NCBI GenBank assembly: GCA_022562615.1
Contig: JADFOW010000007.1
Span: 1 to 37,452, forward strand
Direction: 5' to 3'
Length of the DNA: 37,452 nucleotides
DNA from: Nitrososphaerota archaeon
GTDB lineage: Archaea; Thermoproteota; Nitrososphaeria; Nitrososphaerales; Nitrosopumilaceae
Below, in pieces: positions 1-37,452 of the stretch; the stretch's first letter is position 1; each line of letters opens with the position of its first letter. The translations under genes were made by a program, and so were the position numbers. The notes beneath the pieces are model-generated. The model ran no database searches and was not told where the DNA came from. It saw only the letters and a list, made by a program, of their open reading frames with translations.

Positions 1-289
1 ATATCTCACATTTGTGATATATACTAGATACGTATGCATAAAATCTATACTGGGCATATTTTTCTGAGTTATCTTTATCACACTTTACAAATATTTTATA
101 CAATAATTCTATAGCTTTTTGATTCATACTTTGTAATTTCTTATCCATTCTTCCTTTTTCTGAAAGATCCGAATTACATTCTTTTGCAACAAGTTCTAAA
201 ACAAAATTTGGCAAGGCGTAGTTTTTTAGAGTTTCTATGTGAGGTCCAACTTGAGATGTACCAAATTCTGGGAAATTGTTGTTAGGCAC
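1..289 (-). CDS. Hypothetical protein, 3' part cut by window edge
   Basis: An open frame of 96 codons runs leftward off the window without a stop, so only the N-terminal part is visible. The start is a GTG preceded by AGGAG six bases upstream, one of the few clear Shine-Dalgarno sites here, and the same frame is closed by a TAA just upstream of that site. The protein starts VPNNNFPEFGTS and continues with charged, helix-like sequence (FVLELVAKECNSDL). I recognise no domain. The natural codon use and the good ribosome site make it a likely real gene of unknown function. Confidence 0.65.
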   Translation of the reverse strand, partial: MPNNNFPEFGTSQVGPHIETLKNYALPNFVLELVAKECNSDLSEKGRMDKKLQSMNQKAIELLYKIFVKCDKDNSEKYAQYRFYAYVSSIYHKCEI

Positions 290-388
290 TTTTTGCTCCT
301 GATGTTAAATTTAAGGTAGCACATAGAAAATCAAAAGAACAAAATTCTTTTGTTTTGCTTCGAAGGTCTATTTTACAGTACTTACAAT

Positions 389-448
389 TCAAGGTTCCAT
401 TCCAAAATAAGTAAATAATATACAAAGTCCTATTATTGTAAAAATCAT
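389..448 (-). CDS. Possible 19-residue hydrophobic peptide
   Basis: ATG-initiated micro-ORF encoding MIFTIIGLCILFTYFGMEP, which would be a single membrane-spanning helix. No clear ribosome site or TATA box decides it. It is listed because similar one-helix peptides recur in this window (near 11,190 and 11,620). It may be chance in AT-rich DNA. Confidence 0.22.
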   Translation of the reverse strand: MIFTIIGLCILFTYFGMEP

Positions 449-496
449 TATATCATAAGATGAAGAATTTTTTAACCTGTGTTTTAGCTTTAACAA

Positions 497-616
497 TTAT
501 GCTACCACCGTTTTTTTAATTCTAATCTCACACAAGCCTATTCGACAATTATGACAAAGATGCTCACCTGAAGAATTCTCGCAACCACAATTACAGGTGC
601 ACGTATAATCATTCAT
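497..616 (-). CDS. Small Cys-rich zinc-binding-type protein, 39 aa
   Basis: ATG-initiated 39-residue frame beginning MNDYTCTCNCGCENSSGEHL. Cysteines lie at positions 6, 8, 10 and 12, then a C-x2-C pair (LCHNC) and a further Cys. With two His residues, this spacing fits a small zinc-binding fold. The last third is basic (EIRIKKTVV). It is too short for family assignment; DNA, RNA or protein binding are all possible. It belongs to a group of similarly small Cys/His proteins in the first 14 kb. Confidence 0.55.
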   Translation of the reverse strand: MNDYTCTCNCGCENSSGEHLCHNCRIGLCEIRIKKTVVA

Positions 617-799
617 TAATTGAACCCAGAGGGACTCGAGTCTGTATGGCTCTAGATTGAACTGAATTCCAAAAAATCATTCTGTTTTGTTAAAGTCTCC
701 TAGTCATATAAACGAATGTAATGTTCTAATCTAGAAATATTCTATCAAATATGAATAATTACTTCTTGGTTTAGTGGGAAAATTTAGCAATTCCGTCGG

Positions 800-810
800 T
801 ATATATCTAA
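800..810 (+). promoter_or_regulatory. TATA box of the 829-1192 micro-operon
   Basis: TATATATCTAA is centred about 25 bp before the ATG at 829, the distance expected for a leaderless archaeal transcript. Confidence 0.45.
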
Positions 811-828
811 ATGAAGTGTAACTAGAGG

Positions 829-945
829 ATGTTTAGAAAAATAATTACAAAATTAAAACTTGGTTCTTGCAAGACCAAAGTACTTGATGACGTAAACGCA
901 TTTGAAGAATCTGAAAAAAAGAAACTCAAGAAGGAAGATGCATAA
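829..945 (+). CDS. Small basic protein, 38 aa
   Basis: ATG start with a TATA box at leaderless distance and GAGG immediately before it. The 38-residue product is Lys-rich (starts MFRKIITKLKLGSCKTKVLD, ends KKKLKKEDA) with one Cys and no recognised domain. It is the first of three tiny genes: the next ATG follows its stop after one base. The tight spacing supports a real micro-operon. Confidence 0.5.
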   Translation: MFRKIITKLKLGSCKTKVLDDVNAFEESEKKKLKKEDA

Positions 946-946
946 A

Positions 947-1048
947 ATGAAATACAATTGTAAAAACTGTAATTTTCATTGGGAAGGAAATTCAGATACT
1001 TTTGAAAAAGTGCTTATTCATGAAAAGACTCACATAAAGAAGGACTGA
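947..1048 (+). CDS. C2H2-type mini zinc finger, 33 aa
   Basis: Second gene of the micro-operon, one base after the previous stop. The product has a single Cys2-His2-like motif: YNCKNCNFHW, then KVLIHEKTHIKK (C-x2-C ... H-x4-H), the spacing of a classical finger. Single-finger proteins of this size are common in archaea and may bind nucleic acid or protein; the target is unknown. Confidence 0.6.
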   Translation: MKYNCKNCNFHWEGNSDTFEKVLIHEKTHIKKD

Positions 1049-1051
1049 CTA

Positions 1052-1192
1052 ATGGTCATTTGCAATAAATGCTATAATGAACATCATGATCAATGTATGG
1101 GAAAGGCAGGAATGTTTGATTGTGGATGTATTTGTTTTAGAAAACCAGTAGAATTTAATTCTCATCCTTCCCAAAAAATAATTTTAAATTAA
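1052..1192 (+). CDS. Small Cys-rich protein, 46 aa
   Basis: Third gene of the micro-operon, three bases after the previous stop. The product has C-x2-C (ICNKC), HH, Cys15 and a CGCIC cluster, so a bound metal is likely. Its last residues (SHPSQKIILN) are encoded by a copy of the dispersed CATCCTTCCCAAAAAATAAT repeat, so the natural C-terminus may have been changed by the repeat. No family recognised. Confidence 0.5.
   Translation: MVICNKCYNEHHDQCMGKAGMFDCGCICFRKPVEFNSHPSQKIILN
1160..1184 (+). repeat. Dispersed repeat copy 1
   Basis: TCTCATCCTTCCCAAAAAAT followed by AATTT, lying inside the 3' end of the 46-residue Cys-rich ORF. It shares the core with copies near 1288, 2607, 10073, 14126 and 31425. 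Confidence 0.6.
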
Positions 1193-1287
1193 GTCAAAGA
1201 AGAGACCTTCCCCTCCTTCGACTAGCAACTTACGGGCAGTTAGTTGTGGTTAAAGTGCCTTAATTAGATACTTAACACTTCTTTTTT

Positions 1288-1310
1288 CCTTCCCAAAAAA
1301 TAATTTCAAA
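1288..1310 (+). repeat. Dispersed repeat copy 2
   Basis: CCTTCCCAAAAAATAATTTC, then AAA, in the 193-bp spacer 1193-1385 between the micro-operon and the hydrolase gene. The spacer also holds a weak hairpin around CAACTTACGGGCAGTTAG but no credible gene. Confidence 0.6.
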
Positions 1311-1385
1311 TTGAGATCTGAATCTGTAGAGACTCACCCACCAAATTGGGGATAAAAATGGACGCAGATAGACGTGAAAATAAGA

Positions 1386-2537
1386 TTATTGAAGTCTTGA
1401 ATTCAAAAAGATAGAAATTTTTTCGGCTATAAAATCAAGGTCATTTTCTAAAGCAAAGTGGCCAGTATCAAGAATATATTTTTCAACATCGGTCAAATCA
1501 CGTTCGTATGGATGAGCGCCTGATTCTGGAAAGATATAGTCATTTGCACCCCATACAATTAGTGCAGGTGGGTCATGTTCTCTGAATTGTTCTTGCCACT
1601 GTGAGTATAATGGAAGGTTAGTTCTATAATCATAGGCCATTGCAAGCTGAACTGCTACGTTTCCTTCTCTTTGTAATCCTGCATTATCAGTAATCCAAGT
1701 GGATGGATCAACTGAATTTGGATTCCTCATTCCAAAAGTATACTGCCATTTTGTGGTATCTGGTGCTACCAGATAATACAATTTTGCTTCATTTTCTGGG
1801 GTGTTATCATTCCACCATGCTTTCCAATCATCCCAAAATGTTTCTAATCCTTCTTCGTATGCATTTCCATTTTGTATAATAAATGCTTGAACTCTTTCAG
1901 GATGTTCTGCAAATATTCTAAATCCAACAGGTGCACCATAATCCATTACATACATGCTATATTCTGTAAGACCAAGTTCTTCAGTAAACTTGTTAATAAT
2001 TTCTGCTTGATTATCAAATGTGTATTCCCATTCATCAGTTGAAGGCATTGAGCTTTTACCATAACCTATCATGTCAGGTGCGACAAGGTAAAACTCGTCT
2101 TCTAAAGCTGGAATTAGATTTCTAAACATATGCGATGAAGTAGGAAAACCATGTAGCAAAAGAATAACTGGTGAATCTGGTGAACCGCCTTCTTTGTAAG
2201 AAATTGTTAGTCCATCAATTTCCATGGTTTTTTCTACAACATCTAGCTCTGGAAGCACTGGTGAATCTTCAGCTAATGTCTCCCATCCCAAACCAGAAAG
2301 TTTTTCTGATGATGTTGGTTTTACGCAGGCCACACCCCCTGTTGAACGCAACATCAAGTCAAATCCTACTCTACAAAGGACATCTTCATTTGGTACGCCA
2401 TTATCCATCTGTTGTTTAGGAGTTCCAAAGATATTTCCAAATGACAAAGCAGGTGCCATTCCGATAGATAGCACTAGTGGAATTAATACAAAAATTATCA
2501 AATATTTTGGAAAATTTGATTTTTCCAATGTCCCCAA
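1386..2537 (-). CDS. Exported alpha/beta hydrolase (dehalogenase/epoxide hydrolase-like)
   Basis: A 383-residue protein with an N-terminal membrane/signal segment (about 12-33), a short module with Cys55, Cys71 and GLGWE (52-86), then an alpha/beta hydrolase domain (about 105-380). Visible landmarks are the oxyanion HGFPTSS (129-135), nucleophile elbow VMDYGAPVG with Asp199 in the nucleophile position, VWGANDYIF with acid Asp333, and catalytic His360 (TGHFALE). An Asp nucleophile is typical of haloalkane dehalogenases and epoxide hydrolases rather than Ser esterases. The Cys-x15-Cys module is, from memory, common in secreted thaumarchaeal proteins, which suggests action outside the membrane. 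Substrate unknown. The gene stands alone. Confidence 0.85.
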   Translation of the reverse strand: MGTLEKSNFPKYLIIFVLIPLVLSIGMAPALSFGNIFGTPKQQMDNGVPNEDVLCRVGFDLMLRSTGGVACVKPTSSEKLSGLGWETLAEDSPVLPELDVVEKTMEIDGLTISYKEGGSPDSPVILLLHGFPTSSHMFRNLIPALEDEFYLVAPDMIGYGKSSMPSTDEWEYTFDNQAEIINKFTEELGLTEYSMYVMDYGAPVGFRIFAEHPERVQAFIIQNGNAYEEGLETFWDDWKAWWNDNTPENEAKLYYLVAPDTTKWQYTFGMRNPNSVDPSTWITDNAGLQREGNVAVQLAMAYDYRTNLPLYSQWQEQFREHDPPALIVWGANDYIFPESGAHPYERDLTDVEKYILDTGHFALENDLDFIAEKISIFLNSRLQ

Positions 2538-2606
2538 AAAGTTCGTGTGTTTATGTTATTTATTGATGATCTTCATAATTCAAATCCTAATTTTTTCATT
2601 TTTTAG

Positions 2607-2626
2607 CCTTCCCAAAAAATAATTTA
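2607..2626 (+). repeat. Dispersed repeat copy 3
   Basis: CCTTCCCAAAAAATAATTTA upstream of the hydrolase start, on the strand opposite to that gene. Confidence 0.6.
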
Positions 2627-2709
2627 ATTAGGAAATAATTGGATATTCGTTTTTATTCTATTTTTTTAAAAAATATTTGAACGGAGGCTCTTTTTTTGGA
2701 TCCACCATT

Positions 2710-2791
2710 CCAATTACACTAGGTTTCCGTTCTACACAAATTTTGAAGTATCATCCTTACCAAAGGACGTGTGTTACATGCGTGTAATTGG
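2710..2791. repeat. 10-bp perfect inverted repeat around 62 bp
   Basis: CCAATTACAC (2710-2719) is matched by GTGTAATTGG (2782-2791). The interior contains a variant of the dispersed repeat (ATCATCCTTACCAAA). It could be a small non-autonomous element or a large stem-loop. No clear target duplication is visible. Confidence 0.4.
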
Positions 2792-2797
2792 TAATTA

Positions 2798-3028
2798 TCA
2801 TTCCTTACTTTCTTTAGTGTTCTCAGAGTATTTCGGAGGAACTATTACCATGCTAAATTTGGAGGCAGAATAAAATTTCATATCTTGGGATTTTGAGTTT
2901 TTTTCTATTTTTGTGATCTTGACTACACCTAAATCCTGTAGTTTGATTATGTGATATTTTACTAGTTGCAAAGAAATTTCAGTTTTCTCTGCAATCTGAA
3001 GTGTAGTCAACCCTTCATTAAATAACAA
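2798..3028 (-). CDS. Winged-helix (ArsR-like) protein, possibly truncated by a nonsense codon
   Basis: A 76-residue frame with a clear helix-turn-helix: LTTLQIAEKTEISLQLVKYH, then IIKLQDLGVVKITKIEKNS and a wing-like YSASKFSMVIVPPK, as in archaeal ArsR-type regulators. The only available start is TTG, which falls inside what would be helix 1. The same frame continues upstream as HSSDSSRAIL before a TAA, and that also reads like the start of a winged helix (SxxSRxAIL-LL). Either translation starts at the TTG, giving a short regulator, or a stop codon has broken a longer gene. Confidence 0.6.
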   Translation of the reverse strand: MLFNEGLTTLQIAEKTEISLQLVKYHIIKLQDLGVVKITKIEKNSKSQDMKFYSASKFSMVIVPPKYSENTKESKE

Positions 3029-3078
3029 TTACAATATTGCTCTGCTAGAATCGCTGGAATGGATTTTACATATTTGGA

Positions 3079-3300
3079 ATGGATACAGAAGACGGAATTA
3101 ATCTCAAAGGAACAGTTACTCATAGGGAAAATAACTCTCGTTACTATGGTATGGAAAACTCAAGGACATTTTACATAGAAGAGGTCTTGTATACTGCATC
3201 TGATTTGTATCTAAAGATGAATTTCATCAATAACTTAGAGGAGATTAATTCAATAAAACTTGAAAACACTGGTAAATTTATCAACTATCTAAAAGACTAG
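3079..3300 (+). CDS. Hypothetical protein, 73 aa
   Basis: Composition is protein-like (RTFYIEEVLYTASDLYLKMN, NNLEEINSIKLENTGKFIN) and the frame ends two bases before the converging gene at 3303. No domain is recognised, and neither a TATA box nor a ribosome site supports the ATG. The frame is open upstream to about 3049, overlapping the possible 5' part of the divergent winged-helix gene. It may be a remnant of a longer gene. Confidence 0.45.
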   Translation: MDTEDGINLKGTVTHRENNSRYYGMENSRTFYIEEVLYTASDLYLKMNFINNLEEINSIKLENTGKFINYLKD

Positions 3301-3302
3301 AA

Positions 3303-3488
3303 TTATCTCAGTGATTTTGAATCAGTTTTACAGAAAGGACAGTCTGGGGTTTCACTCCTCCTCCCACAAGTTTTGCATCTGTTTGGCTCTCCAAAATAGC
3401 TTACTTTACTTGTACTTCGATATAGCTTTAGCATAACTAGAGCAATAATTGCAATTACTGCAATGGCGATGTAAATTCCAATTGCCAT
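3303..3488 (-). CDS. Membrane-anchored zinc-ribbon protein, 61 aa
   Basis: One N-terminal transmembrane helix (about residues 2-22, IYIAIAVIAIIALVMLKL), then a compact zinc ribbon, RCKTCGRR...CPFC, with two C-x2-C pairs at about 38-41 and 50-53. The basic stretch after the helix suggests that the ribbon faces the cytoplasm. Function unknown; possibly an adaptor recruiting a partner to the membrane. Convergent with the 3079-3300 gene. Confidence 0.7.
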   Translation of the reverse strand: MAIGIYIAIAVIAIIALVMLKLYRSTSKVSYFGEPNRCKTCGRRSETPDCPFCKTDSKSLR

Positions 3489-3551
3489 ACTATACTAATG
3501 CTCTATCTCGTATTGAAACTTTTGTTATTATTCTTGAAAATTTAGAATAAA

Positions 3552-3601
3552 GACTCAAGTTTAAACACAACTATCAGGGCGAGAGTAGGCAGACTTGAGT
3601 C
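3552..3601. repeat. Perfect 9-bp inverted repeat with 32-nt loop
   Basis: GACTCAAGT (3552-3560) pairs with ACTTGAGTC (3593-3601). The loop contains a comparatively GC-rich stretch, ATCAGGGCGAGAGTAGGC. It lies upstream of the minus-strand zinc-ribbon gene and away from any plus-strand start. It could be a small structured RNA or a regulatory hairpin. Confidence 0.35.
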
Positions 3602-3740
3602 CTATAATTCTTAGAAAGATATTCCATTTAAGGCCTAGGTTCTGTAACAAGACTCAGTTACACTGTCTGTGGCTGAATTTACTGTTTGTTTCATCAAAAG
3701 TCATACATGTCATTATATCGAAACCCTTTGTTTCTAAATT

Positions 3741-3821
3741 ATGTCAAGTTGCAAATGTAAATTTTGTAGATACGTCAATGAATTCCTTTCTGAGCAAAAA
3801 TTATTGGAGGATGAATACTAG
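3741..3821 (+). CDS. Possible micro-protein with CxCxxC, 26 aa
   Basis: ATG frame MSSCKCKFCRYVNEF... with C-x-C-x2-C at the N-terminus, then an acidic tail ending LLEDEY. Its stop overlaps the next GTG by one base (TAGTG). Only this coupling and the Cys pattern support it. Confidence 0.35.
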   Translation: MSSCKCKFCRYVNEFLSEQKLLEDEY

Positions 3822-3874
3822 TGTCCGAAGAAGAAGATAGACCTGAATGGGATTGGATAAAACGCAAAAAATAA
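3821..3874 (+). CDS. Possible 17-residue charged peptide
   Basis: GTG start overlapping the previous stop by one base, with GGAGG ten bases upstream (3806-3810). It would encode MSEEEDRPEWDWIKRKK. The strong ribosome site is unusual for this window, but the peptide is very short. Confidence 0.3.
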   Translation: MSEEEDRPEWDWIKRKK

Positions 3875-4077
3875 CCATCAAAAAAAGTCCGAATTAAATT
3901 ATTTTAGGTAATTATTTTCACCTGTTTTTACCACAAAAAACTTTGAGGTCAGTAAGGTAACATGGACATTATTTTGTATCAGTCATCTACGTTTTCATGA
4001 CCATTAGAACCATAGTGACAATATAGATAATGTTCAATTCATTTTTTATTTTTTAAATATGGATTTTGAAATGTGTA

Positions 4078-4110
4078 ACATGATCATGTGACACTACCTC
4101 ATCTTTAAAT
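4078..4110 (+). promoter_or_regulatory. Palindrome and TATA-like box upstream of the 4142 zinc finger
   Basis: ACATGATCATGT (4078-4089) is a perfect 12-bp palindrome, followed by a TTTAAATC box at about 4104-4111, roughly 35 bp before the ATG. An operator is a reasonable guess. The 267-bp spacer 3875-4141 otherwise holds nothing I can support. Confidence 0.3.
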
Positions 4111-4141
4111 CATATTTTCATGATAAAGCTTTTGGCGATAG

Positions 4142-4264
4142 ATGGTAAAAAGGATAGAATGTGATATTTGTGGTAAAATGATTCTAGGTTTTTTTCACCT
4201 AAGAAGACATTACAAAATTATCCATGACAGACAGCTATTAGATGATTCTTCTAAACTAATCTAA
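4142..4264 (+). CDS. Single C2H2 zinc-finger protein, 40 aa
   Basis: ATG frame with a textbook finger: CDICGKMILGFFHLRRHYK then IIH, i.e. C7-x2-C10-x12-H23-x4-H28, with hydrophobic core residues between. N-terminal MVKRIE and C-terminal DRQLLDDSSKLI complete it. Probably a small nucleic-acid- or protein-binding finger; target unknown. Confidence 0.65.
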   Translation: MVKRIECDICGKMILGFFHLRRHYKIIHDRQLLDDSSKLI

Positions 4265-4376
4265 AACCTAAAATAAAAAAGATAAAAATGTAAATTTCTT
4301 TCTTAAATATTGATTGTTAAAAGATCTTCAAAAATAAAATTTTTAGAATAAAAAAAAATGAAAAGAGGATTTTATC

Positions 4377-4595
4377 CTACTTTCTCAATTTTAATGCCAT
4401 TTTCACAGCTAGACCCCATGAAAGGATCGTGAAACCGACTGGGAATACTCCACCAGAAAGTATCTGTGGTACTTGCTCTAATGAGGCGTTTCCCGACGAG
4501 TACACTGCTGCAACTATAGGTAAGGCAAGCAAACCTATTATTCCGAATTTTGTTTTGTTTTCGGTGATTTTTGTTTGTACATTTATGGTACTCAT
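4377..4595 (-). CDS. Small two-helix membrane protein, 72 aa
   Basis: Two hydrophobic segments, about residues 17-33 (FGIIGLLALPIVAAVYSS) and 46-67 (LSGGVFPVGFTILSWGLAVK), with a basic C-terminus (MALKLRK). The overlapping frame at 4372-4605 is a shadow with poor composition. Two palindromic sites of the type seen at the AsnC/Lrp gene lie upstream (4661-4707), which suggests it is a target of that regulator. No family recognised. Confidence 0.65.
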   Translation of the reverse strand: MSTINVQTKITENKTKFGIIGLLALPIVAAVYSSGNASLEQVPQILSGGVFPVGFTILSWGLAVKMALKLRK

Positions 4596-4660
4596 TTTTT
4601 ATCAATTACTTCGACTTTACCGAGATATTTAGAATGGATCTAACTTTTAATGGATGTTTT

Positions 4661-4707
4661 GTTCAGAAATTGAATCACACAATAACAAAACAGTTCAGAA
4701 ATTGAAC
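4661..4707. promoter_or_regulatory. Pair of GTTCA-N5-TGAAC operator-like sites
   Basis: GTTCAGAAATTGAAT (4661-4675) and GTTCAGAAATTGAAC (4693-4707) share 14 identical bases and sit 32 bp apart, three helical turns. The second is a palindrome (GTTCA/TGAAC). They lie 66-112 bp upstream of the minus-strand membrane protein. The same motif pair, spaced 31 bp, flanks the AsnC/Lrp promoter at 5541-5586. Confidence 0.55.
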
Positions 4708-4745
4708 AATCGAGCCTAGGATTTCAAATTAAAAAAATAATTTCA

Positions 4746-4841
4746 TTAGGAAATTTCTAATGAACACTTGTCTGAACAAGTACGTCTATTGAATACATCT
4801 TCATATTCTTTACCACAATGTACACAGTTTCTAAATACCAC
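4746..4841 (-). CDS. Small treble-clef-like Cys protein, 31 aa
   Basis: GTG-initiated frame VFRNCVHCGKEYEDV then FNRRTCSDKCSLEIS: C6-x2-C9 ... C22-x3-C26, the layout of many small treble-clef or FCS-type zinc binders. No ATG or ribosome site is available, so the start is uncertain; the frame is closed 12 codons further upstream. A palindrome, ACTTGT-ctga-ACAAGT, lies inside it (4766-4781). Confidence 0.5.
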   Translation of the reverse strand: MVFRNCVHCGKEYEDVFNRRTCSDKCSLEIS

Positions 4842-4896
4842 AACTACAAGGCACGTGAATCGTATTTAAGAAGAGAAATTATAAAATTATTTTTTA

Positions 4897-5535
4897 TTAG
4901 ATTTTTTCTTTAAGATATTTAGGCAGGTCTGTTCCTTCTTTTTTACATATGCTTTGAATAAACCTCTTAAAATCATCCTCATCAAATAGTTGCCATCCCA
5001 TCTTATGAATATCAAGATCATATGATCTATAATCTTCCATGATATCGCCAAACCAAGCACGATAAAGATCCTCTTCTTGTTGAGCCTGCTCATGGTTGTT
5101 AAAAAACTTCAATTCAATCCAGTCAATGCTTCCATTGGTTCTTGCTGAAAAGTCACAGTAAGGTGCATTGGACAGATACTGTTTCATCTCCTCAAGTCGC
5201 TTAACAAAATCTTTGGGAGAAGAAAATTTTACTGTAATTAAACGTAAAATTGGCATGTTTACCTGCTTGAGATCAACCATTGTAGTATAACCATGAATGA
5301 TTTCAAGTTTTTCAAGTCTTGCAATTCTTTTGCCTACTCCACGTTCTGACATTTCAGTTCCTATACATTTGAGCTTCTTGACTATGGTTCTAGTAGAGTC
5401 CCGTGCATTTGCAATGAGTAGATTTAGAATTTGTCTGTCTATTACATCAATTCTAATTTCTTTTTTTTGCCCGATTATAGGCTCGGCCATAGTCATTTTT
5501 GAGTCAATCAGTATGTTGTGATGCAAAGTTAGCAT
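4897..5535 (-). CDS. AsnC/Lrp family transcriptional regulator
   Basis: N-terminal winged helix-turn-helix (IDRQILNLLIANARDS..., GVGKRIARLEKLEIIHGYTT), followed by a longer C-terminal region of ligand-sensing type (LRLITVKFSSPKDFVKRLEE, DFSARTNGSIDWIELKFF). The frame extends to 5577, but I start it at the ATG at 5535. The palindrome GTTCAAATATTGAAC (5541-5555) then lies between that ATG and an AT-rich box near 5561-5575, as expected for an autoregulated leaderless promoter. ATGs at 5496 and 5490 are alternatives. The ligand is unknown. Likely targets are itself and the membrane protein at 4377-4595. Confidence 0.8.
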   Translation of the reverse strand: MLTLHHNILIDSKMTMAEPIIGQKKEIRIDVIDRQILNLLIANARDSTRTIVKKLKCIGTEMSERGVGKRIARLEKLEIIHGYTTMVDLKQVNMPILRLITVKFSSPKDFVKRLEEMKQYLSNAPYCDFSARTNGSIDWIELKFFNNHEQAQQEEDLYRAWFGDIMEDYRSYDLDIHKMGWQLFDEDDFKRFIQSICKKEGTDLPKYLKEKI

Positions 5536-5540
5536 CCCAT

Positions 5541-5586
5541 GTTCAAATATTGAACTGAAATGGTAAAAAAAATTCAAAATCTGAAC
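5541..5586. promoter_or_regulatory. Pair of operator-like sites at the AsnC/Lrp promoter
   Basis: GTTCAAATATTGAAC (5541-5555) is a perfect 6-3-6 palindrome. ATTCAAAATCTGAAC (5572-5586) matches the same NTTCA-N5-TGAAC pattern 31 bp away. This mirrors the pair at 4661-4707 and fits autoregulation by a multimeric Lrp-type protein. The divergent gene at 5652 may share it. Confidence 0.55.
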
Positions 5587-5651
5587 AGGAAGTAATCAAA
5601 AAGTAAGCCAGGTTCTAAATAATTCTATTACTCGCTATTGTTTGATAAAAA

Positions 5652-5956
5652 TTGAAAGCACAAGAAATGCAAGAAACAGAGATTCTAAAGGAATATTATT
5701 CATTTCTTTATGACCTTGCTTCAAAGAAAAACTATCTTCATGCGTCACAACTAACTCAGGAAGAAAGAGAGTACTGTGAGAAGCTTTTGTCTGGGTGCAA
5801 AACAAAATCCCAATCAAACGAATCGTATCTGCCCTTGATGAAGAATATATTGCGAAGTCACTACAGTTCAACCAGCGGTTAAAGCCAAAATTTCAAAATT
5901 TTAACTCTGAGGAAAAGATTCAGATTCATTTCTTAATCGACCCAGATATCTGTTAA
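5652..5956 (+). pseudogene. Small helical protein gene with apparent -1 frameshift
   Basis: The first frame (TTG at 5652 or ATG at 5667) reads ILKEYYSFLYDLASKKNYLH...QEEREYCEKL, then degenerates to SGCKTKSQSNES and stops at 5882. From about 5785, another frame gives EAFVWVQNKIPIKRIVSALD, then EEYIAKSLQFNQRL...IQIHFLIDPDIC, ending at 5956 and equally protein-like. Inserting one base near CTGTGAGAAGC would join them into about 100 residues. I read this as one gene with a single-base deletion or an assembly error. No family recognised. Confidence 0.5.
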
Positions 5957-6542
5957 TTTAGGATTTTAGAATTTGAATAAGACCATTACTCACACATGAT
6001 TTGTAGAAAATAGACACATAAGATTCTGTAAGTAAGTAGTTGAACAGAATTTACTTGAAAAAATTTTCTAGTAAGTTGATTTACAACAACCACAAACCAA
6101 TGTTCTGTTTTTTTTCCAATGGAATAACCAAGATGTGTCCTGAATAATATGGACAATTACCAAATTCAATCATGATTTTTTTATACAATTGAACTATATG
6201 ATTTTGTGTTTGTTATGAATTTGTCAGACTAGATTGATTTTAAAAGGATCAAAAATTTCTTTGCATTTTATTTTGTGTCACAATGGTTTAAAATTTTATT
6301 ACAACAATTGTAAAAACTGCTAAAATTTTAAAAAATAATTTTATAATAAACAAGAGAAAGGAAGTTACCTTATAAGATCAAAATTAAACCTACCCAAGGA
6401 TGGAATAATTATGTATGGTCCTTAACTATCGCAATTTGTATTATTTTATTGTGAAAAAATAACATAGAGTTTTTTTAATTTACGGAACTTTCTCAGATCA
6501 GGAAAATCTATCCTTTTTTTACAAAAAATAGAAAATTTACGC
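5957..6542. other. 586-bp AT-rich spacer with a possible gene remnant
   Basis: Mostly A/T-rich. On the minus strand, an ATG at 6173 opens MIEFGNCPYYSGHILVIPLE and stops at 6081. One extra A in the run of eight would continue it as KTEHWFVVVVNQLTRKFFQV down to a stop at 5986. This is suggestive but unproven. On the plus strand, a startless frame near 6380-6452 reads TQGWNNYVWSLTIAICIILL. I see no RNA gene or array. Confidence 0.3.
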
Positions 6543-7049
6543 CTAGTTTTTTCTAAACGTAAATGAAGACATCCAGTATTGCATTATTTTTCGATTTAAA
6601 TCTGCGAAATCTGGGATCCTGTTGTTCCATTCCTTGACGTTATCTTTTGTTGTGTCAATTGTTGTCAGGAGTATCTGGTCTCTTACTGTTCGCGCTTTGA
6701 TAGCTGCTTCAGTTGTATCTACAACAAATTTACTTGCAGCAGTAGATTGATCAAGACTCAATCCAGTCTTACTAACAAACTCTTTTTGAACTGTAATAGT
6801 GGCTTTAAACATGTTTTCACATGTTTGAAGATATTCTTGTTGAAGTTCAAGTATAGTTTGATAGTATTTTGGAATTGAATTTTCCATATTCTCAAAGTAT
6901 CGCTCAACATTTTGTTTGTATGTTACAAAAAAGTCTTGGGTTGGCTCTGATTTAATTTCTGATTTTGTGGTTTGCTCAATTCTGACTTCTTGCTTTGCAG
7001 TTTGTTCAGGTCTGGTTTGCTGCTTTACATTTTGGTCTGCTTGGCTCAT
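6543..7049 (-). CDS. Phasin-like coiled-coil protein, 168 aa
   Basis: After a polar, Gln/Lys/Thr-rich N-terminus with repeats of the type EQTAKQEVRIEQTTKSE, the protein is almost entirely helical (NVERYFENMENSIPKYYQTI, LQQEYLQTCENMFKATITVQ, TTEAAIKARTVRDQILLTTI). This pattern and length resemble phasins and PhaE-like proteins of polyhydroxyalkanoate granules, but the match is structural, not motif-based. The frame starts at 7088, but the TATA-like TTCAAATATAAAG (about 7070-7082) is inside that extension and 26 bp before the ATG at 7049, so I take 7049. Confidence 0.65.
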   Translation of the reverse strand: MSQADQNVKQQTRPEQTAKQEVRIEQTTKSEIKSEPTQDFFVTYKQNVERYFENMENSIPKYYQTILELQQEYLQTCENMFKATITVQKEFVSKTGLSLDQSTAASKFVVDTTEAAIKARTVRDQILLTTIDTTKDNVKEWNNRIPDFADLNRKIMQYWMSSFTFRKN

Positions 7050-7339
7050 TATTCTCAAGATGTGCATCTTCTTTATATTTGAATGCAAACCTATTACAAC
7101 AATAATCGGGTAAAATTATTTTAATTTGATCTTGACATTTTTTTAATAATTTACAAAATAATTTACAAATATCTTAAAATTTCGTTAAAATTGAGCTTTT
7201 TGAAAGTTGAAATTCAGATCGTTGAAGATATTACAAAATGTTTTAGATAAATTAAACCAAAAAATTTGGCAAAAGAATTTTTTTAACATTTTAAACAATA
7301 AATCTTAGATTGTTTGAAATAAAATTGTGGAGATAAAAA

Positions 7340-7495
7340 ATGAAGATACATTCTGAACAATTGTTTAATTATCTGCAGTCTAGAGGATTTGAGTTAACGG
7401 CAGAAGACAAGGCAAACATTGTGGAGATAATTCTCTTTGGCAAAAACGATAGAGGAAAATATTCTCAACAAAGAGAGGAGAGTTTTGGCGGATAA
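7340..7495 (+). CDS. Small hypothetical protein, 51 aa
   Basis: ATG preceded by GGAGAT at good spacing. The product, MKIHSEQLFNYLQSRGFELT then AEDKANIVEIILFGKNDRG..., is soluble and helical at the N-terminus with a polar tail (KYSQQREESFGG). No domain recognised. Sequence quality and the ribosome site support it. Confidence 0.6.
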   Translation: MKIHSEQLFNYLQSRGFELTAEDKANIVEIILFGKNDRGKYSQQREESFGG

Positions 7496-7499
7496 GGAT

Positions 7500-7690
7500 C
7501 CCTAACTTTTAGGTATAAAGGCAAAAAACTGACTAAACCCATATCAGGGACCAGTTCCTAGTTTATGCTCAAAATTGGTCTAGTTTGCCACTCTTTAGGC
7601 CCATTTTGATTTAGTTGGGCTCAAAATTTGCCTATCTCAGTAAGGTGACTGCCACATCTCTGATTCTTGTTTGTTTCACCTGGCTTTGTG
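7500..7690. other. GC-richer, self-complementary spacer; candidate structured RNA
   Basis: This intergenic stretch is about 40% G+C by hand count, clearly above the neighbouring spacers, and carries no credible ORF. Complementary segments include GGCAAA (7520-7525)/TTTGCC, AACTG/CAGTT and GCCCA...TGGGC (around 7600-7620). CTCAAAATT(G/T) is repeated near 7568 and 7620. It precedes the winged-helix gene at 7763 and may be a small RNA. Confidence 0.3.
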
Positions 7691-7734
7691 CGAGATTTTT
7701 GAAATAAACGTACTGATAAATCATTCATTCTCTT

Positions 7735-7746
7735 TTTATTTAAAAA
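7735..7746 (+). promoter_or_regulatory. TATA box of the winged-helix gene
   Basis: TTTATTTAAAAA is centred about 22-26 bp before the ATG at 7763, giving an essentially leaderless transcript. Confidence 0.5.
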
Positions 7747-7762
7747 TCTCACAGTATAAGAT

Positions 7763-8044
7763 ATGACAAGTTATAGAAACAGCATTCAGATTGTCAGTGA
7801 TCTTCTAACTGTAACCAAAAATTCTGGGGAAGAAGGAATAAAGACCACAAGGTTGTTGGCAAAGGCCAATCTTTCGCATTCCAGACTATCCAAATTCCTT
7901 GAGAACTTGACTGGTTCAGGATTAATCAACAGAATAGAGTACGATGGGAAAAATACATTTGTGATTACTCCAAAGGGCAGGCAGTATCTAGAGTCGTACG
8001 TGCGATTCTCAAATGTAGCAGGAGCATTTGGATTAGAACTCTAA
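7763..8044 (+). CDS. Winged-helix DNA-binding protein, 93 aa
   Basis: A single archaeal winged-helix domain fills the protein: helix 1 IQIVSDLLTVTKNSGEEG, then IKTTRLLAKANLSHSRLSKF (helix-turn-helix), LENLTGSGLINRI, wing YDGKNTFVITPKGRQYLESY. The final part (VRFSNVAGAFGLEL) may form a dimerisation helix. This is the common stand-alone archaeal regulator type; its targets are unknown. The ATG is supported by a TATA box at leaderless distance. Confidence 0.8.
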   Translation: MTSYRNSIQIVSDLLTVTKNSGEEGIKTTRLLAKANLSHSRLSKFLENLTGSGLINRIEYDGKNTFVITPKGRQYLESYVRFSNVAGAFGLEL

Positions 8045-8112
8045 ATTTTTTCGACTAAATTTGTAAAAAAGATGAGAAATTAATTTAATTATCTTTGAAT
8101 TTTGATTATTGT

Positions 8113-8397
8113 ATGACATCGTTACTTGATGATGCAAAAAGAATGTTAAAGTTGGGATACGGAGATATTCCACGACTAAAGCTCATCAAAAAAACTCTTG
8201 AGAAAAACAAAATGTTGTATGTGTTAGATAGAAAGTATCTTTCCAAATTGACCCAAGATTATCCTGAAAACCCCCAAGTCAAGACAAGCCGATATTATTC
8301 AGAAAAAACCACTAGTTATTCCCCTGATGATGATTTTGAACTAGATGAGCTAGAAGAGTTAGAAGAAAAAATTAGAGTAGACTCAGAGCCCTCTTGA
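8113..8397 (+). CDS. Small acidic hypothetical protein, 94 aa
   Basis: The frame opens with TTG at 8095, but ATG at 8113 gives the natural start MTSLLDDAKRMLKLGYGDIP. The N-terminal two thirds are helical and basic (RLKLIKKTLEKNKMLYVLDR); the C-terminal third is very acidic (DDDFELDELEELEEKI). Family unknown. Its last 15 bases overlap the converging zinc-ribbon gene. Confidence 0.7.
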   Translation: MTSLLDDAKRMLKLGYGDIPRLKLIKKTLEKNKMLYVLDRKYLSKLTQDYPENPQVKTSRYYSEKTTSYSPDDDFELDELEELEEKIRVDSEPS

Positions 8398-8592
8398 TTC
8401 AGTACCACACTTTGTACAAAAATGGTCGCCCTCATAGATACCATTGCCACATTTTCCACAGTAGACGCCAGAACTTTTTCCTGGTTTATCATCTATCGTA
8501 ATTCTTTTATCCCAATTTTTTGGCTCATAGAAACGATCCTTTTCTGCGGATTCTTTTTTCTCATTCTTTTTTGTTTTATCTTCGCTCAACAA
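8383..8592 (-). CDS. Zinc-ribbon protein, 69 aa
   Basis: C-terminal zinc ribbon with two C-x2-C pairs, VYCGKCGNG...HFCTKCGTES (about 45-48 and 59-62), after a Lys/Glu-rich, probably disordered N-terminus. TTG start just downstream of the stop of the membrane protein at 8607; the frame continues upstream without ATG, so coupled translation from TTG is likely. Such ribbons often tether to other proteins; the partner is unknown. Confidence 0.7.
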   Translation of the reverse strand: MLSEDKTKKNEKKESAEKDRFYEPKNWDKRITIDDKPGKSSGVYCGKCGNGIYEGDHFCTKCGTESRGL

Positions 8593-8606
8593 CTCATCTA
8601 ATTTTT

Positions 8607-8873
8607 TTATGAACTTAAGTTTTGGTAGATTTTCTTTGAACTTTTTTTGTCATAATAGTCCATTATGAAGTGAAACACAATTAATTTTGCAAAAACTACG
8701 CCTGAAATCAAGGCTAAAATTGGCTGGCCAAGATAAAGCAAATACCCTGTAACTCCAATTGCAGTCATTAACTCAATTGCCGTGCATGTGCACAACCTGA
8801 GGAGTTTTTCTTTCATATCTATTATAGGCGGTTCTGGCTTTTTACTATTTTTCCAGAAAAAGAAAATTTTCAA
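8607..8873 (-). CDS. Two-helix membrane protein, 88 aa
   Basis: Hydrophobic segments at about 33-51 (IELMTAIGVTGYLLYLGQ) and 53-70 (ILALISGVVFAKLIVFHF), with basic ends (YDKKSSKKIYQ). The TTG at 8873 opens the frame; the ATG at 8816 (MKEKLLRLC) is an alternative start that keeps both helices. It precedes the zinc-ribbon gene and is probably co-transcribed with it. No family recognised. Confidence 0.6.
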   Translation of the reverse strand: MKIFFFWKNSKKPEPPIIDMKEKLLRLCTCTAIELMTAIGVTGYLLYLGQPILALISGVVFAKLIVFHFIMDYYDKKSSKKIYQNLSS

Positions 8874-8891
8874 TTCTAACTCTATGAATAA

Positions 8892-9035
8892 TCAATAATC
8901 TGCTGGATCTTGGTACTTGTCGGAATTCCTTTTTGTTATAAGGTACTTTGTAAACCTTGAAACATTTTGTTTGGATTGATTCCACCACTTTAACCATCTG
9001 ATGTTACTTGTCGTTTTTTCTTTTGTAATGATCAA
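8892..9035 (-). CDS. Small basic Trp-rich protein, 47 aa
   Basis: The frame from TTG at 9035 encodes IITKEKTTSNIRWLKWWNQS then KQNVSRFTKYLITKRNSDKY and QDPADY. Three Trp and many Lys/Arg give strong protein-like composition, and the frame remains open slightly upstream of the TTG until a TGA. No ATG is available. Domain unknown; nucleic-acid binding is possible from the charge alone. Confidence 0.45.
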   Translation of the reverse strand: MIITKEKTTSNIRWLKWWNQSKQNVSRFTKYLITKRNSDKYQDPADY

Positions 9036-9177
9036 TGCTTTTTGTGTTGATTTTTTGTGGGATCAAGTTGACAAAGAGGTCATTTATAGAAATAAAACTT
9101 TGGTTGTTCAAATACGAAAATCCTATGATTATAGGAATATTCGATGTGTTTATCTAATAATATGACAATAATTAGTT

Positions 9178-9408
9178 GTGGCTACTAAACCCAAAAGAAA
9201 ACCAACTAGAACAATAGCCGCTAAGAAGAAAGCTGTTGCCAAACGAAGATCTACAAAGAGAGCTGTTGCCAAACGAAGATCAAAAGCTAGAACCAATATT
9301 ATTGCATATCCATCCTCATCTGGACTTAGGCGTAAGGCTGCGGCCAAGAGAAAAGCATCTGCAAAGAGAAAGATAGCTAAGAGAAAATCAGCAAGAAGAC
9401 GTGCATGA
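9178..9408 (+). CDS. H1-like Lys/Arg/Ala-rich DNA-binding protein, 76 aa
   Basis: GTG start, product MATKPKRKPTRTIAAKKKAV... with near-tandem repeats of AVAKRRS(T/K)(K/A)R and AKRKASAKRKIAKRKSARRR. Almost half of the residues are Lys or Arg, and Ala, Ser and Thr make up most of the rest. This resembles the tail of linker histone H1 and bacterial H1-like or AlgP-type proteins, so DNA compaction is likely. The central NIIAYPSSSGL is the only non-basic stretch. An antisense frame over the same DNA is a mirror of the repeats and is not a gene. Confidence 0.75.
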   Translation: MATKPKRKPTRTIAAKKKAVAKRRSTKRAVAKRRSKARTNIIAYPSSSGLRRKAAAKRKASAKRKIAKRKSARRRA

Positions 9409-9522
9409 TAAATTTCAGAGATGAAAAGATTGGAAATTGCTTTAACTAACAATTTGTCATAAAAAACTGATTTCAAATGTAGTTACAGTCCTTTTTGTTA
9501 CTTTAGGATAATTATTTTTGTT

Positions 9523-9656
9523 TCATTGTTCAGCTGATTGAATATCTTTGATTATTTCGATATTCTCAACTATTTCTACAAATTCATTATTGTGATCCGG
9601 AAAATATCCATCGATTCTTTTCCATAAAATGACATCTTTATTTTTTAGAATCCCAA
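9523..9656 (-). pseudogene. Startless ORF, possible remnant
   Basis: A 44-codon open frame reads LKNKDVILWKRIDGYFPDHN then NEFVEIVENIEIIKDIQSAE and stops at 9523. The sequence looks coding, but no ATG, GTG or TTG begins it, and its 5' part overlaps the divergent gene at 9629. It is either a decayed gene or chance. Confidence 0.25.
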
Positions 9657-9853
9657 ATCAAAGACTATTGAAAACAATTGTGATTGTGGCCATAACAGTG
9701 ATCTGTTCTGTAGGTGTAATAGGAGCTGTTTTTGTTGTAGGTGGGATGTATCAGCAGGAGTTGTTTGACGAATATATGGATGATGCTCAGGATTTCCAAA
9801 GCTCTAGACCATTGACAAACCCAAATTTGCCTGCTTTTGATATTTTACCATAA
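9629..9853 (+). CDS. Single-pass membrane protein, 74 aa
   Basis: A basic N-terminus (RIPNQRLLK) is followed by one hydrophobic helix (about 15-38, TIVIVAITVICSVGVIGAVF), then an acidic, Pro/Asn-rich tail (QQELFDEYMDDAQDFQSSRP, LTNPNLPAFDILP). The charge pattern predicts N-in, C-out. No domain recognised. Confidence 0.6.
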   Translation: MTSLFFRIPNQRLLKTIVIVAITVICSVGVIGAVFVVGGMYQQELFDEYMDDAQDFQSSRPLTNPNLPAFDILP

Positions 9854-9894
9854 AAAATTAAAATAATTTTCAAATCTAGATAAAAAAGGACAAA

Positions 9895-9999
9895 ATGACA
9901 ATATCATGCAACCATGAAAATAAAAAGCCAGTAGACATTATAGGCATTAAAATTATGCTTTGTGATGAGTGTGCCAAGAAAATAAAAGAAGAAAAATAA
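9895..9999 (+). CDS. Small Cys/His protein, 34 aa
   Basis: ATG frame MTISCNHENKKPVDIIGIKI then MLCDECAKKIKEEK. Cys5/His7 and the C-x2-C pair at 23-26 could bind one zinc. AAGGA lies just upstream. Another member of the tiny Cys/His protein set. Function unknown. Confidence 0.5.
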   Translation: MTISCNHENKKPVDIIGIKIMLCDECAKKIKEEK

Positions 10000-10072
10000 A
10001 ATTAAAACTACATGTTTGTAGGTATCTTTGGAGTATAAATTATTTAAAAAATATAATCTTTGAAAGCTAAAA

Positions 10073-10097
10073 ATTCTCATCCTTCCCAAAAAATAAC
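10073..10097 (+). repeat. Dispersed repeat copy 4
   Basis: The best-preserved form, ATTCTCATCCTTCCCAAAAA plus ATAAC, ends exactly where the stop codon of the minus-strand gene at 10098 begins, and follows the 34-residue plus-strand gene. Confidence 0.65.
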
Positions 10098-10931
10098 TCA
10101 GAATCTCTTTCTAACTCCAATAATAACAACAGCTGGAACTCCAACATATATTCCAAGATTAAGCAGAATCAAACTAATTCCATAACCCAAGACTGTTTCT
10201 TCTGAATTCATCTCTACATAATTTAGCAATGACAAAGATGAGAGCAATGGAGTAATTGTAATTTTTACGGCTTCTTTAAACACAGGATTTTCTCGCTCAT
10301 AGTCTGCAATGTATGGTGAAAATGAATAGTAAAGTTTGTTAAAGGAATTCATGAAAATTTTTCCAGAGTCTGTTTCTAAAAGAAAATTGTCCCGTATTTC
10401 TCGTAGTGTCTGTACCTGTGGTGCAAGTTCTGAGCCATAGGTTGCAGTCGCAATTAAACATCCGCCCTCAAAATTTGTTGGTGTTGCTGCTGGTATATCT
10501 CGTATTTCTACGGCCTCGGTATCCACAATCACTACAGCTACAGTGGCTCTAAAATTTTGAGGGATGGGCTTTAAAAAATACAAAGTATAGTGCCCTGCTA
10601 CATCTGCAGTCATAGTTCTGGTGAAAACCTGTGTCATCCCTTGAGTGTCAGGAAAAGCTGCTCTGCCTAGCCTGACATTGTCTCCATTTGGGTTTTCTAC
10701 TCTAAAATCGATATCCTCAGGAGTTGATACTGATATTGTAAGTGTGGCTTTGGCTCCTTTTGGAATGGAAAATGTAGATGAGCAATCAGTGGTTGGCTCA
10801 CAGTGCAGTGTTTCTTGAAATTTAGTGGTTTTAGCGTCGGCATCTGTTGATAACTCCAGACCTATTAGAAAAATCAGTGTAATTAAAAAAAGAATTACAA
10901 ATCTCACAAAATTAGATGCACTTGCTTTCAA
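10098..10931 (-). CDS. Secreted, C-terminally anchored protein with CLIATATYG (CFI-box-like) motif
   Basis: A 277-residue protein: signal peptide (about 8-33, VRFVILFLITLIFLIGLELS), a beta-rich exported domain (40-140; Cys44/Cys50 could form a disulfide), then CLIATATYGSE (158-168) followed by a helical region QVQTLREIRDNFL, and a transmembrane helix near the C-terminus (about 249-272) ending VRKRF. The CLIATA(T/A)YG box followed by LRxxRD is the hallmark of CFI-box-CTERM domains, frequent in thaumarchaeal surface proteins; its function is not established. The start is TTG at 10931; GTG at 10907 is an alternative. Confidence 0.75.
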   Translation of the reverse strand: MKASASNFVRFVILFLITLIFLIGLELSTDADAKTTKFQETLHCEPTTDCSSTFSIPKGAKATLTISVSTPEDIDFRVENPNGDNVRLGRAAFPDTQGMTQVFTRTMTADVAGHYTLYFLKPIPQNFRATVAVVIVDTEAVEIRDIPAATPTNFEGGCLIATATYGSELAPQVQTLREIRDNFLLETDSGKIFMNSFNKLYYSFSPYIADYERENPVFKEAVKITITPLLSSLSLLNYVEMNSEETVLGYGISLILLNLGIYVGVPAVVIIGVRKRF

Positions 10932-10953
10932 TTAAGAATTCTAAATTGACAAA

Positions 10954-11079
10954 CTATGCACAGGAGAACATTATCTTTTGTGAATTGTGGTTTGATAGGT
11001 TTTTGTGAAATTTTGCATGTGATTCTTGGTTAAACGTCAACTCACATCTAAAGCACTTCCACATGATAATGTCTGTCAT
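10954..11079 (-). CDS. C2H2-type zinc-finger protein, 41 aa
   Basis: ATG frame MTDIIMWKCFRCELTFNQES then HAKFHKNLSNHNSQKIMFSC. The motif is C9-x2-C12 followed by His21, His25 and His31, typical of small archaeal fingers. A TATA-like TTAAATAC and AAGGTAAG precede the ATG. The longer plus-strand frame across 11026-11289 is rejected in favour of this gene and the one at 11187. Confidence 0.6.
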   Translation of the reverse strand: MTDIIMWKCFRCELTFNQESHAKFHKNLSNHNSQKIMFSCA

Positions 11080-11186
11080 GACTTACCTTGGCAAATTTTG
11101 TATTTAACGAATATGAACGATTTATCAGTAAACTCTAGGATAGAAAAAAAAATTCTAAATTTAAAGGGTGATAATTACAGACGGGA

Positions 11187-11294
11187 TTATATTCCCACAA
11201 CTTTTTCTAGATATGCAAACAGCGAGACTAGGCCAGCAATTCCTACCAACACAAATCCTATCGGACCTAACATGTACGCCATCCAATAAGTCAT
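11187..11294 (-). CDS. Single-helix membrane peptide, 35 aa
   Basis: ATG frame MTYWMAYMLGPIGFVLVGIA then GLVSLFAYLEKVVGI. One transmembrane helix with a GPIG turn and a short charged end. It resembles the small accessory subunits of membrane complexes, but nothing identifies a partner. Confidence 0.5.
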   Translation of the reverse strand: MTYWMAYMLGPIGFVLVGIAGLVSLFAYLEKVVGI

Positions 11295-11470
11295 CAATTT
11301 AATGTTAATTCCTGATTGTTATTGACAAGAACTCGACAAAGTGTTTACAAAACCTTCAAATTCATGGGTAAAGGGTTTGGCGATCTGCTGCTTTTTGTTA
11401 AATTTTCGAGTTACAACTTTAGGAAAATGATTTACCAGATTGTAATAAAACCATGTTACAGTTAACTACC

Positions 11471-11480
11471 TTTAATTAAA
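11471..11480 (+). promoter_or_regulatory. TATA box for the 11503 gene
   Basis: TTTAATTAAA is centred about 27 bp before the ATG at 11503, matching a leaderless promoter. Confidence 0.45.
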
Positions 11481-11502
11481 AAACTAGCTTTTACAAAACT
11501 TG

Positions 11503-11619
11503 ATGGGTGTCAGAAAAACAGTATTACCAATAATTATTAGTACTTTGATTTTTGCAACATTAGGATTATCCGCAGAGGCTTTTGCACAAACTCCAAGTGA
11601 TCCTCCACCAAACTTCTAA
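11503..11619 (+). CDS. Small exported peptide, 38 aa
   Basis: MGVRKTVLPIIISTLIFATL then GLSAEAFAQTPSDPPPNF: a signal peptide with a likely AFA|Q cleavage site, leaving a mature peptide of about ten Pro-rich residues (or an anchored peptide if uncleaved). A TATA box at leaderless distance supports expression. Function unknown. Its stop overlaps the converging 11616-11696 ORF by four bases. Confidence 0.55.
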   Translation: MGVRKTVLPIIISTLIFATLGLSAEAFAQTPSDPPPNF

Positions 11620-11696
11620 GTTGCATTAACAAAAATAAAGTATACAATTATTCCGAAAATTACAAAAGTTAGTGCGATAATAGAGCCTGTTTTCAT
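11616..11696 (-). CDS. Single-helix membrane peptide, 26 aa
   Basis: ATG frame MKTGSIIALTFVIFGIIVYF then IFVNAT, essentially one transmembrane helix. It follows a 17-codon frame (11700-11753) after three bases, so the pair may be translationally coupled. Function unknown. Confidence 0.45.
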   Translation of the reverse strand: MKTGSIIALTFVIFGIIVYFIFVNAT

Positions 11697-11699
11697 TTT

Positions 11700-11753
11700 C
11701 TAAACTTCTTTATCATTATAGCTTGCGACATAATATCCATAAAAATTTGCCAT
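11700..11753 (-). CDS. Possible 17-residue peptide upstream of the membrane peptide
   Basis: ATG frame MANFYGYYVASYNDKEV, aromatic-rich, ending three bases before the ATG at 11696. Support is only spacing and composition. It could be a leader or chance. Confidence 0.25.
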   Translation of the reverse strand: MANFYGYYVASYNDKEV

Positions 11754-11810
11754 GATTTAAGGTAGTGCTAGGTTTACAAAAGACCAGCCCTTAAGCCAAG
11801 ATGTAAAACA

Positions 11811-12299
11811 ATGGAGCACAAAACAAGCATTGGGGTTTACTGTGACCATGGAATCTATTCAGTCGTGTTATCAGATACTGGAAATATTGAGACACGTCAG
11901 GTAGAAAAGCACGAGGGCCGCATGAGGCATTTTAAATTTATCAAATATCTAAAGGGACTCGGCGAAATAGATTTGTGCGTAATAGTGCAAAATGACGAGG
12001 CAAAACCCATAGTCAACTATGTCCGGCGTGAGAAGAAGAGATCACACTTGGCAATAGAGTTCTCACCGGTTCCCCAGCAGACAAACTATACAGAAAATCC
12101 TGATTTGCCCACCATAGTTCGAAAACTAGACTATAGGAGAAAGCAATACGGTATTGTGTTTTCCGAGGATCGAAGTGAATTGAAAAACCAAATTGAGCAG
12201 CTAGGTGGAGGTGAGCAGGCAGTACATATGAGAACTTTGGATGGATTTGTCTTGGCATTTCTGGCCGCAGCTCACGGGATTTTTAGTCTTGAAGAATAG
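11811..12299 (+). CDS. Hypothetical protein, 162 aa
   Basis: A cytosolic, mixed alpha/beta protein with ATG start. The first strands (IGVYCDHGIYSVVLSDTGNI) resemble the beta-hairpin of RNase H/actin-like folds, and the end (RTLDGFVLAFLAAAHGIF) is a hydrophobic helix, but I see no catalytic Asp/Glu set that would confirm a nuclease. The middle is basic (NYVRREKKRS, LDYRRKQYG). Well-formed codon use and length make the gene secure; the function is unknown. Confidence 0.7.
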   Translation: MEHKTSIGVYCDHGIYSVVLSDTGNIETRQVEKHEGRMRHFKFIKYLKGLGEIDLCVIVQNDEAKPIVNYVRREKKRSHLAIEFSPVPQQTNYTENPDLPTIVRKLDYRRKQYGIVFSEDRSELKNQIEQLGGGEQAVHMRTLDGFVLAFLAAAHGIFSLEE

Positions 12300-12306
12300 A
12301 AATGAT

Positions 12307-12492
12307 TCAAAAAATCGCTATTAGTAGTGGACCGTAACCCGATAACTGTTCAACATAATGAGCAAACGCTTCACTAGAACCAATCGTAAACGAAACAATA
12401 CTAGATAAAGAAATTACAATAATATATCTTGAAAGTGTGTGTTTCAATATGAATTGATTTTTGAAATAAGAGGTTAAAAATGAATCCATCAA
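12307..12492 (-). CDS. Small exported or membrane protein, 61 aa
   Basis: A basic N-terminus is followed by a hydrophobic stretch (SRYIIVISLSSIVSFTIGSS) with a plausible signal cleavage after EAFA, then HYVEQLSGYGPLLIAIF, itself hydrophobic. It may be a secreted peptide or two-helix protein. Convergent with the gene ending at 12299. No family recognised. Confidence 0.45.
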   Translation of the reverse strand: MMDSFLTSYFKNQFILKHTLSRYIIVISLSSIVSFTIGSSEAFAHYVEQLSGYGPLLIAIF

Positions 12493-12533
12493 CTTGTATC
12501 TACATCTTGAGGGGGTTAAACTAATTTCTGAAT

Positions 12534-13208
12534 TTAATGACGACTCTTTGGAAAATATGGAATTAGGGCTCGGACAAACTCCATGAGGTTCTTTGTTTGA
12601 AAGTATACAGTTCCTGGACCTGTAATCTCCATTACTAGTGCTTCACCTCCAAATAAAGTGGTCTTGAAACCTCCGTGTTTTGTTACTCTATAATCGGCAG
12701 TGGAACTCAATGCAACTAGCTGATAATTATCCAAAATCATTTTTTCTCTTGGTTTTAGTTCAGTCTTTAAAATACCGCCCCAACCATTAACAAAAATGTC
12801 ACCAGTCCCTACTGTTTTTAACATGAACATATTAGTTCCAAATATTCCCTTTGTGAATCCTTGCCACTTTGTATCTAATGTCAATCCGATAGTTGATCCA
12901 ATAAAGGCACCAGAGTTCAAAATAAATTCTTGGTCTATTTTAATTACTTCAATATCTCCAAGCATATTTCCAGTTAGACCTAGCCTGCAATTATCTTCCT
13001 GTGCAGTGAACTCATTTACAAAAAATGATTCGCCACCTAGGGCCATTGCTTTGAGTGATTTTAAAAAACCACCCTTTCTCATTCTAGTTTCAGTCTCAAT
13101 ATTTCCTCGCATGTAGACCATTGCGGCAGCTTCAGCTATAATTTTTTCTCCTTTGTTCATTGTAAATTGAATTAGTCCCATTGGATTTTTTACAATCTCA
13201 TATTCCAA
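12534..13208 (-). CDS. AIM24 family protein (TIGR00266/DUF124-like)
   Basis: A 224-residue, beta-rich protein matching the AIM24 family in length and pattern: MVYMRGNIETETRMRKGGFL, AMALGGESFFVNEFTA, FGTNMFMLKTVGTGDIFVNG, LSSTADYRVTKHGGFKTTLF, FGGEALVMEITGPGTVYFQT. In mitochondria, Aim24 supports inner-membrane architecture; prokaryotic members have no established biochemical role. The protein is cytosolic, with no signal. Stand-alone gene. Confidence 0.85.
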   Translation of the reverse strand: MEYEIVKNPMGLIQFTMNKGEKIIAEAAAMVYMRGNIETETRMRKGGFLKSLKAMALGGESFFVNEFTAQEDNCRLGLTGNMLGDIEVIKIDQEFILNSGAFIGSTIGLTLDTKWQGFTKGIFGTNMFMLKTVGTGDIFVNGWGGILKTELKPREKMILDNYQLVALSSTADYRVTKHGGFKTTLFGGEALVMEITGPGTVYFQTKNLMEFVRALIPYFPKSRH

Positions 13209-13267
13209 TAGTAGAACATTGTATCTACTAGGAATTAAGAATTTTTACAAATTTTCAGGTTTAAATT

Positions 13268-13462
13268 TTAATAACGAGATTTGTTTATTGTTGCAATTTT
13301 CTTTTGTGACCTTGGTGTCTTTGCCTTCCCCTTGGATTTAGCAACTTTGCCCTCTCTTTTGGTAACTTTTCCACTTCTTCGAGCAGCTTTTGACGCACTT
13401 ATTCGCAATTTTTGTTGCTTTTTTTGTTTTTCAATTTCTTCATCAGTTGGTCTTCTTCCCAT
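13268..13462 (-). CDS. Small Lys-rich basic protein, 64 aa
   Basis: MGRRPTDEEIEKQKKQQKLR then ISASKAARRSGKVTKREGKV and SKGKAKTPRSQKKIATINKS. Very basic and repetitive (KVTKREGKVAKSKGKAK), probably disordered, with a short acidic N-terminal helix. Nucleic-acid binding is likely from composition. It differs from the H1-like protein at 9178 in having an ordered-looking N-terminus and few Ala. Confidence 0.65.
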   Translation of the reverse strand: MGRRPTDEEIEKQKKQQKLRISASKAARRSGKVTKREGKVAKSKGKAKTPRSQKKIATINKSRY

Positions 13463-13532
13463 GTATGTAAAATCATTTTATCATACATAAGTTAGATTAT
13501 TCTCAGGATTTTCCATAAATGAGATTTTGAAA

Positions 13533-14096
13533 TTATTTTTTTAATGTCAATCCGTAATGATAGGGTTTAAGATCATATTTTTTTGGATTTACGAATCCTA
13601 ATGATTGTGCTAGCTCTATGCATTGCTGGGGTTTTATTCTCAATTCCATAGGAGGGCCTCGTTTGATTATTGGATCATAATTCCAGTGGATAATGCCAAT
13701 TGTGCCATTAGGTTTTAAGATTCTCCACGACTCCTCCAAAAGTTTTTTTGGTTCCTCTCCATGAAGTATGTTGAACAACATTACATAATCAACACTTTCA
13801 GTATCCAGACCAGAGCCATCTATAATGAAATCTCGTTGTTCTGTTTCTATATTATCCAATTTGTGCTTTATAGCTTTATTCTTTAAGATCTCTATCATTT
13901 CCGATTCAATGTCGATACAATAGATTTTTCCACTTATCATTTTTGCACCAGGAATGGAAAATGTGCCAAAGCCACAACCAAATTCTGCGATATCATTTAT
14001 CTTTTTACTCACACCTAGAGTCTCAAGTATCTTAATGGGATCAAAAAAGTCTTCCCATATTTTCTCATCTGGCATTCCACTTTCTTTAATTTTCAT
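13533..14096 (-). CDS. Class I SAM-dependent methyltransferase
   Basis: A 187-residue Rossmann-type methyltransferase. Motif I is AEFGCGFGTFS (about 37-47), the acidic end of strand 2 is YCIDIESEMIE, motif II/III is DYVMLFNILHGE, and the late motif is LKPNGTIGIIHWNYD. The substrate region is not diagnostic. Compact length suggests a small-molecule or lipid-type methyltransferase in the UbiE-like group, but that is inference. A copy of the dispersed repeat lies just upstream of its start. Confidence 0.8.
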   Translation of the reverse strand: MKIKESGMPDEKIWEDFFDPIKILETLGVSKKINDIAEFGCGFGTFSIPGAKMISGKIYCIDIESEMIEILKNKAIKHKLDNIETEQRDFIIDGSGLDTESVDYVMLFNILHGEEPKKLLEESWRILKPNGTIGIIHWNYDPIIKRGPPMELRIKPQQCIELAQSLGFVNPKKYDLKPYHYGLTLKK

Positions 14097-14125
14097 TTTT
14101 ATTGTTTCAATTCTTTTAATGGAAT

Positions 14126-14153
14126 TTAATTATTTTTTGGGAAGGATGGAGAA
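14126..14153 (-). repeat. Dispersed repeat copy 5
   Basis: On the minus strand it reads TTCTCCATCCTTCCCAAAAA then ATAATTAA, with one extra base relative to copy 4. It sits 30-57 bp upstream of the methyltransferase start. Confidence 0.6.
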
Positions 14154-14239
14154 TCGAAAAATTATCTAATTCCTGATGGTTAAGATGCACAAATTTGAGC
14201 TCTAGGTTTTTCAACTATTACAAATTTACAAAATTGGGC

Positions 14240-14377
14240 ATGACTATAAATTGTAATATTTGTGATATAGAATTATTTGAAGCTAAATCTGAACAAGGTA
14301 CCAAGTTATTCTACTGTAAAAACAAATATTGTGAATATTATGGTAAAGCCACAGATAGATCATTATCAATAACTTAA
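14240..14377 (+). CDS. Zinc-ribbon protein, 45 aa
   Basis: ATG at 14240 gives MTINCNICDIELFEAKSEQG then TKLFYCKNKYCEYYGKATD. The C5-x2-C8 and C26-x4-C31 pairs flank a beta-hairpin, a standard zinc ribbon. The frame could start at TTG 14195, but the ATG gives a natural N-terminus. A degenerate repeat variant (TTTGGTAAGGATAAGAATT) follows downstream near 14412. Confidence 0.6.
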   Translation: MTINCNICDIELFEAKSEQGTKLFYCKNKYCEYYGKATDRSLSIT

Positions 14378-14475
14378 CAAAATTCGAACAAATCATTCTA
14401 CTTTAGTATTTTTTTGGTAAGGATAAGAATTAATAGAAAAATTATGAGTCTTAACAGAGGATTTGGGTTAGTTTT

Positions 14476-14895
14476 TTACAAATTTTTATTGTTCTTGTGT
14501 TCTATCCTCTGCTTATTCTTTGTAACAACTGCAGTACCAATAGCTTTTGCTACTAAAATAGGTGGTTTTAAAACATCACAAGCAGATTCTTGACTTTTAT
14601 CATTGGATGAAGAAATTATTTTAAATGCCTCAAAAAATATTTTTCTACTAGTATCTCCAACTTTAACAATTTTTCCAATAATTTCTAAAAAATCTCCACC
14701 ATGAACAGGTTCAAGAAATTCAACTTGTTCATATGCTCTAAGAAGTCCTTCATCTCCATCATAACGAATTGTTAATTCTGTGGCAACATCACCAAAAAGC
14801 TTCATAATGTGAGCCCCATCTACTAGTTCTCCTGCATAATGAACATCATTTGCACTAATACGTACTCGTAATTTTACTTCAGGATATATTTCCAT
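14476..14895 (-). CDS. Hotdog-fold protein like 3-aminobutyryl-CoA ammonia-lyase
   Basis: A 139-residue single hotdog domain. The segments NDVHYAGELVDGAHIMKLFG, DVATELTIRYDGDEGLLRAY, VEFLEPVHGGDFLEI, VGDTSRKIFFEAFKI and KPPILVAKAIGTAVV match, from memory, the conserved blocks of 3-aminobutyryl-CoA ammonia-lyase (Kal, lysine fermentation) and beta-alanyl-CoA ammonia-lyase. Such enzymes reversibly remove ammonia from a 3-amino-acyl-CoA to give crotonyl- or acryloyl-CoA. The neighbours give no pathway. In an ammonia oxidiser that makes crotonyl-CoA in its carbon cycle this would be notable; a general acyl-CoA thioesterase is the alternative. Confidence 0.75.
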   Translation of the reverse strand: MEIYPEVKLRVRISANDVHYAGELVDGAHIMKLFGDVATELTIRYDGDEGLLRAYEQVEFLEPVHGGDFLEIIGKIVKVGDTSRKIFFEAFKIISSSNDKSQESACDVLKPPILVAKAIGTAVVTKNKQRIEHKNNKNL

Positions 14896-14951
14896 AAATT
14901 AATTAAATTTTCTTTGAATATTAGATTTTTTCTAAAATTAACATAAGATGA

Positions 14952-14971
14952 GTAATCTAACTATAGATTAC
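14952..14971. promoter_or_regulatory. 8-4-8 palindrome between divergent genes
   Basis: GTAATCTA-ACTA-TAGATTAC is a perfect inverted repeat in the divergent region between the hotdog gene and hisS, followed by GAATTATTTTTTGGGA, a partial copy of the dispersed repeat. It may be an operator. Confidence 0.35.
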
Positions 14972-15052
14972 GAATTATTTTTTGGGACGAACAAAAAGAG
15001 TTTAGAATCAAACAGAAATATCTAAATCACTATACCGGACATCAAAACTATC

Positions 15053-16333
15053 TTGGAACTACCGCGTGGAATGAAGGACTTTGAAGAAAGAGAGCATGCC
15101 AACATTGAACACGTTAGATCGCACTTTAAACAACTATCGTCTCTGTATGGCTTTTCATTTATGGATCCCTCACCAATTGAGCTGCTCTCAGTATTGGAAA
15201 CAAAGTCAGGACCCGCAATTCGCGACGAGATTTATTTTTTTACAGACAAGGGAGACAGAGAAGTTGCCCTGCGATACGACTTTACAGTTGGCCTAACACG
15301 TTATGTAGCTGCGCAAAAATCAATTAGACTACCAGCAAAAATTTCTAGTTTTGGTGGAGTATTTCGATATGACGAACCACAAAAAGGCAGATACCGCTAC
15401 TTTCATCAGTGGGATATCGAAGTATATGGCAAGCCAGGAATAGAGTCAGAGGCTGAAATTATTGAATTCACATCACGACTCTTTAACTCCCTGTTACTCA
15501 AAGACATTACAATTGACATCAACCACAGAAGTCTAGTAGAGTCTTACATTAACCAATTATTTGATTCAAAAGAACCCACTTTGGTAGCTGACATTTTACG
15601 AGCAATTGACAAAATTCAAAAAAAATCAAAGCAAAAGATACTGGATGAATTCAAAGGCAGATATGATGTAGACAAGCTAGAAAAAATTCTAGAGTTTTCT
15701 CAAATAAAGGGAAACATCAAAGAAGTAGAAGAAAAGATTGACACTGCACAACTCGATTCATGGAACTATCTAAAACAATTATTTGATTCATTGGAGAATC
15801 GTGGAGTATCAAATGTTCGAATAAATTTCGGTATAGTCCGTGGAATTGACTATTATTCAGGAATTGTCTTTGAGGTCTTTGATAAAAACTCTTCACTGGG
15901 TGCACTTGCAGGTGGCGGACGATATGATTCACTAACCAAGGCATTTGGTAGGGATGACATTGGTGCCACTGGAGTTGCAGGTGGAGTTGAGAGAATAATT
16001 CTAACTATGCAGGAGCAAAAAATAATTTCTGATGTAAAACAACCCAGAGTCTCAGTTCTTTACACAAATAACGAGATGCAAAAAGTTGCAATGAGCATTT
16101 CATCTTTACTGCGACTAGCAAACATTCCAACTAACATTGACCTCTCAGGAAAGGCATTAAAAAAACAGATGGATCAGGCTACTGATTCTCGGTTCTGCAT
16201 AATTGTTGGTCCAAAAGAATTAGAAGATGGCAAAGTTGTCCTGCGGGATATGAAAAGTGGAGAAGAGTCTCAGGTTGATATTGAAACCATTACTGATGAT
16301 CCTGATTCTGTTCTTAATTTAGAAAAGCTCTAG
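15053..16333 (+). CDS. hisS: Histidine--tRNA ligase
   Basis: A 426-residue class II aminoacyl-tRNA synthetase that charges tRNA-His. LRYDFTVGLTRYVA (73-86), motif 2 FRYDEPQKGRYRYFHQWDIE (104-123), the HisRS-specific RGIDYYSGIVFEV (263-275), GALAGGGRYDSL (283-294) and motif 3 GVAGGVERIIL (307-317) are all present, followed by the anticodon-binding domain (about 330-426). Translation starts at TTG (LELPRGMKDF); this gives the canonical N-terminus, and TATCTAAATC lies about 26-35 bp upstream. Its last 20 bases overlap the converging aIF6 gene. Confidence 0.95.
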   Translation: MELPRGMKDFEEREHANIEHVRSHFKQLSSLYGFSFMDPSPIELLSVLETKSGPAIRDEIYFFTDKGDREVALRYDFTVGLTRYVAAQKSIRLPAKISSFGGVFRYDEPQKGRYRYFHQWDIEVYGKPGIESEAEIIEFTSRLFNSLLLKDITIDINHRSLVESYINQLFDSKEPTLVADILRAIDKIQKKSKQKILDEFKGRYDVDKLEKILEFSQIKGNIKEVEEKIDTAQLDSWNYLKQLFDSLENRGVSNVRINFGIVRGIDYYSGIVFEVFDKNSSLGALAGGGRYDSLTKAFGRDDIGATGVAGGVERIILTMQEQKIISDVKQPRVSVLYTNNEMQKVAMSISSLLRLANIPTNIDLSGKALKKQMDQATDSRFCIIVGPKELEDGKVVLRDMKSGEESQVDIETITDDPDSVLNLEKL

Positions 16334-16979
16334 TAAGCATCATAATCTCAGGCCCCGTAGTCAGAGAACCCACAACTACTGAATGGTTGTTAGCCAAGAT
16401 TCCAGACTCTACATAGGGAACTCCCCTGTTAATTGTAGCATGCTCTAGTTTCACACCTAAAACGTTTGCAAACATCTTCATATCCTCTTCATCTGTCTCT
16501 GGATGAATTACAGCACCTGAATTGTTTGCAACCATCAAAGCCCCTACCTGCATCATCCCTGAAATTCGCTTTTGAACTACCTCAATGTCTAGAACTTGCT
16601 CAATTGTTTCAACTGCGGATTTGGAGAGCCAAGGAGAAACAATTGCTCCCTTGTCATTGGCACAGATAACATTACCCAATGCCGTATACTTTGAATCCAA
16701 CACTCCAACTTCAAGTCCTGTTTCTTTTTTTAAAAAATTATACTCATCCATATAAGCAGTAGTTGGTAACAATATTCCATGGTTGTTCATCGTCATCAAC
16801 ACACCCATTAGTCGAGTGTTTGCTACCGATGTATACAGAGGTTTAGCTTCCAGATATTTTCCAAGTTTTTCTGCTTTTGATTTCGCAAATCCCATAGGTA
16901 ACAAAACAAAATCATCATTTGCAGTAATGTATATCCCAATGTTTGGTCCACGATAAACGTCGTACTTGAAAATATCCAA
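16314..16979 (-). CDS. eif6: Translation initiation factor aIF6
   Basis: A 221-residue protein of the expected length with the pseudo-five-fold repeats of IF6: GPNIGIYITANDDFVLLPMG, TRLMGVLMTMNNHGILLPTT, LGNVICANDKGAIVSPWLSK, QVGALMVANNSGAVIHPETD, GVPYVESGILANNHSVVVGS. IF6 binds the large ribosomal subunit and prevents premature joining with the small subunit. The gene converges on hisS with a 20-bp coding overlap at the 3' ends. Confidence 0.95.
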   Translation of the reverse strand: MDIFKYDVYRGPNIGIYITANDDFVLLPMGFAKSKAEKLGKYLEAKPLYTSVANTRLMGVLMTMNNHGILLPTTAYMDEYNFLKKETGLEVGVLDSKYTALGNVICANDKGAIVSPWLSKSAVETIEQVLDIEVVQKRISGMMQVGALMVANNSGAVIHPETDEEDMKMFANVLGVKLEHATINRGVPYVESGILANNHSVVVGSLTTGPEIMMLTRAFLN

Positions 16980-17086
16980 CTATAGCAATTTGCATTTAAG
17001 AGATATGAACGTAGGGAAATCCCAGTAACAAAATCAAAGTAACAATCTCAGCTCGAATAGATCTAGCAGTAGAAGTTCTGGCCTAA

Positions 17087-17600
<514 letters not shown>

Positions 17601-17694
17601 GAGTAGAGAAAATTAGGTTCTTTTTAATTATTTTATAAAATTTATCATCACAACCTTAGAAATTATAGAATTAGGTTAGATTAATTCTCTGTAG

Positions 17695-17709
17695 CTTTAA
17701 ATAATATCT
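17695..17709 (+). promoter_or_regulatory. Core promoter of second zinc-ferredoxin gene
   Basis: Same 15 bases, CTTTAAATAATATCT, again beginning 31 bp before the ATG (17726). A second AT box, AATTTAAATATTAC, lies closer to the start but too close for a normal TATA box. Confidence 0.65.
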
Positions 17710-17725
17710 GAAATTTAAATATTAC

Positions 17726-18271
17726 ATGGCAGATTTAGTTATAGCTGAAGACTATTTTCACGACAAAAAACCAGTTGGAAAAACAAGTCACAGTGATGGC
17801 GAAAACAAGCATTTTATCTGGCCTGTAAATACCGGCAAAGACGGTGTAGCCTTTTCAAACGATGAGGTTAAAGCTGCATATGCAGAACATGGAGAAGAAA
17901 TGGTGGAACTTGGTATTCACGGTACTACAGTTGCAGTTGATTGGGATTCGTGTACTGCAGAAGGAGAATGCTTTGCTGTATGTCCAGTTCAGACATTCCA
18001 ATGGTATAGAACCGAACAAGATATTCCAGCAGCAGATTGTCTAGATGCAACCTTTGAAGGTACTGGTCTTACAGAAGCAGGGGAAAAATTAGATAAAAGT
18101 GACAAGTCACAGCCAATCAGAGAACATGATTGTACTATTTGCATGGCTTGTCAAGAAGCATGTCCACGAGGCGCTATTCTAATTGATCAAGCTAACTTGG
18201 AATGGCACGAGAAAGCAGATGGTACCTTTGTCAAGATGGAAGGCAGTGGCGGTCCACACTCACACGATTAA
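17726..18271 (+). CDS. Zinc-ferredoxin-type dicluster ferredoxin, paralogue 2
   Basis: A 181-residue paralogue of the preceding protein. Cluster I reads C76-T-A-E79-G-E-C82-x3-C86-P, with Glu where paralogue 1 has Asp. Cluster II is C136-x2-C139-x2-C142-x3-C146-P. For the zinc site, His22 and His29 are kept and His65 (LGIHGT) is present, but the Asp before cluster II is Gln129 (SQPIREHDC versus ADPIREHDC). An extra C-terminal tail ends GGPHSHD. Different cluster I ligands may give the two proteins different potentials. It has its own promoter and is not obligatorily co-transcribed. Confidence 0.88.
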   Translation: MADLVIAEDYFHDKKPVGKTSHSDGENKHFIWPVNTGKDGVAFSNDEVKAAYAEHGEEMVELGIHGTTVAVDWDSCTAEGECFAVCPVQTFQWYRTEQDIPAADCLDATFEGTGLTEAGEKLDKSDKSQPIREHDCTICMACQEACPRGAILIDQANLEWHEKADGTFVKMEGSGGPHSHD

Positions 18272-18346
18272 AGAAAGCTTTTCTTTTTTCATATTTTTCA
18301 AATTTTACTATCAACAAATTTTAATCACCATACTTTATCGAACCTT

Positions 18347-18430
18347 GCAGAGGTCGCCTAGTCCGGTAGGGCGCGGGCCTTGAGAGCCTGTGTTCGCGAG
18401 AACGCGGGGGTTCAAATCCCTCTCTCTGCG
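18347..18430 (+). tRNA. tRNA-Ser(TGA)
   Basis: Acceptor GCAGAGG pairs with TCTCTGC, discriminator G18430. The anticodon stem CGGGC/GCCTG encloses loop CTTGAGA, anticodon TGA (18381-18383). A long variable arm (TGTTCGCGAGAACG) is diagnostic of a class II tRNA, and the T arm is GGGGG-TTCAAAT-CCCTC. CCA is not encoded. The last base directly abuts the stop codon of the convergent RFC gene. Confidence 0.93.
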
Positions 18431-19381
18431 TTACTTTTCTACACTTCCAAGTTCTGCTAGTAAGGCTGTTAACTGAATCTCAGGATTTGCCCCAACTAAA
18501 ATTCTATAGTCATACTTTGCAATTGACTCCAAGATTTCAGATAGTCTTTCATGTTTTGATTTGAAAACTGCAGAGTTTAGATATTTTAGAAAATCAGATT
18601 CACTCATTCCGTAGACTTTGATTAGCTCAATCATTTTCTCTCTCGCTTCTGTAATTTTTCCTGCCAATGCCATCTTGAGTATCCCATCAACATCAGAGAT
18701 TTTGGAAAGTCCAGCTGAGGACTTCACATTTTTTTCAGTAATGTCGCCAATACTTGCAGTGGCCTGCATTAAATTAATTGCATGTCTTAGGTCTCCTTCT
18801 GAATAGTCATAAACTGCCTTCAGGCCCTTTTGGTCTGTCTTTACCTTCTCTTGTTTGGCGATCTCTCCCAGTCTACCAATTACGTCTTTTTCAGAAATTG
18901 TAGTAAATTTGAAGGTAGCACATCGGCTTTGAAGGGGTTCAATAATTTTTGAAATATTATTTGCAATTAGGATAAATCTGCAGTATTTTGCAGTGTCCTC
19001 TATTATTCGTCTCAGTGCAGTTTGAGCATCATTTGTCATCTCATCTGCCTCATCTAAGATAATTAACTTGAAAGGTGCATCGGCCATTCCCGCAAATCTA
19101 GAGAATTTTTTTACTTTCTCTCTTACCATTCCTATTCCTCTTTCATCTGATGCATTTAGCTCCAAGGTGTATTCTTTGACATTTTCTCCAAGGATCTGTC
19201 TTGAGATGCAGATGGCAGTAGTGGTCTTGCCAACTCCGGCAGATCCTGAAAACAACAAGTGTGGCATATCTTCAGAATTCGCAATTAGTGCCTCTAGACT
19301 TCCAATTATTTCAGTTTGGTTTACTATTTCAGAAAGTTTGGTGGGACGATACTTTTCAACCCACATGCCTGTTGATGACAT
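18431..19381 (-). CDS. rfcS: Replication factor C small subunit
   Basis: A 316-residue AAA+ clamp loader subunit that loads PCNA. N-terminal WVEKYRPTKLSEIV, Walker A GSAGVGKT (46-53), LELNASDERGIGMVR, Walker B LIILDEADEM (about 107-116), sensor 1 FILIANNISKI and arginine-finger QSRCATFKF (SRC, about 152-154), then the C-terminal collar. The frame extends upstream to 19441, but the TATA box at 19404-19414 lies 26 bp before the ATG at 19381, which also gives the usual N-terminus (MSSTGMWVEKYRP). Divergent from the gins23-mcm operon; convergent with tRNA-Ser. Confidence 0.95.
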   Translation of the reverse strand: MSSTGMWVEKYRPTKLSEIVNQTEIIGSLEALIANSEDMPHLLFSGSAGVGKTTTAICISRQILGENVKEYTLELNASDERGIGMVREKVKKFSRFAGMADAPFKLIILDEADEMTNDAQTALRRIIEDTAKYCRFILIANNISKIIEPLQSRCATFKFTTISEKDVIGRLGEIAKQEKVKTDQKGLKAVYDYSEGDLRHAINLMQATASIGDITEKNVKSSAGLSKISDVDGILKMALAGKITEAREKMIELIKVYGMSESDFLKYLNSAVFKSKHERLSEILESIAKYDYRILVGANPEIQLTALLAELGSVEK

Positions 19382-19403
19382 GTTTCTCAATGGTCTACGC
19401 CCC

Positions 19404-19414
19404 ACGTATAAATC
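19404..19414 (-). promoter_or_regulatory. TATA box of rfcS
   Basis: Minus strand GATTTATACG, centred about 26-28 bp before the ATG at 19381. It decides the start codon, because it lies inside the longer open frame. Confidence 0.55.
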
Positions 19415-19504
19415 GAAATTAATAGGATCAATTGATCTCACTAAATAGTGAAGAGAATTGATTGATCCACTACATGAGGATCATATGGGACAGAAGGGAT
19501 CTTA

Positions 19505-20035
19505 ATGGAAATAGAGGATGTAGAGAAATTGCATGAAATAGGATATGGTCTAAAGGATGCCAAGATTACCCTTGCCCAAGATATCAAATTCAATGTGGCC
19601 AAAGTCAAAGTTGAGGGAAGTACAGGCGAGGTCATGAATATACCTCAATGGGTCGGTAAGATTCTTGAAGACAATAAACTTGGAGAACTAGATTCCACTG
19701 ATATGGTAACTGAGCTAAAGCAAGCATTATCAAAAGAAAAGATGGTCGGAGAATATCAATTATCAACTCTTGATTCCGACTTTTACATCAAACTAAAACA
19801 ATACATGAGGACCTTACAAAGAGATGACTTTAATCATGTCGAAAGTATGTTAATTGAATTATTTAGAATGAGAAGAGGTAAGCTTGTTAAACTTGCAGAT
19901 TCTACAAAACTTACTTCCGATTTACACAACAAGCTTACAGTTGAAGAAAGAGTTTTCTTTAAAACAATTTATGATAACAGTAAAAATTTTGAAAATCAAA
20001 TATGGAGTGGTTTAAATGAGCGAAATTCAAGCTAG
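19505..20035 (+). CDS. gins23: GINS complex subunit, Gins23 type
   Basis: A 176-residue replisome subunit. The small B domain comes first (AKITLAQDIKFNVAKVKVEG ... NIPQWVGKILEDNKLGEL), followed by the helical A domain (DSDFYIKLKQYMRTLQRDDF, ESMLIELFRMRRGKLVKLA). B before A is the Psf2/Psf3-like order of archaeal Gins23; Gins51 has the reverse. GINS binds MCM and activates it as part of the CMG helicase, in keeping with mcm immediately downstream, overlapping by 20 bases. GGGATC lies just before the ATG. Confidence 0.85.
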   Translation: MEIEDVEKLHEIGYGLKDAKITLAQDIKFNVAKVKVEGSTGEVMNIPQWVGKILEDNKLGELDSTDMVTELKQALSKEKMVGEYQLSTLDSDFYIKLKQYMRTLQRDDFNHVESMLIELFRMRRGKLVKLADSTKLTSDLHNKLTVEERVFFKTIYDNSKNFENQIWSGLNERNSS

Positions 20036-22103
20036 TACATTTACAGAATCTGCTTTGTCAGATAAGGTAAAAGATTTCTTAAATAGATTCAAAGACAAGT
20101 TTGGTAATTACAAGTATCTCCAGCAAATCGATGAGATGATGCCCAGAAATTCAAAATACATTATAGTCGATTACAATGATCTTGTAATAGAGCCAGAGCT
20201 TGAAAGAATATTCTCTAAAGATCCTGATAGAATCTTTAACGCATTCTCTCGCGCAATAAAAGAAGCACTACAAACTAGATTCACTGATTATGCTGAGAAA
20301 ATCAAAGATGAAGTTCGTGTTAGACTCGTTAACTATCCATCACAACGTAGTCTCAGACAGATTAATTCTGAAACAATCGGATATATTACAAGTGTTTCCG
20401 GAATGGTGGTTAGAGCATCAGAAGTAAAACCACTTGCCAAGGAGCTAGTCTTTGTTTGTCCTGATGAGCACCAAACGAAGGTAGTTCAACTCAAAGGAAT
20501 GGATGTAAAGCTTCCAATTGTTTGTGAAAATCCAAATTGTAAGAATAGAGACTTTGAGTTAAAGCCCGAAGCAAGCAAATTCATAGATTTTCAAATTCTA
20601 AGATTACAGGAACTACCTGAAGATCTTCCACCAGGACAACTTCCTCACTATATTGACGTCACATTAAGACAGGATCTAGTTGATAATGCAAGGCCAGGGG
20701 ACAGAATCATCCTAACTGGTATAGTAAGAATTGAGCAAGAATCGGTTTCAGGCGTACAAAGAGGCCACAGTGGACTCTATAGATTAAGAATTGAAGGTAA
20801 CAATATCGAATTCTACAGTGGTCGGGGTGCCAAGACCTCAAGGAAAATACAAAGAGAAGAAACCTCACCTGAAGACGAAAAATTAATTCGTTCTCTAGCA
20901 CAAACTCCTGATATCTATCAAAGATTGATAGATTCGTTTGCACCACACATTCAAGGACACTCTTTAATCAAAGAAGCAATCCTCTTACTAATTGTTGGTT
21001 CCAACCAACGGGTATTAGTTGATGGCACCAAGATTAGAGGTGACATTAACATATTTCTTGTTGGTGATCCTGGTACTGCAAAAAGTGAAATGCTAAAGTT
21101 TTGTGCAAGGGTTGCACCAAGAGGACTTTACACTTCTGGTAGAGGTTCAACTGCTGCAGGTCTTACAGCAGCTGTAGTTAAAGACAAAACTGGAATTATG
21201 ATGCTTGAAGCAGGAGCCGTAGTATTAGGTGACCAAGGACTGGTTTGTATTGATGAGTTTGATAAAATGAAACCAGAAGATAGAAGTGCACTACACGAAG
21301 TTATGGAGCAACAGTCTGCAAGCATTGCCAAAGGAGGTATTGTTGCAACCCTAAATGCGAGAACTTCTATTTTAGCAGCGGCTAACCCAATGTATGGCAA
21401 GTATGATCCATTCAAAAACATTACAGAAAATGTAAACCTGCCAATTCCATTGCTTACAAGATTTGACCTGATTTTTGTTGTAAGAGATATTCCATCTAAA
21501 GAAAAAGATGAAAAGATTGCACGACACATAATTGATTTGCACACTCCACGAGGAATAGACCAACGTTCTGTAATTGATGTCGATTTGCTAACAAAGTATC
21601 TTTCATTTGCAAAAAAAGGTACACCTGATTTGACAAAAGAAGCTGAACAGAAGATTCTTGATTATTATTTGAAGATGAGAAATGTGGAATCAGAAGATAT
21701 GATTACAGTTACTCCAAGACAACTCGAGGGTATTATTAGGCTCTCCAAAGCTCGTGCAAGACTACTTTTGAAAGACAAGGTAGAAGAGGAGGATGCTGAA
21801 CGTGCTATCTTCTTAATTCAGTCAATGCTTGAGGATGCAGGCGTTGATGTAAATACCGGCAAAGTAGACCTAGGGGTTCTTCTAGGAAAACCAAGAAGTG
21901 AGGTCTCAAAAATGCAGCTATTCATGGATGTTCTAAAAGGTCTTGAAGGTGAATACAAGGCTGCAGTAGAAGAAAGGACATTCGTTCAAGAATTAGAAAA
22001 GACTGAAAAGTTTACAGAGGAAGAAGCAAGAAAATATATCAGAAGAATGTTACGCGAAGCATCTATTTATGAATCAAAACCCGGTCATTATAACCGAGTA
22101 TGA
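20016..22103 (+). CDS. mcm: Replicative DNA helicase MCM
   Basis: A 695-residue MCM. The N-terminal domain has an OB fold and a zinc site region (Cys148, His152, Cys170, Cys175). The AAA+ core has Walker A GDPGTAKS (350-357), Walker B LVCIDEFDKM (409-418), sensor 1 AAANPMYG (454-461) and arginine finger LLTRFD (Arg482). A C-terminal winged-helix region follows (ERTFVQELEKTEKFTEEEAR). It unwinds DNA at replication forks. It starts inside the end of gins23 and its stop overlaps the hel308 ATG (ATGA), so translation of the three is coupled. Confidence 0.97.
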   Translation: MSEIQASTFTESALSDKVKDFLNRFKDKFGNYKYLQQIDEMMPRNSKYIIVDYNDLVIEPELERIFSKDPDRIFNAFSRAIKEALQTRFTDYAEKIKDEVRVRLVNYPSQRSLRQINSETIGYITSVSGMVVRASEVKPLAKELVFVCPDEHQTKVVQLKGMDVKLPIVCENPNCKNRDFELKPEASKFIDFQILRLQELPEDLPPGQLPHYIDVTLRQDLVDNARPGDRIILTGIVRIEQESVSGVQRGHSGLYRLRIEGNNIEFYSGRGAKTSRKIQREETSPEDEKLIRSLAQTPDIYQRLIDSFAPHIQGHSLIKEAILLLIVGSNQRVLVDGTKIRGDINIFLVGDPGTAKSEMLKFCARVAPRGLYTSGRGSTAAGLTAAVVKDKTGIMMLEAGAVVLGDQGLVCIDEFDKMKPEDRSALHEVMEQQSASIAKGGIVATLNARTSILAAANPMYGKYDPFKNITENVNLPIPLLTRFDLIFVVRDIPSKEKDEKIARHIIDLHTPRGIDQRSVIDVDLLTKYLSFAKKGTPDLTKEAEQKILDYYLKMRNVESEDMITVTPRQLEGIIRLSKARARLLLKDKVEEEDAERAIFLIQSMLEDAGVDVNTGKVDLGVLLGKPRSEVSKMQLFMDVLKGLEGEYKAAVEERTFVQELEKTEKFTEEEARKYIRRMLREASIYESKPGHYNRV

Positions 22104-24229
22104 AAATAGAGAAACTAGATCTTCCAAAATCTGCAATTGAATTTTTAAAATCAGAAGGATTAACAAAACTATATCCGCCTCAAAATGATGCCATAAAGGC
22201 AGGACTGCTGAAAGGAAAAAGTGTTTTGGTGTCTGCTCCTACTGCAAGTGGCAAGACACTAATTGCGACCTTGGCAATTATTAGTTATCTTTCAAAAAAT
22301 AAGGGAAAGGTAATCTATCTTAGCCCACTTAGAGCATTGGCTGCCGAAAAATTTTTAGAGTTTAAAAAATTAGAAAAAATTTCTATAGGAAATAAAATCA
22401 AAGTGGGAATTTCTACTGGAGATTATGAAAATATTGAAAAAAAACTAGAGAAAAACAATGTTTTGATTTTAACGAATGAGAAGATGGATTCAATAATCAG
22501 ACATGAAGCTGAGTGGATTGATGAAATTGGTCTTGTGATTTCTGATGAAATACATTTGATTGGTGATGATTCACGTGGTCCAACACTTGAGATGATTCTA
22601 ACTCATCTAAAAGAACTAGAACACAAACCACAAATTTTAGGTCTTAGTGCTACAATAACAAATTCCCACGAGATTGCAAATTGGCTTGGATGCAAGCTTG
22701 TAGACAGTAAATGGAGACCCGTACCACTCTTTGAGGGAGTTTACGATGGGGGGTTGGTAACAATGAGTGATGGTACTACCTTTGAGGTAGCTAACACCAT
22801 TCGTGGAATACCAATTGATCTAGGCGTGCAATGCGTGCAGGAGGGAGGCCAGTCGCTTATTTTTGCAGAAACAAGGATCCGTTCCAAGTCTTTAGCAATA
22901 AAAGCGGTAGAAGTAATCGAGCAACTTTTAGAAAAAAAAGAACTTGACGAACTAGAAAAAATTTCAAAAAAGATTCTAACAAACAACGAACAAACTGACC
23001 TTGTAAAGACCCTTGCAATTCTGGTAAAGAAAGGGGTTGCTTTTCATCACGCAGGATTAAATCAAACATGCAGACAAATCATAGAAACTGAATTCCGTAA
23101 AGGAACAATCAAGTTGTTGTCATCTACTCCAACTTTGGCAGCTGGTGTCAATCTTCCAGCAAGACGTGTTGTAATTTCAAATATTAACAGATACAATGCA
23201 AAGGTTGGAGCAAACAGACCAATCAGTGTACTAGAGTATAAACAACTCTGTGGAAGAGCAGGCAGACCTCAATACGACAAGTTTGGCGAATCAATAGTTG
23301 TTGGAAATGGAAACGGTGAGGAAATATTAGAGCACTACATAAAAGGAGAACCTGAACCAATAGAATCAAAAATTACTGAAGACAAGTCTTTGAGAACACA
23401 TATTCTAAGTTTAATTGTCACACATCCAGGAATTAAAAAAGAAGAGATTCTAAATTTCTTTTTACAAACATTAGGAGGACTGCAATCAAGTAAGCCCACA
23501 ATAAAATTTGGAATCGATATTGCATTGCGTTTTCTTTCAAGTGAATTTTTGATAATAAAAAAAGGTGAAAGATATGCAGCTACTGAATTTGGAAAAAAGA
23601 CATCTATGCTGTATATTGATCCATTAACCGCAACTCATTTCAGAGATTCAATAGAAAATGTATCGAAGAAAAGAAAACACACTTTTGGATTTTTACATGT
23701 AATTACAAATTCTGAGGAATTTTTCCCAAAGTTCTCTCTGAGAAACAAAGACTTTGAGACTGCCTCTATAATGATTGAAAATCACACATCGGAACTGCTT
23801 GAGCCAATATCCGAGTATGATTGCTCAAGGAGCCTTCTTGCCTTGCAGTCATGGATTACAGAGTCTTCAGAAACTACTCTCTCAGATAATCTGGGAATAG
23901 AGTCAGGGGACATGCATAGGATGGTAGAGAATGCAAACTGGTTAATTTACTGCCTCCGAGAGATTGCAAAACACGTGGAGAGGGCAGATTTGCTCGAAGA
24001 ACTTGAAAATCTACGAAGACGAATCGTTTATGGAATCAGAGAAGAACTCCTTGAACTAGTCAAAGTAAAGGGCATAGGAAGAAAAAGGGCAAGAACTCTA
24101 TTCAAACACCATATAAGGACACTAGATGACTTGACAAAGATTCCAGTAAACAAATTAGCAGAAATTGATAAAATTGGTTTAACCCTTGCAGATAACATAA
24201 AGTCAGAATTAAAAAAAGTTAGATATTGA
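22100..24229 (+). CDS. hel308: ATP-dependent DNA helicase Hel308
   Basis: A 709-residue superfamily 2 helicase. Q motif YPPQNDAI (Gln28), Walker A APTASGKT (46-53), SPLRALAAEK, DEIH (149-152), GLSATITN (181-188), VAFHHAGL, TPTLAAGVNLPARRV and motif VI QLCGRAGRPQYDKFG are in order, then the winged helix and ratchet domains and a C-terminal helix-hairpin-helix (VKGIGRKRARTLFKHH, EIDKIGLTLADNIKSEL). Hel308 remodels stalled forks and recombination intermediates. Four-base overlaps with mcm upstream and with the TTG of the next gene downstream (TTGA). Confidence 0.95.
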   Translation: MKIEKLDLPKSAIEFLKSEGLTKLYPPQNDAIKAGLLKGKSVLVSAPTASGKTLIATLAIISYLSKNKGKVIYLSPLRALAAEKFLEFKKLEKISIGNKIKVGISTGDYENIEKKLEKNNVLILTNEKMDSIIRHEAEWIDEIGLVISDEIHLIGDDSRGPTLEMILTHLKELEHKPQILGLSATITNSHEIANWLGCKLVDSKWRPVPLFEGVYDGGLVTMSDGTTFEVANTIRGIPIDLGVQCVQEGGQSLIFAETRIRSKSLAIKAVEVIEQLLEKKELDELEKISKKILTNNEQTDLVKTLAILVKKGVAFHHAGLNQTCRQIIETEFRKGTIKLLSSTPTLAAGVNLPARRVVISNINRYNAKVGANRPISVLEYKQLCGRAGRPQYDKFGESIVVGNGNGEEILEHYIKGEPEPIESKITEDKSLRTHILSLIVTHPGIKKEEILNFFLQTLGGLQSSKPTIKFGIDIALRFLSSEFLIIKKGERYAATEFGKKTSMLYIDPLTATHFRDSIENVSKKRKHTFGFLHVITNSEEFFPKFSLRNKDFETASIMIENHTSELLEPISEYDCSRSLLALQSWITESSETTLSDNLGIESGDMHRMVENANWLIYCLREIAKHVERADLLEELENLRRRIVYGIREELLELVKVKGIGRKRARTLFKHHIRTLDDLTKIPVNKLAEIDKIGLTLADNIKSELKKVRY

Positions 24230-25217
24230 CTGAATTAATTATTCCAGCAGTTGTTTCTTGTGTAATTGCATTTTTTACGGTTTATCTTACAACTCCCCCG
24301 CTGATAAAATTTTTACAAAAAAAAATATGACAGTCATTGACATGCACAAGAAAGGACATGTTATGATTGCAAGGCCTGGCGGCATATCAATTATTTCAGG
24401 AATCATTGCTTCTGAAATTATACTTTATGCGTTTTTGCAAATGAATGAAATTTTAGCTGTAATGATAACAACTTTTCTGGCATTTGCAATTGGCTATGTA
24501 GATGATAGAAAGGGTATGGGAGGATGGTTCAAACCAGTTGCACTAGCACTAGCAGCATTACCAATAATCTTCTTGGGGGCATATGATTCAGATCTTGCAT
24601 TTCCATTATTTGGGGAAGTACATATTCCAATACTGTATCTCGCACTAATTATCTTCATGATTGTAATTACTGGAAATACCATCAATTCAATTGACGTCCT
24701 AAACGGAGTTGCAAGCGGGTTTATGGTAATTGCCAGTTTTTCATTGAGTATTACATTGTTTATCTTACATAATTACGAGATAGCAATTATTAGTTTGCCG
24801 TTAGGTTTCGTTTCATTGGCTTTTTACAAATACCACAAGTTTCCATGTACAATATTCCCAGGAGATTCAGGAGCACTTACACTTGGTGCAATGTATGGTG
24901 CTATTGCGATTGTCGGTCAGGTAGAGGTAATTGCCGCAATAGCTTTGCTACCTGCTATTTTAAACTCATTTTTATTCCTTGCAAGCGTAAAAAAAATTGT
25001 AGATCACAGAGAATTAAATGAAAAACCAGTAGAGCTTACAGATAATTTCAAACTCAAGGCAACTAACAACAAAAAAGCACGAGTCTCTTTGGTTCGTTTG
25101 ATTGTAGCGAACACGCCACTTACAGAAAAAGAAGTTGGTAATGTCATTTTTAAACTAGCTTTGTTTACTGCTGGTCTTGCAATAATTACAGCATTTATGA
25201 TGGAGTTTAAAGTATGA
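24226..25217 (+). CDS. GlcNAc-1-phosphate transferase family (MraY/WecA/Alg7) with apparent frameshift in A9 tract
   Basis: A multi-spanning membrane enzyme of the family that transfers a HexNAc-1-phosphate from UDP-sugar to a polyprenyl/dolichyl phosphate, the first step of archaeal N-glycan assembly. Core motifs are IGYVDDRKGMGG, NTINSIDVLNGVASG and FPGDSGALTLGA. The natural N-terminus, LTELIIPAVVSCVIAFFTVY then LTTPPLIKFLQKK, starts at a TTG overlapping the hel308 stop, but hits TGA after A9 (24317-24325). The downstream frame continues from ATG at 24327 (MTVIDMHKKGHVMIARPGGI). One extra A restores a continuous protein. Causes could be sequencing error, real mutation or slippage. If only the ATG at 24327 is used, the first helix is lost. 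Confidence 0.85.
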
Positions 25218-25447
25218 TGCACGGTCAGCTTTTTGTATTTATGTTTTTGATGTGGGTTTTGATAATAATTGGAGGTGCAATTGCAGTTATTATTCTTGGT
25301 CCAATTTCAATATCAGGTTTTGGGGAATTTGATCCTTTGGTAAATTCCATTGTTAAAGGTACAATTGCAATTGGCTTGTCAATCGCATGGATTTTAATTT
25401 TAACAAAAATGAAAAATTTGATATTTAGAAAAACATTCAACTATTAA
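25214..25447 (+). CDS. Two-helix membrane protein, 77 aa
   Basis: Last gene of the rightward operon, overlapping the glycosyltransferase stop by four bases (ATGA). Two transmembrane helices, about 6-31 (LFVFMFLMWVLIIIGGAIAV) and 44-66 (SIVKGTIAIGLSIAWILILT), with a basic C-terminus (KMKNLIFRKTFNY). It resembles the small TIGR00304/DUF131 membrane family in size and topology, but no motif is decisive. Confidence 0.65.
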   Translation: MMHGQLFVFMFLMWVLIIIGGAIAVIILGPISISGFGEFDPLVNSIVKGTIAIGLSIAWILILTKMKNLIFRKTFNY

Positions 25448-25475
25448 ATTTATGATTTATTCTAAAACAACACAA

Positions 25476-25745
25476 CTAAAGGTGCCAAGGTAATCCGTTT
25501 TTGATAATTTTTTCAGGTAACTTTTCCTTGTATTTTTTTAGAAAATTTATCTCTAATTTTTTGTCTCGTAGTTCATCTGGTAACATGATTGGAATTTCTT
25601 CAATAATTGGATAAAATCTGGAACATTTTGTGCATACTATGACTCCTTCTGATACAACATTGTCTTTTTCTTTAATTACATTTAGTTCCAACGGATGATA
25701 CTTGTCTATGGGACATGCTAAAATATTCATCATAGTTTTATTCAT
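25476..25745 (-). CDS. Trm112-family zinc-finger protein
   Basis: An 89-residue protein of the Trm112/UPF0434 type: NILACPIDKYHPLELNV (first Cys-Pro pair), a middle helical insertion, then VCTKCSRFYPIIEEIPIMLP, giving Cys11 and C38-x2-C41 for zinc. Trm112 activates several methyltransferases acting on tRNA, rRNA and release factors; archaeal members do the same. Its ATG overlaps the TGA of the upstream oxidoreductase gene (ATGA), so it closes the leftward operon. Confidence 0.85.
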   Translation of the reverse strand: MNKTMMNILACPIDKYHPLELNVIKEKDNVVSEGVIVCTKCSRFYPIIEEIPIMLPDELRDKKLEINFLKKYKEKLPEKIIKNGLPWHL

Positions 25746-26668
25746 TTTAGATCCAGATAGATTGGAACACCTTTTTTACTAGATAAAAGTGCTGCCTCTG
25801 CAATTTTTGCTATATTGATTACCTCCTTGGGCTTTACAACAATCTCATTTTTTCCTTCAATTGCACCAATAAAATTTTGAATTTGCAATAATATTGGGTC
25901 TTTTTTTTCAAGAGACACTTGACTATTTTCTTTTGATACTTTAATTTCTTGAGAAATAAGATCTGATAAAACTACTGCCCCAGAACAAACCATTCGAAGT
26001 TTTCTAATCTCTTCTGATGAAAAACCATTTGATAAAATAATTGCAGTTTTGTTATCCTTATAACCCAACATTATGCTTGCAAATTCTTCTTTTTCATTGT
26101 TTAAGGCACATAATCGTGCAAAAACTAAAATGGGCATCTCATTAAATATCCAATTTGCAGCATCAATATCATTTATTGAGCTCTCAAAAACTATTCCCTT
26201 TTTGTCATGAGATGATGATTTACTTTCACGATAAAATTCCAACATAACAAGATCACCATATTTTTTCTCTCTGACAGAATTTTTTACAAATTCTATTGTC
26301 GGGTTAAATCGTTCCGCAAATCCACAAGTAAAAATGACTCCATTTTTTTGAGCTAATTCTTTTAATTTTTCACCCTCCACTGAATCATACATTATTGGTT
26401 TCTCAACAAACACATGTTTTTTTTCAAGGAGCAGCTTTGTTACTATTTCAACATGGGCTAATACATTTGTACCAACAAAAACACCATCAAAATCTTCAGA
26501 TGCAACTAAACTATCTACAGAATCATAATGATTTACAGAATATTTTTTCTCACATTCATTGCTTTTCTGAGAATCGGAATCACAGACAGCAGATAAAACT
26601 CCTAGATCTGATAAAATTCTTGTATGGTTTTTACCCCACTCTCCCATGCCAATTTGAGCAATCTTCAT
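25742..26668 (-). CDS. Gfo/Idh/MocA family oxidoreductase
   Basis: A 308-residue NAD(P)-dependent dehydrogenase. The Rossmann start is IAQIGMGEWGKNHTRILSDL, the acidic NAD-binding residue is in SAVCDSDSQK, and HVFVEKPIM carries the family's conserved EKP catalytic Lys. The C-terminal half has the beta-sheet substrate domain. Family members act on sugars and nucleotide sugars; the substrate cannot be read here. The ATG directly follows the aminotransferase stop with no gap, and the next gene overlaps it by four bases. Confidence 0.85.
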   Translation of the reverse strand: MKIAQIGMGEWGKNHTRILSDLGVLSAVCDSDSQKSNECEKKYSVNHYDSVDSLVASEDFDGVFVGTNVLAHVEIVTKLLLEKKHVFVEKPIMYDSVEGEKLKELAQKNGVIFTCGFAERFNPTIEFVKNSVREKKYGDLVMLEFYRESKSSSHDKKGIVFESSINDIDAANWIFNEMPILVFARLCALNNEKEEFASIMLGYKDNKTAIILSNGFSSEEIRKLRMVCSGAVVLSDLISQEIKVSKENSQVSLEKKDPILLQIQNFIGAIEGKNEIVVKPKEVINIAKIAEAALLSSKKGVPIYLDLK

Positions 26669-27586
26669 CTAGTACACCGGAGTTAGCCAAGAAGAATAGT
26701 CATTGTTTTTGTTCATTACAATGTTTGTATATTCATCCATCATCTTTTTAGTAATATCTCCAGGCTTACCATTTCCAATTTTTTTACCATTCATTGAGAT
26801 TATGGGTGTAATCTCAGCAGCAGTACCAGTCAGAAAAATCTCATCTGAGCTAATTAATTCGCTTTTGGTAACAAATTTTTCTAATACCTCAAAATCAAGA
26901 TCCCTTCCAATTTTGATTATTGAATCCCGAGTAATTCCCTCAAGAGCGGAAGAAGATAATGTGGGTGTTATTAACCGGCCTTCTCTTACAATGAAGATAT
27001 TCTCGCCTGGGGCCTCACTTACATTTCCCTTATGATCAAGCAAAATTGCCTCCTCATATCCCTTTCTTTTGGCTTCTTGCGTTGCAATAATTGAATTAAG
27101 ATAATTTCCTCCCATCTTTGCCTGGGTCGGGGTTGACATGTCTGAGAATTTTCTCCACGATACCACTCCCGCAGTAATTCCATTTTTGTTAAATAAATCA
27201 CCAAAAGGAAATGAAATAATTGCAACATTGGTTGGGGCTTTTTCCGTCACATGAAGATTAATTCCATAATCTCCAATAAAATAGAACGGTCGTATGTAAC
27301 ATGAATTTTTAATTTTGTTTTTTTTGCAGATACCTATTATAGCATCACTGATCTCCTTATCGGAAAAATTAAGTGAAATGTTATAAAATTGTCCTGATCT
27401 TCTAAAACGTTTTACATGTTCCTCTAATCTGAATACAAAGAGATTTTTCCCATTCCAATATGCTCTGATTCCCTCAAAGATTGATGTTCCATAGTGAATT
27501 GCATGTGTTGTAATTGGAACTTTTGCTTTATCCAGCGTGACAAATTTCCCATCAAACCAAACATATTTTGAAAGTAGAAGATTCAC
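26669..27586 (-). CDS. ilvE: Branched-chain amino acid aminotransferase
   Basis: A 305-residue fold-type IV PLP enzyme. Arg and Tyr of the HAIHYGTSIFEGIRAYW block (28-44), RPFYFIGDYGINLH, PLP Lys157 in QAKMGGNYLNS, EAILLDHKGNVSEAPGENIF and FLTGTAAEITPI are the characteristic IlvE motifs. It makes Leu, Ile and Val from their 2-oxoacids using glutamate. Second gene of the leftward cluster, 30 bases after the nucleotidyltransferase-like gene. Confidence 0.92.
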   Translation of the reverse strand: MNLLLSKYVWFDGKFVTLDKAKVPITTHAIHYGTSIFEGIRAYWNGKNLFVFRLEEHVKRFRRSGQFYNISLNFSDKEISDAIIGICKKNKIKNSCYIRPFYFIGDYGINLHVTEKAPTNVAIISFPFGDLFNKNGITAGVVSWRKFSDMSTPTQAKMGGNYLNSIIATQEAKRKGYEEAILLDHKGNVSEAPGENIFIVREGRLITPTLSSSALEGITRDSIIKIGRDLDFEVLEKFVTKSELISSDEIFLTGTAAEITPIISMNGKKIGNGKPGDITKKMMDEYTNIVMNKNNDYSSWLTPVY

Positions 27587-27616
27587 AAAAAAATCTCAAT
27601 GTCTTTAGTACTTAAT

Positions 27617-28219
27617 CTATTCGGACCACCCTTCAATGGGAAATTTCATTCCTAAGACTCGCTTAGTCTTATCCTCTAGTTTTGAATATTTTTCAATTAC
27701 ATCCCAGTTCTCTTCAATAATTTTTCCTACACTTTCAGGAACGTCTGTCTTCCAATCAGATTTTCCACCCAAGACAGTATCGTACATCTTTTCTTTTACA
27801 GATGCAGCAGAAAGTGATCTTCTTTCTCCTATTTTGGGTTTGAGCCTGTATAATTTGAGCATGTATCCTTCAGCTTTGTCTCCTGTGTATGAGTAATAAT
27901 TTCCCTTTACTCCTTTGAGGATCCTTTTTCGCAATTTCCAAGATTTTAGAGACAACAGCGGTGGCAGATATTTTTTGAAAGGTGCTTCAAAGGTATAATC
28001 ATCTGTTATTAAAACAGAATTATCAAAAACTGACTCTATCATTTTTTTTCTGACTTCAAAATTAAATGGAAAACTTTTACTGGTGACCTCTCTTTCTCCT
28101 AAATGAAAAATTACAGGCATTACTTTTAGAGTATCTGCTTCCTCTTTTAGTTGATTTATAATTTCAATATGGGCATTGGTTAGGGGATTCAGATGTGCAA
28201 GATATAGAATTGTTGTCAA
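27617..28219 (-). CDS. Nucleotidyltransferase-like (HIGH superfamily) protein
   Basis: A 200-residue protein with the nucleotidyltransferase start TTILYLAHLNPLTNAHIEII: the TNAH segment matches the (T/H)xGH ATP-binding motif with Ala for Gly. RRSLSAASVKEKMYDTVL corresponds to the ISxTxxR block near the C-terminus, but the usual Arg is Lys. This resembles NMN/cytidylyltransferases such as NadM. The altered motifs suggest a divergent substrate or reduced activity. First gene of the leftward cluster leading to ilvE. Confidence 0.7.
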   Translation of the reverse strand: MTTILYLAHLNPLTNAHIEIINQLKEEADTLKVMPVIFHLGEREVTSKSFPFNFEVRKKMIESVFDNSVLITDDYTFEAPFKKYLPPLLSLKSWKLRKRILKGVKGNYYSYTGDKAEGYMLKLYRLKPKIGERRSLSAASVKEKMYDTVLGGKSDWKTDVPESVGKIIEENWDVIEKYSKLEDKTKRVLGMKFPIEGWSE

Positions 28220-28353
28220 CCATCAATGGCTAAAAATAAGTTCTATTTCAATGATTGACTTTTTTCTCATTTTGGCTGTACAAATTTGGTCCAAATATAA
28301 AGGCAAAATTTTTGGTAAATTATCTAAAAACTTACTTTGAAAAAAGAAGATGA

Positions 28354-29199
28354 CTATCCATAGGATTCGTCTTTGACTTCAAAGCTTCCATCTTCACGTT
28401 TGTTGTGAGCGGTGACAAATCCTCTTGGTGTCAAAAAGTCCATACAACCATCAATCGTCCCTTGCCATCCACAAATATAAAACATTGAATTTTCTTTTGT
28501 AATCTTCTCCCCAATTAGTTCTTCTAGGGGTGATTTGCCAGTATCTCTTGGTCTGAGAAAAGTTTCAACTCTACCTACTTGACCAGACCAGGATCTGTTA
28601 AACCATTCTTGCGGTCTGCTAATAGATGCTCTGTATTTGAAGTCCCACTCATCTCTCCCTCTCTTGACACTTTCATGATCTAAATCAGTTAGCAAATCCT
28701 TGTAACTCAACTCGTCGACATAACTTGAACCATGAAGAACGATAATTTCTCTTTTATCACCTATTGCGTTAAGATGTTGTGCAAAACTAACAAATGGCGC
28801 TATACCTGTTCCACCCCCAATACAGATAATACGTCTCATGTCTTTTTCGCCGTTTGGAAGGGTATCGTTAATCAAAAGTGCTAATCCTGTAGGCTTTAAC
28901 CACTTTATCTTATCACCTTCTTTTGCATTGAATAGTTGTGTAGTTAATCTACCTGGTAATGGTTTTCTAACCCATCTAACTACGAGCTCGACATACTCTC
29001 GATTTTCAGGATGTGATGCAATTGAATATGCTCTTCTAACAATTTTACCCCCATCAGCAGGATTTGACAATCCTAATGTAATGAATTGACCTGCTTTGTA
29101 TTCAGGAACTGGACCTTCATCAGGAACCATTCTAAATATTACGAGATCTTCTTTTAATAATTGAACATAAGTAATGGTTGCCTCATTATCTACTACCAT
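28354..29199 (-). CDS. Ferredoxin/flavodoxin--NADP reductase-like FAD oxidoreductase
   Basis: A 281-residue flavoprotein of the ferredoxin reductase superfamily: FAD-binding RRAYSIAS (55-62), a beta-barrel domain before it, then the NAD(P) domain with GGGTGIAPFVSF (128-139), VLHGSSYVDEL and a late CGWQGTIDG. It probably moves electrons between NAD(P)H and a ferredoxin; the two zinc-ferredoxin-type proteins in the window are possible partners, although 10 kb away. It stands alone, with tRNA-Ala behind it. Confidence 0.85.
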   Translation of the reverse strand: MVVDNEATITYVQLLKEDLVIFRMVPDEGPVPEYKAGQFITLGLSNPADGGKIVRRAYSIASHPENREYVELVVRWVRKPLPGRLTTQLFNAKEGDKIKWLKPTGLALLINDTLPNGEKDMRRIICIGGGTGIAPFVSFAQHLNAIGDKREIIVLHGSSYVDELSYKDLLTDLDHESVKRGRDEWDFKYRASISRPQEWFNRSWSGQVGRVETFLRPRDTGKSPLEELIGEKITKENSMFYICGWQGTIDGCMDFLTPRGFVTAHNKREDGSFEVKDESYG

Positions 29200-29323
29200 A
29201 CCGTAAATTCAAGGAAATATGCGGATAAATATCTTGTGCTAATTCTTTGTAAAAAATTTCTTTCAATCGCTAAACGTTAATAACCAATTTGGAAAACGTA
29301 ATTCGGTCAGAACACTGACAGAT

Positions 29324-29397
29324 GGGCCGGTCGTCTAGTCCGGTAGGATAGGTGCATGGCATGCATCGGATCGAGGGTTCAAATCCCTTCCGGTCCA
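29324..29397 (+). tRNA. tRNA-Ala(GGC)
   Basis: Acceptor GGGCCGG pairs with CCGGTCC and contains the G3:U70 wobble that identifies alanine tRNAs; discriminator A29397. The anticodon stem GGTGC/GCATC encloses loop ATGGCAT, anticodon GGC (29358-29360). The T arm is GAGGG-TTCAAAT-CCCTT. No intron, no encoded CCA. Its last 19 bases overlap the 3' end of the converging HEAT gene. Confidence 0.93.
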
Positions 29398-29933
29398 CTT
29401 TTTTTCAATTTAACAATTAGTTTTTCTAATTCAGAATCTTTGTCTTTTAAAATTTCTAAAATTTCTTTTTCTGAAATTTCTTCTTTAAGGTCTATCATTG
29501 CTTGTAGCGCACTTTTTCTTACCTCAATGTTAGAATCTAAAATACTTCTATGTACTACATCTTTTGCTTCTTTTGCTTTTAGATGACCTAAGGCTCCCAA
29601 TGCAAAAGCCCTTACCATGAAATGTTCATCTTCTACAAGATTAATAATTGAAGGAATTGTGCTAGTATCATCTCTATTTGCTAAAACTAAAGCTGTAAAT
29701 GCTCTAATGTTCTCACTTTCACTATTCAAACTTTCAATTAACAAATTTGAAATTTTATTTTTATTTAATATTAAAGAGCAAAAAGCTTCTCCTCTCACTT
29801 TAATATCTAGATCATCCAAACAACTAATCATTTTTTTTATTATTTCAAAATCATTACTTGATGCTAAAGTTTCTAAAATTTTGATTTTTTCTTTGCTTGT
29901 ACCTGATTCTAGAATTTGTCTGTCACTTTCCAT
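29379..29933 (-). CDS. HEAT-repeat protein, 184 aa
   Basis: About five HEAT-like helical pairs fill the protein: MISCLDDLDIKVRGEAFCSL, LIESLNSESENIRAFTALVL, IINLVEDEHFMVRAFALGAL, VVHRSILDSNIEVRKSALQA, each with the (D/E)xxVR signature. Such scaffolds bind other proteins; no enzymatic function is implied. Its C-terminal residues (KKSGPEGI) and stop are encoded antisense to the 3' part of tRNA-Ala. It may have lost an earlier natural end, or the overlap may be tolerated. Confidence 0.8.
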   Translation of the reverse strand: MESDRQILESGTSKEKIKILETLASSNDFEIIKKMISCLDDLDIKVRGEAFCSLILNKNKISNLLIESLNSESENIRAFTALVLANRDDTSTIPSIINLVEDEHFMVRAFALGALGHLKAKEAKDVVHRSILDSNIEVRKSALQAMIDLKEEISEKEILEILKDKDSELEKLIVKLKKSGPEGI

Positions 29934-30021
29934 TTTATCATTAAAATACCATGATCATACTAATAATAATTACATTTTTTTGGGAATTTTTTTTCTTCAA
30001 ACCAAAAAAATCTCTCCTAGA

Positions 30022-30030
30022 TTTAAATTA
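30022..30030 (+). promoter_or_regulatory. TATA box of alba
   Basis: TTTAAATTA is centred 26 bp before the ATG at 30052, which rules out the much longer upstream frame and indicates a leaderless mRNA. Confidence 0.6.
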
Positions 30031-30051
30031 TCCTTAAATACCAAAAATCAT

Positions 30052-30339
30052 ATGTCAACCGAAACAAGAGACACTATTTACATTGGTAAGAAACCATTGA
30101 TGGCATATGTTACATCTGCCCTAATTCAATTGGCAAACTTACCTGCTGTCAACATCAAAGCTAGAGGACTCAGCATTGGACGTGCTGTAGATGTGGCCCA
30201 AATCATCGCACGCAAAACAGAAAATGCAGGATATACTATCGGAGATATTAAAATCGACTCTGAAGCACTAGAGTCACAAGACGGTAGAACCAGAAATGTT
30301 TCAACAATAGATATTGAAATAAAGAGATCAGGATCTTAA
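30052..30339 (+). CDS. albA: Chromatin protein Alba
   Basis: A 95-residue nucleoid protein that dimerises and binds DNA and RNA. YIGKKPLMAYVTSALIQLAN carries the Lys pair (13, 14) equivalent to the acetylatable lysine region of Alba; IKARGLSIGRAVDVAQIIAR and the final beta-hairpin NVSTIDIEIKR follow. Length and spacing are typical. The frame is open far upstream, but the ATG at 30052 gives the family N-terminus and a correctly placed TATA box. A hairpin terminator follows. Confidence 0.95.
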   Translation: MSTETRDTIYIGKKPLMAYVTSALIQLANLPAVNIKARGLSIGRAVDVAQIIARKTENAGYTIGDIKIDSEALESQDGRTRNVSTIDIEIKRSGS

Positions 30340-30350
30340 TTTCAATTGAG

Positions 30351-30380
30351 ATGGAATTTTTATTTTTATTCCATTTTTTT
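30351..30380 (+). terminator. Hairpin terminator downstream of alba
   Basis: ATGGAAT (30351-30357) and ATTCCAT (30368-30374) form a perfect 7-bp stem followed by six T. It overlaps the 3' end of the converging gene at 30366. Confidence 0.5.
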
Positions 30381-31232
30381 AAATCCGTATTTTTTTTCCA
30401 GTTTTCTAAACTTGGGTAATTCAACCAAGTCATTGAACTGATCAAAACCCACAACTTTTTGCTTAAATTTGGAAGTAGTTCCCGATTTTTTTAGCTCTTT
30501 TAGTATATCCATTGTTGCAAAAGTATTTGCGAATAATACCGATAAAGGATACAAAATAATTTTAAATCCCATTTTGTACAACGCATCGGCAGAACTTAGT
30601 GGGGTTGCACCACCTTCAATCATGTTTGCTACAAGTGGTGCATTAATTGACTTTCCAATTTTTTTCATTTCATCAATTGACTTAGGTGCTTCAATAAACA
30701 CCACATCTGCCCCTGTCTTTTTATTTTGAAGCCCTCTTTCTATTGCATTATCTAGTCCTTCAGTTGCACGTGCGTCGGTTCTGGCAACAATTATGAAGTC
30801 TTTACTTTGTCTTGCATCAATTGCTGCACCAAGTTTTTCAGTATACTCTTCTTGTGAGATAACTTCTTTTCCCTGCATGTGACCACATCTTTTCGGCCAT
30901 CTTTGGTCTTCTAGAAAAATTCCAGAAGCTCCGGAAGCTTCTAACTCTTGTACTAATTTCCAAACACTTAGAGCATTACCATATCCCGTGTCTGCATCAA
31001 CGATTACTGGAATAGATACTGCTCGACAGATTCTTCTTGCATTATCTACAGTTTCTGTTGCTCCAATAAACCCAAAATCAGGCATTCCAAACAGAGTAGC
31101 TGAAGTACCATAACCTGTCTGAAACATTGCCTCAAATCCAACCTTTTCTGCAATTTTTGCCCCAATTGCATCATAAACTCCTGGGATTACAATCGGCTTG
31201 CTTGATCTCAGCATTTTCTTGAGGTTGGCCAT
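30366..31232 (-). CDS. Isocitrate lyase/PEP mutase family enzyme
   Basis: A 288-residue TIM-barrel enzyme. Metal and substrate residues appear in VDADTGYGN (78-86), FLEDQRWPKRCGH (Glu108, catalytic Cys in KRCGH 114-118), IVARTDARA and VFIEAPKS. KRCGH is the loop signature of 2-methylisocitrate lyase and relatives, so cleavage of a 2-alkylmalate-like compound to pyruvate or glyoxylate plus a dicarboxylate is likely. Oxaloacetate decarboxylase or carboxyphosphonoenolpyruvate mutase activity is possible, since specificity is not readable. Monocistronic. Confidence 0.85.
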   Translation of the reverse strand: MANLKKMLRSSKPIVIPGVYDAIGAKIAEKVGFEAMFQTGYGTSATLFGMPDFGFIGATETVDNARRICRAVSIPVIVDADTGYGNALSVWKLVQELEASGASGIFLEDQRWPKRCGHMQGKEVISQEEYTEKLGAAIDARQSKDFIIVARTDARATEGLDNAIERGLQNKKTGADVVFIEAPKSIDEMKKIGKSINAPLVANMIEGGATPLSSADALYKMGFKIILYPLSVLFANTFATMDILKELKKSGTTSKFKQKVVGFDQFNDLVELPKFRKLEKKYGFKKME

Positions 31233-31424
31233 AAGATGAACTTTATTCGGGATTATTTATGATTTAGACTTTTTATGTTGAAAAAATTTTAGACATTAAC
31301 TGTAGATTTTACGGGGGGAAACATGTTAACGAGTTTATCAACTATCAATAAAAAGGTCATTCCCCATGCGTGATTTTAACCAAGAACTAGGTATGGCATG
31401 GGTTATTATTTTTTAGAGATTTCA

Positions 31425-31447
31425 TATTCTCATCCTTCCCAAAAAAT
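31425..31447 (+). repeat. Dispersed repeat copy 6
   Basis: ATATTCTCATCCTTCCCAAA plus AAA, matching copy 4 over its first 22 or so bases and then diverging. It lies about 25 bp beyond the stop of the PadR gene. Confidence 0.6.
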
Positions 31448-31471
31448 CTGCCTAAAAAACCCGAAGTGTAG

Positions 31472-31984
31472 TTATTCTATTTTGATATGTCTTCTTTTCT
31501 TTTTGGTATCTTGCCCATTAATCTTTTTTAATTCATTTTCTAGAAATGTTTTGTACTTTACAGTTTCTTCTTCAGTCATGTGTGCGACATTAGAACTAAG
31601 AATTGAACCCATACTGAAGATTTTTTCAAGTAAATCCATTGCGACAAATCTTCCAACATTTCCTAACCTGAAAAGAACCTCTAATTGTTTTTTGACAATA
31701 TCATTTATCTTATCAACATCTGCTGCAGTCTCTGAGCCTTTTTTTGTTATTTTATATTTCCCATCCTTGGCATGGTCAATTAGTCCTTCATCTAGTAGTC
31801 TTCCTAAAAGAGGATAGATCAACCCCGGAGATGGTTTCCATATTCCATCGGTTTGCTCAAAGGCATAGTCTATGATCTCTTTACCAGTTCGATTTTTCTC
31901 CCTTAACAACTCCAGAATAAAATATCTTGAAAATCCTCTTGGAATGGAACTTCCAACTCTCTGAAACCACTCTGATATCATCAT
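31472..31984 (-). CDS. PadR family transcriptional regulator
   Basis: About 170 residues. PadR winged helix: SRYFILELLREKNRTGKEII, then GIWKPSPGLIYPLLGRLLDE (the PSPGxIYPxLxxLxxxGL signature) and wing HAKDGKYKITKKGSETA, followed by a helical C-terminal dimerisation region. The frame opens at GTG 31996, but ATG 31984 (or 31981) is preferred. A perfect palindrome sits between that ATG and the TATA box, which suggests autorepression. It diverges from sdhA by 85 bp; its inducer is unknown. Confidence 0.88.
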   Translation of the reverse strand: MMISEWFQRVGSSIPRGFSRYFILELLREKNRTGKEIIDYAFEQTDGIWKPSPGLIYPLLGRLLDEGLIDHAKDGKYKITKKGSETAADVDKINDIVKKQLEVLFRLGNVGRFVAMDLLEKIFSMGSILSSNVAHMTEEETVKYKTFLENELKKINGQDTKKKRRHIKIE

Positions 31985-31989
31985 TAGTA

Positions 31990-32005
31990 ATATCACTAGT
32001 GATAT
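31990..32005. promoter_or_regulatory. 16-bp palindrome, likely PadR operator
   Basis: ATATCACTAGTGATAT is a perfect palindrome, 6 bp before the PadR ATG and abutting the minus-strand TATA-like AATATATAT (about 32002-32011). Confidence 0.65.
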
Positions 32006-32032
32006 ATATTAACGAATAGGCTTCACTCATTA

Positions 32033-32046
32033 TTACATATTTAACC
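32033..32046 (+). promoter_or_regulatory. TATA box of the sdh operon
   Basis: TTACATATTTAACC, centred about 30 bp before the sdhA ATG at 32069. It lies 28 bp beyond the PadR palindrome. Confidence 0.5.
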
Positions 32047-32068
32047 TGCCTCCAAAATAACAGTCTAA

Positions 32069-33781
32069 ATGACAGATTCTATCGAATTTGATTTGATTAT
32101 TTGTGGTTCGGGGTTGGCCGGCTTGAGGGCTGCCATTGAGGCTGCCAAAAAAAATTCCAAGATCAAAATTGGAATTGTATCAAAAGTACAGGTCATGCGT
32201 TCTCACTCAGTATCTGCTGAAGGTGGTACTGCTGGAGTTCTTTTTGAGGATGAGGGTGATTCAATCGAGTCTCATATTTATGATACAGTAAAGGGAAGCG
32301 ACTTTCTTGCAGACCAAGATGTTGCTAAACGACTATGTGACAAAATTTCAAAAGAGATTCGCCAACTTGAACATTGGGGAATGCCATGGTCAAGAAGAAA
32401 TGATGGAAGAATTGATCAAAGAAACTTTGGAGGTTACAGTTTTCCAAGGGCGTCTTATGCTTCTGATAAAGTTGGTTTCTTTATGATGCAAACTCTATAT
32501 GATACTTGTCAAAAATTTGACAATATTGAATATCTTAACGAATGGTTTGTAACATCTATTATCCATGATGGATATAAATTCATGGGGATTACTGCAATAG
32601 AAATCTCTTCAGGTAATTTTTATCAAATTAAAGGAAAAGCCATGATTATTGCAACTGGTGGAGCTGGAAGGCTGTATAGTTTTGCCACATATGCCTTATC
32701 CTCAACTCCTGATGGACTAGATATGGCCTATCGGGCTGGTATGGCACTAAAAGATATGGAGTTTGTACAATTTCATCCTACTGGAATTTTACCATCTGGT
32801 ATTTTGATCACAGAAGGTGCAAGAGGTGAAGGGGGGTATCTACTAAATAACAAAGGTGAACGTTTCATGGAAAAATATGCAGCTGGAATGATGGAATTAG
32901 CTCCACGTGATATTGTTTCAAGAGCAATTATGACAGAAATTGATGAAGGTAATGGATTCAAACATGAAACTGGTGTTGATTGTATGAAACTTGATTTGAG
33001 ACATTTAGGCGATGAAAAAATTAAAGAAAAACTAGGAGGAATACGAGAAATCTCTATCAAATTTTCTGGCATTGATCCGGCAAAGGAAGTTCTTGATATT
33101 AGACCCGTATGTCATTACATGATGGGTGGAATTCATACTAATATTGATGGAGCAACAGAATTGCAGGGTGTTTGGGCTGCAGGTGAGGCAGCATGTAACG
33201 GTGTTCATGGCTCAAATAGACTAGGTGCAAATTCTACCTCTGAATGTATTGTATGGGGAAAAATTACAGGAAGTCTTGCAGTTGATTATATTGAAAAAAA
33301 TACCAACTCTAATCTTTGGCCTCATCATCTAGTTACGCTTGAGGAAACGAGAATTTATGATGGAATTTTTAGGGGGAAGGGTGATGCAAATCCATATGAA
33401 ATTAGACAGGAGCTAACTGACACGATGAATGACAAAGCATATGTTTACAGAGACGAAAAAAATCTAGTTGAAGGATTAAAGAAGGTACGCCAGCTAAAAG
33501 AACAAACATGGAAACATGTAGATGATAGTGCAAAAGAGTACAATACTAATTTTACTAATGTTATGGAACTTGACTCTATGATTAGAACTACAGAAATCAT
33601 TCTAATAGGAGCTATCAATAGAAAAGAATCAAGAGGAGCTCATGCCAGAACTGATTATACAAAACGTGATGATACAAACTTTTTACATCACACACTTGCG
33701 TACTATGATCCAAAAGAACCAATTATGAAAACACATCCAGTAACAATTACAAATTATCAACCTGTAGAGAGAAAATACTAG
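32069..33781 (+). CDS. sdhA: Succinate dehydrogenase flavoprotein subunit
   Basis: A 570-residue FAD subunit that oxidises succinate to fumarate. The FAD dinucleotide fold is LIICGSGLAGLRAAIEA (9-25); covalent-FAD His46 lies in MRSHSVSAEGGTAG; active-site motifs are VQFHPTGILPSG, ITEGARGEGGYLLN, APRDIVSRAI, CHYMMGGIHTNIDG and GVHGSNRLGANS. First gene of sdhA-C-D-B. Electrons pass to the Fe-S subunit and then to membrane quinone. The next gene begins immediately after its stop. Confidence 0.96.
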   Translation: MTDSIEFDLIICGSGLAGLRAAIEAAKKNSKIKIGIVSKVQVMRSHSVSAEGGTAGVLFEDEGDSIESHIYDTVKGSDFLADQDVAKRLCDKISKEIRQLEHWGMPWSRRNDGRIDQRNFGGYSFPRASYASDKVGFFMMQTLYDTCQKFDNIEYLNEWFVTSIIHDGYKFMGITAIEISSGNFYQIKGKAMIIATGGAGRLYSFATYALSSTPDGLDMAYRAGMALKDMEFVQFHPTGILPSGILITEGARGEGGYLLNNKGERFMEKYAAGMMELAPRDIVSRAIMTEIDEGNGFKHETGVDCMKLDLRHLGDEKIKEKLGGIREISIKFSGIDPAKEVLDIRPVCHYMMGGIHTNIDGATELQGVWAAGEAACNGVHGSNRLGANSTSECIVWGKITGSLAVDYIEKNTNSNLWPHHLVTLEETRIYDGIFRGKGDANPYEIRQELTDTMNDKAYVYRDEKNLVEGLKKVRQLKEQTWKHVDDSAKEYNTNFTNVMELDSMIRTTEIILIGAINRKESRGAHARTDYTKRDDTNFLHHTLAYYDPKEPIMKTHPVTITNYQPVERKY

Positions 33782-34216
33782 ATGGAACACCGAGACGAAA
33801 ACAAAGAGGGCATTGGAGGAATGATAAATCCTCGAAGATATGGTATAGAGCGAGTTGCATACTTGTTAATGAGATTAAGTGGACTAGGATTACTTGCATA
33901 TTTCATTGGCCATATTTATGAAACTAGCTTAATTTTAAAAGGAGAAGTTGGATGGAGTGAATTTTTAGAATTAACTCAAACTACTGAAGGTCATGTTCTT
34001 TTGGCTATTGTAATTGCGATGTGTGTTTTTCACACTGTAAATGGAATTCGAGTAATGCTTGGAGAGGGAGGAGTCGGAGTTGGAAAACCTGCAAGACCTG
34101 ACTATCCATATATTCCAGCATCCCAAAATGTCAAACACAAGATAGGTATCTATTCGGCAATAGTCTTAGCAGCAATTGCAATGCTATATGGTCTTGGAGT
34201 AATGTTTGGTGAGTAA
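33782..34216 (+). CDS. sdhC: Succinate dehydrogenase cytochrome b/membrane subunit C
   Basis: A 144-residue membrane anchor with three helices (about 26-50, 70-95, 120-142). RLSGLGLLAYFIGHIYE (31-47) has the Arg/Ser of the SdhC quinone site, and His84 in CVFHTVNGIRVML (with His44 or His71) is a candidate heme ligand. Starts with no gap after sdhA, ends one base before the sdhD ATG. SdhC and SdhD names are assigned by order and motif; roles could be exchanged. Confidence 0.85.
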   Translation: MEHRDENKEGIGGMINPRRYGIERVAYLLMRLSGLGLLAYFIGHIYETSLILKGEVGWSEFLELTQTTEGHVLLAIVIAMCVFHTVNGIRVMLGEGGVGVGKPARPDYPYIPASQNVKHKIGIYSAIVLAAIAMLYGLGVMFGE

Positions 34217-34217
34217 A

Positions 34218-34562
34218 ATGAGAGAAAGTGTTATCATGAAAATTCATTATGGAACTGCCCTAGCTGCAGTGGCACTTGTTGCAGTTCATATTTTGATGCG
34301 TCTAACACTGAACTTTGCTGAATCCTTAGAATATGAAAATGTAATTGCAAACTATCAATTTATACCATATGCAGGAATGCTAGAAATAATTTTGATTCTT
34401 TTGTCAATACACGGATTCAACGGATTGAGAGTTATTTTGTTGGAATTAAAGCAAGGAAAAGTATATGAAAAAGCGGTATCATATGGTTGTGTAGCAGCTA
34501 TGGTAGGATTAATTGCCTATGGTTCACGAACGATATTAATGGTAAACATGGGGATGGTATAG
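34218..34562 (+). CDS. sdhD: Succinate dehydrogenase membrane subunit D
   Basis: A 114-residue protein with three hydrophobic helices (about 12-30, 50-77, 88-112). His24 (AVHILMRL) and His65 in SIHGFNGLRVILLEL parallel the HTVNGIR segment of sdhC and could contribute heme or quinone contacts. The open frame extends to 34206, but the ATG at 34218, one base after the sdhC stop, is the natural start. sdhB begins directly after its stop. Confidence 0.83.
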   Translation: MRESVIMKIHYGTALAAVALVAVHILMRLTLNFAESLEYENVIANYQFIPYAGMLEIILILLSIHGFNGLRVILLELKQGKVYEKAVSYGCVAAMVGLIAYGSRTILMVNMGMV

Positions 34563-35330
34563 ATGGCACAAGTGTCAAGTATAGCAGAAGAACAGGCATC
34601 AACACCTCTTTCTCCATCAAAGTCAGTTACACTTCGTATTGCAAGATTTAATCCTGAACATGATAGTGAAAGAAAATTTATGGAATTTACCATCCCATAC
34701 AAAAAATGGACAACTGTTTTGGACATAATTCTTGAAGTAAAGAAATATTTTGATCATTCCGTGGCAGTTCGATATTCATGCAGACAAGCAACATGTGGTT
34801 CATGTGGAATGAAAATTAATGGTAAACCAATGCTTGCTTGCTTTACAAAAATTACTGAATTAGACTCTGACGTGATAACAGTAGAACCAATGAATAATTT
34901 TCCAATCATCCGTGATTTGGCAGTAAGATTTGAACGACTCTTTGAATCACATCACAAAATAAAACCATACCTGATACGTGATGATTCTGAAATTACCTCA
35001 AATGAGAAAGAATTTTTGCAATCTCCAAAGGAGGTAGAGCAATACATTCAATTTGCAAATTGCATTAAATGTGGGTTATGTAATTCGGCATGTCCAACTA
35101 TGGCAACTGACTCTTCTTTTGTTGGTCCTCAAGCCTTGGCCCAAGCATACAGATATGTTGCCGATAGCCGTGATAAGGGAAAAAACTCAAGACTAAAAAT
35201 TATTGACGAGTCTCACGGTATCTGGAGGTGTCATTTTGCAGGTTCTTGCAGCCAAGTATGCCCAAAAGGAGTAGATCCAGCTATGGGAATCCAATTACTT
35301 CGGGGATATCTTTTAGGATTTAGAAGTTAA
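34563..35330 (+). CDS. sdhB: Succinate dehydrogenase iron-sulfur subunit
   Basis: A 255-residue electron-transfer subunit. The [2Fe-2S] ligands are C73-x4-C78-x2-C81-x11-C93 (SCRQATCGSCGMK ... LAC), [4Fe-4S] C167-x2-C170-x2-C173 with C177-P, and [3Fe-4S] in CHFAGSCSQVCP (Cys223, 229, 233). It links the flavin in SdhA with quinone in the SdhC/D anchor. A low-complexity N-terminal extension (about 1-20) precedes the ferredoxin fold. Its stop overlaps the end of the converging MIP18-family gene by four bases. Confidence 0.95.
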   Translation: MAQVSSIAEEQASTPLSPSKSVTLRIARFNPEHDSERKFMEFTIPYKKWTTVLDIILEVKKYFDHSVAVRYSCRQATCGSCGMKINGKPMLACFTKITELDSDVITVEPMNNFPIIRDLAVRFERLFESHHKIKPYLIRDDSEITSNEKEFLQSPKEVEQYIQFANCIKCGLCNSACPTMATDSSFVGPQALAQAYRYVADSRDKGKNSRLKIIDESHGIWRCHFAGSCSQVCPKGVDPAMGIQLLRGYLLGFRS

Positions 35331-35650
35331 CCTGATTTTTTTGGATTAGGACTATTATTCACTTGTTGGTTAATCTGTTCTGCCATAAAATGATTTGAGA
35401 CATTTACTTTAACGTCATCAATACCATCTATTGTCAATAGATTGTCATGAACATCTTGGCAGATTTTAAATCCAAACACCGCAGGACAGAATGGACTGGT
35501 TAAATGCAAATCAACTTTCACATTACTGTCGTTGATATCTACTTCATCAATTAATTCCAACTCTGTAATGGTAGTGTTTATTTCAGGATCTACAATCTTT
35601 GATAGTTCATCGAAGATTTTTACCCGAAGTTGTTTGATATCTTGACTCAT
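35327..35650 (-). CDS. MIP18/DUF59 family Fe-S assembly protein
   Basis: About 107 residues, MSQDIKQLRVKIFDELSKIV then DPEINTTITELELIDEVDIN, followed by LTSPFCPAVFGFKICQDVHD. This is the PaaD/SufT-like DUF59 fold with the conserved DPE and a Cys-Pro after TSP, associated with Fe-S cluster maturation. Proximity to sdhB with its three clusters fits, although it is convergent. I start at ATG 35650 rather than 35683, since the shared TATA box at 35671 lies inside the longer frame. Confidence 0.8.
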   Translation of the reverse strand: MSQDIKQLRVKIFDELSKIVDPEINTTITELELIDEVDINDSNVKVDLHLTSPFCPAVFGFKICQDVHDNLLTIDGIDDVKVNVSNHFMAEQINQQVNNSPNPKKSG

Positions 35651-35670
35651 GTGGGCAAAAGCGTTGATGC

Positions 35671-35680
35671 TATATATAAC
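35671..35680. promoter_or_regulatory. Symmetric TATA box shared by argH and the DUF59 gene
   Basis: TATATATAAC lies 17-26 bp before the argH ATG and 21-30 bp before the divergent ATG at 35650. It is the only TATA-like element in the 46 bp between the two starts. Confidence 0.5.
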
Positions 35681-35696
35681 CATTCTAGAACCTTAG

Positions 35697-37160
35697 ATGA
35701 TGTATCGGTCGCGTCTTGGCAACGATTTGAGTGATATTACCTTAGATTACGTCTCCTCAATAGATGATGACTCTGAAATTATTCTTTTTGATATCCTTGG
35801 AAGCCAAGCACACGTTTTGATGTTACAAGAAATTAAAATAATTACCACAAATGACGCAAAAAAAATCCTAACTGCACTAGAATCTCTAAAAAATGAAAAA
35901 TTTGATTCAACTTCAAATGCCGAGGATATCCATGAATTAATTGAATCACTTGTCATCAAAAAAGCTGGTATGGCAAGTGGAGGAAAGATGCATACTGCAA
36001 GATCTCGAAACGACCAAGTAACATTAGATATCCGAATGAAAATAAGAAACGACATTAACATTCTTTGTATTTGTTTACTTGATACAACTGAAGCACTAGT
36101 ATCATTGGCAAAAAATCATCAAAAAACCATCATGCCACTATATACCCACTTACAACAAGCTCAAGTCGGATTATTTTCTCATTATCTTTTGGCCCATGCT
36201 GATGCTCTATTTCGAGACTTTGAGCGTCTTTCCGATGCATATGTTCGTGTAAATGAAAGCCCCCTAGGTGCTGGACCTGTGGGTGGAACAAGTATTCCAA
36301 TTGACAGACACAGTACAGCAAAGATGCTAGGATTTAGTGGAATTGTTGAAAACTCCATTGACGCGACAAGTACTCGTGATTTTGTTGCCGAATATGTTGC
36401 AACGATTGCAATTTTGATGACTAATCTTAGTAGAATTGCTGAAGACTTTGTTCTTTGGTCAACTTCTGAATTTTCTTTCATTGAACTATCTGATGAATTT
36501 ACCTCACCATCAAGTGTAATGCCTCAAAAAAAGAATCCTGATATTTTAGAATTAACAAGAGGAAAGACAGCAGAAATAATTGGAAACCTCACTGCAATTC
36601 TTTCTACTATCAAAGGACTACCCACTGGCTACGGAAGAGATTTACAACAAATAAAATCCTCTATTTGGTCCACATCAAAAACTTCTATCAGTACATTATT
36701 GATTTTAAAATCAATTCTTTTGACCCTACATGTGAATGAAAAACAAATGAAAAAAGCTACAGAGTCAAGTTATTTAATTGCCATCGATATTGCAGAAAAA
36801 CTAGTTTTAAGAAAAATTCCCTTTAGGACAACACATAAAATTGCAGGATCTTTAGTCCAGCAAGCCCATAATTCCAAAAAACCTTTGAATAAATTAACGA
36901 ATAATGAGATAAAAAAATCTGTACAAGGAACAAAAGTTGATCAAAACATTGTTTCAGAAATTATAAAGTCAACTACAATTGTGTCATCTTTAACGGATAG
37001 AATTTCTTTTGGATCATCTGGTTATGCTGAACAAAAACGAATGATAGAAGACCGTATTAAAAAAATTAATGATTATAGAACAAACACAACAAAACGAGAA
37101 AATGAAATATCCAATGCATTTGAAAGTATGGCTGAAAAAATCTCTGTTTTAATAAAATAA
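35697..37160 (+). CDS. argH: Argininosuccinate lyase
   Basis: A 487-residue fumarase-superfamily enzyme for the last step of arginine synthesis (argininosuccinate to arginine plus fumarate). MHTARSRNDQV (98-108), YTHLQQAQVGLFSHYLL (149-165), ESPLGAGPVGGTSIPIDR (187-204) and the flexible signature SSVMPQKKNPD (272-282, with the catalytic Ser) are intact. Two adjacent ATGs (35697, 35700) are possible starts. No other arg genes are in the window. Confidence 0.95.
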   Translation: MMYRSRLGNDLSDITLDYVSSIDDDSEIILFDILGSQAHVLMLQEIKIITTNDAKKILTALESLKNEKFDSTSNAEDIHELIESLVIKKAGMASGGKMHTARSRNDQVTLDIRMKIRNDINILCICLLDTTEALVSLAKNHQKTIMPLYTHLQQAQVGLFSHYLLAHADALFRDFERLSDAYVRVNESPLGAGPVGGTSIPIDRHSTAKMLGFSGIVENSIDATSTRDFVAEYVATIAILMTNLSRIAEDFVLWSTSEFSFIELSDEFTSPSSVMPQKKNPDILELTRGKTAEIIGNLTAILSTIKGLPTGYGRDLQQIKSSIWSTSKTSISTLLILKSILLTLHVNEKQMKKATESSYLIAIDIAEKLVLRKIPFRTTHKIAGSLVQQAHNSKKPLNKLTNNEIKKSVQGTKVDQNIVSEIIKSTTIVSSLTDRISFGSSGYAEQKRMIEDRIKKINDYRTNTTKRENEISNAFESMAEKISVLIK

Positions 37161-37330
37161 CTGTCAAAATATTTCTTTTTGATTTATCTCCTATTTTTGA
37201 AGTGAAATTTGTGCCCAATGACAATATTCAATTAATATTTTTTTATGAAATATAATTTTTAATTGATAGTTTTTCCTTTGCTAATTTGGTAGGCTTAAAA
37301 ATTTATTGATAATAATTTACATGAAAACAG

Positions 37331-37404
37331 CGGGTCTAGAGGGATTCGGACCCTCGACAACCGGATTAAGAGTCCGGTGCGCTACCTGGCTGCGCCATAG
37401 ACCC
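37331..37404 (-). tRNA. tRNA-Lys(CTT)
   Basis: Read on the minus strand: acceptor GGGTCTA pairs with TAGACCC, discriminator G; anticodon stem CCGGA/TCCGG encloses loop CTCTTAA, anticodon CTT (plus-strand 37368-37370). The T arm is GAGGG-TCCGAAT-CCCTC. No intron, no encoded CCA. The 170-bp spacer before it (37161-37330) is AT-rich with no supported gene. Confidence 0.93.
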
Positions 37405-37452
37405 ACAAAAATAGCTGAAGCCTAATGTTGTTATTAATCTTAAGATTGTAAA

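Follow-up and report, generated by a model that had tools for sequence, protein, structure and literature searches.

Putative paired operators of an archaeal Lrp-family protein

Archaeal proteins of the Lrp family bind as dimers to short palindromes that lie two or three helical turns apart, and activation by them has been tied to the placement of a dimer immediately upstream of the BRE (PMC2995911). In Sulfolobus solfataricus, Ss-LrpB recognises 15-bp palindromes that come in regularly spaced sets, and its own gene carries three (PMC4046817). From common sites, two of which are 27 bp apart, Ah-BarR acts on its own gene and on a divergent one, with the DNA wrapped on an octamer (PMC10201364). 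Here we describe a locus of a Nitrososphaerota archaeon (family Nitrosopumilaceae, assembly GCA_022562615.1) that compares with these systems. The window is the whole stretch of DNA analysed, 37,452 nucleotides of contig JADFOW010000007.1, and all coordinates refer to it unless a locus is named. The main features are the following.

4897-5496, minus strand: 199-aa regulator of the Lrp/AsnC family, assigned by HTH and profile matches and by fold search
4377-4595, minus strand: gene of a 72-aa membrane protein with two hydrophobic segments, the proposed target
4661-4675, no strand assigned: putative operator site, the nearer one to the membrane gene, GTTCA-N5-TGAAT, centre 4668
4693-4707, no strand assigned: putative operator site, the distal one of the membrane-gene pair, perfect GTTCA-N5-TGAAC, centre 4700
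5541-5555, no strand assigned: putative operator site proximal to the regulator, perfect palindrome GTTCA-N5-TGAAC
5572-5586, no strand assigned: putative operator site, the farther one from the regulator and the nearer one to the divergent gene, ATTCA-N5-TGAAC
5667-5882, plus strand: divergent 71-aa ORF, conserved, a probable further target

The arrangement has what is described for archaeal Lrp-type operators, namely palindromes of 13-15 bp at three-turn spacing and a site pair at the regulator's own promoter. As with Ah-BarR and Sa-BarR of the Sulfolobales (PMC10201364), an Lrp-type regulator is divergent from a target with intergenic sites about three turns apart, and it would control both itself and a neighbour. 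Unlike BarR, whose target is an aminotransferase and whose effector is beta-alanine, the system belongs to another phylum, is proposed to act on an uncharacterised membrane protein, and in the window's genus has a separate pair for each gene. In place of the BarR-type divergent aminotransferase, most carriers have either the membrane gene or the 71-aa ORF as the divergent gene. The likeness to Ss-LrpB (PMC4046817) is in the 15-bp palindromes, in the several regularly spaced sites, and in that these sites lie both at the regulator gene itself and at its neighbours, whereas the Ss-LrpB consensus is TTGCAAAATTTGCAA instead of GTTCA-N5-TGAAC, and its targets are porDAB and permeases. The archaeal Lrp activators Ptr2 and LysM (PMC2995911) also have dimer sites just upstream of the BRE/TATA at helical-period spacing; their targets differ, and while those two are activators, the sign of control is something that we infer here from position. 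In the open-access literature, our searches turned up nothing published on an operator or a regulon of this regulator. Taken from sequence comparison, the best reading of the locus is a local circuit in which an Lrp-family protein would regulate its own gene, much as with BarR or Ss-LrpB.

An Lrp/AsnC-family regulator with a probable RAM domain

An AsnC-type N-terminal HTH (HTH_AsnC-type, Pfam) is found in 26/26 tested orthologues of the regulator, with a best E-value of 1.9e-8; the protein of the window itself scores 22.9, below the curated Pfam cut-off of 27 bits. Its PDB profile matches are LrpA (8.7e-8), Lrp (2.1e-7) and also LrpC. The Pfam RAM model AsnC_trans_reg does not match the regulator. 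A weak AF2 model (from a shallow alignment, pLDDT 60) has the order strand-helix-strand-strand-helix-strand, as in RAM, and in a PDB fold search with it the top 21 hits belong to the Lrp/AsnC family, with alignments of about 140 columns and TM-scores that are low, 0.23-0.28 on the query. We describe the regulator as an Lrp/AsnC protein with a C-terminal extension and a divergent RAM domain, the RAM part being probable. Its named relatives are mostly Nitrosopumilaceae MAGs; a search of viral contigs found no relative.

The signal is in the pairs

The TTCA-N5-TGAA cores lie at 4662-4674 and 4694-4706, spaced by 32 bp, and at 5542-5554 and 5573-5585, spaced by 31 bp. The perfect GTTCA-N5-TGAAC is present at 2/4 sites of the window, and the remaining two are each off by one outer base. 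The signal is the pairs and not the single motif. Lone TTCA-N5-TGAA with at most one mismatch occurs 56 times in the window versus 54 expected, that is, at background. The perfect 15-mer occurs 3 times genome-wide versus 4 for a reversed control, with no enrichment, and we rejected additional lone perfect palindromes as further targets because their number is not above that control. Site pairs with a 14-24 bp gap occur exactly twice in the whole 1.54-Mb, 122-contig genome, both times at this locus, and the reversed control has 0 such pairs in the same genome. Over 250 Nitrosopumilaceae genomes we count 62 pairs. Of these, 32 stand at regulator or membrane genes; the other 30 amount to a background of about 0.12 pairs per genome. 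The original prediction had placed the sites in two pairs, 32 bp apart before the membrane gene and 31 bp apart at the AsnC/Lrp promoter, had called this pairing unlikely by chance, and had named frequent pairs across the genome as an observation that would speak against it. Both spacings hold at these positions, and the genome-wide scan, with its two pairs and its empty control, leaves the claim standing.

Conservation across Nitrosopumilaceae

Using a cut-off of E < 1e-70, we find an orthologue of the regulator in 33 of the 250 Nitrosopumilaceae genomes; this set is clear, because the next Lrp-like matches are far weaker, at 1e-38 and above. The 72-aa membrane protein is also present in 33/250 genomes, and the two genes occur together in 32 (Fisher p 4e-38, without correction for phylogeny). 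One genome has only the regulator (G018) and one only the membrane gene, with no regulator found (G190). Presence of the two genes is patchy inside genera g9, g12 and g15.

We searched 320 bp upstream of each gene for pairs with at most one mismatch, using mononucleotide shuffles as control. A pair is present upstream of 31/33 regulator genes and 45/47 membrane-gene copies, and in 0/16,000 of the shuffled upstreams. The original prediction had named conservation upstream of orthologues as a check. The regulator exceptions are a contig end (G001) and a decayed distal site (G199); the membrane-gene exceptions are copies in G188 and G190, whose pairs have about two mismatches. In G018, in which the membrane gene was not found, both the regulator and the pair are kept. 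Spacing is 30-33 bp at nearly all loci. At the membrane-gene promoters, the half-sites hold 1.7-2.0 bits per column, versus 0.75-0.9 for the site centres and 0.6-0.9 for the spacers, and we therefore see selection on the half-sites. At the regulator gene, the spacer between the sites (5559-5571, minus strand) is also conserved, TTTTTTTAACAA-like with 1.3-1.5 bits per column, in a way that the membrane-gene spacer is not. It is suggestive only, and we do not claim it, that the distal regulator site decays where the divergent partner is absent (G199, G161, G072, G082).

Promoters and gene order

The pairs stand next to the following promoter elements.

4626-4647, minus strand: conserved core promoter block, AAAGTTAGATCCATTCTAAATA, upstream of the membrane gene, holding the TATA-like TTCTAAATA at 4634-4626
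5600-5621, plus strand: second copy of this block, oriented towards the divergent gene, with the TATA-like TTCTAAATA at 5613-5621
5520-5533, minus strand: TATA-like element of the regulator gene (ATG at 5496), identified by conservation

We infer the TATA identity of these elements from position and conservation. With at most one mismatch, the genome has the block AAAGTNNGNNCNNTTCTAAATA only twice, once upstream of the membrane gene and once upstream of the 71-aa ORF, and each TTCTAAATA is about 27 bp from its own pair. Because the core block occurs before both genes, we read the regulator-side pair as a divergent operator. The TATA-like element of the regulator is a few bp past the regulator-proximal site and roughly 25-40 nt before the ATG. 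Upstream of the palindrome at 5541-5555 there is TATTTAGAA, which is the reverse complement of the TTCTAAATA box of the divergent gene. The original prediction had put this perfect palindrome between the regulator's TATA box and start, which is probably wrong, since the conserved TATA-like element (5533-5520, minus strand) lies downstream of the palindrome. The TATA box meant there was probably TATTTAGAA, which most likely serves the divergent 71-aa gene. An inverted repeat, GATGC-N7-GCATC, is found at the regulator's TATA-like element (5519-5535, minus strand); a related repeat is visible in L007 and not clearly in others.

Gene order varies amongst carriers. In the window's genus and in most g12 and g15 carriers, the membrane gene is downstream of the regulator and has its own pair. 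In the carriers of g3, g6, g8 and g13, and in G242 (g9), the regulator and the membrane gene are divergent and have one common pair. The 71-aa ORF is divergent from the regulator pair in the window's genus and in 6/9 carriers of g12. In G018, a KaiC-type ATPase (L015:2177-2992, plus strand; Pfam E 5.5e-22) is divergent to the regulator, and the gap between them has the operator pair together with a similar block, AAAAGTT...TTCTTATA. Between the regulator and the membrane gene of the window lies one more small ORF.

4746-4841, minus strand: 31-aa micro-ORF with four cysteines (CVHC...CSDKC) and a GTG start

This micro-ORF, possibly a small zinc protein, is kept in 9/9 carriers of the window's genus and was not found in the other carriers tested, outside that genus. 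Elsewhere in the window, a 76-aa Lys/Arg/Ala-rich ORF (9178-9408, plus strand) resembles a histone H1-like basic tail.

A candidate third site

4629-4643, minus strand: candidate third site TTAGA-N5-TCTAA (TTAGATCCATTCTAA), centre 4636, over the TATA-like box of the membrane gene

The centres at 4700, 4668 and 4636 are in steps of exactly 32 bp. We scanned 46 membrane-gene promoters for a 5-N5-5 inverted repeat at all offsets, and the one offset that stands out, apart from the sites themselves, is +32 from the proximal site, where 3.54/5 arm positions pair, compared with 1.38 (sd 0.53) on average over all offsets; the rank of this offset is descriptive only, because the scan followed our noticing the repeat. 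In L012 and L157 the third site has a paired change to TTAGG/CCTAA. The membrane-gene operator probably has a degenerate third site 32 bp further on. It remains a candidate, since the repeat is weak or not palindromic in two genera, g3 and g13, as well as in several of the dispersed membrane-gene copies, only 3/5 arm positions pair at this position of the 71-aa gene, and one of its arms is the TATA-like box. The core of the original prediction, paired operators through which the AsnC/Lrp protein would control its own gene and the small membrane gene, is well supported by conservation in other genomes; the divergent 71-aa gene and the probable third site have to be added to it.

The membrane protein and its dispersed copies

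Two segments of the membrane protein are hydrophobic, approximately residues 15-34 and 45-66, and its C-terminal end is basic. It matches no known family, and outside Nitrosopumilaceae there is no match among 400 genomes of the order. We considered and rejected a viral origin for this two-helix, coat-like protein (a weak inovirus coat match has E 0.078): viral contigs and phages have no relative, and there is no PHROG match.

Two Nitrosopumilus genomes hold many copies, with seven matches in G152 and nine in G184, a few of them partial or broken (loci L098, L099, L142-L145 and L148-L152); G187, G188 and G209 have two or three matches each. Nearly all dispersed copies with readable upstream DNA keep a pair, usually at -111 to -65; the edge towards the gene is as a rule constant, close to -65, and the sites are 30, 32 or 33 bp apart. 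These copies with their own pair lie far from the regulator, so the operator travels with its target, away from the regulator. By eye, we saw no common flank of the dispersed copies. About 1 kb from the regulator in the window there is a helical, phasin-like ORF (6543-7088, minus strand). A weak relative (28% identity, E 7e-5) adjoins a dispersed membrane-gene copy in G188 (L157:2951-3382), and a similar ORF adjoins another in G152 (L144:2255-2683).

Proposed circuit and alternatives

We propose that a Lrp/AsnC dimer would sit on each GTTCA-N5-TGAAC palindrome and that a multimer would bridge the two sites of a pair on one face of the DNA (30-33 bp, three turns). Direct binding of the regulator at the four sites is, from the comparative sequence data, likely. 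One pair would serve the regulator gene, whose product would control its own promoter, together with the divergent 71-aa gene; the other would serve the gene of the small two-helix membrane protein. In the likeliest scheme, the occupied upstream pair would aid the promoter there, and the weak third site, filled at a higher level of regulator, would shut it. Activation of the membrane gene by its pair is a call that we judge, from position, to be evenly balanced.

That the pairs are chance inverted repeats in AT-rich spacers is an explanation to which we give practically no credence. The single motif is indeed at background in the window, and each genome has about 0.12 unrelated pairs, but two pairs flank one gene, they are kept in several genera and have been duplicated along with the membrane gene, and the 0/16,000 pairs in shuffled upstreams already contradict chance. 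The pairs could also be operators of another transcription factor, for which the adjacent Lrp gene is just one target, and Nitrosopumilaceae genomes do hold several further Lrp-like proteins. We find this improbable: promoter pairs track the regulator orthologue in 33 genomes, G018 lost the membrane gene yet kept the regulator and its pair, G190, with no regulator found, has a weakened pair with two mismatches, and both the palindrome and the three-turn spacing match descriptions of archaeal Lrp proteins.

A different sign of control is the alternative that we take most seriously, as a possible if somewhat doubtful one. Here a multimer occupying the pair together with the third site would exclude TBP/TFB at the membrane-gene and regulator promoters, and an effector would relieve this repression. 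The overlap of the third inverted repeat with the TATA-like box points this way, as does the regulator-proximal site, which is no more than 8 bp from the TATA-like element of the regulator. Against it, the best-conserved sites of the membrane gene are at least 27 bp upstream of the TATA-like box, and this upstream placement is the one tied to activation in archaeal Lrp proteins (PMC2995911). Returning to the circuit with an aiding upstream pair, its fullest form might well be right and might equally be wrong: a self-contained Lrp circuit specific to Nitrosopumilaceae, in which an operator-promoter module travels with the membrane gene, amplification of that gene yields a multi-locus regulon under one local regulator, and three sites act as a switch, with the third over the promoter.

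Ammonia-oxidising archaea are abundant, and here an operator, a regulator and a target are linked by comparative data. The locus offers a ready system for testing Lrp control in Thaumarchaeota and a way into a family of membrane proteins that some species have amplified. That operator and target have been duplicated together shows how a local regulon of an archaeon can spread.
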